Under the pieces are notes generated by a model, which made no database searches, had not been told where the DNA came from, and saw only the letters and a list, made by a program, of their open reading frames with translations. Positions 1 through 53,645 of a stretch of 53,645 bases of DNA are shown piece by piece. The translations under genes were made by a program, and so were the position numbers. This stretch comes from Deltaproteobacteria bacterium (GTDB lineage Bacteria > Desulfobacterota > Binatia > UBA9968). The stretch is from positions 1-53,645 of the forward strand of contig SHYW01000025.1 in the NCBI GenBank assembly GCA_009692615.1. The letters are read 5' to 3'. How positions within the stretch are numbered: position 1 is the first letter of the stretch; each line of letters starts with the position of its first letter.

Positions 1-147
1 GACGCACACACTTGGCCTATATCGAACCAACTCCAACAAGGTGGGGTTCCGCTATGGCCAGGTTTCTAACTTACGACCTCAACCCAACGCACTACCCTGA
101 CATAATCGCGTTGCTGTTAACATGACATATTGACGTTGCCACGACAG
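1..147. repeat. Left copy of 147-bp inverted terminal repeat (probable IS end)
   Basis: Positions 1-147 are the exact reverse complement of 53498-53644. Read outward, the sequence begins TGTCGTGGCAACG and carries two direct repeats of the form GCAACG, four variable bases, then TATGTCA, spaced 25 nt apart. Repeated subterminal boxes behind a terminal TG/CA dinucleotide are typical of IS21- and IS481-like ends, where they bind transposase. No transposase ORF fits inside, so only the end of such an element would be present. A short open frame ending at 123-125 is too short to call. The IS reading is inference. Confidence 0.75.
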
Positions 148-249
148 TGGAAAATCAAACTAGAAGAAACGGAAAGTCGACGCACCGGCCGCGGGACAGG
201 GAGATTGATGCTTGGGCGGTGAACCGAGCCCAGGCCGGAGCGATTCATC

Positions 250-279
250 TTGACAGCGCCACGCCAACCGCACTAAGGT
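250..279 (+). promoter_or_regulatory. Sigma70-like promoter for amidohydrolase
   Basis: A perfect TTGACA -35 box lies at 250-255 and a weaker TAAGGT -10 box at 274-279, with an 18-nt spacer. The predicted start is about 30 nt upstream of the ATG at 317, leaving room for the AAAGGAG ribosome-binding site at 302-308. Confidence 0.5.
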
Positions 280-316
280 CGTGACATCCTTCAGCGCAGT
301 GAAAGGAGCTAAGCCA

Positions 317-1402
317 ATGGCCCATTCATTTCCGATCATCGACGCCGACGCCCATGTCATCGAAACCGAGCGGACATGGGAATATCTTGCCGAGGCGGAC
401 AAACAGTACCGGCCAAAACTATTTTCCACCCCCGACGATGCCACGCGCCAATATTGGGTGATGGAAGACAAGATCGCCGGCTTCCGCTTTCTCACTCTCT
501 CCGAGCAGGAACTGCGCGACTTCGCTCAGCGCGCCGGGCGCGACTTTGCCACGCCGCAAGCGGCACGGGAACTCGACGACGTCGAGCTCCGGCTCAAACA
601 TATGGACGAGTTGGGCATTGACGTCCAGGTGCTGCACAATACTTTCTGGATCGAGCAGATTACCACCCGGCGACAAGCCGAGGTCGCGGTTTGCCGCAGC
701 TGGAACCGATGGCTCGCCGATATTTCAAAGCAAAGCCATGGAAGATTATTTTACTCCTGCGTCGTGCCGGCCCTCGATATCGACGCAGCCATCGGCGAAA
801 TTAAATTCGCCAAGGAGAATGGCGGCGTGGCCGTCTGCATGCGGCCCCTGGAAGGCGACCGACATCTATCGGATCCGTATTTTTATCCGATCTACCAAGC
901 CGCCAGCGATTTGGATCTCTCCATCGTCGTCCATATCGCCAATGGCAATCCCGAAAACGCCGATCTCTATCGCACGGCGCCGGCCGGCCGCTTCGCCCAG
1001 TTCCGCGTGCCGACGGTAACCGCTTGCTTCGACGTGATCATGAGCGAACTGCATCAGCAGTTTCCTAAACTACGCTGGGGCTTCATCGAAGCCTCGGCCC
1101 AATGGGTCCCCTGGATCGCCCGCGAAACCGCCATCCGCTACCGCGCCCAGGGCCGCAGCTTTCCAACCAACGTTTTCGACGAATATAAAATCTATGTCAC
1201 CTGCCAAACCAACGACGACGTGCCCTACATCGTCACCTGCTGTGGCGAAGATCGGCTGGTGATCGGCACCGACTACGGCCACACCGACCCGTCGAGCGCC
1301 GTGACGGCGATCAACGAATTTCAAAAGATGGAAGGTATCGCACCGGCAGTAAAAGAAAAAATTCTCTCGCACAACGCCAAAGCGTTGTACGCCTTGAGCT
1401 GA
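317..1402 (+). CDS. Amidohydrolase family 2 (TIM-barrel metal-dependent hydrolase)
   Basis: This 361-residue protein belongs to the amidohydrolase-2/ACMSD-like group of metal-dependent hydrolases and decarboxylases. The N-terminal metal motif D9-x-D11-x-H13 replaces the classical HxH. A conserved GTDYGHTD segment near residue 325 supplies the late aspartate. I chose the ATG at 317 over the open frame from 281 because AAAGGAG sits nine bases before it and the paralogue at 22787-23875 aligns from there. By eye, more than half of the positions match that paralogue. The substrate cannot be read from sequence. Aromatic ring-cleavage products or lactones are family possibilities. The gene runs convergently with the next gene, leaving a 16-nt gap. 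Confidence 0.85.
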   Translation: MAHSFPIIDADAHVIETERTWEYLAEADKQYRPKLFSTPDDATRQYWVMEDKIAGFRFLTLSEQELRDFAQRAGRDFATPQAARELDDVELRLKHMDELGIDVQVLHNTFWIEQITTRRQAEVAVCRSWNRWLADISKQSHGRLFYSCVVPALDIDAAIGEIKFAKENGGVAVCMRPLEGDRHLSDPYFYPIYQAASDLDLSIVVHIANGNPENADLYRTAPAGRFAQFRVPTVTACFDVIMSELHQQFPKLRWGFIEASAQWVPWIARETAIRYRAQGRSFPTNVFDEYKIYVTCQTNDDVPYIVTCCGEDRLVIGTDYGHTDPSSAVTAINEFQKMEGIAPAVKEKILSHNAKALYALS

Positions 1403-1418
1403 CGCGAGGAACGAAGAT

Positions 1419-2003
1419 CTACCAGCCAGAAATCGTGATATGCCAAACCAAATCGGCGTTGCCGCCGAGAAACGGATTCCAGTCGATATTCGACCAGCGC
1501 TCAATCAGTTCCAGCTTGACGCCGATGGCGGCGCACTGGGCCGTCAATTGCGCGAACCCTGGCGCCTGACGAATATCGTCTTCGATGATCAGCGCTCGGC
1601 CACTTCGGGGCAGCTGGGGAAAGACTTTCGCCTCCGCCGTGTCGGGCTGGACGATCTCGTAGGTTAAAATCCCTTCGCCTTTTTCCTTGGCTTCCCGCTC
1701 GATGGCTCTCTCCAGCCCGTTGGCGATCTCTTTTAATTGCGTGCTGATCCGGTTGAGGACCACTTGTTTGGCACAGTGCTTTTCGAAACGCTGCGCCGCG
1801 CGAGTTTCCGCGGCGATGCGCTTGACCTTGGAGATGAACCGCGCGCGTCGCGGAAAGCGCGGTAAGCTGTCGATCCAACTCTTCAACAATTGCTGCGTCG
1901 CTCGCAGCGTCGGCTTGCTCGGTGACGAGTAATCCGCTAGCGGTGCGCTTGGCTGCGTTGCCATGTTCCAGTGTAATCTTCGGGGACGCATAAAATTTAC
2001 CAT
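1419..2003 (-). CDS. Hypothetical protein downstream of Flp-type pilin
   Basis: I do not recognise this 194-residue protein. It has a basic, helical N-terminal half with many Arg, Lys and Glu residues, and a C-terminal half that looks like a small globular alpha/beta domain (LIIEDDIRQAPGF, then VKLELIERW). No signal peptide or membrane segment is visible. The frame stays open to 2063, but that would overlap the pilin-like gene ending at 2026. The ATG at 2003 is 23 nt past that stop and is the simplest start, though its ribosome-binding site is weak. It appears to be the last gene of a three-gene minus-strand cluster. Confidence 0.5.
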   Translation of the reverse strand: MVNFMRPRRLHWNMATQPSAPLADYSSPSKPTLRATQQLLKSWIDSLPRFPRRARFISKVKRIAAETRAAQRFEKHCAKQVVLNRISTQLKEIANGLERAIEREAKEKGEGILTYEIVQPDTAEAKVFPQLPRSGRALIIEDDIRQAPGFAQLTAQCAAIGVKLELIERWSNIDWNPFLGGNADLVWHITISGW

Positions 2004-2025
2004 ACAGCTCGTTGCGCTGGGCAAC

Positions 2026-2214
2026 CTACGATGCCGAGTCGCAGGCCTGCGGCGCCGCAACACAATCGCTGACCCGGCTCCACGCCAGCCCCAATTGTTG
2101 GCTCAGGTCGCTGTTTTTAACGCCAACCCAAAACACCATGGAAACCATCATGAGCAGTAGTGTGTACTCGATCAGGGCTTGGCCGTTTTGTCGGCGTTTT
2201 TTATGATGCTCCAC
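2026..2214 (-). CDS. Flp-type (type IVb) prepilin-like small protein
   Basis: This 62-residue protein has a basic leader (KKRRQN) followed by G11 and QALIEYTLLLMMVSMVFW. Glycine before the cleavage point, Glu at +5 and Tyr at +6 followed by a hydrophobic helix is the Flp/TadE prepilin signature. The predicted mature part is 51 residues and contains two cysteines near its C terminus (DCVAAPQAC), which could form a disulfide. The start is GTG at 2214, eight nt after the stop of the preceding small gene. No tad/cpa secretion genes lie in the window, so it is either an orphan pilin or a pseudopilin that relies on machinery elsewhere. Confidence 0.65.
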   Translation of the reverse strand: MEHHKKRRQNGQALIEYTLLLMMVSMVFWVGVKNSDLSQQLGLAWSRVSDCVAAPQACDSAS

Positions 2215-2222
2215 AAGTCACG

Positions 2223-2435
2223 CTACCCTTCGGTTTTGACCAGCATCAACGGTTGCCTGACGCTTATCGAATCGTTGCGGCTGCCAGATTCACGACTGAC
2301 GCTGTTTTTGCGATTGGCGATATAAACGCCTTCGTTGCCGAAACTCCAACGCACCAACCAGGATTCCAACTTGGAGCGGCGTTGATCGGCGAGAGCGTCA
2401 AGAAAGATATGCCAAGGGATGCGTGCGCTATTCAT
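2223..2435 (-). CDS. Hypothetical 70-residue protein
   Basis: This short ORF has a good GGAGG ribosome-binding site eight nt before the ATG at 2435. It ends eight nt before the pilin-like gene, so it is probably the first gene of that small operon. The product is rich in Arg, Ser and Trp, with a predicted helix around IPWHIFLDALADQRRSKLE. I see no known domain, signal peptide or membrane span. Coding is supported mainly by the ribosome-binding site and the tight spacing. Confidence 0.4.
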   Translation of the reverse strand: MNSARIPWHIFLDALADQRRSKLESWLVRWSFGNEGVYIANRKNSVSRESGSRNDSISVRQPLMLVKTEG

Positions 2436-2639
2436 GTTTGTGTCCTCCACCCATATGATGGCAAGCACTATGCCAGCGTATTTTTGACCGAATCGGGGAC
2501 AAAAGCTCCGCAATCCGTGCAGAGATTCGGTGCAGCGCATAGACTAAACGCCTGGCGCGAGTCAGCGGAATATCAGAACAGGCAGAGCCGCCCGCGAAAG
2601 AATTGAAGCTGGTTTTGAGCTTTGCGGCAGCGCGAGGGA

Positions 2640-3686
2640 CTAAAAACCTTGGCCGAGGACCGCACTGATGGCGTACATCGCCTGCTCAATATCGGCGCTA
2701 GCGATATCGAGATGGGTGACCATGCGCACGCGGTGGCTATCCACCGCTCCACCGAGGACATGACGCTCGGCCAACCCACCCACGAACGCCGCCGCGCTGA
2801 GACTGGTCTCACCGACATCGTAGAGCACGATGTTACTCTGCACGTTTTCAGGTTGAATGCGGATACGTGGAATCTGCGCCAAGCCTTGGGCCAACCGCTT
2901 GGCATTGTCGTGATCGATGTGCAGCCGCTTCGGCCCTTCTTCCAGAGCCACCAGCGCGGCCGCGGCGAGCACACCGGCTTGACGCATGCCGCCGCCGAGC
3001 ATTTTGCGAATCACCCGGCAGCGCTCGATCAACTCTTTCGATCCGACGATCATCGAGCCCACTGGTGCGCCCAGTCCTTTGCTAAAGCAGAATTGAATCG
3101 AGTCGAATTTAGCCGTCATCCGGGCCACGTTTTCGCCGAGATGCACCGCCGCGTTGAACACCCGCGCGCCGTCGAGATGAACTTTCAAACCGACGTCATG
3201 AGCTTTGTCGCAGATCGTCTGGACCAATGCCGTTGGGTAGACGGTGCCTCCCGCCATGTTGTGGGTATTCTCTAGCGCGACCAAGGCGGTTTGGGGCCGG
3301 GTGTAATGTCTCTCGCGGATCGCCGGCACGATCTGTTCCCAACTCATGATCCCGTCGCTTGTCGGAATTACGCGTGGCAAAACTCCCGCAAGCGCAGCCA
3401 TGGAAGCCATCTCGTAATTGTAAATGTGGCCCGCCGCCTCGCAAATCACTTCCTGGCCGCGCTCGGTCTGCGCCATGATGCAGGCGAGATTACCCATGGA
3501 GCCGGACGGCACGAACAGTCCGGCTTCGCGACCGAACAATTCAGCCGAGCGCGACTGCAACCGATTGACCGTCGGATCTTCCATGTAAACATCGTCGCCA
3601 ACTTCCGCCTCCGCCATGGCTCGACGCATGGCCGCGGAGGGTTTGGTCACCGTATCGCTACGCAGATCGATAATTTTGTCAGCCAT
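2640..3686 (-). CDS. ltaE: Low-specificity L-threonine aldolase
   Basis: This 348-residue PLP enzyme splits L-threonine and L-allo-threonine to glycine and acetaldehyde. It opens with IDLRSDTVTKP, the hallmark of the family. The PLP-stacking histidine H87 lies in AAGHIYNYE, D172 in LDGARVFNA, and the Schiff-base lysine K203 in FSKGLGAPVGS. The length is normal for the family and the gene looks intact. It stands alone on the minus strand. Its 5' leader contains a short tandem repeat (3692-3718) instead of a clear Shine-Dalgarno sequence. Confidence 0.93.
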   Translation of the reverse strand: MADKIIDLRSDTVTKPSAAMRRAMAEAEVGDDVYMEDPTVNRLQSRSAELFGREAGLFVPSGSMGNLACIMAQTERGQEVICEAAGHIYNYEMASMAALAGVLPRVIPTSDGIMSWEQIVPAIRERHYTRPQTALVALENTHNMAGGTVYPTALVQTICDKAHDVGLKVHLDGARVFNAAVHLGENVARMTAKFDSIQFCFSKGLGAPVGSMIVGSKELIERCRVIRKMLGGGMRQAGVLAAAALVALEEGPKRLHIDHDNAKRLAQGLAQIPRIRIQPENVQSNIVLYDVGETSLSAAAFVGGLAERHVLGGAVDSHRVRMVTHLDIASADIEQAMYAISAVLGQGF

Positions 3687-3691
3687 TATGA

Positions 3692-3718
3692 ATTCTGCAA
3701 TTTACATTCTGCAATTTA
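3692..3718. repeat. Tandem 13-mer in the ltaE leader
   Basis: ATTCTGCAATTTA occurs at 3692-3704 and again at 3706-3718, separated by one base. It belongs in style to the word-like intergenic repeats seen throughout the window. Confidence 0.7.
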
Positions 3719-3726
3719 ACTTTTTC

Positions 3727-4479
3727 CTATTCTCGTCGCCCTTCAATCTCCTCGATCATCGCCGCCGCCAACTGCGGCCGGACAAACGCATTGTAAATGC
3801 AATCGTTCTGCAGCCACATAATGTCCCCGCGTTGGCGCACGGCTTCGCGCATGTCGCTTTGGAGCTTCTCTTCCATGCAGTGCCGTTTGATCACGTTGGT
3901 GACCATGTCGCCGTGGCCTTCGTCATGATATTCATGGGCGCGAAAAAAATTCAGACTGTCGAGGGGAATCCATTTGTAAAACTTTTCGATCGCTTCGCGC
4001 TCCTCCTTCATCCGTTTCGGCCCGCCCCCTTCGAAAACCAAACCGGTGCCGATCGCCACGGCCCAATGGCTCTGCTGCACCAACGACACATACATCTCCA
4101 GCGCCGCACGAATTCCCGGCAGAGGTTCGTAGTTGATAATGTCGTCACTCGCGATATCCAAGCCGTTGGCGAACTGCACCCACAGTTCGCGATGGCTGGG
4201 ATACTTGCCGCCAAATAAATCCTCGCCCTCTTCTTCGACCATGTTCTCGAGCAGCATGCGGCGCAACTCGGGCACCGGACATTTTTGATAGCGAATGCCG
4301 AAGAAGCGATGGATGTTACGGAACTCATGAAACTGATTGCGCGCCCACCATTGGAGCTGGTCTTTCGTCAGTCGGCCGGATAACAACAGCTGGCGAATCG
4401 GATGAGGCCGCGGATGACGTTGCTGTAGAGTGTTTTGCAAATCTTGAATCAGTTCTTCGGGTCCAAGGAGAGTGGCCAT
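3727..4479 (-). CDS. PqqC/TenA/CADD-like heme-oxygenase-fold protein
   Basis: This all-helical 250-residue protein resembles PqqC and the CADD branch of the heme-oxygenase fold. Candidate metal ligands are the acidic run E82-E84 and the cluster H182, E183, H185, E187, H189 in FRAHEYHDEGHGD. The start at 4479 has a strong GGAGG site; the frame upstream of it is not conserved-looking. No other pqq genes are nearby, so PQQ synthesis is unlikely from context. CADD-type members make p-aminobenzoate by a self-sacrificing oxygenation, which is a plausible alternative. The exact role is unresolved. Confidence 0.7.
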   Translation of the reverse strand: MATLLGPEELIQDLQNTLQQRHPRPHPIRQLLLSGRLTKDQLQWWARNQFHEFRNIHRFFGIRYQKCPVPELRRMLLENMVEEEGEDLFGGKYPSHRELWVQFANGLDIASDDIINYEPLPGIRAALEMYVSLVQQSHWAVAIGTGLVFEGGGPKRMKEEREAIEKFYKWIPLDSLNFFRAHEYHDEGHGDMVTNVIKRHCMEEKLQSDMREAVRQRGDIMWLQNDCIYNAFVRPQLAAAMIEEIEGRRE

Positions 4480-4567
4480 AAAACCTCCGATAGATTGCCG
4501 GCACGGCACCGGCGAATTGTCCGCCATCATAACCAAGATATTCGCCCCATGCCAGCGCATTCTGCGA

Positions 4568-4596
4568 TTGTTTTTTTTCCAGTCCTTGACTACCAT
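4568..4596 (+). promoter_or_regulatory. Possible promoter placing transcription start at the ABC ATPase ATG
   Basis: A weak TTGTTT box at 4568-4573 and TACCAT at 4591-4596 are spaced 17 nt apart. The -10 box ends six nt before the ATG at 4603, implying a leaderless transcript. There is no Shine-Dalgarno sequence before that ATG. The boxes are imperfect, so this is tentative. Confidence 0.3.
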
Positions 4597-4602
4597 CGGC
4601 CC

Positions 4603-5361
4603 ATGACATCGCTCTCGCTGCGCCAGCTATCGAAGAAGTTCGCTAACGTCACCGCCGTCGATCAGGCCACCCTCGATGTCAACGCCGGCGAATTCCTGGT
4701 CATCGTCGGCGAAAGCGGCTGCGGCAAGACCACCACGCTGCGTTTGATCACCGGTCTCGAAACGCCGGACAGCGGGACGATTTTTATCGGCGGCGTGCCG
4801 ATGAATGACGTGCCCGTGGAACGGCGCGGCGTGCAGATGATTTTTCAAAACTTCGCGCTTTGGCCGCACATGAAAGTATTCGACGAGAACCGTTACTCGA
4901 ACCTGACACTTCCGCTTCGGGTGCGCCAATGGTCCAAGGAAAAGATCGTCGAATTTCTCCGTCCGCTAGCCTGGAAAGTCGGCATCGAAGAAGGCTTCTT
5001 CCAGCGTAAGCCAAGCGAGCTTTCCGGCGGGCAACAGCAACGGGTCGCGCTGGGCCGCGCCATGGTCACCTCGCCCAAGATCATGCTGATGGATGAACCG
5101 CTGAGCAACATCGATCCGCCCAACCGTTTGAAGATGCGCCAGGAGATTCTCAGCTTTCATAAAGAGAATAGATTGACCACGCTCTACGTGACCCACAATC
5201 TGGCCGACGGCATGGCGCTGGCCGATCGCATCGCGGTCATGCGCAACGGCCGCTTCGAACAAGCCGACACGCCGGAAAATCTCCTGCGCCAGCCGGCCAA
5301 CGAATATGTCGCTGACTTTTTCAAAGCCGAACAGATGGGCTTTCGGATAGGTGCGACATAA
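4603..5361 (+). CDS. ABC transporter ATP-binding protein (MalK/PotA-like core)
   Basis: This 252-residue nucleotide-binding subunit has all catalytic elements: Walker A GESGCGKT (36-43), Q-loop Q82, signature LSGGQ (140-144), Walker B ending in D164-E165, and switch histidine H198. It resembles polyamine, sugar and iron importers but stops shortly after the core, so it lacks the C-terminal TOBE regulatory domain. The ATG at 4603 is chosen because homology begins at once after it; an upstream in-frame extension is not family-like. No permease gene lies next to it or anywhere in the window. It is followed 14 nt later by the metallo-beta-lactamase-fold gene. Confidence 0.88.
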   Translation: MTSLSLRQLSKKFANVTAVDQATLDVNAGEFLVIVGESGCGKTTTLRLITGLETPDSGTIFIGGVPMNDVPVERRGVQMIFQNFALWPHMKVFDENRYSNLTLPLRVRQWSKEKIVEFLRPLAWKVGIEEGFFQRKPSELSGGQQQRVALGRAMVTSPKIMLMDEPLSNIDPPNRLKMRQEILSFHKENRLTTLYVTHNLADGMALADRIAVMRNGRFEQADTPENLLRQPANEYVADFFKAEQMGFRIGAT

Positions 5362-5375
5362 ACAAGAGGCGAAAC

Positions 5376-6161
5376 ATGGACAAAGCGTTCGCGGCACTAC
5401 TATTGTTCGTAGTTTACTTGCCGACCAGTCTGGCGCATGCCTCATGTCGCGAATTGGACGTCGCCACAAGCTGGACGAAACCCGCCTACGCCGCCGAACC
5501 CGATGTGACGATCGAATTTTTCGGTCACAATTTTTTTCAGATCACTTCGAGCAAAGGCACCAAGATCGTCACCGACCCCGTCGCGCCGGGCTTCTATCCA
5601 ACGCCGACCGTCGCGCCCCACGCCGTCACCGTCGGCCGCGAACATCCCAACCACAACTACGTCGAGTTGGCTCAAGGCAAACCGGTCATCCTGCGCGGCC
5701 TAGCGAATTACGGCGCCGAATGGAACAAGATCAGCACCACCGTGCGCGACATCTTGGTCTACACCGTGCCGGTCTATCAGCAGCAGTTCGGCAACGCCCT
5801 CAAAGGCGCCGCCTTTGTTTTCGACCTCGGCGCGATCTGCGTCGCCCATCTTGGCGACCTGAGCCACAAACTCACCGACGAACAGATCAAAGCCTTCGGC
5901 AAAGTCGACATCGCCATGATCCCCATCGGCGGCACCTTCACCATGCCGCCCGACACCGCGCGCGAAGTCTTGCAGCAGTTGAAACCCAAGATCGCTATCC
6001 CGATGCACTACCGTGAAAGCACGCATCTGTTGGACATGTTCGTCAAAGGCTATCCAAATAAATATCTGAACACGCACAAAGCGACTTTCAGTAAAACGGC
6101 ATTGCCAGTGCCAACCCAAATCGTCGTCTTCACGCCCTGGCAGATGCGGGATTATCGGTGA
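5376..6161 (+). CDS. Exported metallo-beta-lactamase-fold protein (UlaG-like, COG2220)
   Basis: This 261-residue protein has an N-terminal signal sequence (hydrophobic core at residues 5-20, likely cut after AHA), so it is probably periplasmic. The body matches the UlaG-like branch of metallo-beta-lactamase-fold hydrolases: VTIEFFGHNFFQI, IVTDP, HLGDLSH and IPMHY. The usual metal motif HxHxDH reads R-E-H90-P-N-H93, so the first His and the Asp are replaced. Such proteins normally hydrolyse lactones or phosphodiesters. The altered motif makes activity uncertain. It probably shares a transcript with the upstream ABC ATPase. Confidence 0.75.
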   Translation: MDKAFAALLLFVVYLPTSLAHASCRELDVATSWTKPAYAAEPDVTIEFFGHNFFQITSSKGTKIVTDPVAPGFYPTPTVAPHAVTVGREHPNHNYVELAQGKPVILRGLANYGAEWNKISTTVRDILVYTVPVYQQQFGNALKGAAFVFDLGAICVAHLGDLSHKLTDEQIKAFGKVDIAMIPIGGTFTMPPDTAREVLQQLKPKIAIPMHYRESTHLLDMFVKGYPNKYLNTHKATFSKTALPVPTQIVVFTPWQMRDYR

Positions 6162-6247
6162 GTGAATTTATCTCTCGCGATGTCGGCCAAACAACCTGGA
6201 ATGCTGAGGCAGCAACTTCTTAACCGACAGGTTTTGCCGCGCCGTCC

Positions 6248-6275
6248 TTGACAACTGTAGCGCATAGGCTACACT
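6248..6275 (+). promoter_or_regulatory. Toxin-antitoxin promoter with overlapping operator palindrome
   Basis: A perfect TTGACA box lies at 6248-6253 and TACACT at 6270-6275, with a 16-nt spacer. A perfect inverted repeat TGTAGC-6 nt-GCTACA (6256-6273) covers the spacer and most of the -10 box, where an autoregulating antitoxin would bind. The predicted transcript start falls at about 6282, next to the toxin ATG at 6281. Confidence 0.75.
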
Positions 6276-6280
6276 TCAAC

Positions 6281-6568
6281 ATGCGCGTCCTCATGACAGA
6301 GGGTTACAGGATCTGGATCAATTCGCTGAAAGACCGCGTCGGACGGGCGCGCATACAAGTCCGTGTCGATCGGTTGGTCCATGGCAATCCCGGACAACAT
6401 CGAAAGCTAACCGCGGGCGTCTCCGAATTGAAAATTGATGTGGGACCGGGATATCGGATTTACTACACTGAGCGTGGCGGTGAATTGATCATCTTGCTTG
6501 CAGGCGGCGACAAATCGAGCCAACAACAAGATATCAAGCGTGCCATCGCTTTAGCTCGTAACCTTTGA
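6281..6568 (+). CDS. RelE/HigB-like type II toxin (phage Gp49-like)
   Basis: This 95-residue protein belongs to the HigB-like killer family: a YRIWINSLKD opening, a central RIQVRVDRLVHGNPG, then VSELKIDVGPGYRIYYTERGGELIILLAGGDKSSQQQDIKRA. These toxins are ribosome-dependent mRNA endonucleases in related systems. The first ATG past the promoter (6281) is taken as start; a second ATG at 6293 is possible, and neither has a Shine-Dalgarno sequence. The toxin precedes the antitoxin, the usual higBA order. Its stop is eight nt before the antitoxin ATG at 6577. Confidence 0.9.
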   Translation: MRVLMTEGYRIWINSLKDRVGRARIQVRVDRLVHGNPGQHRKLTAGVSELKIDVGPGYRIYYTERGGELIILLAGGDKSSQQQDIKRAIALARNL

Positions 6569-6576
6569 GGATGACG

Positions 6577-6894
6577 ATGCGAAAAAAAACAAAGAGATTC
6601 ATCGCAAAAACCAAAACCGTTCCCTATGACGTAGCCGAACAGCTGCGCACCCCTGAGGAGATGGCCGCATATCTGGATGCCTGGCTTACCGACTTTCCCG
6701 ACGATGTTGCCGGCATTACTCGTGCGCTCGGTGACATTGCGCGCGCCAAAGGCATGTCCCAAGTTGCGCGACAGACGGGACTCAGTCGCGAGAGTTTGTA
6801 CAAAGCGTTGAGCGCAAACGGCAACCCTAGCTTCGCTACTGTCATTAAAGTTGCCACAGTCCTTGGCCTACGCCTACACGCAGAGGCGGCGTAA
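6577..6894 (+). CDS. HigA-like antitoxin with helix-turn-helix domain
   Basis: This 105-residue addiction-module antidote protein has a flexible N terminus (PYDVAEQLRTPEEMAAYLDAWL) that would neutralise the toxin. It ends in an XRE-type helix-turn-helix, MSQVARQTGLSRESLYKALSANGNPSFATVIKVATVLGLRL. The start at 6577 is preferred to 6571 because the TGAGG at the toxin stop is then correctly spaced. It probably represses the 6248-6275 promoter through the palindrome there. Confidence 0.9.
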   Translation: MRKKTKRFIAKTKTVPYDVAEQLRTPEEMAAYLDAWLTDFPDDVAGITRALGDIARAKGMSQVARQTGLSRESLYKALSANGNPSFATVIKVATVLGLRLHAEAA

Positions 6895-6933
6895 CTTTTC
6901 GCATCTCGGTTTGAGCGGCTGGCCGCCTAATCA

Positions 6934-7923
6934 TCAAATCTTAAACCCTTCCACCGTCTCGCGGGCGAAGAGTTCGTCCAAGACAAGCTTCTGCTTGGTC
7001 AGTCCCTGTTCTAACAGATAGCCGTTGAGTGTTTCAAGATTTTTGCGGTTGGGTTCCAACCCGTAAGGCCAATAATCGCTAGTCATCAACGCCGCGGTAT
7101 CTTCGTATTCCGCCGAAGTCCATGGCAACGCCACGCGTAAAATATTGGTGTCGTAAAGATCGCGCATGCAGATATCCTTCGACTGGCAGAACGCTTTATA
7201 AAGCGTCTGCGCTACCCAGGGCTCTTTCTCGTAGATCGATTTCTTAATCACCAGCACATGCATGATCGGAAACAGGCCGGTGGTTTTGAAATAGTCCATC
7301 TCGACTTGGCGATAGTTGGGAAACAAGCGCTTCACTTTCGGCGAGCCCTGGAGAAAACAGGTCGGCATGCGCGGCGACATCATGGCGTCGATCTCGCCGG
7401 TCTCGATCAAGGCGTTGAGCGTGGTGTCCGGGCGGCTTTCCATCGTCACCCCCGCAGGCATTTCAAAGTCCACGCGATCTTTTCGTCCGGGATGTTCTTC
7501 GCCCGCCTGCACCCAATGAATCGCCGATGGCGGCACGCCATATTCATGCTCGAACATACCGCGCAGCCACACCGCCGCGGTCATGGAATATTCCGGCACG
7601 CCCATGCGTTTGCCTTTTAAGTCTTGAATACTTTTAACGCCGCGATCGGTGTTGACGAAGATGCAGCGGTGACGAAAGGTCCGCGAAGGAAACACCGGGA
7701 TCGCGACAAACGGCCGGCGACCGCGCGATGCCGCGGTAAGAAACGCGCCCATCGATAGCTCCGACGCGTCGAACTCTTCGTACTTCATCATGCGCCAGAA
7801 GATCTCTTCCACCGACATGACCATGTAGTTGAGCTCGACGCCTTCCGGCTTGACGATGCCGTCTTTGAGCGGCCGCATTCGGTCGTAGTCTTCGCAGGCG
7901 AGGGTTAAGTGCAGCGGTTTCAT
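6934..7923 (-). CDS. 4,5-dihydroxyphthalate decarboxylase-like / SBP-fold protein
   Basis: This 329-residue protein opens LHLTLACEDYDRMRPLKDGIVKPEGVELNYM and continues with EEIFWRMMKYEEFDASELS, the pattern of proteins annotated as 4,5-dihydroxyphthalate decarboxylase (Pht5-like). They share the periplasmic-binding-protein fold. There is no signal peptide, so it should act in the cytoplasm. It is the last gene of the operon that starts at 14458, and its ATG overlaps the stop of the aldolase-like gene by ATGA, implying coupled translation. Whether it is a true decarboxylase or a cytosolic binding protein cannot be settled here. Confidence 0.75.
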   Translation of the reverse strand: MKPLHLTLACEDYDRMRPLKDGIVKPEGVELNYMVMSVEEIFWRMMKYEEFDASELSMGAFLTAASRGRRPFVAIPVFPSRTFRHRCIFVNTDRGVKSIQDLKGKRMGVPEYSMTAAVWLRGMFEHEYGVPPSAIHWVQAGEEHPGRKDRVDFEMPAGVTMESRPDTTLNALIETGEIDAMMSPRMPTCFLQGSPKVKRLFPNYRQVEMDYFKTTGLFPIMHVLVIKKSIYEKEPWVAQTLYKAFCQSKDICMRDLYDTNILRVALPWTSAEYEDTAALMTSDYWPYGLEPNRKNLETLNGYLLEQGLTKQKLVLDELFARETVEGFKI

Positions 7924-8594
7924 TTTCGTTTAGAGTTCTTTCCTTGGGCTTGGGCGACTGCCTTCACGAACTTTTGCATTTCCTGGACGAACGGCTTCTG
8001 GCCTTTTTTCTCGAGCAAGCCGCCAAGATAGGCGCTGCCCAGACAAATCCCCGTCACGCCAACCTCGACATACTCTTTCACATTTTTTAAATTCACGCCG
8101 CCGGAAACCATGAACCGCACGTCGGGAAACGGTCCGTGCATCTGCTGAATGAAATAAGGGCCGCCGGCCAAGTCCGCCGGAAAGATCTTCACCAAGTCAG
8201 CATGCGCGCGCTGCGCCGCGATGATCTCCGTCGCCGTCGCCGCGCCGGGAAAGCACGCGATGTTCGCCGTGTGGCAGAGGCCGACGAGATTTAATTCTAG
8301 TGACGGCGAAACTACGAACTGGGCGCCAACGCCGATCGCCCGCTCGGCTTGCTGTGAAGCCAGTACGGTGCCGGCACCGACATGAATACCGCTACGCCGC
8401 GACAACTCTTTGATCACGTCCAACGCGCCGGGCACGCTAAAAGTGATTTCGATAAACTTGATGCCCCCTGCAGCCGCGGCATTCGCTAGCGAGAGAGCGT
8501 CTTCGGGTGTTTTCGAACGCACCACGGCGACTAAACGGCTGGCATGTAATTCTGCAATCAATTTAATTCTATCCATAGCAATTCTTCTATTCAT
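7920..8594 (-). CDS. KDPG/KHG aldolase-like protein
   Basis: This 224-residue class I aldolase resembles Eda and DgoA. The catalytic Glu is E49 in FIEITF and the Schiff-base Lys is K136 in DLVKIFPADLAGGP. The arginine four residues after the Glu that grips the KDPG carboxylate in Eda is replaced by Ser (S53), so the substrate is probably not KDPG. The start at 8594 uses GGAGAAGG five nt upstream, supplied by a hairpin repeat; ATG 8576 is an alternative without a good site. It sits between the SDR gene and the decarboxylase-like gene in the same operon. Confidence 0.85.
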   Translation of the reverse strand: MNRRIAMDRIKLIAELHASRLVAVVRSKTPEDALSLANAAAAGGIKFIEITFSVPGALDVIKELSRRSGIHVGAGTVLASQQAERAIGVGAQFVVSPSLELNLVGLCHTANIACFPGAATATEIIAAQRAHADLVKIFPADLAGGPYFIQQMHGPFPDVRFMVSGGVNLKNVKEYVEVGVTGICLGSAYLGGLLEKKGQKPFVQEMQKFVKAVAQAQGKNSKRK

Positions 8595-8597
8595 ATC

Positions 8598-8620
8598 CCT
8601 TCTCCCCTTGCGGGAGAAGG
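8598..8620. repeat. Hairpin repeat containing the aldolase ribosome-binding site
   Basis: CCTTCTCCC (8598-8606) and GGGAGAAGG (8612-8620) form a perfect 9-bp stem with a 5-nt loop. On the minus strand the arm nearest the aldolase start supplies its Shine-Dalgarno sequence, which would be hidden when the stem forms. A second imperfect inverted repeat of C-rich and G-rich words follows at 8646-8690. Confidence 0.75.
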
Positions 8621-8697
8621 TTAGGATGAGGGGTATCAGGTGACCGCCCTCACCCTTCCCTCTCCCATCGGAATGGGCGAGGGTGGGAAAGGAATTT

Positions 8698-9465
8698 TCA
8701 ACTCAGACTTAGCCCGCCGTCCACCAGCAGCGTCTGGCCGGTAACAAAATCACCGCCGGTGATCAGCCCGAGAATCGCGCCGGCGATATCGTCCGGCGTC
8801 GCGATACGCTGCAGCGGATAACCTGCCGACGCTTTGGCAATCACTTGCTGGTAATCCGCGCCGAAGTGCTGGCTCATCCATGGCGTATCGGTAAACGCCG
8901 GCGCGACGCAGTTGACGCGCACCTTGGGCGCCATCGCCACGGCCAAGCCTTTGGTCATATAAATCAGCGCCGCCTTCGCCGTTCCGTATGCTAGTGAAGA
9001 CATCGTCGACGGCGCCAACACGCCGGAAATCGACGAGACGTTGACGATCATGCCGTGATTCGCTTCGAGCAGTTTCTGCGCCGCGCGGGCGCAACGAAAC
9101 GCGCCTTTCACGTTCACGTCGAGAATCTCATCCCAAATCGGATCCGTGAGGCCTTCAAGATCCGCCAGCTTCACCCAATGCGTCACGCCGGCGTTGTTAA
9201 TCAATATATCCAAGCGGCCGAACCGATCGTGAATCTTGCCGATCATCGCCCGCACTTGCGCGTCGCTCTGAACGTCAGCTTGAATAGCGATCGCCGTAAC
9301 GCCGCTGCGTTCAAGCTCCACCGCAAGCGCCTCAGCCTCGTCATTGGACTTGCGATAATTGATCGCCACGCCGCTCACGCCCGCCTGCGCCAGCGCACGC
9401 ACCGCGGCGCCGCCGATCCCGCCGGCGCCGCCGGTCACCAGAGCTACTCTACCTTGCAGATTCAT
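8698..9465 (-). CDS. Short-chain dehydrogenase/reductase (FabG-like)
   Basis: This is a classical SDR of 255 residues with the cofactor motif TGGAGGIG (11-18), NNAG (90-93), catalytic S144/S145, Y160 and K164 (YGTAK), and a C terminus ending in TGQTLLVDGG. It reduces a keto group or oxidises an alcohol using NAD(P)H. Specificity cannot be read off. A GAGGTAATC site precedes the ATG. In the operon it sits between hyuB and the aldolase-like gene, suggesting a step in the same catabolic route. Confidence 0.9.
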   Translation of the reverse strand: MNLQGRVALVTGGAGGIGGAAVRALAQAGVSGVAINYRKSNDEAEALAVELERSGVTAIAIQADVQSDAQVRAMIGKIHDRFGRLDILINNAGVTHWVKLADLEGLTDPIWDEILDVNVKGAFRCARAAQKLLEANHGMIVNVSSISGVLAPSTMSSLAYGTAKAALIYMTKGLAVAMAPKVRVNCVAPAFTDTPWMSQHFGADYQQVIAKASAGYPLQRIATPDDIAGAILGLITGGDFVTGQTLLVDGGLSLS

Positions 9466-9498
9466 GTTCAGATTACCTCAATTGCAAATTCAAAATTC

Positions 9499-9543
9499 CA
9501 GATTCCAAATTCTTCGGACCGAAAATCTGGAATTTGGAATCTG
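9499..9543. repeat. Intergenic inverted repeat (CAGATTCCAAATTC family)
   Basis: CAGATTCCAAATTC at 9499-9512 is perfectly inverted at 9530-9543, with a 17-nt loop. Shorter echoes of the same word surround it from 9486 to 9555. It fills the gap between hyuB and the SDR gene. Confidence 0.8.
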
Positions 9544-9553
9544 TAATCTGAAA

Positions 9554-11278
9554 TTACCTGTTCCCTCGAAGCGCTGCCGTCCGCACGGCATCAACTTGCC
9601 ACTCCTTAGGTAACCTGACTAACGCATCAGCCTTGCCGTGGTAAGCGACGGCTACGCCATATTTTTCTTCCGCCGCTTCCACCGTGACGTACCCTTCGAT
9701 GACATCCCAAAGAACTTTTTTCGCTTCGCGTTTGAACGGATCGCCGTAGCCGCCGCCGCCGGGCAGATTGACGTGGACGACATCTTTGGCGGTCAAGTCT
9801 TTGAGCGCCTTGGCGTGGAGTTTTTTGCCGTCATCCATGGCAACTTCGCCGGGCGCGCCCGATTTACCGCCCAACAAACCGGGCGCGGGATATTCGGTGC
9901 GGTCGGCGATGGAGCTGACGCTCCATTTGCCGTCGCCGCGCCGGGCGAATTCGGTCAATTGTCCTAAACCGCCGCGCCAAGTTCCCGGCCCGCCGGAATC
10001 CGCGCGCAATTCGCGCCGCTTCAACACGACCGGCGACAAACTCTCGATCACTTCGGCGGGCACACCGGCGACGCCGCTGGGAAAGCCGACGGCGTTCAAA
10101 CCATCCTTCGTTGGACGCGCGCCGGTGCCGCCGACTTGAAATACGGTCAAAGTAAACGGCGGATTCTGGCCGCGCCAAACGCTCAGCCAAATCGGATCGG
10201 CGCCCGGCGCCATCAGCCGTCCCGGCATCGCCCCGGACAGCGCCGCGAAGATCGCGCTCGGAATGAAATGGCCGATCACCTGGCGGCTCGCCACCGGCGC
10301 GGGATCGAGGGCGTTGAGAATGCAACCTTCGGGCGCGCTCACATGCACCGGGCGAAAGCTGCCCTCGTTATGCGGCACGTCGGGACAGATCGCCGCCTTG
10401 ATCGCGAAGCTGGCATACGCGTGAGTGTAATTGAGCACGACGTTGATACCGCGCGTGCTCTGCGGCGAGGAGCCGGTGAAGTCGATAAAGATTTCGTCGC
10501 CGGCGACTTTCACTTTGCAGCGGACGACGATCGGTTCTTCGAAACCGTCGCTCCAGGTTTCGTTAGACCATTCGCCGCTCGGCAGCTTGGCGATTTCGGC
10601 GCGCACGGCAATTTCCGATCGGCGGATAATTTCTTCCGCGACTTCGTCAATCGAATCGAGATTGAACTCATCCATCATTTCAAGCAGCGCCCGCCCGCCG
10701 GTTTCGTTGCACGAAGTCTGGGCGTAAAAATCGCCGATCACCTCATCCGGTTGGCGCACGTTGGTGCGGACGATCTGCATGAGTATTTTATTCGGCTCGC
10801 CGCGGTCGAACAGCTTCATGATCGGGATGCGCAGTCCCTCTTCGAAAACTTCGCGCGCTTCGGCGGAAAGAATCCGCCCGCCGATGTCCGCGCTGTGACA
10901 AGTGTTGGCGAACAGCGCGACCATCTTGCCGTTCTTGAAAATCGGCGTGGTGATCGTGATGTCGTTGATCTGTCCGGCGGTTTGCCAGGGGTCATTCGTA
11001 ATCAAAACATCGCCCGGCGCCAACTTGTCTGGCGGAAACGCCGCAAGAAAATGTTTCATCGACGTCGCCATGGCATTGATATGGCCCGGCGTGCCGCTGA
11101 TCGATTGCGAGATCATCCGCCCCTTGGTGTCGAACATGCCGCAGGCGAGATCCTGGCTTTCGCGGACGATGGTGCTGAACGCCGTGCGAATCAGCGCGTC
11201 CTGCTGCTCGTTGGCCACCGAGAGAAATCGGTTCCAGATCACTTCCAGCGTAACCGGATCGATGACTTTATTTTCCAT
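9554..11278 (-). CDS. Hydantoinase B / oxoprolinase subunit
   Basis: This 574-residue HyuB-type subunit has typical segments: DPVTLEVIWNRFLSVANEQ, NDPWQTAGQINDITI, CHSADIGGR, the glycine-rich PLGL-like middle, and the C-terminal LPGGGGYGDPFKRE. With HyuA it forms ATP-dependent enzymes that open cyclic amides (hydantoins, 5-oxoproline) or carboxylate ketones. The first 11 nt overlap the end of hyuA, so translation is probably coupled. It has a second copy at 41820-43556 in a similar operon. Confidence 0.93.
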   Translation of the reverse strand: MENKVIDPVTLEVIWNRFLSVANEQQDALIRTAFSTIVRESQDLACGMFDTKGRMISQSISGTPGHINAMATSMKHFLAAFPPDKLAPGDVLITNDPWQTAGQINDITITTPIFKNGKMVALFANTCHSADIGGRILSAEAREVFEEGLRIPIMKLFDRGEPNKILMQIVRTNVRQPDEVIGDFYAQTSCNETGGRALLEMMDEFNLDSIDEVAEEIIRRSEIAVRAEIAKLPSGEWSNETWSDGFEEPIVVRCKVKVAGDEIFIDFTGSSPQSTRGINVVLNYTHAYASFAIKAAICPDVPHNEGSFRPVHVSAPEGCILNALDPAPVASRQVIGHFIPSAIFAALSGAMPGRLMAPGADPIWLSVWRGQNPPFTLTVFQVGGTGARPTKDGLNAVGFPSGVAGVPAEVIESLSPVVLKRRELRADSGGPGTWRGGLGQLTEFARRGDGKWSVSSIADRTEYPAPGLLGGKSGAPGEVAMDDGKKLHAKALKDLTAKDVVHVNLPGGGGYGDPFKREAKKVLWDVIEGYVTVEAAEEKYGVAVAYHGKADALVRLPKEWQVDAVRTAALRGNR

Positions 11279-13364
11279 CGTGCATCCCGCCTATTCCAAC
11301 AACGACGTTCAAGCGTTCGTCGACCCGCGCCCGGCCGCTCACGCCGATGATCAAAGTCGATTCGCGCTCTTCGACGATCGCCGGCCCAGCGAATTCCATT
11401 CCGGGTTCAAGCGCGTAGCGATCGAAGATCGCGGTTTCGACGTAACCATTAGTTTCGGAAAAAAACGCCAAGCGCGAACCTTTGCGCGCATCGCTACGTT
11501 TGTTCGATGATGCGCGCGCAAGTTTCAAATTCATATCCGGCCGCGGCCCGCTCGCGACCACGCGCCAGTTGATTACTTCGAGCGCTACGTCCGGTCCCTT
11601 GCGGCCGTAGAGCGCTTCGTAGGTACGTTCGAATTCGACCGTCACGCGAGCTAAGTCATTCCAACTCAATACTCCATCCGGCAATGCAACAGACACCTCA
11701 TGTCCTTGGCCAACGTAACGAATGTCGGCGGTGCGTCGGTAGCTGATATCCTTTTTAGTCAAACCGGAATTTTCTAAAACCTGACAACCTTCCTTGGCCA
11801 TTTCATCGAGCAAACGATTGGCCAAATTCCAATCAAGCTCGTCCATGCGGCTGTAAGCGCTGCGCACGAAATCGAACGCCAACGGAGCGGCGAGCAAACC
11901 GAACGTCGAACCGACGCCGGCGCCGAAGGGCGAAATCAAAGCCGGCAAGCGGAGAATCTCCGCGACCCGATAACCATGCACCGGACCGGCGCCGCCAAAG
12001 GCGTACATCGGCATACGCCGCGGATCTTTGCCGCGCTCGCCCAAATGAGCGCGCGCGGCATTGGCCATGTTCTCATTGACGATCTGATGAATGCCCCAGG
12101 CGACTTGCTCCGCCGACATCTTCAACGGCTGGCCTAAGCGTTCCAGCGCTTTCTTGGTGCCGTCCACATCGAGCTTCATCTTACCGCCGAGAAAATAATT
12201 GGCGTCGAGATAACCGAGAACGAGATCGGCATCGGTCACCGTCGGCTGCGTGCCGCCTTGGCCGTAACAGACCGGTCCAGGGTCGGCGCCCGAACTATCC
12301 GGCCCGACTTTGAGAAGTCCAAGCGAATCTACCCGCGCGATGCTGCCGCCGCCGGCGCCGAGCTCGATCATATCGATGACCGGAATGCGCACCGGTAAAC
12401 CGCTGCCTTTGCGAAATCGATAAACACGGTCAACCTCGAACTCGTGAGTTTTCAGCGGCTGGCCGTCGTCGATGACGCAGAGTTTAGCGGTCGTCCCGCC
12501 CATGTCGAAGGAAAGTAGATCGCGATGGCCCGAGCGCATGCCCGCTTCGGCGGCGGCAATCGCACCGGCGGCGGGACCGGATTCGAGCAAGCGCACGGGA
12601 AAGCGCGAAGCCGTTTCTCGCGTGGCAATGCCGCCGCTCGAAAGCATGACGAAAAAACTGCCGCGAAATCCGATCTGATCCAAACGCGCTTGCAGTTGTG
12701 CGAGATAATCCGAAACCCGCTCTTGCACGTAGACATTCGCCAGCGTCGTGCTGGTGCGCTGAAACTCACGGATCTCGGCGACCACTTCGGAGCTGAGCGA
12801 CACGCGGATCAGCGGAGCGATCTCAGCGATAATCTCCGCCGTGCGCTTTTCATGGGCGGGATTGCGAAAACTATTGAGATAACAAACGCCGATCGCTTTG
12901 ATGCCTTTGTCGCGCAGCTCAGCAACTAACCTGCGGACAAACGGCTCGTCTAATAAGAGTAGCACGCTGCCGTCGGCAGCGACTCGTTCCGGCACATCGA
13001 AGCGCAGATGGCGCGGTACTAAAGGCTTGGGCAAATCTAAATTGAGATCGTACAGCTCGTAGCGATGTTCCCGGCCGATCTCCACCGCATCGCGAAAGCC
13101 AGCCGTGGTGAGCAATGCGGTGAGTGCTCCTTTGCGCTCGATCAGCGCATTGGTGACCAGCGTCGTACCGTGAATCAATGTGCCACGCTGTCGGGCGTCC
13201 ACCGAGCCATCATCGAACGCCGGCCGCAGCGCATTCTCCACCGCCAAGCTCGGATCGCCAGGCGTGGTCAAAGTCTTGGCGATGACGGCGCTGCCATCGT
13301 CGCCAACTAACAGCATGTCGGTGAAGGTCCCGCCGATATCGATGGCTACTCTGTACATGGACAT
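11268..13364 (-). CDS. Hydantoinase A / oxoprolinase subunit (ATP-binding)
   Basis: This 698-residue HyuA-type subunit has an actin-like ATPase fold: an N-terminal DIGGTFTDML phosphate loop, SGPAAGAIAAA, FDMGGTTAKLCVID, GAGGGSIAR and AFGGAGPVHGYRV. It supplies the ATP-dependent half of a hydantoinase/oxoprolinase/acetophenone-carboxylase-type complex with the adjacent HyuB. The start may be ATG 13364 or 13358; neither has a strong Shine-Dalgarno sequence. It follows the LLM gene after a gap filled by a word repeat. Confidence 0.93.
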   Translation of the reverse strand: MSMYRVAIDIGGTFTDMLLVGDDGSAVIAKTLTTPGDPSLAVENALRPAFDDGSVDARQRGTLIHGTTLVTNALIERKGALTALLTTAGFRDAVEIGREHRYELYDLNLDLPKPLVPRHLRFDVPERVAADGSVLLLLDEPFVRRLVAELRDKGIKAIGVCYLNSFRNPAHEKRTAEIIAEIAPLIRVSLSSEVVAEIREFQRTSTTLANVYVQERVSDYLAQLQARLDQIGFRGSFFVMLSSGGIATRETASRFPVRLLESGPAAGAIAAAEAGMRSGHRDLLSFDMGGTTAKLCVIDDGQPLKTHEFEVDRVYRFRKGSGLPVRIPVIDMIELGAGGGSIARVDSLGLLKVGPDSSGADPGPVCYGQGGTQPTVTDADLVLGYLDANYFLGGKMKLDVDGTKKALERLGQPLKMSAEQVAWGIHQIVNENMANAARAHLGERGKDPRRMPMYAFGGAGPVHGYRVAEILRLPALISPFGAGVGSTFGLLAAPLAFDFVRSAYSRMDELDWNLANRLLDEMAKEGCQVLENSGLTKKDISYRRTADIRYVGQGHEVSVALPDGVLSWNDLARVTVEFERTYEALYGRKGPDVALEVINWRVVASGPRPDMNLKLARASSNKRSDARKGSRLAFFSETNGYVETAIFDRYALEPGMEFAGPAIVEERESTLIIGVSGRARVDERLNVVVGIGGMHDGK

Positions 13365-13365
13365 T

Positions 13366-13432
13366 GGTTTCGGGTTACGCGTTTCGAGTTCCGGGTCAAA
13401 ACTCGCAACCCGAAACGCCGAACTCGAAACCC
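13366..13432. repeat. Interleaved GTTTCGGGTT / GTTTCGAGTT repeat
   Basis: Words are ordered A (GGTTTCGGGTT, 13366), B (GTTTCGAGTT, 13381), A' (AACCCGAAAC, 13407), B' (AACTCGAAACC, 13421). The A-B-A'-B' order cannot form one simple hairpin but could form alternative stems. It fills the gap between hyuA and the LLM gene. Confidence 0.7.
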
Positions 13433-13438
13433 ATTTAG

Positions 13439-14458
13439 CTATTGAGCGAACAGATCCAACAACCGCTGGGTCTGATGCGCCGCCGCCGGACGCAGCAGCG
13501 GCACCTGGACGCCGGCGTCGCGGTATTGCTGCACGCGCTTTTTCACTTCGTCCGGCGTGCCGCTGGCGGTCATGCCTTCGACGTAGGAGTCGGGAATCGC
13601 TTTGATCAACCCTTCCATGCCGCCCGCGGCGTGGGCCTTTTCGAACAGCGGAATATCTTCTTTGTGAATGTACGGTTCACCGACCTTCATCTTCGGCGCG
13701 GCGATAAACGAAATTTGCACCGGGTCGAGCTTGGTCGCCACTTCCCAGCGCACTGCGTCGAGCGCTTTTTTATGATCGTCTTCGATGGAGCAGTTGATGA
13801 TCTGCGCGACAAAGAATTTCGAAAAGTCACGCCCGGCTTGCTCGGCCGACTCTTTGATGATCTTGAGCGCGTTTGCCGTATATTCAGGCGAGCAGACGGC
13901 ATTCAAAATAACGCCGTCACCGACCGCGCCCGCGAGCTTCAAACCGATGGTCGCCGTCGCTGGAACGTAAAATGGAATATGCGCGCGCACCGGCTTCCAG
14001 CCTAGGCCGACGTTATCGAAGTTGACGAACTTGCCGTGATAGGAAACCTTGTCGCCGCTGAACAGCAAACGCATCGACTCGATATATTCGCGCAGCACTT
14101 CGGTCGGCGTCGCGCCGACATCCTGCGGCAGCGCATGCACCCGCGCGTGGCTCTTGGTGCAAGCTCCCGGCGCGGCGGTGATCCGCCCGCCGCTAAGTTC
14201 ATCCAAGGTCGCCAGCGACTGCGCCATCACCACCGGACCGCGCAGACGCACGATCTGGGTCGTGCCCATGACCATGTTCTTGGTCGCCAAACTGATCGCC
14301 GCCAGCGAACTCACCGAATCGCGCATGAGCTCGACGGTCTCGGAGAAAAAAGCCATCTCGAAGCCGCGCTCTTCCGCCTGCTTCATGACATCGGACATTT
14401 CTCTTACGTTGGTGAATTTGCCGTAGCCTAAGGCGTAACCGACTCTTGTTTTCGCCAT
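13439..14458 (-). CDS. LLM-class flavin-dependent oxidoreductase
   Basis: This 339-residue luciferase-like TIM-barrel oxidoreductase uses FMNH2 or F420. Recognisable parts are AEERGFEMAFFSETVELMRD, MVMGTTQIVRLRGPVVMAQSLATLDELSGGR, and GLKLAGAVGDGVILN. The ATG at 14458 has AAGGAG upstream; the frame before it is not conserved-looking. It is the first gene of the six-gene operon and faces a divergent SBP gene across a 137-bp control region. It could oxygenate or desaturate the product of, or precursor for, the Hyu enzyme. Confidence 0.9.
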   Translation of the reverse strand: MAKTRVGYALGYGKFTNVREMSDVMKQAEERGFEMAFFSETVELMRDSVSSLAAISLATKNMVMGTTQIVRLRGPVVMAQSLATLDELSGGRITAAPGACTKSHARVHALPQDVGATPTEVLREYIESMRLLFSGDKVSYHGKFVNFDNVGLGWKPVRAHIPFYVPATATIGLKLAGAVGDGVILNAVCSPEYTANALKIIKESAEQAGRDFSKFFVAQIINCSIEDDHKKALDAVRWEVATKLDPVQISFIAAPKMKVGEPYIHKEDIPLFEKAHAAGGMEGLIKAIPDSYVEGMTASGTPDEVKKRVQQYRDAGVQVPLLRPAAAHQTQRLLDLFAQ

Positions 14459-14559
14459 TCGAAAATTCTCCTTAGTCAAAATCCCAGGCGTTCAAAACGC
14501 GCCGCGGAACAGACTCATTCCTACGCAAAGTCGCCCGATCAGTCAATCGCCGATCCGGT

Positions 14560-14589
14560 TTGACAGGTTGGTTCAGCACCAAGTATCTT
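14560..14589 (+). promoter_or_regulatory. Promoter for SBP gene, predicted leaderless
   Basis: A perfect TTGACA (14560-14565) and TATCTT (14584-14589) are spaced 18 nt apart. Only six nt separate the -10 box from the ATG at 14596, so transcription should begin at or next to the start codon. No Shine-Dalgarno sequence is present. Confidence 0.6.
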
Positions 14590-14595
14590 CCGCCC

Positions 14596-15579
14596 ATGGT
14601 CGCTAAACTGCTCATAGCCCTGGCGCTTTGGCCGCTGCTCTCAACATCTAGCGCCTCGGGCCAAACCAAGCTCAAGATGAACATCATCTACCCCGCCATC
14701 AGCGGCGTCATGGCCGGCCTATGGGTGGCCGCCGAAGCTAACTATTTCGACAAATACGGCCTCGACGTGAAGTTAGTCTATATCCCCACCGCGCTCCAAG
14801 CGACGCGGGTGATACTGAGCGGCGAGTCGCCCATCGGCCTGACCGGCGGTACGCCGGTGGTCAAAGCCACGCTGGGCGGCGCCGAGTTGGTGTTCGTCGG
14901 CGGCGTCGCCAACGTGCCGGCATTTTACATCATGGCCGCGCCGGAAATAAAAACCGTCGCCGACCTGAAAGGCAAGACTCTCGGCGTCACTCGTTTTGGC
15001 TCGTCCACCGATTTCGCGCTGCGCTATTTACTGCAAAAGCATGGCCTCAACCCCGACAAGGACGTCAATATTTTACAGATGGGCGGCATGCCCGAGCTCG
15101 CCGCGGCGCTGTCAAAAAAATTGATCGTCGCGGCGCCCCTGTCCGCGCCGACCCATGTGCGCGCCCGCGGCGCCGGCGCGCAGCCGCTGCTCGATCTCGC
15201 CAAGGCCGGCATCTACTTTCCCCAATCCGCCTACGCCACGCGGCGCAGCTATTTGAAAGCGAATCGTGAAGTCGTGAGCAATTTTTTCAAAGCCTATTCA
15301 GAAGGGTTACAGCGCTTGATCACCGACAAGCAGCTCGGCAAGAAAATCATTCAGAAGTACACCCGCGACGAGAGCGACGAGCTGATCGAAGCCGCCTGGC
15401 AATACGCCTTCGACTACATCGCCCGCCCGCCCTATATCCCGCGCGAAGGAATCCTAGAAATCCTCAAACAAAGCCCCGTCGCCGAAGCCAGGAAGGCCAA
15501 CCCCGATCACTTCATCGATAATAGCGTGGTCAAAGAGCTCGACGACGCCGGCTTCTTTCGGCAGATCGGCATGAAATAA
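14596..15579 (+). CDS. ABC-type substrate-binding protein (NMT1/THI5-like)
   Basis: This 327-residue exported binding protein has a signal peptide (VAKLLIALALWPLLSTSSASG). The mature part opens LKMNIIYPAISGVMAGLWVAAEANYFDKYGLDVKLVY and carries the family core GKTLGVTRFGSSTDFALRYLL. It would capture a small organic ligand in the periplasm. The divergent position next to the LLM-hyuA-hyuB operon parallels the SBP-hyuA-hyuB-LLM operon at 38786-44548, so the ligand is probably the substrate of that pathway. It lacks the CCCFC motif of the thiamin enzyme THI5. Confidence 0.88.
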   Translation: MVAKLLIALALWPLLSTSSASGQTKLKMNIIYPAISGVMAGLWVAAEANYFDKYGLDVKLVYIPTALQATRVILSGESPIGLTGGTPVVKATLGGAELVFVGGVANVPAFYIMAAPEIKTVADLKGKTLGVTRFGSSTDFALRYLLQKHGLNPDKDVNILQMGGMPELAAALSKKLIVAAPLSAPTHVRARGAGAQPLLDLAKAGIYFPQSAYATRRSYLKANREVVSNFFKAYSEGLQRLITDKQLGKKIIQKYTRDESDELIEAAWQYAFDYIARPPYIPREGILEILKQSPVAEARKANPDHFIDNSVVKELDDAGFFRQIGMK

Positions 15580-15582
15580 GAA

Positions 15583-15706
15583 TTGGAGTACTGGAGTGGT
15601 GGAGTTTTGGAGTACTGGGGCCGCCCCGTCGATCCAAAAGCACCGAACGCGATCCGCAATGCTCGATTCTCAATCCTCGGCCCAACACTCCATTACTCCA
15701 TTCCCC
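15583..15706. repeat. GGAGTACTGGAGT-type word repeat between convergent genes
   Basis: Left-side words GGAGTACTGG (twice) and TGGAGT are mirrored by ACTCCATTACTCCATT on the right. The repeat fills the gap between the convergent SBP genes ending at 15579 and 15707 and may act as a transcription barrier. Confidence 0.55.
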
Positions 15707-17233
15707 TCACCGCACCTTCATATTCCAACCGAAGATGCGCTCACTCGGCAGCGGCCGGTATTCGACGTTCTTCGCCATGCCGAAGAGCAACTGGTGGCGC
15801 CAGAGAAAATGCGCCGGCGCTTCTTCCGTAATGAGGCTCATCGCTTCGGCCAAAGCCTTCTTGCGCTTGACGGGATCGAAGGTTTGCCGTTCTTGCTTGA
15901 GCAGCTCATCGACTTTGGGATTGGAGTAACCGATGCGCGGCGAGCCGCCGGTTTCAAAATATTGCGCCAAGGCGGCGCTGGGATCGACCACGCCGCCCCG
16001 GCCCATGTAGTAGAACGGCACTTTCCCTACTTGCACATTTGCCCACAGAGTCGCCCACTCCGGAGTGGCGAGCTTGGCGCGAAATCCCCCGGCGTTGAGC
16101 ATGGGAATCATCGCTTCGCTCAGCTGCTTATCCAGCGTGTAGCGCCCCACCGGAGTTTGCAATTCGACGTCGACGCCGTTTGGATAGCCGGCTTGCTTTA
16201 ACAGTTCCTTGGCCTTTTCCGGATTGTAACTGTACTTCGGTTGCAGGCTGGCATCGTAGCCGTACTGCCCTTCGCCGATGGGCCCATCGAGGCGCGACGC
16301 TTCGCTGCGCAGAATCGTCTTGATGATCGTATCGCGGTCGATGGCGTAGGCCACCGCTTGGCGCACCAGTTTGTTATCCCAGGGTTTGATCTTCGGCATC
16401 ATCGCTAAAAACATCAGTTCCGCGCTGTGAAACTTGACGATCTTGTGATTGGCGCTGCGCTCGACGCGCTCGCGCAGATGCGGCGGCACGAACTGGGCGA
16501 TTTGGATCTCGTTATTCAATAGGGCCGTCACCCGTTGCTCCGGTTCGCGCATGATGCGAAAGACGATTTCATCGGGCGCCTGCGGATACTGCTTCCACAT
16601 CGGATGGGACTTATCTTTGCCGATCACCAAGCGCTGTCCGGGAATCAGTTCGCGGAACTTGTACGGCCCGGCACCGAAGGGATACTGCTTGTCGGCGATC
16701 TCCGGTCCATGCTTATCGTAAAGATCTTTGCTGGTGACGATAATCCGGTCGAAGAGATAATCGAGCAGCGGCGCGGTGGGAATTTTCGTCGTGACCTGAA
16801 CGGTGTAGTCGTTGAGCGCCTTCTCGCTCGCCACCGCCGAAATGTTTTGCACCTGCTTGCTCTGCGGGTCATTGCGCGTGCGGCCCATGGAGTGGACGAT
16901 GTCGTGCGCCGTGACCGGCGTGCCGTTGTGAAACTTGAGCCCTTTGCGCACGTGGAACAGCCAGTTGTTGGGATCCTTGACCTCCCAGCGCTCCAGCACC
17001 AAGCCGACATGCTGACCCTTGTCGAAATCGTAGGTGCCGAGACAGCCCAGCACCTGGCACCACACGCTGTACATCAGCGACACGCTGTCGGCGTAGGGAT
17101 TGAACGTATCCATGGTTTCCGTGACGCCGATGGATATGCGCGTCTCAGCCGCGCCGCTTGTGTTCGCCGACAACCCAAGCGCAACCGAAAACCCAAGCGC
17201 AATCACCAACAACCTAAGACTCCCCTGCTTCAT
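15707..17233 (-). CDS. Oligopeptide-type solute-binding protein (SBP_bac_5), copy 2
   Basis: This 508-residue family-5 extracellular binding protein is related to OppA, DppA and NikA. A signal peptide (LLVIALGFSVALGLSANTSGA) precedes TRISIGVTETMDTFNPYADS. Family segments include ERWEVKDPNNWLFHVRKGLKFHNGTPVTAHDIVHS and VRQAVAYAIDR. The ATG at 17233 has AAGGAG. It lies 13 nt after a tandem paralogue and most residues match it. No permease or ATPase follows. The ligand is unknown; peptides, nickel chelates and other compounds are bound by relatives. Confidence 0.9.
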   Translation of the reverse strand: MKQGSLRLLVIALGFSVALGLSANTSGAAETRISIGVTETMDTFNPYADSVSLMYSVWCQVLGCLGTYDFDKGQHVGLVLERWEVKDPNNWLFHVRKGLKFHNGTPVTAHDIVHSMGRTRNDPQSKQVQNISAVASEKALNDYTVQVTTKIPTAPLLDYLFDRIIVTSKDLYDKHGPEIADKQYPFGAGPYKFRELIPGQRLVIGKDKSHPMWKQYPQAPDEIVFRIMREPEQRVTALLNNEIQIAQFVPPHLRERVERSANHKIVKFHSAELMFLAMMPKIKPWDNKLVRQAVAYAIDRDTIIKTILRSEASRLDGPIGEGQYGYDASLQPKYSYNPEKAKELLKQAGYPNGVDVELQTPVGRYTLDKQLSEAMIPMLNAGGFRAKLATPEWATLWANVQVGKVPFYYMGRGGVVDPSAALAQYFETGGSPRIGYSNPKVDELLKQERQTFDPVKRKKALAEAMSLITEEAPAHFLWRHQLLFGMAKNVEYRPLPSERIFGWNMKVR

Positions 17234-17246
17234 AGATTCTCCTTTG

Positions 17247-18767
17247 TTACTTAATCTTGATGTTCCAGCCAAAAATCCGCTCGCTGGGGAGCGGCGCGTA
17301 ATCGATGTTCTTGGTCATGCCGAAATAAAGCTGATGGCGCCACAGAAACGTCGCCGGCGCCTCTTCGTTAATCAAGCTCATCGCTTGGCCGAGGACTTTC
17401 TTACGCTTCTCGGGATCGAAAGTCTGGCGCTCCTGCGATAACAGCTCGTCTAGTTTCGGATTCGAATAGCCGATGCGCGGCGAGCCGCCGGTTTCGAAGT
17501 ATTGCGACAGATAGGCGCTTGGATCGACAACGCTGCCGCGGCCCATGTAGTAGAACGGCACCTTGCCCACTTGGACGTTGGCCCAAAGCGTCGCCCACTC
17601 GGGCGTTACCAGCTTGGTCCGAATACCGACGGCCGTAAGCATCGGCACCATCGCTTCGTTGAGTTGCTTGTCGAAGGTGTAACGATTCACTGGCGTAAAA
17701 AGTTCGACATCGAGGCCGTTGGAAAAGCCAGCTTGCTTCACTAGCTCTCGGGCTTTTTCCGGATTGTAAATATGGCGCGGCTGAAGGTTGGGATCGTAGC
17801 CATACATGCCGCTGGCGACCGGGCCCTCCAGACGGTCGGCTTCGCCGCGCAGGATTGTTTTCACGATCATTTCACGGTCGATGGCGTGCGCCACCGCTTG
17901 GCGCAAGAGCTTGTTGTCCCAGGGCTTAAACTTCGGCATCATCGCCAGAAACATCACCTCGGCGCTGTTGAATTTGACGATCTTATGTTTGACGCTGCGC
18001 TCAACCCGCTCGCGCATATGAGAGGGCACGAACATGGCGATCTGAATTTCGTTATTGAGTAGCGCCGTCACTCGCTGCTCCGCCTCGCGCATGATGCGAA
18101 AGACGATTTCATCGGGCGCTTGCTTGTGCTGCTTCCACATCGGATGGCGCGGATCTTTGCCGATCACCAGCCGTTGGCCGGGAATCAATTCTCGGAACTT
18201 ATACGGCCCGGCGCCGATGGGATACTGGCGGTCGGCCACATCCGGACCATACTTGTCGTAGACCGCTTTGCTGGTGATGATGATCCGGTCGAAGAGATAA
18301 TCGAGCAGCGGCGCGGTGGCCTCCTTGGTGACCACTTTGACGGTGTAGGTGTCGACCACACTCTCGCTCGCCACCGGGGCGATCAATTGGCGCTGTTTAC
18401 TGTACGGATCGTCGCGCGTGCGCCGCAGCGAGTGGACGACGTCTTCGGCAGTGACCGGCGAGCCGTCGTGGAAGCGATTCTCTTTCTTTAGATAAAAATA
18501 CCACGTCTTCGGGTCTTTGGTCTCCCAGCGTTCGACGAGCAGGCCAACGTGTTTCCACTGCTCGAAATCATAAGTGCCCAGGCAGCCCAGAACCTGGCAC
18601 CACACACTGTACATCAGCGACACGCTCTCCCCATAAGGATTGAACGTCTCCATGGTTTCGGTGACGCCCACGGAGACGCGGGTCTCAGCGGCCGTCGTCT
18701 TGGCAACCCCGGCTAACGCCAAAATCACGGCGCACACGGAAATAAATCTATTCGTATAAAATTTCAT
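17247..18767 (-). CDS. Oligopeptide-type solute-binding protein (SBP_bac_5), copy 1
   Basis: This 506-residue tandem paralogue of the next gene shares nearly the same core (VSVGVTETMETFNPYGESVS, LLRQAVAHAIDREM) and the same C terminus, with PLPSERIFGWN. The signal peptide spans about residues 1-27. The start at 18767 has GGAGGG. It is probably cotranscribed with its paralogue, and possibly with the NMT1-type SBP and carboxyltransferase genes upstream. The pair looks like a recent duplication that could give two related ligand ranges. Confidence 0.9.
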   Translation of the reverse strand: MKFYTNRFISVCAVILALAGVAKTTAAETRVSVGVTETMETFNPYGESVSLMYSVWCQVLGCLGTYDFEQWKHVGLLVERWETKDPKTWYFYLKKENRFHDGSPVTAEDVVHSLRRTRDDPYSKQRQLIAPVASESVVDTYTVKVVTKEATAPLLDYLFDRIIITSKAVYDKYGPDVADRQYPIGAGPYKFRELIPGQRLVIGKDPRHPMWKQHKQAPDEIVFRIMREAEQRVTALLNNEIQIAMFVPSHMRERVERSVKHKIVKFNSAEVMFLAMMPKFKPWDNKLLRQAVAHAIDREMIVKTILRGEADRLEGPVASGMYGYDPNLQPRHIYNPEKARELVKQAGFSNGLDVELFTPVNRYTFDKQLNEAMVPMLTAVGIRTKLVTPEWATLWANVQVGKVPFYYMGRGSVVDPSAYLSQYFETGGSPRIGYSNPKLDELLSQERQTFDPEKRKKVLGQAMSLINEEAPATFLWRHQLYFGMTKNIDYAPLPSERIFGWNIKIK

Positions 18768-18879
18768 AGACCCTCCGTCCAACCTGGTTACGATTCTATC
18801 CTGACAAACTCTAATTTTTCTCCTCCGCGGTTCTCCCCACTGTCAATGTGAATCGCCACGCCATTCATCGACCGGCGAC

Positions 18880-19866
18880 TTATTTATACAACTGCCGGTA
18901 AAATCCCTGTGCCTCGAGTTCTTTGACAAAGCGGTCGTCGTAGAAACTTTCCGGCTTGGCGTCCTTCGCTTTTGGATTGCGTGGCGCCGCCTGATTCAAG
19001 ATTTCGACGACACCTTCGCGCGTGTTGTAAGGAATCTTTTCAACATAGTCCACCGCGTACTGGTACACGGCGTCGACCACCTTGGCATCCGTCGTCCTGG
19101 TAAAACGGCGAATCGCTTTCTTAGCGAGCTCCGGTTCGTTGAAAAGTTTCGCCACACCTTCAGAGTAGCTTTTCATGAACCGGCGCAGTAAATCTTCATT
19201 GGCATTGATGTACGAACGCCGCGCCATCCACGCGTCGTGGGGAAAGTAAATTCCCGCTTTGCCCATGTTCATCAACTCCCGCGCGCCGGCCTCCTGGGCT
19301 TTTAAATTGATCGGACTGGAAAACGCGGCTGCGACAATCGCCTTGGTTTTGAGCATAGTGGCCGCCGCAAACAAATCGCCCGCTTGAATCATGGTCACGT
19401 CGCGCTCCGGGTTGAGGCCGGCTTTGCGCAAGAGATAGCGCATGGTGAAATCGCTGGAAGAGCCGAAGCGAGTCACGCCGACGGCTTTCCCACGCATATC
19501 TTCCACCGATTTAATCTCCGGCAGCGCCATGATGTAAAACGCCGGCACCTTGGCCAATGCGCCGATCATCACGATGTCGGAGCCCGCCAAGTTCGCGTCC
19601 ACCGCCGCGTTGCCCGCCGCGCCCGCCAGCGGCAGATCGCCGCCGAGCATCGCCTGAACCATCTTGGAACCGGAGGTGATCAAGATCAGATGGGGCTGGA
19701 TGTTGTACTTTTCAAAGATGCCGGCCTCCTCGGCAATCCACAGCCCCGCCTTGATCCCGGTAATCGCCGTATAGCCGATCGCCAGATTATCTTTCGTTGC
19801 GGCCGTCGCCGTCACACTGCCACTCACGACAATCGCCAGTAAAGTTAAAAACATCCTTCTAACCAT
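18880..19866 (-). CDS. ABC-type substrate-binding protein (NMT1/THI5-like)
   Basis: This 328-residue exported binding protein has signal peptide MVRRMFLTLLAIVVSGSVTA, then LAIGYTAITGIKAGLWIAEEAGIFEKYNIQPHLIL and GKAVGVTRFGSSSDFTMRYLL. The ATG at 19866 has GAGGAG. It follows the carboxyltransferase gene by 38 nt and is probably in its operon. It closely resembles the SBPs at 14596 and 38786, so several paralogues in this window likely bind related compounds. Confidence 0.88.
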   Translation of the reverse strand: MVRRMFLTLLAIVVSGSVTATAATKDNLAIGYTAITGIKAGLWIAEEAGIFEKYNIQPHLILITSGSKMVQAMLGGDLPLAGAAGNAAVDANLAGSDIVMIGALAKVPAFYIMALPEIKSVEDMRGKAVGVTRFGSSSDFTMRYLLRKAGLNPERDVTMIQAGDLFAAATMLKTKAIVAAAFSSPINLKAQEAGARELMNMGKAGIYFPHDAWMARRSYINANEDLLRRFMKSYSEGVAKLFNEPELAKKAIRRFTRTTDAKVVDAVYQYAVDYVEKIPYNTREGVVEILNQAAPRNPKAKDAKPESFYDDRFVKELEAQGFYRQLYK

Positions 19867-19904
19867 GTAAAACTCCTCTTTACGAAAAACCCGTGCTCGG
19901 CCGG

Positions 19905-21362
19905 TCAATTTCTATTTTGCAGGCTAAGTGAAAAGTCGCCTTTGCAAATCGAGACAAAGCTGAGTCGCTTTCGCCGGCCGATCTCCTCGACTAGCCGAAT
20001 CAACGGCAGGCGCGCATCGAGATATTCTTTTCTCGGCGGCGCGGTTTTCAAAGCATCGACAAACTCCGGCCCGGCATAGTAGCGCAAAAGCAGTTCTTCG
20101 TCGGACAAGTGCGCGCCGCCGTACTGCCGGCGCACTTCGTCCAGCGTCGGCTCGGCGTGCTCCATGTTGGCGATCTCGCGCGCACGGGTTCGGTCGAGAA
20201 TTTTCGCTTTGACGGCCGGGTCCATGTTGTCGCTGCCTTCCCTGCCCCACATCCCCAGCGCGTATTGAATCACTTGATCGGTCACTTCTTTGTATCTCTC
20301 ACCGACCATCACGTTAATCGCCGCCTGACTACCGACAAATTGCGACAGCGGGGTAACCATGATCGGATAGCCGAGCTCGGCGCGCACCACGGCGGTCTCT
20401 TCGAGCACTTCATCGAGCTTATCGCCTTTGCCCATCAATTTTAACTGGTGTTGCAAGTTGGAGATCATGCCGCCGGGCACCTGATGGCGGTACCAGGACT
20501 GTTCGTACGCACGCGGCGCGCCCACCGGCAAGCCCGTGCGCTTGGCGACGAAATGGAAATGCTCGCTCACCGGCCCCAGCGCTGCGAGGTTCACCAGCGG
20601 CTGGTAACCCAAGGCCGTCAGATTGCTGGCGACGTTGAACACCGAGGGCTGCGACGATCCGTTGGCGAGCGGCGGAATCGCCGTGTGCACGATACGGATG
20701 CCTCCCTTGACCGCTTCGAGGAGGTTGAACGGCGCCAGCCCATTGTTGCAGTGGGCATGAAACTCCAATGGAACATCGCCGATGTTTTGCTTGATCAACC
20801 ACACCAAGTCGCGGGTGCGCTCCGGCGTCAGCATGCCGCCGACATCCTTGAAACAAATCCGATAGGGTTTGATCGCCGCCGCGTCCTTGGCCTTTTGAGC
20901 GTAATAGGCGTCGGTGTGGCGAGGTGAGATCGAATAGATCAGGTTCACGACCGATTCCATGCCGAACTTGCGCAGCTCATCCGCCTCGTGACCAACCTCG
21001 GTAAAATCGTTCCAATAGCTCGACGTACGGGTTAAATGGACGCCATATTTGACGATGGTCTTAATGACCAGTCGCCGAATGCAATCCGGAATGAACTCAA
21101 AACCGCTATGCAGTCCGCCATGGTAGCGCAGCCGGGTTTTCTTGATTTCTTTGGTCCCCAAACGCAACCAATCCCAAGGATCCTCCTTGTGCTCGCGGAC
21201 AAACTTTTTAAATCTCTGATGCAAGAAGAATTCGATCGAGTCAAAACCAGCCTCATCGAGATGGCGCAAGGCCGGAAGCATCATGCCAGTGGTCATGCCA
21301 TAGGCCCACAGACTGATGTCGCCGTCACGCAGGGTAGTGTCGACGATTCGAATTTCATCCAT
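19905..21362 (-). CDS. Pyruvate/oxaloacetate carboxyltransferase-like (HMGL-like) protein
   Basis: This 485-residue DRE-TIM metallolyase-superfamily protein has D8TTLRDG14, RICFKDVGGMLTPERT, the metal-site HAHCNNG, and SQPSVFNVASNL. The C-terminal part (LMGKGDKLDEVLEE, GYPIMVTPLSQFVGSQA, VTDQVIQYALGMWGREG) matches the carboxyltransferase of oxaloacetate decarboxylase and pyruvate carboxylase. No biotin-carrier domain is present and none is encoded nearby, so biotin would come from another protein or not be used. A promoter at 21384-21411 and GGGAGCC before the ATG support this start. Confidence 0.85.
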   Translation of the reverse strand: MDEIRIVDTTLRDGDISLWAYGMTTGMMLPALRHLDEAGFDSIEFFLHQRFKKFVREHKEDPWDWLRLGTKEIKKTRLRYHGGLHSGFEFIPDCIRRLVIKTIVKYGVHLTRTSSYWNDFTEVGHEADELRKFGMESVVNLIYSISPRHTDAYYAQKAKDAAAIKPYRICFKDVGGMLTPERTRDLVWLIKQNIGDVPLEFHAHCNNGLAPFNLLEAVKGGIRIVHTAIPPLANGSSQPSVFNVASNLTALGYQPLVNLAALGPVSEHFHFVAKRTGLPVGAPRAYEQSWYRHQVPGGMISNLQHQLKLMGKGDKLDEVLEETAVVRAELGYPIMVTPLSQFVGSQAAINVMVGERYKEVTDQVIQYALGMWGREGSDNMDPAVKAKILDRTRAREIANMEHAEPTLDEVRRQYGGAHLSDEELLLRYYAGPEFVDALKTAPPRKEYLDARLPLIRLVEEIGRRKRLSFVSICKGDFSLSLQNRN

Positions 21363-21383
21363 GAATTTCAGGCTCCCAAAGCG

Positions 21384-21411
21384 ACAATAGCGCAGGAGCA
21401 GCGACAGTCAA
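21384..21411 (-). promoter_or_regulatory. Promoter of the carboxyltransferase-SBP operon
   Basis: On the minus strand TTGACT (21411-21406) and TATTGT (21389-21384) are spaced 16 nt apart. Transcription should begin near 21377, about 15 nt before the ATG at 21362, with GGGAGCC between. Confidence 0.55.
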
Positions 21412-21800
21412 CCGTGAATCGCTGGTCTGTCGTCGGCTTGTCGGTGAAGATGGACTCAAAAAACCGCGCTCGGGTTCGTCAGTCCGATGCAACGCGCAGG
21501 TCGGATGCCGGTGGTGCCAACAAAACGATTTTCGCACCAACTTTTTATTTTTGCCTGTCGGCGCGCCCCTTTTGCTAGACAGAAAAAAAATGAAAATGAC
21601 AAACATCGCCACGATCGGCACGACTGCCGCCGCGCGAGACCGGCCTGTTGAGTCTGACGTTCCCGACTAAAAACCGTCAGCCGGTTCGCGAGGAAATGTC
21701 CGCCTACCATTTGACGATTTTGTTGGAATTGTTCGAGGTTGAGATCACCGAGTCACCGAGGTGCCGGCTCGACTTTGGCGGTCGCCGCAGAGTTTTGGGG
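21412..21800. other. Gene-free stretch
   Basis: I see no convincing gene in these 389 bases on either strand. The open frames lack ribosome-binding sites and have compositions unlike the neighbours. Its left edge adjoins the promoter of the carboxyltransferase operon. No repeat, terminator or RNA structure stands out. Confidence 0.5.
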
Positions 21801-22772
21801 TCATTTAGCTGTTCTTTCGAGCTTGTCGACATAACCTGAACTGACGATTTCTCGAAGCAGCGAATTATCGTAAAAATCCTCGGGTTTGATCGTTGCCGTC
21901 TTATCGGCGGGAGACGCATTCTTGACGGCGGTCGCTTCGGTGAACGGCACCAGCGGGGTGTTCTTTACATAATAATCAATCGACTTGGACAATAGATCTA
22001 CGTCGTTTAGTTTCATGTATTTTTGCATCACCTGCAGCGCAAGCTTCTTGTTGGTCTTAAACAGATGCAGCCCTTCGATGTACGCCATTAAAAATTTACT
22101 CACCGTGCCGCGTTGCTCGGCGACGTAGGATCGGCGGGCCACGATTATCGATCCTGGGAAACTAAAATTAAGTTCGCCGAAATCCAGTAGGACTTTCAAT
22201 CCCAGAGTTTCGGCTTTGAAAAGCGACGGCGGTGAAACCACCATGGCAGATGCCGCGCCCGACACCAGGGCGGCAATCCTGACCGCATCTGCGCCGCTTC
22301 GCAGGAAGGTTACTCCGTTCGGGTCCACTCCCAACTTATCCAAGGCCAGGCGGATAGCAAATTCTTCAAGCCCGCCGAATCCGGAGAGGGTGACTCGTTT
22401 GCCCTTAAGGTCGTTGGGCGAGCGGATATCCTTTGCGACGACGAAACCGTAGGGCAAGAAATTATAGGCCGATGCGATGATCGTGAGATCGGCGCCTTTG
22501 AGCACAGCATTGATTAGCGCCGGCCCTGCGGCATTGACAAAATTAACTTCCCCGGCAATCAAGGCCTGGAGATTGAGCGCGCCGCCGCTGACCATGATTA
22601 TCTCGCCGCGGAGTCCCTGTTTTTTTAACAACCCGGCGTCATGAGTCAGCCAAAAGGGCGTCATAAAGCCCGGCGTGCCCGTGTAACTCAATCGCACGGA
22701 CTGGGCGGATGCCGATTGCGGATTGACGGCGGCTAAAAATAGTAACAGTACGATTGTCTTCAACACCGGCAT
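21801..22772 (-). CDS. ABC-type substrate-binding protein (NMT1/THI5-like, diverged)
   Basis: This 323-residue exported binding protein has signal peptide VLKTIVLLLFLAAVNPQSASA, then VRLSYTGTPGFMTPFWLTHDAGLLKKQGL and GKRVTLSGFGGLEEFAIRLAL. It differs more from the other NMT1-type SBPs (SGFGG in place of TRFGSS). The ATG at 22772 has AGAGGAAAGG just upstream. It lies 14 nt downstream of an amidohydrolase gene on the same strand, so it probably imports the substrate of that enzyme. Confidence 0.85.
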   Translation of the reverse strand: MPVLKTIVLLLFLAAVNPQSASAQSVRLSYTGTPGFMTPFWLTHDAGLLKKQGLRGEIIMVSGGALNLQALIAGEVNFVNAAGPALINAVLKGADLTIIASAYNFLPYGFVVAKDIRSPNDLKGKRVTLSGFGGLEEFAIRLALDKLGVDPNGVTFLRSGADAVRIAALVSGAASAMVVSPPSLFKAETLGLKVLLDFGELNFSFPGSIIVARRSYVAEQRGTVSKFLMAYIEGLHLFKTNKKLALQVMQKYMKLNDVDLLSKSIDYYVKNTPLVPFTEATAVKNASPADKTATIKPEDFYDNSLLREIVSSGYVDKLERTAK

Positions 22773-22786
22773 AGCTACCTTTCCTC

Positions 22787-23875
22787 TCACAAAGCGTACA
22801 GAGCCTTGGGGTTGTGGCAGAGAATTTTTTCCTTCACCGCGGGAGCGATCCCTTCGAGCCGGTTAAACTCCGTGATCGCATCGATCTCGCTGGCCGAATC
22901 GGTGTGGCCGTAGTCGGTGCCAAGGACCAGGCGGTGCTCGCCCGCATAGTTGAGAATATGGGGAATGTTGTCATTGGTCTGGCAGGTGACATAGACGTTG
23001 TATTCACCAAACACGTCTTTAGAAAACTGTCTCCCGGTCGAACGATAGCGAATCTCCACCTCGCGATAGATCCAGGGTATCCACTCGGCTGAAGCTTCTA
23101 TAAAGCCCCAGTGCAATTTCGGGATGAGCTGCGTCACCTCACTCATAAAATGGCTAAAACATGCGGCCACAGTGGGCACCCGGAACATAGCCACCGGGCT
23201 AGCCGGAGTAGAACGGTAAAGATCGCAGTAATCGCGATTGCCATTGGCGATATGCACGGCGATAGCCATGTCGAGCTGATCCGCGGTTTCGTAAAGCGGG
23301 TAGAAATAAGGGGCCGTGAGGTGACGTCGCCCCTCTTCCAGCGGTCTGAGACAGACCGCGACGGCGCCGTTTTGCTTTGCCACTTTGACCTGCGCGATCG
23401 CCTCGTCGATCACCATCGTCGGAACGACACAGGACCAGCGCAATCTTCCTTGACTTTGCCGCCAGATGTCGCCGAGCCAGCGGTTCCAGCTCCGGCATAG
23501 CGCAGCCTGGACGTCGGGATGCTGCGACACCTGCTCGATCCACATGGTGTTGTGCAACACCTGAATGTCGATGCCCAGCTCGTCCATGTGCTTAAGTCGC
23601 AATCCGACATCGTGCAACTCGCGAGCGCCCTGTGGAGTTTCGACATTACGGCCGATTCTTTCCGACATGGTCTGGAGCTCGCGCTCACTGAGCGTCAGGA
23701 ACCGAACGCCGGCGATTTTTCCGTCGACGACCCAGTACTGCCGCGGGTTATTCGGGCTAGAAAAAAGCTGCGGGCGATATTTCTCTTCGGCGGGCTCCAG
23801 GTAATCCCATGTGCGCTCGGTTTCGAGCACATGGGCGTCGGCATCGATGACCGGCAAACCATTTAGGTTGGACAT
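22787..23875 (-). CDS. Amidohydrolase family 2, paralogue of the 317-1402 gene
   Basis: This 362-residue amidohydrolase is a close relative of the one at 317-1402. It shares VIDADAHVLETERTWDYL, RLKHMDELGID, GFIEASAEWIPWI and GTDYGHTDSASE. Metal ligands are expected in DADAH and GTDYG. The start at 23875 has GGGAGGGGA directly upstream. It is followed at once by the SBP gene at 22772-21801, forming a two-gene unit, whereas its paralogue at 317 has no SBP partner. Confidence 0.88.
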   Translation of the reverse strand: MSNLNGLPVIDADAHVLETERTWDYLEPAEEKYRPQLFSSPNNPRQYWVVDGKIAGVRFLTLSERELQTMSERIGRNVETPQGARELHDVGLRLKHMDELGIDIQVLHNTMWIEQVSQHPDVQAALCRSWNRWLGDIWRQSQGRLRWSCVVPTMVIDEAIAQVKVAKQNGAVAVCLRPLEEGRRHLTAPYFYPLYETADQLDMAIAVHIANGNRDYCDLYRSTPASPVAMFRVPTVAACFSHFMSEVTQLIPKLHWGFIEASAEWIPWIYREVEIRYRSTGRQFSKDVFGEYNVYVTCQTNDNIPHILNYAGEHRLVLGTDYGHTDSASEIDAITEFNRLEGIAPAVKEKILCHNPKALYAL

Positions 23876-24190
23876 GGCTCCCCTCCCTGTGACCAATGCT
23901 TAAATTCGCAACTGAAAGTTACCGGTTCAGCTTGATAGCTTCGGGCAAGACATACGCTGGAATCTCAATGGCAGTCAAGGCAAAGTCACCATGCCTGTTG
24001 ACGGCCTCAGTGGTTTTCTTTAGATTCGCTCGACAAATGGAGTGGACTCTTGGTGTTGACGGAGCGTGGGTCATTATTGTTGCCCCCTTTCATCGACACG
24101 CTTCGGAGCCAAATCGTCAACTGGCACCTGCAATTTCGCCGAGATAGTTTCACGCTTCGCTTGGAATGGAACCTATAGCTGGAGGTTTGC
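23876..24190. other. Divergent intergenic control region
   Basis: These 315 bases separate two divergently read genes, an amidohydrolase and a broken SDR. I see no convincing ORF. The right end carries GGAGG eight nt before the SDR ATG. No pair of promoter boxes with good spacing is evident. Confidence 0.45.
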
Positions 24191-24939
24191 ATGCTCGAAC
24201 TGAAAGACAAAGTTGCGATCGTCACCGGCGGTGGCGGAGGGATTGGCGGCGCCATTACGCTGCGCTTCGCGCGCGAAGGGGCGAAAATCGTTATCGCTGA
24301 GATCGACGCCAAGGCCGCCCAGAGCCGGATCGAGGAAATCACCGCCAACGGCGGTGAGGCGGTTTTCGACTTCACCGATGTTACGAATAAAGCTTCGGTG
24401 CAACAGATGGTGCGCGAGACTGCGAGTCGATGGGGGAGAATCGATATCCTGGTGAACGTTGCTGGCGGCTCGCGAATCAAAGAGGTCATCGACATAGAGG
24501 ATGCTGAGTGGGACCAGGTCGTTAACCTTAACTTGAAGTCGGTTTTTTATGTTCCCAAGCGGTCCTGCCGACGATGCTCGCGCAAAAACATGGAAAAATC
24601 GTGAGCATCTCCTCGATTTATGGCTTCACCGGCAACGCTACTCGCGCGAGCTATGCCGCTGCCAAAGCCGGCGTCGCGGTGTCTACGAAGTCGCTGGCGC
24701 TGGAGGTCGTGCGCGACGGCATCAACGTCAACGCTATCGCGCCGGGCCGCGTCGCCACGGACCGTCTCCGGGGTCATTACAGAGATGCCGAGTGGGCTGA
24801 GAAAGCCGCGGCAATACCTCTGAAACGATGGGCGACGCCCGACGAGATCGCCCCGACGGCGTTATTTCTCGTGAAGGACGAAAACCGATATATTACCGGC
24901 CAGACGATTCACGTAAACGGCGCGTGGCTCAACTGGTAA
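24191..24939 (+). pseudogene. SDR gene broken by one missing T in a homopolymer
   Basis: The frame runs as a normal SDR (LKDKVAIVTGGGGGIGGAI...NLKSVF) and then turns to nonsense after the six-T run at 24543-24548. One frame over, the SDR resumes with SQAVLPTMLAQKHGKIVSISSIYGFTGNA and continues to TGQTIHVNGAWLNW. Adding one T gives VFLCSQAVLP, exactly the text of the intact paralogue at 47908-48657. The rest of the gene, including catalytic YAAAK, is undamaged, so the lesion is very recent or a sequencing error. Programmed slippage is less likely. Confidence 0.85.
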
Positions 24940-25096
24940 GGAAAAAATCAAAATGTCCGTGCAGCGCACAAAATTCACTCACGGATGCGGTCCCAGCCAT
25001 TCGTGTCGACCTATCGCAATGTCGATTCGTTGAAGAAGTATTCATCGTTTCACTCGGAATGACAATTCGATTATGACTCTGACGGCGCCGCCAGGA

Positions 25097-25342
25097 ATGT
25101 CGACGAAGTCACGGCGGCGAAGGGTGATATCTGGACAGCCTATTTCAAAAACTAAATTCTTGTCGCGTTCCGTCGCCGTCCTGGCAATCTCGCCCGTGCT
25201 AAACTTCCTGCTGTCGAATTACCAGCCAGCTCTCGCTCAAGATTTTTGCCAAGACAAAACCATTTGCCAGGCCGGTGTAGGCGCTGCCCGTACAGATAAA
25301 TCCAAAACTGAATCAATCGCTTGCAGATTGGTGGGAATTTAA
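25097..25342 (+). pseudogene. Remnant of a TctC-type binding-protein gene (5' end only)
   Basis: The frame encodes a signal-peptide-like stretch (FLSRSVAVLAISPVLNFLL...ALAQDF) followed by CQDKTICQAGVGAAR. This recalls AQDFYKDKTMRFIVGQAAGG at the mature start of the intact TctC gene 0.8 kb downstream. Similarity then stops. It looks like the decayed first part of a paralogue. The match is short, so confidence is modest. From 24940 to 25401 I see nothing else. Confidence 0.4.
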
Positions 25343-25401
25343 CCGACAATTTGGCTCGCGATCACTTTCGGTCCGCCGCCACAAACTAGATCGGCCAACC
25401 G

Positions 25402-25662
25402 TCACACAGGAGTTGGCGGCGGGGTCAACTCGCCGACGGCGCTGGGATCGTCGAGCCATTTTTTGCAGACATCGAGGCCATGATCTTCCGCTTCCTGCTT
25501 GGTCGCGAAACTCAACTCGGCAAAATCGAATCTCTTGATCTCCGTCACCTGATCGATGGGATCGAAGACCAAGCCCCGGCAATGCCATTCATTATCGCGC
25601 CCAGGAATGCCGATGCCGTAAATGGGATGGTTTTTGTATTGATGCAAGTAACCGCCTTTCAA
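25402..25662 (-). CDS. Hypothetical 86-residue protein
   Basis: I do not recognise this small soluble protein. It looks coding: HPIYGIGIPGRDNEWHCRGLVFDPIDQVTEIKRFDFAELSFATKQEAEDHGLDVCKKWLDD reads as a compact alpha/beta domain ending in a helix, with a proline-rich tail. The TTG start at 25662 overlaps the TGA of the preceding 34-residue ORF in a TTGA arrangement, indicating coupled translation from the strong ribosome-binding site of that ORF. Two cysteines (WHCRG and DVCKK) are the only notable residues. Confidence 0.55.
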   Translation of the reverse strand: MKGGYLHQYKNHPIYGIGIPGRDNEWHCRGLVFDPIDQVTEIKRFDFAELSFATKQEAEDHGLDVCKKWLDDPSAVGELTPPPTPV

Positions 25663-25763
25663 ACTTTCGCGACCGGCTTCGCCTTGTAGGCGCTACGCCG
25701 CGCCAATTTAAGAATCACCACTATTATTAAAATCATTCCCAACGCCGGAGCAATCGCAGCCAT
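25659..25763 (-). CDS. 34-residue single-span membrane protein
   Basis: This ORF has a textbook CAGGAGG ribosome-binding site six nt before its ATG at 25763. The product starts MAAIAPALGMILIIVVILKL, one hydrophobic span, followed by a strongly basic tail (ARRSAYKAKPVAKV). The N terminus would face the periplasm and the tail the cytoplasm by the positive-inside rule. Its stop overlaps the TTG of the 86-residue gene, so the two may act together. No family is recognised. Confidence 0.55.
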   Translation of the reverse strand: MAAIAPALGMILIIVVILKLARRSAYKAKPVAKV

Positions 25764-25934
25764 GAGAAACCTCCTGTTCAATGTACAGTATTCACACTAG
25801 TCGAAGATTGTAGGCAGGCTTCATAGCTATATCTGTTCAATATTAGACAAGTTAGCGAGATCGTTAGAAGCCGATCTCAAATTGACGCCAGCGCTTTTGA
25901 CCTGGACGCACCATTTATGCAATTCTACCCCAGC

Positions 25935-26978
25935 ATGAAAACGATATGGCAGAGATCGCTTCGGTCGCTAACTTTGAGCCTAGCTCTCCTGTCGCTCACT
26001 GTCTGCTGGGCGGCGGCTCAAGATTTCTACAAAGACAAAACCATGCGCTTCATCGTCGGCCAAGCCGCCGGCGGCGGCTACGATACTTATGGGCGCACCC
26101 TGGCGCGTTACATAGGCAAATATATTCCCGGTAACCCAACAACGTTGGTCGACAATATGACTGGAGCCGGCAGCCTGGTGCTGGCGAATTATCTCTACAA
26201 CAACGCCAAGCCCGACGGCCTGACGGTCGGCATTTGGAACAGCGCGCTGGTTTTCAACCAGGTCATGGGCGACCGCAACGTCAAGTTTGACGCGCGCAAG
26301 TTCGGCTGGTTGGGCGCGCCGAGCAAGAGCGTGCCGGTCTGTTTGATCATGGGTTTCGCTGGACCCAAGACGATGGATGAAATCGTCAAGTCAGGAAAAA
26401 CCTTGCGCATGGGCGGCACCGGTCCGGGCTCGCACAGCATCGACATGCCGCTGTTGTTGAACAAGATGGTCGGCAGCAAATTTGCCGTGGTGTCGGGCTA
26501 CCAAGGCACGGCACAAATCAAGATCGCCTTGCAGCGCCGCGAGGTCGACGGCCACTGCACCAACTGGGACTCAGTCTTGGCAACGCAAAAGGATCTGCTC
26601 GACGGCAAAGGCGATGAGCGTTTGATCCCGTTTATCCTTCACGCCCGGGTGCCCGAAACCGAAGCCAAAGGCGTAACGCTCATTGCCGAAGCGATCAAAG
26701 ACGAAAACCATTTGCGCGCCTATCGCGCGTACATGGCGCAGATGGAATACTCGCGGCCGTTGACAATCGCGCCCAACACCCCAAAGGAGCGCTTGGCGAT
26801 CCTCCGCCAAGCCTTCAAGGCGACCCTGGCCGATGGAGATTTTCTTACGCAAGCCAATAAGCTAAAACTCGACATCAATTATGTCTCCGGCGAAGAAAGC
26901 GAAAAGTGGGTCGCCGAAGTGCTGTCGCTGCCGCCCAAGATGAAAGAAGAGCTGAAATATTTATCGCCGGTGCAATGA
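25935..26978 (+). CDS. Tripartite tricarboxylate transporter binding protein (TctC/Bug family)
   Basis: This 347-residue exported protein has a signal peptide (SLTLSLALLSLTVCWAAA), then DFYKDKTMRFIVGQAAGGGYDTYGRTLARYIGKYIPGNPTTLVDNMTGAGS. The G-rich loop and MTGAGS are hallmarks of Bug-type binding proteins that take up carboxylic acids with TctA/TctB membrane partners. Neither partner is in the window. ATG 25935 fits the signal peptide best; ATG 25917 is an in-frame alternative. A decayed relative lies upstream. Confidence 0.85.
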   Translation: MKTIWQRSLRSLTLSLALLSLTVCWAAAQDFYKDKTMRFIVGQAAGGGYDTYGRTLARYIGKYIPGNPTTLVDNMTGAGSLVLANYLYNNAKPDGLTVGIWNSALVFNQVMGDRNVKFDARKFGWLGAPSKSVPVCLIMGFAGPKTMDEIVKSGKTLRMGGTGPGSHSIDMPLLLNKMVGSKFAVVSGYQGTAQIKIALQRREVDGHCTNWDSVLATQKDLLDGKGDERLIPFILHARVPETEAKGVTLIAEAIKDENHLRAYRAYMAQMEYSRPLTIAPNTPKERLAILRQAFKATLADGDFLTQANKLKLDINYVSGEESEKWVAEVLSLPPKMKEELKYLSPVQ

Positions 26979-27013
26979 TGAACGTCCCGAGCTTAGGAGA
27001 AAGAAACCTCTCA

Positions 27014-27085
27014 CCACGAAGCACACGAAGTTCTAGCGGCAAGGCGAGCCTTGCCCTCCTTACGAACCCTTCGCGTCCTTCGTGG
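27014..27085. repeat. Nested hairpin repeat (CCACGAAG outer, GGCAAGGC inner)
   Basis: Outer arms CCACGAAGCACACGAAG (27014-27030) and its near-complement at 27069-27085 enclose a perfect inner hairpin GGCAAGGC-GA-GCCTTGCC (27038-27055). The same two-layer design recurs at 32485-32565. Confidence 0.8.
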
Positions 27086-27160
27086 GGAACAAATCCGTTT
27101 CAAGCAACGCACGATTCACACAAGAACCTGAATCAGCATCCGAACTAAGGAGAAATCAGA

Positions 27161-28282
27161 ATGGCAAAGAACGGCTTCAAAGCGATGGACTCCGACATGC
27201 ACGTGTTCGAACCGGCGGATTTATGGCAACGCTACATCGACAAGAAATATATCGACCGCGCGCCCAAAGGATTGAACCGCGCCTTCCGCGACCTCGGCGT
27301 CGAAGTCGAAGGCAAAGTGATGCCGATCCCGCGCCAACCGGAAAACCCCGCGCTGGCGAAATACCGCCAGGATTTTTTCCAGGAGAAATACGGCGAGGCC
27401 GGCAAACGCAACTTCGACGGCGTATCGCAGCTCCAAGCGATGGATAACGAAGGCCTCGATGTCGCGTTTCTATTTCCGACTCGCGCGCTCACCGTGCTCG
27501 GCATCGACGGCCTCGATCCCGACTTCGCCACCGCCATCGCGCGCGCTTACAACGACTGGCTGCACGACTTCGCCCAGGCCGATCCCAAGCGCATGTTCGG
27601 CATCACCATGGTCGCGCCCCACGACATCAGCGGATCGATTGAAGAGATCCGCCGCACCGTAAAAGACTACGGCTTCCGCGGCATCTTTCTCCGGCCCAAC
27701 CACGTCAACAATAAAAAATGGAGCGATCCCTACTACGATCCGTTGTGGGCCGAGTGCGAGAAGTTGAATCTACCGGTGGGCTTCCACGAAGCCGGCCGGG
27801 TTTATCTACCGCAGCCGGCGTTCTTTCACATCTGCTCGACCTTCTCGATGTTCAACACCTTCGGCTTTCCCTTCGCCAACATGCTCGCCTGCGGCGATAT
27901 GATCTTTGGCGGCGTGATGGAACGTTTTCCAAAAATAAAAGTCGCCTTTCTGGAAGGCAACTGCTCCTGGGTGCCGTGGCTGCTCTGGCGCATGGGCGAA
28001 TACGCCGAAACCACCGGCGTGGCGGAATATCCCGAGCTAACGATGACGCCGCTGGAATACTTCCAACGCAACTGCTACGGCGCCGTCGAATGCGACGAAA
28101 TCACCGCCAAACACATTCCCGAGTACGGCCTCGAAGACAACATGGTCTTCTCCACCGACTACCCCCACCTGGACGTCAAATATCCCCACGCCATCGACAC
28201 GTTCTTAAAGCAACCCTTCACCGAACAAATGAAACGCAAATGGTTGTGGGACAACTGCGCCAAGATGTATAATTTCGGATAG
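27161..28282 (+). CDS. Amidohydrolase family 2 (diverged paralogue)
   Basis: This 373-residue protein is a third amidohydrolase-2 enzyme, more distant from the other two. The metal motif reads MDSDMHVFEP. Later family segments are VGFHEAGRVYLP, FLEGNCSWVPWLLWRM and MVFSTDYPHLD, the last providing the catalytic aspartate. CTAAGGAG lies a few bases before the ATG. It stands 182 bases after the TctC gene on the same strand and may act on its ligand. It ends eight nt before the left inverted repeat of the GxxExxY element. Confidence 0.88.
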   Translation: MAKNGFKAMDSDMHVFEPADLWQRYIDKKYIDRAPKGLNRAFRDLGVEVEGKVMPIPRQPENPALAKYRQDFFQEKYGEAGKRNFDGVSQLQAMDNEGLDVAFLFPTRALTVLGIDGLDPDFATAIARAYNDWLHDFAQADPKRMFGITMVAPHDISGSIEEIRRTVKDYGFRGIFLRPNHVNNKKWSDPYYDPLWAECEKLNLPVGFHEAGRVYLPQPAFFHICSTFSMFNTFGFPFANMLACGDMIFGGVMERFPKIKVAFLEGNCSWVPWLLWRMGEYAETTGVAEYPELTMTPLEYFQRNCYGAVECDEITAKHIPEYGLEDNMVFSTDYPHLDVKYPHAIDTFLKQPFTEQMKRKWLWDNCAKMYNFG

Positions 28283-28290
28283 GATGTGAA

Positions 28291-28783
28291 TGGCCGCAAA
28301 GAACGCAAAGTACACAAAATAATATTCGCTAAGGCCTCGGCGTGAGTCACTTTAAGGAGCGTTGACGATTCAGATACTGCGACCAGACAAACTTACGAAT
28401 TTCAAACCTGGACGAACCGAAGTTCAACAATAATCCATGTTCGAGTTTGGCCGAACGAAGATAACCAAGGATTTGAGCTTCATGTTCCAGAGCGAGCGCT
28501 CTGCCAGCCTTGATCTCGACAATCAGCACGCTTTCCACCAGCAGGTCAGCGTAATATTCGCCGAGTAGAGTTCCATCCTCATCGTAGACGTTTAAGGGAT
28601 GTTGCGGTTCGACGACAATGTTGGCCTTGCGCAAACGATGCACCAGCGCAGCTTCGTAAACTCTTTCCAGATGTCCCGGCCCCAGATACACATGAATATC
28701 ATAGGCAATTTGCCGCACTCGATCGCACAAGTGCTTGACCTCATCCTCCGTCATTTTTGTGACCTTTGCGTTCTTTGCGGCCA
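28291..28783. mobile_element. Candidate element: GxxExxY gene enclosed by 29-bp inverted repeats
   Basis: The left arm at 28291-28319 begins TGGCCGCAAAGAACGCAAAG and continues to CACAAAA. The right arm (28755-28783, minus strand) is the same except for two adjacent mismatches, so 27 of 29 match. The 493-bp unit holds exactly one gene, a GxxExxY nuclease-fold protein. It sits between two convergent genes that each end in TAG just outside the arms. I see no target-site duplication. Mobility is inference; the inverted repeats and the enclosed gene are directly visible. Confidence 0.55.
28347..28754 (-). CDS. GxxExxY protein (PD-(D/E)XK nuclease superfamily)
   Basis: This 135-residue protein carries the naming motif G27-H-L-E30-R-V-Y33. 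A nuclease-like core follows: D70 in EYYADLLV, E80-I-K82 in IVEIKA, and Q94 in HEAQILGYL. Together these form the PD-(D/E)XK pattern, so a metal-dependent DNase activity is expected, though the family has no proven role. The ATG at 28754 starts right after the right inverted repeat, which supplies an AAAGG ribosome-binding site. The frame also stays open upstream through the repeat from a TTG at 28784. Four-helix and restriction partners are absent. Confidence 0.85.
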   Translation of the reverse strand: MTEDEVKHLCDRVRQIAYDIHVYLGPGHLERVYEAALVHRLRKANIVVEPQHPLNVYDEDGTLLGEYYADLLVESVLIVEIKAGRALALEHEAQILGYLRSAKLEHGLLLNFGSSRFEIRKFVWSQYLNRQRSLK

Positions 28784-28795
28784 ACCTTCCGAATC

Positions 28796-29557
28796 CTAAA
28801 TCTCCGCGATCACCGGGGCGTGATCGGAAGGCCTCTCCTTGGCGCGGAAGTCGCGGTCGACGGTGCAGCTCTTACAGCCTTTGGCGAGTTCCGGCGATAG
28901 CAGGATGTGGTCGATGCGCCCGCCGAGGTTTCGTTTGAAACCGTTCATGCGGTAATCCCACCAACTGTAAGACTTCTCCGGCTGTTCAAACATGCGAAAG
29001 CTATCAGTCAAGCCCAGGGCGATCATGTCCTTGAACGCGGCTTTCTCCGGTTCGCTGAATAGCACTTTGCCGGTCCAAAACTTGGGATCGTAGACGTCGC
29101 GATCTTCCGGCGCGATGTTGTAGTCGCCCAGCAATGCTAATTTTGGATACTTGGCCATTTCCTGTTTCAACCAGACGATCAGGCGCATGAGCCAATCGAG
29201 CTTGTACTTGTACTTGTCCGATTCGACGCTCTCACCGTTGGGAATGTAAACACAAATCACCCGCACGCCGTTGACCGTCGCGGCGATCACCCGGCGCTGG
29301 GGATCGTCGAAGTCGGGAATCCCCATGCTTGTGTCCATCGCGGCCATGGGCGACAGAATCGCCACGCCGTTGTAAGTTTTCTGTCCGGAAAACACCGCTT
29401 GATAACCGGCCGCGTTGATTTCCGCTATCGGAAACTTTGGATCATCGAGTTTAAGCTCCTGCAAGCACAACGCATCGGGCTTATGCGCGGCAAGGAATTC
29501 CAATACATGGGGCAGTCTAACGTTGAGCGAGTTTACGTTCCAAGTCGCCAGTTTCAT
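28796..29557 (-). CDS. xthA: Exodeoxyribonuclease III
   Basis: This 253-residue AP endonuclease/3'-5' exonuclease of base-excision repair has the ExoIII signatures: MKLATWNVNSLNVRLP, CLQELKLDD (metal-binding Glu), GDYNIAPEDRDVYDP (catalytic Asp and Asn), SYSWWDYR, RIDHILLS and SDHAPV (catalytic His). It is full length. It lies immediately upstream of the GxxExxY gene on the same strand and ends 12 nt from that element's arm. Confidence 0.95.
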   Translation of the reverse strand: MKLATWNVNSLNVRLPHVLEFLAAHKPDALCLQELKLDDPKFPIAEINAAGYQAVFSGQKTYNGVAILSPMAAMDTSMGIPDFDDPQRRVIAATVNGVRVICVYIPNGESVESDKYKYKLDWLMRLIVWLKQEMAKYPKLALLGDYNIAPEDRDVYDPKFWTGKVLFSEPEKAAFKDMIALGLTDSFRMFEQPEKSYSWWDYRMNGFKRNLGGRIDHILLSPELAKGCKSCTVDRDFRAKERPSDHAPVIAEI

Positions 29558-29593
29558 AAGTGCCTTTCTTGGTTAGGAGAGCGTTCGGTGAAA

Positions 29594-29999
29594 TTACTTC
29601 TTGACCACCAACGACTCCAGCCAGGGCTCGAACTCGTTGATTTTTTTCTTGTGCTCTTCCAAGCCGGTGAATAGATATTGCCGCTTGGGATCGAGCAAGA
29701 ATTCCGGTTCGACGATGCCCTCTTTGGGTATGTCGATGCGCAGCGAATTTTCCTTAGTGTACGCGGACTTTCGGATATGCTTTTGGAACAATTTCGCCGT
29801 AGAGCATCTCCTGATCCCGCCCGCGCGGACCGTAGACGACCAGCTGGCCTTCTTTCTCAACCGCTTTAACAGTGGAATCCCAATCGACTTTCCAGTTAGC
29901 AGGAGCTTGGGCGGCAAAGCTCGACGCAGCGGCGCAGAAAAACACTAACAGCGGCAATCGAGCCGTGCGTCTGCTCGACGCTTTGAGCAACCTTCGCAT
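29594..29999 (-). pseudogene. Internally deleted iron-type SBP gene
   Basis: The 5' part encodes a signal peptide and start of a binding protein (LPLLVFFCAAASSFAAQAPANWKVDWDSTVKAVEKEGQLVVYGPRG) that parallels the intact gene just upstream. Near 29755-29765 the frame breaks, and a second frame continues directly with SLRIDIPKEGIVEPEFLLDP...EPWLESLVVKK, equivalent to that gene's C terminus. The middle, well over 200 codons, is gone. This is a decayed tandem copy, not two small genes. Confidence 0.8.
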
Positions 30000-30021
30000 C
30001 AAGACGATAAATTGCGCCACG

Positions 30022-31257
30022 TTATTTTTTACCCGCCTGCGCCAAGGCATCCTCCACCACTTTAAGCACCGGCTTCATCGCCAGCCATTGATCGGTGTCC
30101 AAATATTTTACTCCGTCAATGCGCCGGCTCTTGGGATCGACGTCGTCTTTGTTGATATCGATGCGCAACGAATCCGGCGAGCCTTCGTCCGCCTTGCCCA
30201 AGGCTTTCTGAAAGTTTAGCTGGCCGTCGCGCGACAAAAACCAATTGATAAACAGCTTCGCCGCATTGGGATGGGGCGCTTGATTGACGTAGGTGAGCGT
30301 CGCCTGCCCAGCGCTCAAACCCGCGCCTTCTTTCATGCGGCCGAAGGTATTGACCGGCAGACCTAGCGCGTTTGCTTTGTCGATATCCTCGCACCAAAAA
30401 CAGATCGGAAATTTTCCCGTCGCCAACCAATCCAAACCCTGACGCCGGTCGCGAAACAAAGTGATGTCCATTTCGGCGAACAGTTTGCGCACGAACTCCG
30501 GTCCCATCTCGGGATGATAATAAAATAGCCGAATCGCGCTGCCGCCGGTGCCCGGCAAGCGAATGTCGCGCACGAGGAGTTTCCCCTTCCACTTGGCCTG
30601 GAGAAAATCCCAGAACGAGGAGAACTCTTTGGGCCGAATCGCTTGAGTATTGTAGGAAATCTGGCCGTGCTGCGCCGAAGCGACATAGCGGAACAAAAAT
30701 TTCTTCTCCGGGTCGCTGTAGAAATGTTTGCCCTGCCACCATTTGGACTCGTCGACAACTTCGGGGAGCAGCAGCACTGGCTTGATCGGCTCCAAATATT
30801 TCGCCTCCATGAAATCATAGCTGCGCAGCACGCCGACCATGAAAACATCGGCGAGATTCTTGCCGGCGCGCCGCTCCAGATCGTTCTCCACGCCGCTGAC
30901 AATCGTCAGCTTGACGCCAGGAAAAGCTTTTTCAAAAGCGCCCGAACTGAGCACCGGAACGTAGGTGCTGTGCACGTAGACCGTGACTTGCCCCTCCGCC
31001 TTTGCTCCCTGAACAATCTTCTCCCACTCTTGCTGCCAAGCCGGACGCGCTTCACCAGCATGAGTTTGAGGAATGCCAATAATGATGGCTATGAGCATCC
31101 AGGCAAAAAAGCGTAAAGTGAAAACATCCCCCTTTGAAAAAGGGGGACAGAGGGGGATTTTCTTCGGCGCGCGCAGAGAAATCCCCCCTCGCCCTCCTTT
31201 TTCAAAGGGGGGAATAAGAGCAAACACGTCAGCTGACATAGACAATATTCGGCACAT
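30022..31257 (-). CDS. Iron-type/AfuA-like ABC solute-binding protein
   Basis: The body (WEKIVQGAKAEGQVTVYVHSTYVPVLSSGAFEKAFPGVKLTIVSG...ADVFMVGVL, then NWFLSRDGQLNFQKALG) matches periplasmic binding proteins of the ferric-iron/AfuA class. The start is uncertain. A hydrophobic export segment (LRFFAWMLIAIIIGIPQTHA) begins near 31122. The frame upstream is encoded by an inverted repeat (31128-31211), giving PPFEKGGRGG and PPFSKG-like peptide. The shortest start, ATG 31098, leaves a signal peptide without its basic end. The longest, ATG 31257, overlaps the Rieske gene by 29 nt. The repeat has probably replaced the native start. Confidence 0.75.
   Translation of the reverse strand: MCRILSMSADVFALIPPFEKGGRGGISLRAPKKIPLCPPFSKGDVFTLRFFAWMLIAIIIGIPQTHAGEARPAWQQEWEKIVQGAKAEGQVTVYVHSTYVPVLSSGAFEKAFPGVKLTIVSGVENDLERRAGKNLADVFMVGVLRSYDFMEAKYLEPIKPVLLLPEVVDESKWWQGKHFYSDPEKKFLFRYVASAQHGQISYNTQAIRPKEFSSFWDFLQAKWKGKLLVRDIRLPGTGGSAIRLFYYHPEMGPEFVRKLFAEMDITLFRDRRQGLDWLATGKFPICFWCEDIDKANALGLPVNTFGRMKEGAGLSAGQATLTYVNQAPHPNAAKLFINWFLSRDGQLNFQKALGKADEGSPDSLRIDINKDDVDPKSRRIDGVKYLDTDQWLAMKPVLKVVEDALAQAGKK
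31128..31211. repeat. Inverted repeat CCCCCTTTGAAAAAGG at the SBP 5' end
   Basis: The 33-nt arms at 31128-31160 and 31179-31211 match except for a few G/A-type changes. They carry the words CCCCCTTTGAAAAAGG and GGGGGATTT, with an 18-nt GC-rich loop. The repeat lies inside the open frame of the minus-strand SBP gene. Confidence 0.85.
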
Positions 31258-32416
31258 AATCGCGCAGCTCCTCTGCCTTCACCAATCTTTCGATCACATC
31301 GACGTGCACCAGACGATTTTGCGCCGGATCCAGAATCAAGTTGGCGGGTTCTTCACCGAGCAGAGATTGTTCGACGACATTTTTCCAAAGCTTGCGCACC
31401 AAGATCACGCCGCGATCGGAGAAGCCGAGATGTTCAAGTGAGCGATCCACCAGCGCGCCTTGGCCAACTTGGGCGGCGTTGTCTTGGCCGTTGATACTCG
31501 CCATGTCCCACTGCCGGCGCGTGCCGCGCATGAGCAGCTGCGGTTTGGGCCGCGCCTGTTTTTCCTGATTGCCGCGTTTGCCTTGGGCGTGGGGAAAAAA
31601 TCGCAAAGTGATCGAACGCGTGTTGTAGTCGTCGATGGGCATGCGCCAGGAGACATCGACCATCTCGGCCAAGGGATCGCCGGGCAACGTGCCGCCATGA
31701 TGCACCACCATGATCGGCGGCACGTAGGCCACTTCGCGATGCCACTCGGTGCCGGCCTCTGGCCCTTTGCGGCGCGCCACGTAATACGCCATGGTCTCGC
31801 TCATGGTCACGTCGAATTCCGGCGTCTCCATCCACTCCGGCGCCGCGGGAAAACCATCAACCGCTCGGCCGTGGAGAATCGTCGCGTGCACTGGATCGAG
31901 GCAATTTTCCAACTGCTGCATGTAATTGCACTCGCGTATGTAACTGGAAAACTGCCGCTCGCCGTCGTCGCGCAAGAGAAAATGATAGTTAGGCAATTCC
32001 GGCGCAACGCCTTGCCCCATGTAAGCCCAGATCATGCCGCCGAGTTCGCGCACGGGATAAGCTATTAAGCGAATCTTGTCTTTGAAATTACTCTCCGGCG
32101 GTTCCCCCGGCTGTTCCAAACAGCGGCCTTGCACATCGAACACCCAGCCATGATAGCAGCAGCGAATCCCTCCGGCTTCGATCCAACCGTAGTCGAGCGA
32201 TGTGCCGCGATGCGGGCAGTTGGGCTGGGTCAATCCAACCTGGCCAAATTCATCGCGGAACAAAAGCAAATCTTCGCCGAGCCAACGAACCAACTTGGGC
32301 GCGGTCGCATCGATCTCGCTGGACAAACCGACAGGCAGCCAATATTTTCGCAGCGTCTCCCCCGCCGGCGTGCCGGCGCCGACGCGAGTGATCAGTTGGT
32401 TTTCAGATGGATCCAT
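31229..32416 (-). CDS. Rieske ring-hydroxylating oxygenase, alpha subunit
   Basis: This 395-residue oxygenase subunit has the Rieske [2Fe-2S] ligands C67-P-H69 and C86-x2-H89. The mononuclear iron site is N171-x2-D174-x2-H177-x4-H182 in NCLDPVHATILHG. The arrangement resembles phthalate 4,5-dioxygenase and related demethylases. It would use electrons from a separate reductase, which is not in the window. It dihydroxylates or O/N-dealkylates aromatic compounds in its family. It lies just upstream of the iron-type SBP gene on the same strand. Confidence 0.93.
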   Translation of the reverse strand: MDPSENQLITRVGAGTPAGETLRKYWLPVGLSSEIDATAPKLVRWLGEDLLLFRDEFGQVGLTQPNCPHRGTSLDYGWIEAGGIRCCYHGWVFDVQGRCLEQPGEPPESNFKDKIRLIAYPVRELGGMIWAYMGQGVAPELPNYHFLLRDDGERQFSSYIRECNYMQQLENCLDPVHATILHGRAVDGFPAAPEWMETPEFDVTMSETMAYYVARRKGPEAGTEWHREVAYVPPIMVVHHGGTLPGDPLAEMVDVSWRMPIDDYNTRSITLRFFPHAQGKRGNQEKQARPKPQLLMRGTRRQWDMASINGQDNAAQVGQGALVDRSLEHLGFSDRGVILVRKLWKNVVEQSLLGEEPANLILDPAQNRLVHVDVIERLVKAEELRDYVPNIVYVS

Positions 32417-32484
32417 TGCAGTGACCTCTTACCGTTCGCATAACTGGTTTATCACGACCTGTCAAAACACCTAAAGAGCGATTA

Positions 32485-32565
32485 ACCACGAAGGCACGAA
32501 GTTGTAGGGGCAAGGCGTGCCTTGCCCTTGCGCTCAAACCTCTCGCGCCCTTTGTGCCTTGGTGA
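32485..32565. repeat. Nested hairpin repeat (ACCACGAAGG outer, GGGCAAGGC inner)
   Basis: The outer left arm ACCACGAAGGCACGAAG (32485-32501) pairs imperfectly with 32550-32565. The inner hairpin GGGCAAGGC-GT-GCCTTGCCC (32508-32527) is perfect. The architecture is the same as at 27014-27085. Confidence 0.8.
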
Positions 32566-32610
32566 TGAGTTAGAGTTTTTCAAGAGTACGTAGGATATGG
32601 TTAGTCCGCG

Positions 32611-32725
32611 AACCGCATCGAGCGACCACCTCTTACCGGCGATGCGGTTCCCTTCGGTCACCACATCCGACAAATCCTCATTGCGAAAGTCAGAGATTCT
32701 TAGGGGCGAAAGATTTATCGCCCCT
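32611..32725. repeat. Two further intergenic hairpins before the Rieske gene
   Basis: The gene-free stretch 32417-32750 holds the nested repeat just listed and two simple perfect stems. One is AACCGCATCG (32611-32620) with CGATGCGGTT (32640-32649). The other is AGGGGCGA (32702-32709) with TCGCCCCT (32718-32725). I see no ORF with a ribosome-binding site here. The second stem could help end the MFS transcript. Confidence 0.6.
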
Positions 32726-32750
32726 GTCCCGATCGACATCAACCGCGACG

Positions 32751-33989
32751 TTATCGATCGAGAGTTTCTTTGCTCACCACGAGTAGCAATGTCGCCGACA
32801 AAAGCAGCAGCGGCGCATAAACTAAAAACGGCACGCCGGGATTGAAGGTGTTGGCTAGATAGCCGCCGATCAACGGGGCCATTCCGCTGCCAAGCTCCGC
32901 CACCGTCCGCCGGAGCGCTTGCAAGCGGCCGCGCACATGAGGCGGCGCGACATCGTAAGTCGAAGTCGCCAGCGAACCGAGTGACAATCCCTGGGCGACA
33001 CCGGAGATTCCGATCAACAACGCCAGTTGGATAAAGCTGCTGGTCAGCGGGATCAGAACAAAGGTCAGCGCCGGAATCGCCGTGCTCGGCACCGTACACC
33101 ATTTGCGGCCGACCCGGTCCATCAAGTATCCGGCGGGAATCATCATGGCGAAAATCACCACGCCGGATATCGTGAACAGCATGCCGACCTGGCTCGGCGA
33201 AAGGTGCATGTAGCGCACGGCGTAGAGCGGCAACATGCTCTGCACGATCATGCGCTGGGACTGATTGACCATGGTGGCGAAGACAATGGAGCTATAGGTC
33301 GATCGTAGGTCCGGACGAATCTCCCGATAGAGCGTCGCGAGCCCGCCGATTCTCTCTCTGAGTCCAACCAAGCCCCAACCTTTCGCGACGCCAACTGCCG
33401 ACGACAAACCATGCGCTTCGCCCGGAGAATTTGCCACGAGCATTCCCAAGAAAACTGACATCACACTGAAGACCGCGTAACCGATAAACGCTGCTTTGTA
33501 GTTAAACAACTCGGTCAACCAGCCGCCGAGAAATGGGCAGAACGCCGCGCCGACGGTGTGCGTGCCGTGCAGGCTGCTGACGATTCGGCCGCGCTGATTG
33601 CTCGGCGCTTGATCGATGGCGGCGATCTCACGCGCCACCGCGCCAAGCGTATCGGTGGCACCCAAAACAAAACCGATCGCCAGCAGCAACAAAAACCACG
33701 GCGCAAACACCGCGCCCAAAGACGCCGCCGCCGCAACCGCTGCGGCACCGACCAAACCAAACCGCGTCCCCTTGCGATCGAGCAGTACGCCGCCGATCAC
33801 CGTCCCCACCATCTTGCCGAAAGCGAACGCCGTGATCACCTGCGCCGCGCCGCCGGCGGAAACGCCGAACTCCCGCGCCAGCCCGGGAATGGTCGGAATA
33901 ATCATCGCCCAAGCGCCGGACAGGAAGGTGCTGACGTAAAGAGCGCCGAGACTGAGCGCCTTGGGGTTATTGCGACTTAAATCAACCAT
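32751..33989 (-). CDS. MFS transporter, copy 2
   Basis: This 412-residue major-facilitator protein should have about twelve membrane spans. Motif-A-like GVLLDRKGTRFGLV lies after helix 2 and its counterpart GYLMDRVGRKW in the second half. ATG 33989 is chosen because homology to the tandem paralogue starts there. The frame upstream to 34046 is encoded by an intergenic repeat and yields an artificial Arg/Ser-rich peptide. The cargo is unknown. Drug or organic-acid transport is typical for such proteins. Confidence 0.88.
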   Translation of the reverse strand: MVDLSRNNPKALSLGALYVSTFLSGAWAMIIPTIPGLAREFGVSAGGAAQVITAFAFGKMVGTVIGGVLLDRKGTRFGLVGAAAVAAAASLGAVFAPWFLLLLAIGFVLGATDTLGAVAREIAAIDQAPSNQRGRIVSSLHGTHTVGAAFCPFLGGWLTELFNYKAAFIGYAVFSVMSVFLGMLVANSPGEAHGLSSAVGVAKGWGLVGLRERIGGLATLYREIRPDLRSTYSSIVFATMVNQSQRMIVQSMLPLYAVRYMHLSPSQVGMLFTISGVVIFAMMIPAGYLMDRVGRKWCTVPSTAIPALTFVLIPLTSSFIQLALLIGISGVAQGLSLGSLATSTYDVAPPHVRGRLQALRRTVAELGSGMAPLIGGYLANTFNPGVPFLVYAPLLLLSATLLLVVSKETLDR

Positions 33990-33996
33990 TCGATAT

Positions 33997-34068
33997 TTTC
34001 GTGTTCGTGCTCGTGAACGTGATCGTGAGAATTCGGAAACGAACACGAGCCACGATCACGAACACGAT
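33997..34068. repeat. TTCGTG/CACGAA word repeat between tandem MFS genes
   Basis: Left-hand words TTCGTG, CTCGTG, ACGTG and ATCGTG (33997-34027) are mirrored by ACGAACACGAG, ACGATCACGAACACGA on the right (34039-34068). The repeat fills the whole 79-bp gap and extends the open frame of the downstream MFS gene. Confidence 0.75.
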
Positions 34069-35304
34069 TCACCGTTCCAACGTTTCCCGTCCCGCCAGCG
34101 CCAAATAAGCCGCGGCGAAAATCAGCACCGGGACGTAAACTAAAAACGGCACGCCGGGATTGAAGGTGTGAGCGAGAAAGCCGCCGACCGCGGGCGCCAG
34201 GGCGCCGCCCATCTCGGCGATCATGCGCCGCGCCGCTTGTAAGCGGCCGCGAGCGTGGGCTGGCACGACGTCGAAGGTCGACACCGACATGGAGCCCAAC
34301 GACAAACCGTTGCACATTCCGGTGATCGAGAGAATGATCGCCAGTTGAATAAAGCTGTTGGTGAACGGCAGCAGCAGAAAAGCCAGCGCCGGCAAGCCGG
34401 TGCTCGGCACCGTCGCCCATTTGCGGCCGACGCGATCCATGATGATCCCCGACGGGATAATCATGGCGAATACGAAGACGCCGGAAATAGAAAATAGCAG
34501 GCCGATTTCCGACGGCGAAAAATGAAGCGCCGTGCCGGCGTAAAGCGGCAACATGCTTTGCATCGTGATGCGATAGGAGTGGCTCGCCCAAGTCGCCACC
34601 ACCAGGGCGATATAGGTCGAACGAAATTGCGGCTCGATTTGCGAAAATAAATCGCGCAAGCCGCGCCACTGTTCACGCGCTGCCGCGAGATTCCAGCCAG
34701 TGGCGAGGCGCGGCTTGGCGGCAGGCGCCGGACTCGCTTTGACATTGGGCGCGCCCAAGCCGAGCACAACCGACACGGCGGCGAACAATGCGTAGGCCAG
34801 AAACGCGGCGCGAAAATCGAAGCGCTCGGTCAACACCCCGCCGAGCCAGGGACAAAGCGCGGTGCCGGCATTGTGCGTGCCGTGCAACGTCGACAGCACG
34901 CGGCCGCGCTGATCGAGGCGCGCCAAGTCGACGCCGGCGACTTCACGTCCCAGCGCCCAGATGCTGTCACCGAGCCCCATGACAAAACAGAGCGCGAGAA
35001 TTCCTACCAACCACGGCGAAAGGGCGGCCAGGAACGCCGCGCCGCTGACGATCACCGCGCCCCAAACAACCACCGCGCGCACCCCCACGCGGTCCAAGAG
35101 CACACCGCTGATCGGCGTGCCGACGAAACGGCCCAAGGCAATTGCCGTGACGATCTGTGCCGCGGCGGCGGCGGAAATACCGAAGTGCTGGGCGAGAACC
35201 GGTATCGTCGGTATCACCATTGTCCAACCGCCCGAGAGCAAACTGCCGCCGTAAAGCGCGCCAAGCCCACCCAGGCTGGTATCGGATTTAAGGAAACTGG
35301 CCAT
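34069..35304 (-). CDS. MFS transporter, copy 1
   Basis: This 411-residue twelve-span transporter is clearly paralogous to the next gene. It has LYGGSLLSGGWTMVIPTIPVLAQHFG at the start, SGVLLDRVGVRAVVV and GIIMDRVGRKWATVPSTG for the loop motifs, HGTHNAGTALCPWLGG in the middle, and the same ending, NPGVPFLVY...ETLER. The two copies form a tandem pair on the minus strand. No regulator gene is adjacent. Confidence 0.9.
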   Translation of the reverse strand: MASFLKSDTSLGGLGALYGGSLLSGGWTMVIPTIPVLAQHFGISAAAAAQIVTAIALGRFVGTPISGVLLDRVGVRAVVVWGAVIVSGAAFLAALSPWLVGILALCFVMGLGDSIWALGREVAGVDLARLDQRGRVLSTLHGTHNAGTALCPWLGGVLTERFDFRAAFLAYALFAAVSVVLGLGAPNVKASPAPAAKPRLATGWNLAAAREQWRGLRDLFSQIEPQFRSTYIALVVATWASHSYRITMQSMLPLYAGTALHFSPSEIGLLFSISGVFVFAMIIPSGIIMDRVGRKWATVPSTGLPALAFLLLPFTNSFIQLAIILSITGMCNGLSLGSMSVSTFDVVPAHARGRLQAARRMIAEMGGALAPAVGGFLAHTFNPGVPFLVYVPVLIFAAAYLALAGRETLER

Positions 35305-35344
35305 TGGACAATTAGATCAAACAGCGCGGCAAAACTTTTTCGTC

Positions 35345-35364
35345 ATGCCGGCGCAGGCCGGCAT
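35345..35364. repeat. Palindromic ATGCCGGC hairpin
   Basis: ATGCCGGC (35345-35352) and GCCGGCAT (35357-35364) form a perfect 8-bp stem with a GCAG loop, flanked by CGTC and CCAG. It lies between the HExxH lipoprotein gene and the MFS genes and could terminate transcription. Confidence 0.7.
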
Positions 35365-35392
35365 CCAGGGCGATTCCAAGCGATAAGCAATA

Positions 35393-36379
35393 TTACTTCG
35401 ACGCCGCGCCGTAACTCGCGTTTAGCTCGCGTAAAAACTTTTCCGTCGTCACCGGCGTCGCGTCTTTCGGTAATCGCTTAAGATCTTCGATCAACTTGGC
35501 CAAACTCGGCGCCCGCTCAGCCAACCCGGCGATGTCATCGAAATAACGATAGTAAGCCAGATCGTGGCTGAGCTTGGCTTCCAACACCGTGCCGCTATGC
35601 TGACCGCGCGTCTGCCGTTCGAACTGACGTTGATAGCTGGAAAAATTTGGCAGCAGAGCAAGAATTTTTTCTTTAGCCGAATCGGCTTTTTCCGCAGCAA
35701 AGATTTTCTCGGCTTGAGCGACCAGAGCCTGCAATTCGCGCGAGACTTTGCGCTCCTCCGCCACCGAGGTAACGGCGTTGGCAAGATTATTCTCGTTCCC
35801 CGCCTGGCGAAAATATTCCAGCGCCGCGAGGGACCCGAGCGGCGTGACGATCGCCTCTTCAATTTCCCAAGGCAGAGCGAAATTCACGTCGCCGTGCAGA
35901 TCTTCATGCAAAATCACTTTGACGCGCCGGACAATCGGCTCCTCCGCGAAACCGACTGTCGCCACCGAACGCGGATCGGCGAACTCGCTGCCCTGGCGAT
36001 GATAAACGCTGTAACCGTCGACGCGATAGACTTGCTCCAGCTTGGGCACTTCATTTTCACTAGTGAGACCGATGGCGAGACGAATATCGACCGGCCGGTT
36101 CAAGGCCAGCGTGCCGTCGCGCTGCATCCACAGCCAGAGCATCGACAACGTCGGCCCGGCCTGCGCCGTGCGCCGTAACGCCTCGGTGGGCTGTATGCCG
36201 AGGCTCTGACCGAATAATTTAACTGCGTCGATTAAACTCGCGGTTTGGCGTAGTAGTGCCGCATCGTCGGAACGGGCCAGGTTGGCGCAAGATGAAAGCA
36301 TGCTGGTAAAAACAAACGCACCGGCGAGCCGAATCAAAGCTGTGACATCGACTTGCCGGTGTGTAGGGTCGGCGAACAT
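35393..36379 (-). CDS. Lipoprotein with HExxH motif (predicted aminopeptidase-like)
   Basis: This 328-residue protein has a lipoprotein signal ending in the lipobox MLSSC31, so it should be anchored at a membrane facing the periplasm. H158-E-D-L-H162 fits the zinc-peptidase HExxH, followed by an acidic run E172-E175 that could supply a third ligand. The layout recalls the predicted aminopeptidases of COG4324, which are also lipoproteins. The start at 36379 lies eight nt after the stop of the SBP-like gene, so the two are probably cotranscribed. The C-terminal third is helical and charged. Confidence 0.6.
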   Translation of the reverse strand: MFADPTHRQVDVTALIRLAGAFVFTSMLSSCANLARSDDAALLRQTASLIDAVKLFGQSLGIQPTEALRRTAQAGPTLSMLWLWMQRDGTLALNRPVDIRLAIGLTSENEVPKLEQVYRVDGYSVYHRQGSEFADPRSVATVGFAEEPIVRRVKVILHEDLHGDVNFALPWEIEEAIVTPLGSLAALEYFRQAGNENNLANAVTSVAEERKVSRELQALVAQAEKIFAAEKADSAKEKILALLPNFSSYQRQFERQTRGQHSGTVLEAKLSHDLAYYRYFDDIAGLAERAPSLAKLIEDLKRLPKDATPVTTEKFLRELNASYGAASK

Positions 36380-36389
36380 TAGCAAACGA

Positions 36390-37271
36390 TTAGGTCGCGA
36401 ACAACGAAGCGATCGGCGCCGTGCGTGGGATCTGGCCGACGTCGACCAGCAGCTGCATCTCCGCTTGGGCCAGCTGCTGTTCCTTTGCAGTGAAAGTAAA
36501 CTCGATGCGCGGATAGCGCGCCGAGGCGAGCAGCGCTTCGCGATCGCCTTCGTAGCGCGACAAAAATACATCGGCGACTTCTTCCAGATGGGCTTCACTA
36601 TAAGCGAACGACGCGCGGAACGCTTGGAGCAAAGTATTCTTGACGCCGGGGTGATCGCGCAGTAAATCTTCCCGCGCCGCCACCATATGCTTGATCATCT
36701 CGTCGAAGCCGGTGAGCTTTTGCCAAGCTTCGCCGTCGGTGTAAAGACAACGCACGCCCGGCGCGACCTCGCCGCGAAAGAAAAACTGATCGAGCAGCAC
36801 CACCGCATCGGCCTTGCCGGCCTGCAAGACACCGAGCAATTTTTCCTGCGGATGGCCTTCCCAGCGCAGTTTCGAATCGTCGACGCCGTAGGCTTTGCGC
36901 AGCAAGTACTGATGAATCGCGTGCAATCCCTGATGAGTGGCGATCAGCCGTCCTTCAAGATCCTTCGCCGTCTTCACCGGCCCGTCGTCGCGTACGAAGA
37001 CGCCGTTGCCTTTCAGGGTGGATTTCCATTCGGTGGCAAGACCAAGAATCGGCGCGCCTTGTAACTTACGGCGCAGAAAGTTCGGCAAATATAAGTTCGC
37101 CGCCTGCACGTCGCCATTGATCAAAGCGTCTTCCTGCTCCTTGCTCGGCGGATCGGGCAGCTCGATGACATTCATATCGATGCCGTCCGCCTTCACCTTA
37201 CCGACGGCCAACGCGTAGTAAGTGCGAAACATGCAGAAACGATTGCGATAGTGCGCAAATGTTAGATTCAT
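36390..37271 (-). CDS. SBP-fold protein without signal peptide (NMT1-like)
   Basis: This 293-residue protein has the NMT1/THI5-like binding fold (LTFAHYRNRFCMFRTYYALAVGKVKADGIDMNVIEL...AKDLEGRLIATHQGLHAIHQYLL). It begins directly with the mature domain, so it should stay in the cytoplasm. It resembles in this respect the decarboxylase-like protein at 6934-7923. Cytosolic members may be enzymes or ligand sensors. It precedes the HExxH lipoprotein gene in one transcript. Confidence 0.7.
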   Translation of the reverse strand: MNLTFAHYRNRFCMFRTYYALAVGKVKADGIDMNVIELPDPPSKEQEDALINGDVQAANLYLPNFLRRKLQGAPILGLATEWKSTLKGNGVFVRDDGPVKTAKDLEGRLIATHQGLHAIHQYLLRKAYGVDDSKLRWEGHPQEKLLGVLQAGKADAVVLLDQFFFRGEVAPGVRCLYTDGEAWQKLTGFDEMIKHMVAAREDLLRDHPGVKNTLLQAFRASFAYSEAHLEEVADVFLSRYEGDREALLASARYPRIEFTFTAKEQQLAQAEMQLLVDVGQIPRTAPIASLFAT

Positions 37272-37290
37272 AACATTGAGCTTTGAGAGA

Positions 37291-37357
37291 AAAGAGAAAA
37301 GCTAGAGATTCGAAACATACTCACGGACAAACCTTTCCTCTCAACCCTTTTCTCTTT
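37291..37357. repeat. AAAGAGAAAAG inverted repeat
   Basis: AAAGAGAAAAG (37291-37301) is perfectly inverted at 37347-37357. It occupies the gap between the M20 peptidase gene and the SBP-like gene, both on the minus strand. Confidence 0.65.
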
Positions 37358-37359
37358 CC

Positions 37360-38598
37360 TTACCTCTTCGCCACTTCCTCTTTCTTGCGATTACAAATAT
37401 CCAAAGCCGCCATGGCGTAGACTTTCGTGCAGTTCACCATGTTGGTGATGCCGACGCCGCGGCGCACGCCGGTGGGCGAATCCCATTCTTCGCCCGCTTT
37501 GGTCTCCGTCGGATCGACGAGATGAGTACCGAAACCGGGACCGTAGGTGATCGCCGGCACGCCGTACTGAGCAATGCGCGAGCCGTCGCTGGTAATGCCG
37601 TAGCGAATCGGTTTGGCGTAGGGCACCGGGCCTTTGAACACGGTCCGATGCGCGCCCTCCATCACTTTCACCAATGGCTCGCTCTTGGAAATCTCGTAGC
37701 CGGGCGTGGTCAAGTAAAGATCGACACGGACATCGAGAATATCCGGTTCACGCTTGCGCACGCGCTCGCACACCGCTTCGATGTCGCGCTTGATCGCCAG
37801 CGGCACGGCGCCGGGCAACATTTTGACGATGACGAAGATATCCGTCGTCGGACGCGTGCCGGGTTTGAACGGGTTGCCGCCGTCGATGGCGCCGATCTGC
37901 ACCGTCGGCAGCATGAACTTGTGGGGATTGTTGCGCTGGTAGTCTTTTTCCCAATCTTGAATCGCTTGGGCGACTTTGCAGGCGGCGAGCACGAACTTGG
38001 TCGCCCGACCGTCGACGCTGACGCGCGCCCAAAGCAAACCGGAGTTGCCGATCTGCAATTGCAAACCGGTGGGCTCGCCGATGATGCACATGTCGGCCAT
38101 CACGCCGTGATCCATCAAATAACGCGCGCCGACGCCGGCGCCGCGATATTCCTTGCCGTAGAATCTGCCGACCTGGGCTTTTTCGATTTCACCGACGACG
38201 CCGGCAATAATCAGATCGCCTTTGAGTTTGGCGCCGGCCTTCTGCAGCGCCGCCACCGCTTCGATGTAGCAGGGAAACGCCGCCTTCATGTTGACCAACC
38301 CGCGGCCGTAGATGCGATCTTCGTCGACGACAGTCTCCTGGGGCGCATCGAAGTGATCCATATGCGCGTTGAACATCAAAGTCGCGCCGCCGCCGCTGCC
38401 TTTCAAAGTGCCGACGACGTTGGGCCGGCCGTCTTCGACATATTGATACTCGACTTTCATGCCGAGCTGTTCGAATTCGCTGCCGAGATATTTAGCGACA
38501 TTCTCTTCGTCGCCGGTGATGCTGACGATGTTGGCTAAATTACTCGCCAACTCGACGACACGCTCGCGGTCTACTTGGTCTAAGACTTCTTGTTGCAT
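37360..38598 (-). CDS. M20-family peptidase/deacylase (ArgE/DapE-like)
   Basis: This 412-residue protein belongs to the dinuclear-zinc M20 family that removes acyl or carbamoyl groups from amino acids. H79-M-D81 matches the first metal motif, and THLVDPTE carries the late histidine. The bridging aspartate of GRGxxDMK is Asn here (GRGLVN103MK), and the catalytic Glu-Glu pair reads E137-I-E139. Activity is therefore uncertain, although family subsets with NMK exist. It faces the SBP-hyuA-hyuB-LLM operon across a 187-bp region, so an N-carbamoyl-amino-acid hydrolase role after hydantoin opening is an attractive guess. Confidence 0.82.
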   Translation of the reverse strand: MQQEVLDQVDRERVVELASNLANIVSITGDEENVAKYLGSEFEQLGMKVEYQYVEDGRPNVVGTLKGSGGGATLMFNAHMDHFDAPQETVVDEDRIYGRGLVNMKAAFPCYIEAVAALQKAGAKLKGDLIIAGVVGEIEKAQVGRFYGKEYRGAGVGARYLMDHGVMADMCIIGEPTGLQLQIGNSGLLWARVSVDGRATKFVLAACKVAQAIQDWEKDYQRNNPHKFMLPTVQIGAIDGGNPFKPGTRPTTDIFVIVKMLPGAVPLAIKRDIEAVCERVRKREPDILDVRVDLYLTTPGYEISKSEPLVKVMEGAHRTVFKGPVPYAKPIRYGITSDGSRIAQYGVPAITYGPGFGTHLVDPTETKAGEEWDSPTGVRRGVGITNMVNCTKVYAMAALDICNRKKEEVAKR

Positions 38599-38669
38599 CG
38601 AACACTCCTATGGGATGGAATTTTGTTGAACATTTTTTTTACCACAGTCCGCGGCCAGACGCTATCGTT

Positions 38670-38700
38670 CGCGGAAAAACTTTCCGCGCTCTTGTTGACA
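38670..38700. promoter_or_regulatory. Palindrome plus -35-like box in divergent control region
   Basis: CGCGGAAA (38670-38677) and TTTCCGCG (38681-38688) form a perfect inverted repeat with a 3-nt centre. TTGACA follows at 38695-38700, reading toward the SBP-hyu operon. No good -10 box is seen at the right distance. The site could bind a regulator of the divergent genes. Confidence 0.4.
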
Positions 38701-38785
38701 AAATCTGGGCACGGGGAGACAAAGAGATGCCGACGATAAATTCTTTCGCCCTGTCGTTGTTTCGGCGCACGAGGAGGAGATTGTG

Positions 38786-39754
38786 ATGAAATTACGCTGG
38801 CTCTATCTAGCCCTCGCGCTGGCAATAATTTCTCCGCCGACATCGGCCAGAGCCATCGATCGGCTCAACGTCGTCTACGCCTCGATTAGCGGCCTATTCC
38901 TCGCCTGTTGGGTCGCCCACGACGCCGGCTACTTCGACAAACAAGGGCTCGACGTCAAACTGGTTTATGTCCAGAGCGCGACCACCGCGATCCAAGCTAT
39001 GCTCGCCGGCGAAGCGCCCATCGTTCTCGCCGGCGGCGAACCGCCGGTCGAGTCAGCCTTGAAAGGCGCCGACTCAATCTACATCGGCGGCATCTCCATC
39101 GTCCCCGCGGTGCATTTTATGGCGCTGCCGGAAATCCGCACGGTGCCAGATCTACGCGGCAAACCGGTGGGCGTCACCCGCTTCGGCTCGTCCACCGATT
39201 TCGCCATGCGCCAGGTGCTGCGTCGCCACGGTCTCGACCCGGCCAAAGACGTGACCGTGTTGCAGATCGCCGGCGGCCACCGCGGCCTTTCAACTTCGCT
39301 CTTGGCCCGCGCCGTGTTCGCCGCGCCCATCGCGCCGCCCAACAGCCTGCGCGCCGAAAAGGGCGGCGCCAAACTGCTCATCGACATGACCAAGGCGGGA
39401 ATCTATTTTCCTTACTCGACCATCGCCAGCACGCGTAGCTTTGTGAAAAAAAACCGGCCCATGGCGCTGGCGTTCATGAAAGCCTACTCCGACGGCATCA
39501 AGCGCATGAACAGCGACAAACCGTTCAGCCTCGGCGTGATCAAGAAATATATGCGCGAGGACGAACCGGAAATTCTTGAGACCCTTTATAAATACGGCGT
39601 CGAATATATCGCGAAAATTCCCGAGCCGAATAAAGACGGTATCGTTGAAGTCCTGCGCCAGAGCAGCGATCCCAAGGCGAAAACCGCCGCGCCGGAAAGC
39701 TTCATGGACGACAGCCTGGTGCGCGAACTAGCGCAGCGCGGCCAGTACCGCTGA
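38786..39754 (+). CDS. ABC-type substrate-binding protein (NMT1/THI5-like)
   Basis: This 322-residue exported protein has signal peptide MKLRWLYLALALAIISPPTSARA, then LNVVYASISGLFLACWVAHDAGYFDKQGLDVKLVYVQS and GKPVGVTRFGSSTDFAMRQVL. GAGGAGGAG lies at a good distance from ATG 38786. It is the first gene of a tight operon with hyuA (11-nt gap), hyuB and LLM. It strongly resembles the SBP at 14596, which is divergent from the other hyu operon. Confidence 0.9.
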   Translation: MKLRWLYLALALAIISPPTSARAIDRLNVVYASISGLFLACWVAHDAGYFDKQGLDVKLVYVQSATTAIQAMLAGEAPIVLAGGEPPVESALKGADSIYIGGISIVPAVHFMALPEIRTVPDLRGKPVGVTRFGSSTDFAMRQVLRRHGLDPAKDVTVLQIAGGHRGLSTSLLARAVFAAPIAPPNSLRAEKGGAKLLIDMTKAGIYFPYSTIASTRSFVKKNRPMALAFMKAYSDGIKRMNSDKPFSLGVIKKYMREDEPEILETLYKYGVEYIAKIPEPNKDGIVEVLRQSSDPKAKTAAPESFMDDSLVRELAQRGQYR

Positions 39755-39765
39755 GCAATTTTTAA

Positions 39766-41823
39766 ATGGCGCGTTATCGCATTGGCACGGACATCGGCGG
39801 CACCTTCACCGATCTTTGCGTACTCGAGGAAGAAAACGGCGAGTTTTTCAATTTGAAAGTGTTAAGCACGCCCAAGGATCTCACCCAGGGCGTCATCGAA
39901 GCTCTCGATCAATATTTTCACGCTGGACGCAAACCCGAAGACGCTAGGCTGCTCAGCCACGCCACCACCGTGGCGACCAACGCCCTCTTGGAGCAAAAGG
40001 GCGGCGACACTTGGTTGGTCATCACCGAAGGCTTCAGCGGCATTTATGAAACTCCTGAGCTGAGTCAAATCCGTCCCGGCGCCTACGACTATCTTTGCTA
40101 TCCCAAGCCGCGGCTCTTGGTACCCCAACGTAAAACCATCGAAATCCCCGAGCGCGTCGACGCCCAAGGTCGCGTCGTCACCACGCTTGACGAAGCTGCG
40201 GCGCGCGAACGTTTGAGCGCGCTAGCGCAGGCGCACGCGGAATCGGTCGCCGTCTGTTTTCTTTTTTCCTTTCTCAATGACCAGCACGAACAGCGAGTCC
40301 GGCAGTTGATCCACGAAATCGCGCCGGCGGCGCAGGTTTATTTATCGTCCGAAGTGCTGCCGCAGATACGTGAATATACCCGCTTGGCCACCACCGTCAC
40401 CAACGCCTACGTCGCGCCGGTGGTGACGCGCTACGTCGATCGCTTGGAACGCGCACTGAGCGAACGCGGCTTTCGCCGCCGGCTCTACATCATGCAATCC
40501 ACCGGCGGTAGTTTGACCACCGGCGTAGTGAAAAAAATTCCCGTGCAGATTATCGAATCCGGTCCCGCCGCCGGCGTGCTCGCCGCCGCCCACATCGGCC
40601 GCTTGACCGGAAACCAAAAAGTAATTTCCTTCGACATGGGCGGCACCACCGCCAAAGCCGGACTGATCGAAGCCGGCGAGCCGCGCGTCGTGTCGCGCTT
40701 TCAAGCCGGCGAATGGTTGCTCGGCGTGCCCTCACTCGACTTAGTCGAGATCGGCTCCGGCGGCGGCAGCATCGCCTGGATCGATGCCAGCGCCATGCTC
40801 AAGGTCGGCCCGCAAAGCGCCGGCGCCGATCCGGGGCCCGCCTGCTATCCCAACGGCGGCAAGGCGCCGACGGTGACCGACGCCGATGTCGTTCTCGGCT
40901 GGCTCAATCCAGATTTTTTCCTGGGCGGACGCATGAAGCTCAACGGCGCCGCGGCAAAACAAGCAATTGAAACGCGGATCGCTCAGCCGTTAGCTCTCGA
41001 CTTGATAAATGCCGCCGACGGCATTGTTAAGATCGTCAACTCGCAAATGGTCGAAGCGCTGCGCCTGGTGACCGTGGCGCGCGGCGAAGATCCGCGCGAA
41101 TATGCGCTGGTCGCCTTCGGCGGCTGCGGTCCGGTGCACGCCGCCAAACTTGCCGAAGAGTTGCAGATCGGCCGCGTCATCGTGCCGCCCGCACCCGGCG
41201 TCGCTTCGGCGATGGGTTTGCTGGTGGCGGATTTCAAGCGTGACTACATCCGCACGCGTATCGGCGATTTGGCCACCGTCACGGCCGCGCAAGTGCAAAC
41301 GCGCTTCGAAGAACTCGAACAAGCGGCGCGCGACGAATTGCAGGGAGAAAAAATTTCCGCCGAGGAAATTCGTTTCGCCCGCGCCTTGGACCTGCGCTAC
41401 GCGATTCAGAAATACGAACTGAGCGTGCCGGTTGGTTGCGGCGCGTTGCATGAAACGGACAAGCCCAATTGGCGCCGTCTCTTCGACGAACGCCACGAAC
41501 AACAGTACGGCACTCGCGCCAGCGATCAAAAAGTCGAGATCGTCAACTATCATCTGACCGCGATACTGCCCGTGCCCCGGCCCGAGCCGAAGCCAGCGCC
41601 GTTCACAGGTGAAAGCGCCAAGAACGCGTTGAGAGGCAGGCGCCGCGCCTACTTCGACGCTTGGCTCGATTGTCCGGTTTATGCCAGGGAAAAGCTCGCC
41701 TGCGGCAATCGTGTCGCCGGGCCGGCGATCGTCGAGCAAGAAGACTCGACAACAGTGATTCATCCCGGCCAAAATTCTTACGTCGATCCCTTCGGCAATA
41801 TCGTCATCGAGGTGAGCCGATGA
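39766..41823 (+). CDS. Hydantoinase A / oxoprolinase subunit (second copy)
   Basis: This 685-residue HyuA-type ATPase subunit has TDIGGTFTDLCVLE, ESGPAAGVLAAA, SFDMGGTTAKAGLIE, GSGGGSIAWID and AFGGCGPVHAAKLAEEL. It shares the family architecture with the copy at 11268-13364 but differs across the C-terminal domain, so the two complexes probably have different substrates. Its stop overlaps the hyuB start by ATGA. Confidence 0.93.
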   Translation: MARYRIGTDIGGTFTDLCVLEEENGEFFNLKVLSTPKDLTQGVIEALDQYFHAGRKPEDARLLSHATTVATNALLEQKGGDTWLVITEGFSGIYETPELSQIRPGAYDYLCYPKPRLLVPQRKTIEIPERVDAQGRVVTTLDEAAARERLSALAQAHAESVAVCFLFSFLNDQHEQRVRQLIHEIAPAAQVYLSSEVLPQIREYTRLATTVTNAYVAPVVTRYVDRLERALSERGFRRRLYIMQSTGGSLTTGVVKKIPVQIIESGPAAGVLAAAHIGRLTGNQKVISFDMGGTTAKAGLIEAGEPRVVSRFQAGEWLLGVPSLDLVEIGSGGGSIAWIDASAMLKVGPQSAGADPGPACYPNGGKAPTVTDADVVLGWLNPDFFLGGRMKLNGAAAKQAIETRIAQPLALDLINAADGIVKIVNSQMVEALRLVTVARGEDPREYALVAFGGCGPVHAAKLAEELQIGRVIVPPAPGVASAMGLLVADFKRDYIRTRIGDLATVTAAQVQTRFEELEQAARDELQGEKISAEEIRFARALDLRYAIQKYELSVPVGCGALHETDKPNWRRLFDERHEQQYGTRASDQKVEIVNYHLTAILPVPRPEPKPAPFTGESAKNALRGRRRAYFDAWLDCPVYAREKLACGNRVAGPAIVEQEDSTTVIHPGQNSYVDPFGNIVIEVSR

Positions 41824-43556
41824 GCGTGCGCGCCGACCCCATCGTCTTGGAGATCGTCAATTCCAAGATCGCCAGCATCGTCGAAGAAATGCGCATGGTG
41901 CTATTTCACAGCGGCTACTCCACCGTGCTGCGCGAATCGGAAGATGGCAGCGCCGGCTTGTTGGACGCCCAACTGCGCACCATCGCCGTGTCGAAAAAGC
42001 TGCCGTTCCATTTCGCGTCGTTCTCGGCGGTGAAGGAACATCTGCCGCGCTATTTTCCTGCCGAAGAATTGGCCGAAGGCGATGTTCTGCTATTCAATCA
42101 TCCGTTTGAAGGCAACGTCACCCACACCTCCGACACGATCACGCTAATGCCGGTATTCTTCGACGGCAAGATCGTCGGCTACAGCGGCACCTTGGCGCAC
42201 AAACCCGATCTCGGCGGCATCCGCGGCCTCACCGCCGCCCGCGATCTCTGGGAAGAAGGCTTAGTGCTGCCGCCGGTGAAGTATCACAGCGCGGGTAAAA
42301 TCAATCGCGACATCGAAAACATCGTCAGCGCCAACAGCCGCATCCCCACCGAAACCCTCGGCGACCTGCGCGGCCAAGTGGCGTCGTGCAAAGTCGGCGC
42401 GCGCCGTTTACAAGAACTATGCGCCCGCTTCGGCGCCGACACCGTCAGCGGCGCCAGCGATGAATTGATCGAGCGCATCGCCAGCCGATTGCGCGCCGCC
42501 TTACGCGCCTGGCCCGACGGCAGCCATGAAGCCGAAGGATTGCTCGATCACGACAATATCGATCTCAAGCGCTCGATCCGCGCCCATTTGAAAATTACCA
42601 AAACCGGCGCGCGCATCCTGTTCGATTTCACCGGCTCCGAAGCGCAAGCCCAAGGCGCGGTCAACCTGGTCACGCCGATGGTCAAGAACAGTTGTTACTG
42701 CGCGCTGATGGCGATGACCGACGCCAATCTCGCCTTCAACCACGGCTTCGTCGAGGTCGTCGAAACAAAATTTCGTCCCGGCACCATCGTCTGTCCGAAC
42801 CCCGGCGCCGCCGTATCGCACTACACGCCGCTGGCCCACTTGGTTTGCGACATGGCGGTCAAAGCTCTCGGTGAATTTTGTCCTGAACGCGCCGCGGCCT
42901 CCGCCGGCGGCGGCGGGTCAATCCGGTTAATGGGCACCTCGCCGGCGGGAAAATCGTGGGTGTTGATGGAACTGTTGAACACCGCGCAAGGCGCGACCAA
43001 CGGGCGCGACGGCGTCAATTTAATTCACGGGCCGTTGGGCGCGGGACAATTTCGTCCCGGACCGATCGAGATCAACGAAAGCGAATTTCCTCTGCGCATA
43101 ACTCGATTTAGTGTAACCCCCGACTCCGGCGGCGCCGGCCAATTTCGCGGCGGCATGGGCAGCACGCGGGATTATTTAGCGCTTGAAGACGCCAGCGTGC
43201 CGGTGCGCAGTTTGAAAGGCAGCTTCCGCGGCAAGATGCCGCCCTGGGGCATTTTCGGCGGCGCCAGCGCGCAGGTCGGCGATGTTTTCTTAAACGGCGT
43301 CCAAGTCGCCGATGGCGTGCGCGAAGTCAATCTCAAAGCCGGCGACACCGTGCGCGTGCAGACCAACGCCGGCGGCGGTTTCGGCGATCCCTTCGAACGC
43401 GACCCGGAACGGGTCCTCGGCGACGTGCTCGACCGTTACGTTAGTATCGACGGCGCAAAGCAGAATTACGGTGTGATCATCGATGCTAAAACGCTCACCC
43501 TCGATGTCGCGGCGACCCACGCGCTCAGGTCGTCGCGGGAAAAGTTGAAGACATGA
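41820..43556 (+). CDS. Hydantoinase B / oxoprolinase subunit (second copy)
   Basis: This 578-residue HyuB-type subunit starts at the ATG overlapping the hyuA stop (41820). A much longer open frame exists upstream but only runs through hyuA. Family segments are DPIVLEIVNSKIASIVEEM, FNHPFEGNVTHTSDTI, HKPDLGGIRG and TNAGGGFGDPFERDPERV. Its own stop overlaps the LLM start by ATGA, giving an unbroken translational chain from hyuA to LLM. Confidence 0.93.
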   Translation: MSVRADPIVLEIVNSKIASIVEEMRMVLFHSGYSTVLRESEDGSAGLLDAQLRTIAVSKKLPFHFASFSAVKEHLPRYFPAEELAEGDVLLFNHPFEGNVTHTSDTITLMPVFFDGKIVGYSGTLAHKPDLGGIRGLTAARDLWEEGLVLPPVKYHSAGKINRDIENIVSANSRIPTETLGDLRGQVASCKVGARRLQELCARFGADTVSGASDELIERIASRLRAALRAWPDGSHEAEGLLDHDNIDLKRSIRAHLKITKTGARILFDFTGSEAQAQGAVNLVTPMVKNSCYCALMAMTDANLAFNHGFVEVVETKFRPGTIVCPNPGAAVSHYTPLAHLVCDMAVKALGEFCPERAAASAGGGGSIRLMGTSPAGKSWVLMELLNTAQGATNGRDGVNLIHGPLGAGQFRPGPIEINESEFPLRITRFSVTPDSGGAGQFRGGMGSTRDYLALEDASVPVRSLKGSFRGKMPPWGIFGGASAQVGDVFLNGVQVADGVREVNLKAGDTVRVQTNAGGGFGDPFERDPERVLGDVLDRYVSIDGAKQNYGVIIDAKTLTLDVAATHALRSSREKLKT

Positions 43557-44548
43557 ACTCGGCAAACATAAAATTTGGCGTCGGCCTGTTCGCCACCGAG
43601 AATGCGCGCGAGGGAGTGCAGTTAGCCCAGCGCGCTGAAGCCTTGGGCTTTGAACGTTTTTGGCTTGGCGACTCCCACATGATCTGGCGCGAGCTATATA
43701 CGATGCTCGGCGCCATCGCGGCGACGACCAAGCGGATTGAAATCGCGCCGGGCGTCACCCATCCGCAAGTGCGCCATCTAACCGTGACGGCGAGCGCCAT
43801 GGCGACGCTGGCCGAGCTTGCGCCGGGACGCGCCGCACTGGGCATCGGCGTCGGCGCCACCGGTCCGGAAAATATCGGCATGAAACCGCTCACCAGCGAA
43901 GAAATGGCCGATGCCATGCGGACACTCAGAAAACTCTTAAACGGCGAGACCGTAGAAATGAACGGCAGGAACGTTCACTGCGTGTTCGCCGGCGCTGCGA
44001 GAATCCCCATCTACCTCGGCACTCGCGCGCCAAAAGTAATGCGGCTCGCGGCCGAATTAGGCGACGGCATCGTTTACACCGGCGAAGTCTCTACGTTGAA
44101 CGACACCATCGCCACATTGAAACAATGCTGCGCCGAAGTCGGCCGTCCAACATCCGAAGTAAAAGTCGTCTACCGCCTGCCCTGCTGCATCGCGAACAAT
44201 TCACGCGAAGCGCGCAACGAAGTCAAAGGAAAAATCGCCCGCACCGCGATGACTCATCTCGGCCGATTGCACCGCATGGGTAAACTTACCGATGAAGAAG
44301 ATCTAAAGGCGGTGGAAAGTCTCTGGCAGCACTACGACACCTACCACCACATGGGCCCGGAACATGCGCACTTGGTGCGCGATGAATGGGTCGAACGCTT
44401 CGCCCTCGCCGGCACGCCCGAGGAAGTCAGACGGCAAGTAGAAAATCTATTGTCGTTCGATATCGGCGAACTGACGATCATCCCCTTCGGCCAATCGAAG
44501 GAGTCCGTGCTTGAAATGTTCGCCGAGGCTGTCATCGGCAAACTCTAG
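43553..44548 (+). CDS. LLM-class flavin-dependent oxidoreductase (second copy)
   Basis: This 331-residue luciferase-like oxidoreductase contains FGVGLFATENAREGVQLAQRAEALGFERFWLGDSH, PGVTHPQVRHLTVTASAMATLAELAPGRAALGIGVG, and LAAELGDGIVYTG. Cofactor is FMN or F420; biosynthesis genes for neither are in view. It closes the operon. The association of an LLM enzyme with hyuA and hyuB occurs twice in the window, with the gene order changed, which argues for a functional link. Confidence 0.9.
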   Translation: MNSANIKFGVGLFATENAREGVQLAQRAEALGFERFWLGDSHMIWRELYTMLGAIAATTKRIEIAPGVTHPQVRHLTVTASAMATLAELAPGRAALGIGVGATGPENIGMKPLTSEEMADAMRTLRKLLNGETVEMNGRNVHCVFAGAARIPIYLGTRAPKVMRLAAELGDGIVYTGEVSTLNDTIATLKQCCAEVGRPTSEVKVVYRLPCCIANNSREARNEVKGKIARTAMTHLGRLHRMGKLTDEEDLKAVESLWQHYDTYHHMGPEHAHLVRDEWVERFALAGTPEEVRRQVENLLSFDIGELTIIPFGQSKESVLEMFAEAVIGKL

Positions 44549-44573
44549 CGACAACCGGTTGCGACATCGGCCG

Positions 44574-45305
44574 TCATTTTTTCTTCGGAATCGGCAACAA
44601 CATGGATGTCTCATTCAGATACCTCTGGTAATCTTCCCCATGCGCGGCGATCAGGTCGTGCTCTTCGAATTGAATCGAGATCAGGATCCAGACCGTGGTG
44701 ACAACCGCAAACAGCAAGTGGCCCGTGGTCATCGTCGGAGTTGCCCAAAACGCTATGATAAAGCCGAGCATCAGCGGATGACGCACCAAATGGTACAACC
44801 CAGACTTTTTGAACTCGAGGGGGCGATACACCTGGCCGAGAAGATTTATAAAGACCTGGCGCAAGCCGAACAGATCGAAGTGGTTAATCATGAACGTCGA
44901 GTGAAGGACGATGAACCAGCCGATCCAAAACGACGCGAGAAGAAGATTTCGCCCCACGTCGCCTTCGACGTTCCAGATCACACCGGGCATCGTGCGCCAC
45001 TGCCAATACAAAAGATCGAGCAACAAACTGGCAAACAGCACGAACGTGCTGCGCTCGATGGAATGAGGAATGACCCGAGTCCACCATTTCTTGAACCACG
45101 GCCGCGCCATGATGTTGTGCTGCACAGCGAACAGGCCAAGTAAGACGAGGTTAATCACGATTGCCGCGGCCAAAGGCGAGTCGGCGCCAGAGTCACTCGA
45201 CTTCGGCACCGCAAAATTGCCGACGAAGCCGATGGCATAAAGAAAAGTAAGGAGAAAAATCAGATAGCTCACCAGGCCGTACAAGAATACTAAAATCCTT
45301 CCCAT
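44574..45305 (-). CDS. mddA: MddA-like methanethiol S-methyltransferase (NnrU/ICMT-type membrane protein)
   Basis: This 243-residue integral membrane protein has about six spans. It matches the MddA branch of isoprenylcysteine-methyltransferase-like enzymes: QHNIMARPWFKKWWTRVIPHSIERSTFVLFASLLLDLLYWQWR, LYHLVRHPLMLGF and EEHDLIAAHGEDYQRY. MddA methylates methanethiol to dimethyl sulfide using S-adenosylmethionine. The ATG at 45305 has GAGGAG; the upstream frame is not membrane-like. It stands alone, converging on the LLM operon. NnrU-like proteins of unknown substrate are the alternative. Confidence 0.7.
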   Translation of the reverse strand: MGRILVFLYGLVSYLIFLLTFLYAIGFVGNFAVPKSSDSGADSPLAAAIVINLVLLGLFAVQHNIMARPWFKKWWTRVIPHSIERSTFVLFASLLLDLLYWQWRTMPGVIWNVEGDVGRNLLLASFWIGWFIVLHSTFMINHFDLFGLRQVFINLLGQVYRPLEFKKSGLYHLVRHPLMLGFIIAFWATPTMTTGHLLFAVVTTVWILISIQFEEHDLIAAHGEDYQRYLNETSMLLPIPKKK

Positions 45306-45387
45306 GATGAATACTCCTCGGTGACGACGGGGCTTACCCGCTCGTTCTTCGACTGGCGTTGGCAATAAAGCGATGCGCGTTCACCTT

Positions 45388-45678
45388 CTAAGCAAAAGCC
45401 GCTTCGACCTCGCGCACTTCCATCTTGGCGACGTTGCCGCCGAGTTTGACGCCGGCAGCGGCCACCGCCGCTTGAAACTCTTTGCCCTTCGCCTCCATCT
45501 CGGCCTTGTCTTTGTAGCTGCGCACCCAGATGAATTCATTTTGCGGCCGATTCACCCAGGTGCCGACGATGGGCACGCCGATCTTTTGATGAAGCGGGAT
45601 GATGTCGTCTTTGAAGTGCTTGAGAAAATTATCCAGCTCGCCCTTGTTGATCGTGTAAATGCGGATCTGCGATATCAT
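45388..45678 (-). CDS. NIPSNAP-family protein
   Basis: This 96-residue ferredoxin-like (dimeric alpha/beta barrel) protein matches the NIPSNAP pattern: ISQIRIYTINKGELDNFLKHFKDDIIPLHQKIGVPIVGTWVNRPQNEFIWVRSYKD. An AGAAGGAG site precedes the ATG. The molecular role of bacterial members is not established. Neighbours give no strong hint. Confidence 0.85.
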   Translation of the reverse strand: MISQIRIYTINKGELDNFLKHFKDDIIPLHQKIGVPIVGTWVNRPQNEFIWVRSYKDKAEMEAKGKEFQAAVAAAGVKLGGNVAKMEVREVEAAFA

Positions 45679-45745
45679 TTTGTTCTCCTTCTGTTACGCA
45701 CGTTGATTTGTTGCGCGAATCGATTTCGGATTCGGAGTTTTATCC

Positions 45746-45922
45746 CGCAAAGGCGCAAAGACGCAAAGTGACGGGCAAGAGCCCGTCATCCCGAGAGGAT
45801 TCGAGGGATCTAATACAGATTTCTCCCTTCGGTCGAAATGACAACAATTTCTACCTTTGCGCCTTGGCGCCTTTGCGAGAGACATTCCGATTTCCCCTTT
45901 GCGTTCTCTGCGTACTTTGCGG
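45746..45922. repeat. Multi-layer CGCAAAG repeat cluster
   Basis: The left arm (45746-45768) is built from CGCAAAGGCGCAAAG and ACGCAAAG words. It pairs with 45855-45877 with two mismatches. Inside is the perfect hairpin TGACGGGC-AAGA-GCCCGTCA (45769-45788). A further inverted CGCAAAG-type arm, CTTTGCGTTCTCTGCG onward, ends at 45922. The word CGCAAAG is shared with the arms of the GxxExxY element. Confidence 0.8.
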
Positions 45923-45937
45923 TCAATCATCCCATTA

Positions 45938-47098
45938 CTACTTATGGCTGCGGATCAAATGCTGCGCCATGCGCCAGCGCAGCACTTCCGGCGTTCCTTC
46001 GGTGATGCGAATACTGCGCAGCTGGCGGTACCACCATTCGAGCGGCAACTCTTTCATGAGACCCAAGCCGCCGTGCACTTGCATGGAGCGGTCGACGATC
46101 TTGCTCGCCGCTTCAGTGGCGACGATCTTGACCATGTAGGACAAATTGCGCACCTCTTCGCCGCGGTCGGCGCGCCAGGCGCATTCGTACACCATCGAGC
46201 GCGCCGCGTGCAATTCCATCGCCGAGTCGGCGATCATGAACTGAATCGCCTGGCGGTTCGCCAACGGTTGGCCGAACGTCACCCGCACCTTGGAATACTC
46301 GATCATCATGTCGAGGGCGCGTTGGGCGATGCCGACGCTACGCGCGCCGTGGCCCTTGATGCGGCCCGAGGTGATCCACTTTTGTCCCAGCGAAAAGCCC
46401 TCGCCTTCCTGGCCGATGCGATTGGCCACCGGCACGCGCACGTTGTCGAAAAAGATTTGCCAGGGGGCGTCGCCCATCATCGTGTGCCATTGTTTTTCCA
46501 AGACCACGCCGGGACTTTTCATGTCGACCATCAGACAGCTGATGCCGCCGCGGGCGCGCTTTTCCTGATCTGTGACGGCGATCACCTGCGCGTAGTCGGC
46601 CCGGCCGGCGCCGCTGATAAAACGCTTGGTACCGTTGAGAATGTAGTGGTCGCCGTCGCGCACCGCGTTGGTGCGCATGCCCGCGGGATCGCTGCCGGCG
46701 TCGGGTTCGGTTTGGGCGAAGCAAACCGAAAGCTTGCCGGCGATGACCGGATGGAGAAAGCGCTGCTTCTGTTCGTCGTTAGCGTAGAAAAGAATCGGCC
46801 GCACGTCGGGACCGAACAACGGATTGGCGCGAAACGGCAGCGCCGCCGTGCGCGAGACTTCCTCCTGAATCACGCAGCGGCTGAGCAAATCCAAACCGGC
46901 GCCGCCGTATTCCTGCGGCACGTCGAGCATCCACAGACCGAGCGCGCGAACTTTTTCCTGCAACGGACGAAGTAAATGTTCCGGCATTTCTTCGCCTTCG
47001 GGCCGATACTCGCGCTCGAGCGGAATCAGTTCTTTGTCGACAAAGCGCCGCACGGTGTTTTTGAGAATTTGCAATTCTTCGGGCAGATTGAAATCCAT
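45938..47098 (-). CDS. Acyl-CoA dehydrogenase
   Basis: This 386-residue FAD-dependent acyl-CoA dehydrogenase is normal in length and order: helical N domain, CFAQTEPDAGSDPAGMRT flavin-site loop, the beta domain, HGARSVGIAQRALDMMIEYSKVR, and the C-terminal MQVHGGLG...RITEGTPEVLR. The glutamate of ITEGT is the expected catalytic base. It introduces the 2,3 double bond in acyl-CoA. No electron-transfer flavoprotein or other beta-oxidation gene is nearby. Confidence 0.93.
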   Translation of the reverse strand: MDFNLPEELQILKNTVRRFVDKELIPLEREYRPEGEEMPEHLLRPLQEKVRALGLWMLDVPQEYGGAGLDLLSRCVIQEEVSRTAALPFRANPLFGPDVRPILFYANDEQKQRFLHPVIAGKLSVCFAQTEPDAGSDPAGMRTNAVRDGDHYILNGTKRFISGAGRADYAQVIAVTDQEKRARGGISCLMVDMKSPGVVLEKQWHTMMGDAPWQIFFDNVRVPVANRIGQEGEGFSLGQKWITSGRIKGHGARSVGIAQRALDMMIEYSKVRVTFGQPLANRQAIQFMIADSAMELHAARSMVYECAWRADRGEEVRNLSYMVKIVATEAASKIVDRSMQVHGGLGLMKELPLEWWYRQLRSIRITEGTPEVLRWRMAQHLIRSHK

Positions 47099-47224
47099 GA
47101 AGCATCCTTCTTGTATTCGGTGACAGATGAACTGCCGCCACGATAATCAGCACCGTGGAAGCATGTCAAGGAAGCTCGCGGGCGTGAAGGGTCTGGAACT
47201 CGGACCCGGATTTTTCTCCCGCGG

Positions 47225-47253
47225 TTGACGCCTCGCATCATATTGCCTAGATT
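47225..47253 (+). promoter_or_regulatory. Promoter for the nucleotidase-like gene, near-leaderless
   Basis: TTGACG (47225-47230) and TAGATT (47248-47253) are spaced 17 nt apart. The -10 box ends nine nt before ATG 47263, so the transcript should have a leader of only two or three bases, with no Shine-Dalgarno sequence. Confidence 0.55.
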
Positions 47254-47262
47254 GTGGCCTCG

Positions 47263-47877
47263 ATGAAGATCGCTCTTGATATCGACGGCGTGCTGGCGGA
47301 TTTTGTCACACCATTTTTACAGAAGCTCGAACAGCGCGTCGGCGGCCCGGCCATCGACCCGGCATCAATCACCGACCCCAACTTTCAACACCATCCGTTT
47401 TTAACCAAGGAACTGATTTACGACTGCATGGTCGATGCCTCCTACGATGCCGAGTTCTGGCGCGTGCTCGCGCCGCTGCCGTCGCCGGACCAATGGCAAG
47501 CGCTCAATCGGGTCGGCCGCGACAACGACGTGGTCTTCATCACCCACCGCTGGGTGCGCGACACCTACGATATCAACCAGATCACCTGCGACTGGCTGCG
47601 CGGCCATGGGATAGAAAATCCGGTGGTGCACTTCACCCAAGAAGTAAAATCTCAATTGGTACGCCAACTAGAAGTCGAACTTTTCGTCGACGACCGCCAT
47701 GAAAACTGCGAAGACGTGGCGACCCAAACCGAAGCCGTGGTCATGATGCCGCACCGGCCCTACAACCAAAGATTCGAGCACCCGAAAGTGCAACGCATCC
47801 AGGACTTAGACGACCTATTCGCATATCTTGCTCCGAACTCTGTGATCTCCGTGAACTCTGTGGTGAAATATTCTTAA
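47263..47877 (+). CDS. HAD-family 5'(3')-deoxyribonucleotidase-like protein
   Basis: This 204-residue HAD phosphatase resembles the NT5C group. The nucleophile motif is D6-I-D8-G-V-L, followed by a small helical cap. VFITHRW provides motif II (Thr), the Lys of EVKSQLV is motif III, and ELFVDDRHENC is motif IV. The last residues (APNSVISVNSVVKYS) are encoded by an intergenic word repeat and are probably not native. The ATG at 47263 fits a near-leaderless promoter; a GTG three codons upstream is possible. Confidence 0.8.
   Translation: MKIALDIDGVLADFVTPFLQKLEQRVGGPAIDPASITDPNFQHHPFLTKELIYDCMVDASYDAEFWRVLAPLPSPDQWQALNRVGRDNDVVFITHRWVRDTYDINQITCDWLRGHGIENPVVHFTQEVKSQLVRQLEVELFVDDRHENCEDVATQTEAVVMMPHRPYNQRFEHPKVQRIQDLDDLFAYLAPNSVISVNSVVKYS
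47840..47876. repeat. CTCTGTGATCTCCGTG half-repeat inside the nucleotidase 3' end
   Basis: The words CTCTGTGATCTCCGTG and AACTCTGTGGTGAAAT lie in tandem at the end of the nucleotidase gene, matching in style the CCACGAAG-type intergenic repeats. The opposite arm is not seen, so this is a half-unit that has extended the reading frame. Confidence 0.5.
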
Positions 47878-47907
47878 ATCATCAGCTCGAATGATGGAGG
47901 ACATCTT

Positions 47908-48657
47908 ATGGGAACGATCGATAACAAAGTAGCCATCGTCACCGGCGGCGGTGGCGGTATCGGCGGCGCCATCGTGCAACGTTTCGCCAAGGAAGGCGCC
48001 AAGATCGCCGTCGCCGACATCGACGGCGACGCCGCCAAAACGCGCGCCAAAGAAATCGCCGGCGGCGGCGGCGACGCAATTCCAATCGTTAGCGACGTGA
48101 CCAAAAAAAATTCCGTCAACGACATGGTCAAAGCGGCGTTCGATCGCTGGGGCAAGATCGATATCCTGGTCAACGTCGCCGGCGGCGCGGAGCGCAAGAA
48201 CGTCGTTGACACCAGCGCAGAGGAATGGGATCGCGTCATCGAGATGAATTTGAAATCGGTGTTTCTCTGCTCCCAAGCCGTGTTGCCGACCATGATCAAA
48301 GCGCGTTACGGCAAGATCGTCAGCATCTCGTCGATCTACGGCTTCACCGGCAACGCCAGCCGCGCCAGCTACGCGACGGCCAAGGCCGGCGTCGCGGTGT
48401 TTACCAAATCCCTGGCGCTCGAACATGCGAAAGACGGTCTCAACATCAACGCCATCGCTCCTGGGCGCATCGAAACCCCCAAGGTGCGCGGCCACTACAG
48501 CAACGAAGCCTGGGCCGCCGCCGAAGCGCAAATCCCCGTCGGCCACACCGGCAAACCGGAAAATATCGCCAGCGCCGCGCTCTTCCTGGTTCAGGATGAA
48601 AATAATTATGTCACCGGGCAAACCATTCATGTGAATGGCGCGTGGTTGAATTGGTAG
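47908..48657 (+). CDS. Short-chain dehydrogenase/reductase (intact paralogue)
   Basis: This 249-residue classical SDR has cofactor motif TGGGGGIG (12-19), an NVAGG turn, S142, Y155 and K159 (YATAK), and the ending TGQTIHVNGAWLNW. The broken SDR at 24191-24939 shares most of the sequence, including SISSIYGFTGNA. A GGAGG box lies 11 nt before the ATG. It is followed 91 nt later by an arylmalonate-decarboxylase-like gene on the same strand. Confidence 0.92.
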   Translation: MGTIDNKVAIVTGGGGGIGGAIVQRFAKEGAKIAVADIDGDAAKTRAKEIAGGGGDAIPIVSDVTKKNSVNDMVKAAFDRWGKIDILVNVAGGAERKNVVDTSAEEWDRVIEMNLKSVFLCSQAVLPTMIKARYGKIVSISSIYGFTGNASRASYATAKAGVAVFTKSLALEHAKDGLNINAIAPGRIETPKVRGHYSNEAWAAAEAQIPVGHTGKPENIASAALFLVQDENNYVTGQTIHVNGAWLNW

Positions 48658-48659
48658 AA

Positions 48660-48715
48660 AACAGAAGCCAGAAGTCAGTGGTCCGAAGTCAGCGCTCGAA
48701 CGCGGATCGGAGTTC
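48660..48715. repeat. GAAGTCAG word repeat
   Basis: AGAAGCCAGAAGTCAGTGG and CCGAAGTCAGCG repeat the word GAAGTCAG. No clear opposite arm is visible. It lies between the SDR gene and the decarboxylase-like gene. Confidence 0.4.
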
Positions 48716-48748
48716 GTTCACAAGCAACTAACTATAGGAGGAAGAAAA

Positions 48749-49474
48749 ATGTACGGATGGCGTGTAAGAATCGGTCACGTCGCGCCGTCGCGCGGCGACA
48801 CGTTGGTTTATGAATTTTATCAGATGCTGCCGGCCGGCTTCATGATGCTCAACAGTACCGGTACGATCAGGCAGTTGGTCGATGCCGATCTCGAACGGCA
48901 GCTGCAGAGTATCGAAGTAGCAGCGGCGGATCTGGTCGACAACAAGTGCGACTCGGTGATCATCGGCGGCTCGCCGCTGTTTACCAAGTTGGGCTACGGC
49001 AGCGACATCGAGATGGGCAAACGGCTCAGTGACAAATTCGGCGTACCGGTCGCACCCGGCATCACCGGTGAAATCGCCGCGCTCAAATCGCTGGGCATTC
49101 ACAAGCTCGTCGTCGCCACACCGCACGAGGACACGCTCAACGACCGCATGAAAGCCTTCCTCGAAGCCTCCGGTTTTAAAGTTCTAAAGATCCAAGGCTA
49201 CGGCGTGCGCAAAAACGCCGACATCACCGACATGGACGAACACGCCGCCTATAAAATCGCCAAGCGCCTCTACGAGTCGGCGCCCGAAGCTGACGGCATA
49301 TTCGTCCCCTGCCCGCGCTGGCCAACCATCACCGACGTAGATTTACTTGAACATGAAATCGGCAAACCGGTGATCACCAGCTCGCAGGCTTACATCTGGC
49401 ACGCGCTCAAGATGGCGAAGGTGAAGCAGGAAGTCAGCGGCTACGGCAGATTGATGGCGTCGCTCGCCAATTGA
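48749..49474 (+). CDS. Asp/Glu-racemase superfamily, arylmalonate-decarboxylase-like
   Basis: This 241-residue protein belongs to the superfamily with aspartate racemase, maleate isomerase, HyuE and arylmalonate decarboxylase. Racemases use two cysteines. Here the first position is glycine (IIGG74S) and only the second cysteine remains, C188 in FVPCPRW. That is the arrangement, and even the numbering I recall, of arylmalonate decarboxylase. The tyrosine of its ATPY segment is His here (ATPH126). The gene has an AGGAGG site. Decarboxylation of a substituted malonate is a reasonable inference, not proven. Confidence 0.75.
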   Translation: MYGWRVRIGHVAPSRGDTLVYEFYQMLPAGFMMLNSTGTIRQLVDADLERQLQSIEVAAADLVDNKCDSVIIGGSPLFTKLGYGSDIEMGKRLSDKFGVPVAPGITGEIAALKSLGIHKLVVATPHEDTLNDRMKAFLEASGFKVLKIQGYGVRKNADITDMDEHAAYKIAKRLYESAPEADGIFVPCPRWPTITDVDLLEHEIGKPVITSSQAYIWHALKMAKVKQEVSGYGRLMASLAN

Positions 49475-49488
49475 TCCGAGACGAAGAA

Positions 49489-49553
49489 TTAACCACGAAA
49501 AACACGAAACTCACGAAATTCGGAATCCCCCCTTTCGTGTTTTTCGTGGTTAA
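49489..49553. repeat. Perfect 21-bp inverted repeat (ACCACGAAAAACACGAAA)
   Basis: The arm at 49489-49509 is perfectly inverted at 49533-49553, with a 23-nt loop. It is the least decayed of the CCACGAA-type repeats and lies between convergent genes. Confidence 0.9.
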
Positions 49554-49596
49554 ACTTCTTCTGAGTTAGGCGCCAAGATTTCACCGCGACAAAAAA

Positions 49597-49626
49597 AACG
49601 GCGAGCAGACCACTCTGCTCGCCGTT
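49597..49626 (-). terminator. Rho-independent terminator of the DUF4197 gene
   Basis: AACGGCGAGCAGA (49597-49609) pairs perfectly with 49614-49626 around a 4-nt loop. On the minus strand the stem is followed by a run of T. It ends transcription from the gene at 49651-50376. Confidence 0.9.
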
Positions 49627-49650
49627 ATAGCTCTTGTCTAATTTAAAAGC

Positions 49651-50376
49651 TTACTTCTTCACGTTGCCGAACACTTCCTTGAGCAAGTCCGTCACCCGCG
49701 CCGCCGGATTGGTTCTGATCTTCTTCTCTTCTTGAGCGACGACAAAGAAAATACCGTCGGTGGCTTTTTCGGTCACGTACTTGTTGGCGTCGAAGGTGAT
49801 GTTCTTGGAAAACGGCACGTCTTTGCACTTGCCTACCAGCGCATTGTACTGCTGGTTGACGCCGACTTGATTCATCACGTCGGTGACCGACGGCAAGAAG
49901 GCTTCCTGCAACTGCTTGGTGGTCTTCGATTTGAAAAATTCGGTCGCCGCGCTGTCGCCGCCGCTTAAAACTTTCTTGACATCGTCAAAACTCATCTGGG
50001 CGATGGCGTTCCAGAAAATTTTCTTGGCGAACGGCACCGATTTTTCCGCGGCGCGGTTCATGCCGACGACGAACTCATCGATCTTCGGGCCGTAGCCGAC
50101 CAAACGCAGCGGCTTCTCGATATTCTGCAGGCTCTTGGGCATCAAGATTTTGATCGCTTTGTTCATCAAGAAGCCGTCCGCCGCGCCGGTTTGACCCACC
50201 GCATTTTCGGTGCCGACTTTGAGCGCTTCCTGAAGCCCCGAGCCGATCTTAGCGTCGCTGAGCGCGCTGCTGCCGCCGAGGCTAGGAAGATTACCGCCGA
50301 GACCCTTCAATACTTTGTCAAACTGCGCAAACGCAGGATGCGCGGCAAGGAAAAACAAAAATGCCGTTAACAACAA
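49651..50376 (-). CDS. DUF4197 family exported protein
   Basis: This protein of about 241 residues has a signal peptide (LLTAFLFFLAAHPAFA) followed by the DUF4197 body: LSDAKIGSGLQEALKVGTENAV, FLMNKAIKILMPKSLQNIEKPLRLVGYGPKIDEFVVGMNRAAEKSVPFAKKIFWNAI and TDGIFFVVAQEEKKIRTNPAARVTDLLKEVFG. The family function is unknown. The start is unclear: a GAAGGAG lies 14 nt before the TTG at 50376, and no ATG or GTG is in frame. A strong terminator follows. Confidence 0.85.
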   Translation of the reverse strand: MLLTAFLFFLAAHPAFAQFDKVLKGLGGNLPSLGGSSALSDAKIGSGLQEALKVGTENAVGQTGAADGFLMNKAIKILMPKSLQNIEKPLRLVGYGPKIDEFVVGMNRAAEKSVPFAKKIFWNAIAQMSFDDVKKVLSGGDSAATEFFKSKTTKQLQEAFLPSVTDVMNQVGVNQQYNALVGKCKDVPFSKNITFDANKYVTEKATDGIFFVVAQEEKKIRTNPAARVTDLLKEVFGNVKK

Positions 50377-50434
50377 TTTAGTCGTCGAATCTCCTTCGGA
50401 ATGTTAGTTGGGATAGCGAACTTGGAAAGCTGAG

Positions 50435-50818
50435 TTAGAGAATATCTTTGCTTCGGCTCGGCGAGTTGAGCAAATCACCCAGGCGAAATTCGTTGAGCGC
50501 CGAGGCAAAACCGGCATCGATAATCAGATTGACGATCTCCCCCTGGGCCTCAGACGGCGCCAAGCGAAAGGCTGTACGCAGCGGCTGAATCGCCGCGCGC
50601 CAGTTGCTCTGGCTCAAATAGGCCCGGCCGAGATAGAGATAGGCCTGGGCGGCATTCGGATTCTCGCGCGTGGCATCCTCCAGGTATGGAATCGCCGCGG
50701 CGAAACGGCCTTGGTTGAACAGGCTCAAACCTTGATCGAAATTACCCTGGCCTACCAGGGCGCACGAGCTTGCCATAACGAGGGTCAAAAATATCGCGGC
50801 GATAGTGTTAGTCTTCAC
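50435..50818 (-). CDS. TPR-containing lipoprotein
   Basis: This 127-residue protein has a lipoprotein signal with lipobox VMASSC, then tetratricopeptide helices (GLSLFNQGRFAAAIPYLEDATRENPNAAQAYLYLGRAYLSQSNWRAAIQPLRTAFRLAP). It starts with GTG at 50818, with GGAGGG upstream. It probably serves as a scaffold for envelope protein contacts. It precedes the DUF4197 gene on the same strand by 58 nt, so the two may be cotranscribed. Confidence 0.8.
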   Translation of the reverse strand: MKTNTIAAIFLTLVMASSCALVGQGNFDQGLSLFNQGRFAAAIPYLEDATRENPNAAQAYLYLGRAYLSQSNWRAAIQPLRTAFRLAPSEAQGEIVNLIIDAGFASALNEFRLGDLLNSPSRSKDIL

Positions 50819-50853
50819 AGATAAACCCTCCTTCTAGCAATTAGACGCAAAAA

Positions 50854-50880
50854 GGCCCCGAATCTTTTAGAACCGGGGCC
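50854..50880 (-). terminator. Rho-independent terminator after the bolA-grx operon
   Basis: GGCCCCG (50854-50860) pairs with CGGGGCC (50874-50880). On the minus strand the stem is followed by TTTTT. It separates the glutaredoxin gene from the TPR lipoprotein gene. Confidence 0.85.
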
Positions 50881-50893
50881 CTTTTCTTTATTC

Positions 50894-51217
50894 TTACTTT
50901 GCGAAGGCAGCCTTGAGCATCGGCTCGAGCTCGCCGCGCTCGTGCAGCTCGTGCACGATGTCGCAGCCGCCGACGAACTTGCCGTCGATATAGATTTGCG
51001 GAATCGTCGGCCAGTTGGCATAGCGCTTAATCCCATCCCGCACCGCCGAGTCGGCGAGCACATCGTCGCTGGCGAAGGGAAAACCGTAGGACTTGAGAAT
51101 TTCCACGGTGTGGGCGGAAAAGCCGCACTGGGGAAAATCCGGCGTGCCCTTCATGTAGACCATCACCTTGTTGTTCTTTACCTTGTCGTCGATCTTCGTC
51201 ATGACATCTTCGGCCAT
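50894..51217 (-). CDS. grxD: Monothiol glutaredoxin, Grx4 family
   Basis: This 107-residue monothiol glutaredoxin has the CGFS active site at 31-34, then [28 protein letters not shown]. Such proteins bind a [2Fe-2S] cluster with glutathione and partner with BolA in iron-sulfur delivery. The start at 51217 is preferred since AAGGAGACAG lies upstream and homology begins there. It follows the bolA gene by 37 nt in the same orientation, the usual pairing. Confidence 0.95.
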
Positions 51218-51254
51218 AGTTCTGTCTCCTTTTTTGAAAATTGTATCCGAAATG

Positions 51255-51509
51255 TTAAGCACCGAGCTTCTGCCACTGCGCCGGACTATAAGTCTTCAAA
51301 GACAGCGCATGAATGCGTTGATCGGCCAGCGGCACTTTCAAGACTTCGTTGATCATGCGGTGCTGTTCCAACAGACCTTTGCCTTCGAAGGCGGGCGAAA
51401 CGATGATCACCTGCCAGTGATCGCCACCGCCGGTCAAATCCTGGGTTTCAATCACTTCAAGGGGCAGCGCCTGGGATAGCGTCTGTTTAATCTCTTCGGG
51501 AGTAATCAT
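51255..51509 (-). CDS. BolA family protein
   Basis: This 84-residue BolA-fold protein contains [31 protein letters not shown] and [17 protein letters not shown]. The conserved histidines in HRM and RIHAL are the likely cluster ligands when paired with monothiol glutaredoxin, which is encoded next. Fusion or adjacency of these two genes is common and supports a joint role in iron-sulfur trafficking. Confidence 0.93.
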
Positions 51510-51569
51510 GAGAAAATACTACCGATTCGCCGCCACGCTTTCAACCCACAGGTCAACAGCAGGCAACCA

Positions 51570-52073
51570 CTAGCCCACCGGCCCTTCGTAGTCCGGTCGA
51601 ACTTTGCGCAACATCGCGCGCAAATCAGCGCGCAGCTCATCCAAAGTAGGCCGGCCTAAGTACCAATAGCCGTTGTAGAGGTTGTGAATCGTCAGATCCG
51701 GCATGAGGGAAAAAGTATGCGGCATGGCGGTCACGCCCATGCTCTTGGAAGTCTCGGTCATGTCGAGCAGCTTGACGACCTTGCGCTCCTGATCGCTCAA
51801 GAACGGAAACTGCGCGCCGAGTCCGGTGCGGAAGGCATCGTTGATATCCGGCGAATCGACGCAGCAGACAGCGAGTTTGCAATAGTTTACCGCTAATTCT
51901 TTTTGTAGTTCGACGTAATGGCGCAACTGCACCTGGCATTTGGCTCACCAGTAGCCACGATAGAAAGTTAGAATGAATGGAAACTTGCCGACCAACTCGG
52001 ACAGTTTCACCACTTGGCCGTCTTGATCAGGCAATTCGATGTCGGGAAAACGGTCGCCGATTTTTAGGTTCAT
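51570..52073 (-). CDS. Peroxiredoxin-like (AhpC/TSA) probable selenoprotein with U-x-x-C
   Basis: The frame from ATG 52073 (GGAGG upstream) encodes NLKIGDRFPDIELPDQDGQ and FPFILTFYRGYW, then meets TGA at 51945-51947. It continues without shift as AKCQVQLRHYVELQKELAVNY to a normal end at 51570. In this Prx-like family FYRGxW is followed by CxxC, and the TGA sits exactly at the first cysteine. Read as selenocysteine it gives W42-U43-A-K-C46 and a 167-residue protein of normal size. A small hairpin follows the TGA (51924-51942) with GG in its loop, though closer than usual for a bacterial SECIS. A nonsense mutation is the alternative. Confidence 0.8.
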
Positions 52074-52117
52074 GAGCGTACCTCCGTGTTTGACTAGGGT
52101 TGATCGCAGGAGAAATT

Positions 52118-53113
52118 TTATGGATAGCGCTTGGCCATCTCGCCAAAGAAACCCTCTTTGTCCAACTGTTGAAGCAGCGACAAGTCGACAAACTGCTCCG
52201 GCTTGGCGCTTTTCGCTTGAGCCACCTTGGGCGCTACTTCGTCGAGCAGATATTGAATGCCTTTCAACGTTGGATAGGGCCGTTTGGCGACTCGTTTGAC
52301 GAACCAATCGACGGTGGCGTCCAAAACATCTTGTTCGTTGGTGCGCATGTACTTGCCGGCGATGCGTTTCGCCTCGTCGCGGTTGCGGCCGATGAAATAA
52401 ATCGCTTCGACGTATGACTTGAGCGCGCTTAGGGCAATCTCGCGTTGACTGCGAATAAATCCTCGCGAAGTGGCAAAACCATTGCCCTGCACTTCGACGT
52501 TGAGTTCGAGCATGTCGTAAACTTCGACCAAACCCTGGCGGCGCGCCCGCGGCAACTCCGACGGCGTGAGGATGGTCGCTTCGATGCGGCCCGATTCCAC
52601 CGCGCTCAATCGCTCCATGGTCGGTCCGGCGACGACCAGCGCGACATCTTTGCTTGGTTCGAGGTTGAACTTTTTAAGTAGAATTAGCGAAGCGTTATGC
52701 GACGCCGAGCCGAAACCGCTGACGCCAAGCTTTTTGCCCTTGAGCTGTTCGACGCGGCTGATGCCCGGCCGCGCGACTACCGAATAATTATACGCCGACT
52801 CCGACGACGCGATCAGCACGATGTCGTGGCCCTGCAAGCCGGCTTGTACCACGGTACCAATGTTGACGATGGGCGGATCGCCGGCGACCAACGCTTGCGT
52901 TGCTATCTGGCCGCCGCGAAAAAAAATCACTTCGGCATCGAGGCCGTGTTTGCGGTAAATGCCGGCGTCTTTGGCGATCCAAATATGAATCTGATTGTAA
53001 GAGATGGCCGGGTAGCCGATCTTTATTTTCTTGAGTTCTTGGGCGTCGCCAGCACCAAGCCACAAAGTCGCGATCAGCGCGATGAAAATGAGATCGGTGG
53101 AAAACTTCAACAT
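52118..53113 (-). CDS. ABC-type substrate-binding protein (NMT1/THI5-like)
   Basis: This 331-residue exported binding protein has signal peptide LKFSTDLIFIALIATLWLGAGDA, then KIKIGYPAISYNQIHIWIAKDAGIYRKHGLDAEVIFF and GKKLGVSGFGSASHNASLILL. ATG 53113 fits the signal best; a GTG two codons earlier is possible. It is the fifth exported NMT1-type SBP in the window and again has no permease or ATPase neighbour. Confidence 0.87.
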   Translation of the reverse strand: MLKFSTDLIFIALIATLWLGAGDAQELKKIKIGYPAISYNQIHIWIAKDAGIYRKHGLDAEVIFFRGGQIATQALVAGDPPIVNIGTVVQAGLQGHDIVLIASSESAYNYSVVARPGISRVEQLKGKKLGVSGFGSASHNASLILLKKFNLEPSKDVALVVAGPTMERLSAVESGRIEATILTPSELPRARRQGLVEVYDMLELNVEVQGNGFATSRGFIRSQREIALSALKSYVEAIYFIGRNRDEAKRIAGKYMRTNEQDVLDATVDWFVKRVAKRPYPTLKGIQYLLDEVAPKVAQAKSAKPEQFVDLSLLQQLDKEGFFGEMAKRYP

Positions 53114-53182
53114 GGTCACCCCGTCAAGTTAAGGGTGCTCTCGGTAGGCGAAAAAATTTTGCTGAATATACGTACGGTACGC

Positions 53183-53443
53183 TTAGTAGGCTTTGACCGA
53201 GTGTTCAGCTACGGCAGCGGTCTCGCCGTCGATGCCGACCTTGGTCTCAAGCGCTTTTATACGCTTCTCCAACATGCGCACCTGGGCTTGCGAGTTCGCC
53301 AGCTCCTGTTCGACGATGGTTACCACTGAAGCGGTATCGCCCCACCAGGAATAACCGGCGGAGACACCGACGATGACCGATGCTACCGCGGCGACAATCC
53401 AATAGAAGCGATTAGTTGTCGATGAACGTTTAACCCATGGCAT
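53183..53443 (-). CDS. Small membrane protein with coiled coil
   Basis: This 86-residue protein has a basic N terminus (MPWVKRSSTTNR) and one membrane span (FYWIVAAVASVIVGVSAGY). A heptad-patterned coiled coil (VVTIVEQELANSQAQVRMLEKRIKALETKV) would lie outside the cytoplasm. It is not recognised as a named family. No Shine-Dalgarno sequence is seen; a promoter at 53453-53482 would give a near-leaderless transcript. Confidence 0.55.
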   Translation of the reverse strand: MPWVKRSSTTNRFYWIVAAVASVIVGVSAGYSWWGDTASVVTIVEQELANSQAQVRMLEKRIKALETKVGIDGETAAVAEHSVKAY

Positions 53444-53452
53444 AATGACAAT

Positions 53453-53482
53453 CTTCTATCCGAAACTTACCCCGATAGTCAA
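53453..53482 (-). promoter_or_regulatory. Possible near-leaderless promoter of the coiled-coil gene
   Basis: On the minus strand TTGACT (53482-53477) and TAGAAG (53458-53453) are spaced 18 nt apart. Nine bases separate the -10 box from the ATG at 53443. Confidence 0.4.
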
Positions 53483-53497
53483 CACACTGGAGGCTGC

Positions 53498-53644
53498 CTG
53501 TCGTGGCAACGTCAATATGTCATGTTAACAGCAACGCGATTATGTCAGGGTAGTGCGTTGGGTTGAGGTCGTAAGTTAGAAACCTGGCCATAGCGGAACC
53601 CCACCTTGTTGGAGTTGGTTCGATATAGGCCAAGTGTGTGCGTC
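53498..53644. repeat. Right copy of 147-bp inverted terminal repeat (probable IS end)
   Basis: This is a perfect reverse complement of 1-147. The last window base, 53645, has no partner. The likely element boundary is the TG at 53499-53500, mirrored by CA at 145-146, so base 53498/147 may match by chance. Identity stops abruptly at that point on both sides, as expected for an IS junction rather than for diverged host sequence. Confidence 0.75.
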
Positions 53645-53645
53645 G

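Follow-up and report, generated by a model that had tools for sequence, protein, structure and literature searches.

Prx-like thiol:disulfide oxidoreductase selenoproteins with a PF00578 domain and a UxxC or UxxU motif are catalogued in Table 1 of a 2026 review (PMC13188914), and Prx-like selenoprotein families were described earlier (PMC2398784, PMC1088965). The protein analysed here combines a PF00578 domain with UxxC and thus, going by that table, belongs to a known general kind. An initial annotation of the sequence had called U-x-x-C Prx-like proteins an established bacterial selenoprotein type, in agreement with the same table. Compared with the description of these oxidoreductases (published representative WP_010940744.1), the protein resembles them in having an AhpC/TSA domain and a UxxC motif that begins with Sec, and UxxU rows occur in its family too. 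In contrast, the family has a set of invariant residues of its own, among them a GRP(T) motif at the C terminus, it contains UxxD and CxxD/E members, and in the order of the bacterium the gene is neighboured by bolA and grx4.

The best NCBIfam match by E-value is the SelL-related redox protein NF040769. The score of 35.8 bits stays far below the 120 required for membership of that family, and none of the NCBIfam cut-offs was reached by the protein or by six relatives (seven members tried). SelL carries a two-Sec motif, of which the UxxU rows of the present family are reminiscent.

The names UxxD and Binatia were not found in the main text of PMC13188914. No paper on UXXD selenoproteins was found, a groundwater-MAG selenoproteome survey standing outside that comparison; none on a selenoprotein-BolA-glutaredoxin operon was found judging by titles and abstract openings, and none among the matches listed joined a selenoprotein with the name Binatia or Binatota. 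The gene would add an order-wide selenoprotein to what appear to be Candidatus Binatia bacteria. Binatia proteins are reported from sediment metaproteomes of a Columbia River study, according to a passage of PMC11264602.

An in-frame UGA in a peroxiredoxin-like gene

The window (the whole stretch of 53,645 nt that was analysed) contains the following features, all on the minus strand:

52073..51570, minus strand: coding sequence of the probable Prx-like selenoprotein, 167 aa with Sec43, stop TAG, match to PF00578
51947-51945, minus strand: UGA codon, very probably Sec, residue 43; TGA in 30/30 same-order loci and in 51/60 family rows
51936..51938, minus strand: codon of Cys46, second position of UxxC, aligned to the active-site Cys of 2cx3
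51933-51920, minus strand: SECIS-type hairpin GGUGC-AGUU-GCGCC, predicted from folding and covariation
52085-52081, minus strand: ribosome-binding site GGAGG, 7 nt 5' of the ATG at 52073
51255..51509, minus strand: BolA-like protein, first gene downstream (PF01722, 62 bits, cut-off 25.7)
50894..51262, minus strand: monothiol glutaredoxin of the Grx4 family, gene three of the cluster (TIGR00365, 140 bits, cut-off 117.1)

A single in-frame TGA interrupts the frame of 167 codons (residues 1-167) in the context LTFYRGYW-U-AKCQVQL, with W42 in front and A44-K45-C46 behind. The open frame on both sides, FYRGYW before and AKC after the TGA and a good ribosome-binding site had all been reported in the initial annotation and were verified, the strand having been left unstated there. 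The read-through product contains an AhpC/TSA domain (PF00578, 74.1 bits vs. a cut-off of 26), while an ordinary gene caller would probably end the protein at residue 42. Rfam at gathering thresholds matched no family in the whole window.

Homologues were searched in 97 genomes (own, genus, family, order and class), of which 35, own included, belong to the same order. A close homologue is present in 30 of the 35, again counting the own genome, the other 29 being 55-90% identical. The gene is missing from G006, G010, G013, G031 and G034, four of which are less than 90% complete. All 30 loci have TGA at the codon of residue 43.

A wider family set comprises 60 rows, namely the window and 59 of the 68 loci from one peptide-pattern scan of genome contigs. 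Nine loci were excluded: L077, L078, L098, L129 and L131 are truncated or fragmentary, and L134-L137 are short and were not read as family. Where readable, the excluded loci carry Sec (L077, L078, L129) or Cys (L098). L132, with a frame that breaks short of its end, was nevertheless retained among the Cys rows. Codon 43 is TGA in 51 rows and TGC/TGT in nine. As the scan patterns came from close relatives, Cys forms from farther away have probably been missed in part, which biases the Sec share. The alignment with Cys homologues proposed initially as a check hence yields what is taken as criterion for a bacterial selenoprotein, i.e. UGA at a conserved redox position with Cys in relatives.

Judged by substitution patterns, the half of the gene after the TGA is under purifying selection. 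Mean pN/pS is 0.17 after the TGA vs. 0.22 before it (nine close rows, 36 pairs), and dN/dS of the downstream half amounts to 0.04-0.15 in seven of eight window pairs, those that were computable. Six stops were counted in frame 3' of the TGA, six rows being UxxU, whereas the two remaining frames contain 285 and 217. If the gene were a Cys gene, decaying or intact, hit by a nonsense mutation or misread in sequencing, this would account for the in-frame stop itself and for nothing else. Such an origin is contradicted by this selection and by the TGA in 30 of 30 order loci as well as by the frozen silent sites and the co-varying hairpin described below, and we consider it scarcely conceivable.

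The initial annotation had further argued that a random stop would hardly fall on exactly that codon with the rest left intact. What raises the gene above chance is its homology, which is decisive, together with the conserved codon and the RNA hairpin; openness alone is common, as 49 places in the window passed a mechanical open/TGA/open scan. The selenoprotein gene is not among these 49 because its upstream stretch of 242 codons has a GC3 of 0.43, below the filter's 0.45. Another TGA-spanning frame (22775-23497, plus strand) gave no Pfam family at E 0.01 and was dropped.

An open frame is also all that speaks for an altered code, with UGA being read as Trp or another residue throughout the organism. 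This reading is next to incredible given that 18 of 40 long ORFs, called mechanically in the window and without overlap, terminate in TGA, that TGA is the own final stop in several family members and that Cys codons are the sole replacement of TGA among the 60 rows.

UGA might also be a true stop, either with the halves made as separate products or with mainly the short product made and readthrough occurring rarely. At UGA, termination is in competition with decoding, and a GTG start lies past the stop at 51932; both would fit such a reading. Against it, the two halves form one Prx fold in the structural model, eight of nine Cys rows are single unbroken proteins while the ninth, L132, breaks far downstream, and the own genome encodes tRNA-Sec and SelB. 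A true stop is therefore regarded as very improbable.

Hairpin and selenocysteine machinery

Decoding of UGA as Sec is consistent with the RNA following the codon. The bSECIS consensus as given in PMC13188914 demands an apical loop of 3-9 nt on a stem of 4-16 bp, a G within loop positions 1-2 followed mostly by G or U, a distance of 16-37 nt from UGA to the apical loop and a free energy of ≤ -7.5 kcal/mol. The hairpin at 51933-51920 lies within all of these limits: it has a 5-bp stem and the 4-nt loop AGUU, the loop begins 16 nt past the UGA, and the 42 nt that follow the UGA fold with a minimum free energy of -8.0 kcal/mol. A different hairpin (CAA-A-TGC, loop CAGGT, GCA-G-TTG) had been proposed in the initial annotation. 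Its loop is only 9 nt past the UGA and thus too close, and it is not the conserved one. It was rejected, as the minimum-energy fold and covariation favour 51933-51920.

Codons +5 to +8 (GTG CAG TTG CGC) are invariant in 23 of 23 Binatia-type rows, with silent sites elsewhere being near saturation. All five pairs are kept, with compensatory changes, in each of the 42 Sec rows that have the hairpin at the window position. The UxxD rows (n=15) show different yet complementary stems in the same place with the same AGUU loop, and four Rokubacteria-type rows have 5/5 pairs with a loop of 6 nt. Among the nine Cys rows one keeps five pairs (loop AGAU), one keeps four and seven keep three or fewer. Since Sec genes keep the hairpin and most Cys genes have it broken, the two groups represent a natural control for SECIS function.

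The pairing was compared with 500 shuffles for 33 distinct rows; as these are related, the counts may go back to a small number of independent changes. Paired cells make up 100% of 165 (64.1% shuffled), cells with both sides changed number 44 (13.9 shuffled), and covariation is 0.779 (0.172 shuffled). None of the 500 shuffles matched any of these three values and every slide was lower. Two of the five measures, pairs with double change (4 vs. 3.9) and pair types (6 vs. 6.1), show no excess over shuffles. RNAalifold predicts the identical stem unaided.

In the UxxU lineage (nine rows) 6 or 7 of 7 pairs are found in a hairpin ~14 nt farther downstream, picked from folds of the same nine rows and taken without shuffle control. 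It looks as though the hairpin had been moved to suit the second UGA. The UxxU members L100, L105, L106, L107, L109 and L111 have two UGAs three codons apart along with this displaced SECIS-like hairpin, which the single-Sec relatives L108, L112 and L116 share.

Searching the genome for selA, selB, selD and tRNA-Sec had been suggested from the start, and all four were found over cut-off. In the own genome, which is 98.7% complete, selA, selB and selD adjoin on contig C70 while tRNA-Sec (74.9 bits, tca anticodon) is located on C142. The selD gene (G000:C70:1609-2535, L067) has itself one in-frame TGA and thus probably encodes a Sec-containing SelD; an in-frame TGA occurs in 32 of the 33 over-cut-off selD matches of the order, the exception being a fragment.

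For the 30 gene-bearing genomes of the order, part of the search being run with stricter filters, selA is over cut-off in 27, selB in 25 and selD in 27, and tRNA-Sec exceeds 65 bits in 24. G009, a MAG rated 100% complete with the TGA gene present, has none of the four over cut-off. G014 has tRNA-Sec only, without selA, selB or selD over cut-off, and a selD fragment is the only match of the machinery in G002. In G016, which belongs to the genus of G009, all four genes are located on one contig, as are selB, selD and tRNA-Sec in G024. G009 is therefore most simply read as having one assembly gap, which could explain its missing Sec genes. Of 39 further genomes tested, 29 have a Sec row and 10 a Cys row. 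A selA match passes the cut-off in 25 of the former, leaving four of these more distant genomes without one, and in 7 of the latter. Hence the Cys forms do not simply result from loss of the machinery.

Taken together, the conserved TGA, the four Sec genes, the co-varying hairpin, the purifying selection and the AhpC/TSA domain support the initial proposal that UGA is decoded, and this uncultured bacterium very probably reads the stop codon of the gene as selenocysteine. Judged by this comparative evidence, SelB and Sec-tRNA-Sec would bind the AGUU-loop hairpin 3' of UGA43, whereupon Sec would be inserted.

Fold, active site and second redox position

The AlphaFold2 model, calculated with Cys for Sec, has a pLDDT of 92.9 and a pTM of 0.89. 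In the structure search, and with Foldseek too, its top solved matches are BCP/PrxQ and AhpE peroxiredoxins, which it resembles in fold with Z of about 20-22 at 18-25% identity.

The active site of peroxiredoxins reads P-x-x-x-T/S-x-x-C with a conserved peroxidatic Cys, and in thioredoxins the attacking Cys is at the first position of the motif. Aligned to 2cx3, residue 46 corresponds to the active-site Cys, residue 43 to Ser and R39 to Pro. Unlike 2cx3, the protein thus has R39 and Sec43 in place of Pro and Ser, and its family has C, U, D or E at position 46, such that the motif of peroxiredoxins proper is absent. The alignment therefore places the invariant redox residue at the position of the attacking Cys of thioredoxins and leaves the peroxidatic position free to vary. 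The initial annotation had located the TGA at the expected catalytic Cys. A conserved redox residue is indeed affected, but it is the thioredoxin-type first position, the peroxidatic one being C46. In the structure-based alignment, which took 42 of the 60 rows, residue 43 (Sec/Cys), R39, G40, K45, Y64, G140, R141 and P142 are invariant, among others.

By motif the 60 rows divide into UxxC (30), UxxD (15), UxxU (6), CxxD (7) and CxxE (2). Relatives with CxxC, as had been assumed initially, do not appear among the nine full-length Cys rows, which are CxxD or CxxE throughout; moreover, L098 and G077 read CPRD and G065 reads CPKD. According to record labels the rows stem from Binatia, Deltaproteobacteria, Rokuibacteriota, Acidobacteria and Chloroflexi, moreover from Actinobacteria-type, Poribacteria, Planctomycetes-type, SAR324 and other records. 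In the UxxD members (L097, L099, L102, L104, L115, L117, L121 and L125 among the 15) Asp replaces the second Cys; their records are labelled Acidobacteria, Poribacteria, KSB1 and others. A quick tree, from which no direction was inferred, implies at least five changes at the first and at least five at the second position. Viral contigs gave 90 pattern matches, none of them a relative by tblastn.

With residue 43 fixed at the thioredoxin position and residue 46 variable, we infer that Sec is the nucleophile and C46 the resolving residue. Sec43 would attack from the first position of UxxC, directly before helix 44-60, and C46 would resolve it via an internal selenenylsulphide. In relatives with Asp or Glu at position 46, resolution would have to come from another thiol, most simply an outside one. 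The likeliest activity would be reduction of peroxide or disulphide with electrons from thioredoxin or a glutaredoxin/thiol donor. The natural series of C, U, D and E beside a fixed Sec would show the role of the second residue.

A second AhpC/TSA protein with in-frame TGA (FYRGYWUPFC) is located at G000:C5:57003-57464 (L068:3004-3465, plus strand). It is ~36% similar to the window protein over part of its length and probably represents another Prx-like selenoprotein.

The BolA-Grx4 neighbourhood

Gene order was evaluated in 28 testable loci of the order (30 minus two that end too close). In 26 of them bolA lies within 2 kb downstream on the same strand, and grx4 follows directly after bolA in 19 of these 26. 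As to the other two, bolA is 4.4 kb away in G019 and none is near in G007, where bolA/grx4 and the selenoprotein gene are on different contigs. In family f3 (G026-G030, G032, G033) bolA is near the gene in 7/7 genomes and grx4 is directly after bolA in 0/7; in each of the seven it sits on a different contig or is separated by 30 kb or more.

Based on gene order, these order-limited neighbours thus make a functional tie of the selenoprotein to iron-sulphur handling possible. Somewhat less firmly than the chemistry above, the selenoprotein might keep BolA, the CGFS glutaredoxin or iron-sulphur clients reduced. It may even be asked whether redox control of the BolA-Grx4 iron-sulphur node, and not general peroxide or disulphide reduction, is the main job of the same selenoprotein. 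The frequency of nearby bolA and of adjoining grx4 in the order would agree with this, as would f3, where bolA stays with the gene although grx4 is elsewhere in all seven genomes. However, of 23 genomes that belong to the class but not to the order, 20 have bolA and grx4 side by side (with a partial grx4 match in G047), and no close homologue of the selenoprotein gene was found in these 23. The pair is hence independent of it. Moreover, no BolA or Grx was found in the flanks examined, some of them short, of 40 more distant loci, and synteny inside one order may be mere shared ancestry. Such a main job therefore seems rather unlikely, if worth keeping in mind.

On the whole, the best explanation is in all likelihood a Prx-fold selenoprotein with Sec at UGA43, to which the chemistry and the BolA/Grx tie would be added as conjectural parts. 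Going further, the protein might represent the UxxC branch of a subfamily, so far undescribed, that spans phyla, mostly uses Sec, has lost the peroxidatic Cys (Asp in whole lineages), carries Sec at the thioredoxin position and, in the order of the window, acts as redox partner of the BolA-Grx4 node. We put this forward as a tentative proposal that as a whole has the odds against it.

On its other side, 45 nt upstream of the selenoprotein gene, the window encodes an NMT1-type substrate-binding protein (52118-53119, minus strand). Some relatives have a short-chain-dehydrogenase-like match in its place. Elsewhere in the window the frames 15707-17272 and 17247-18782 (minus strand) have very similar starts and are likely tandem duplicates.
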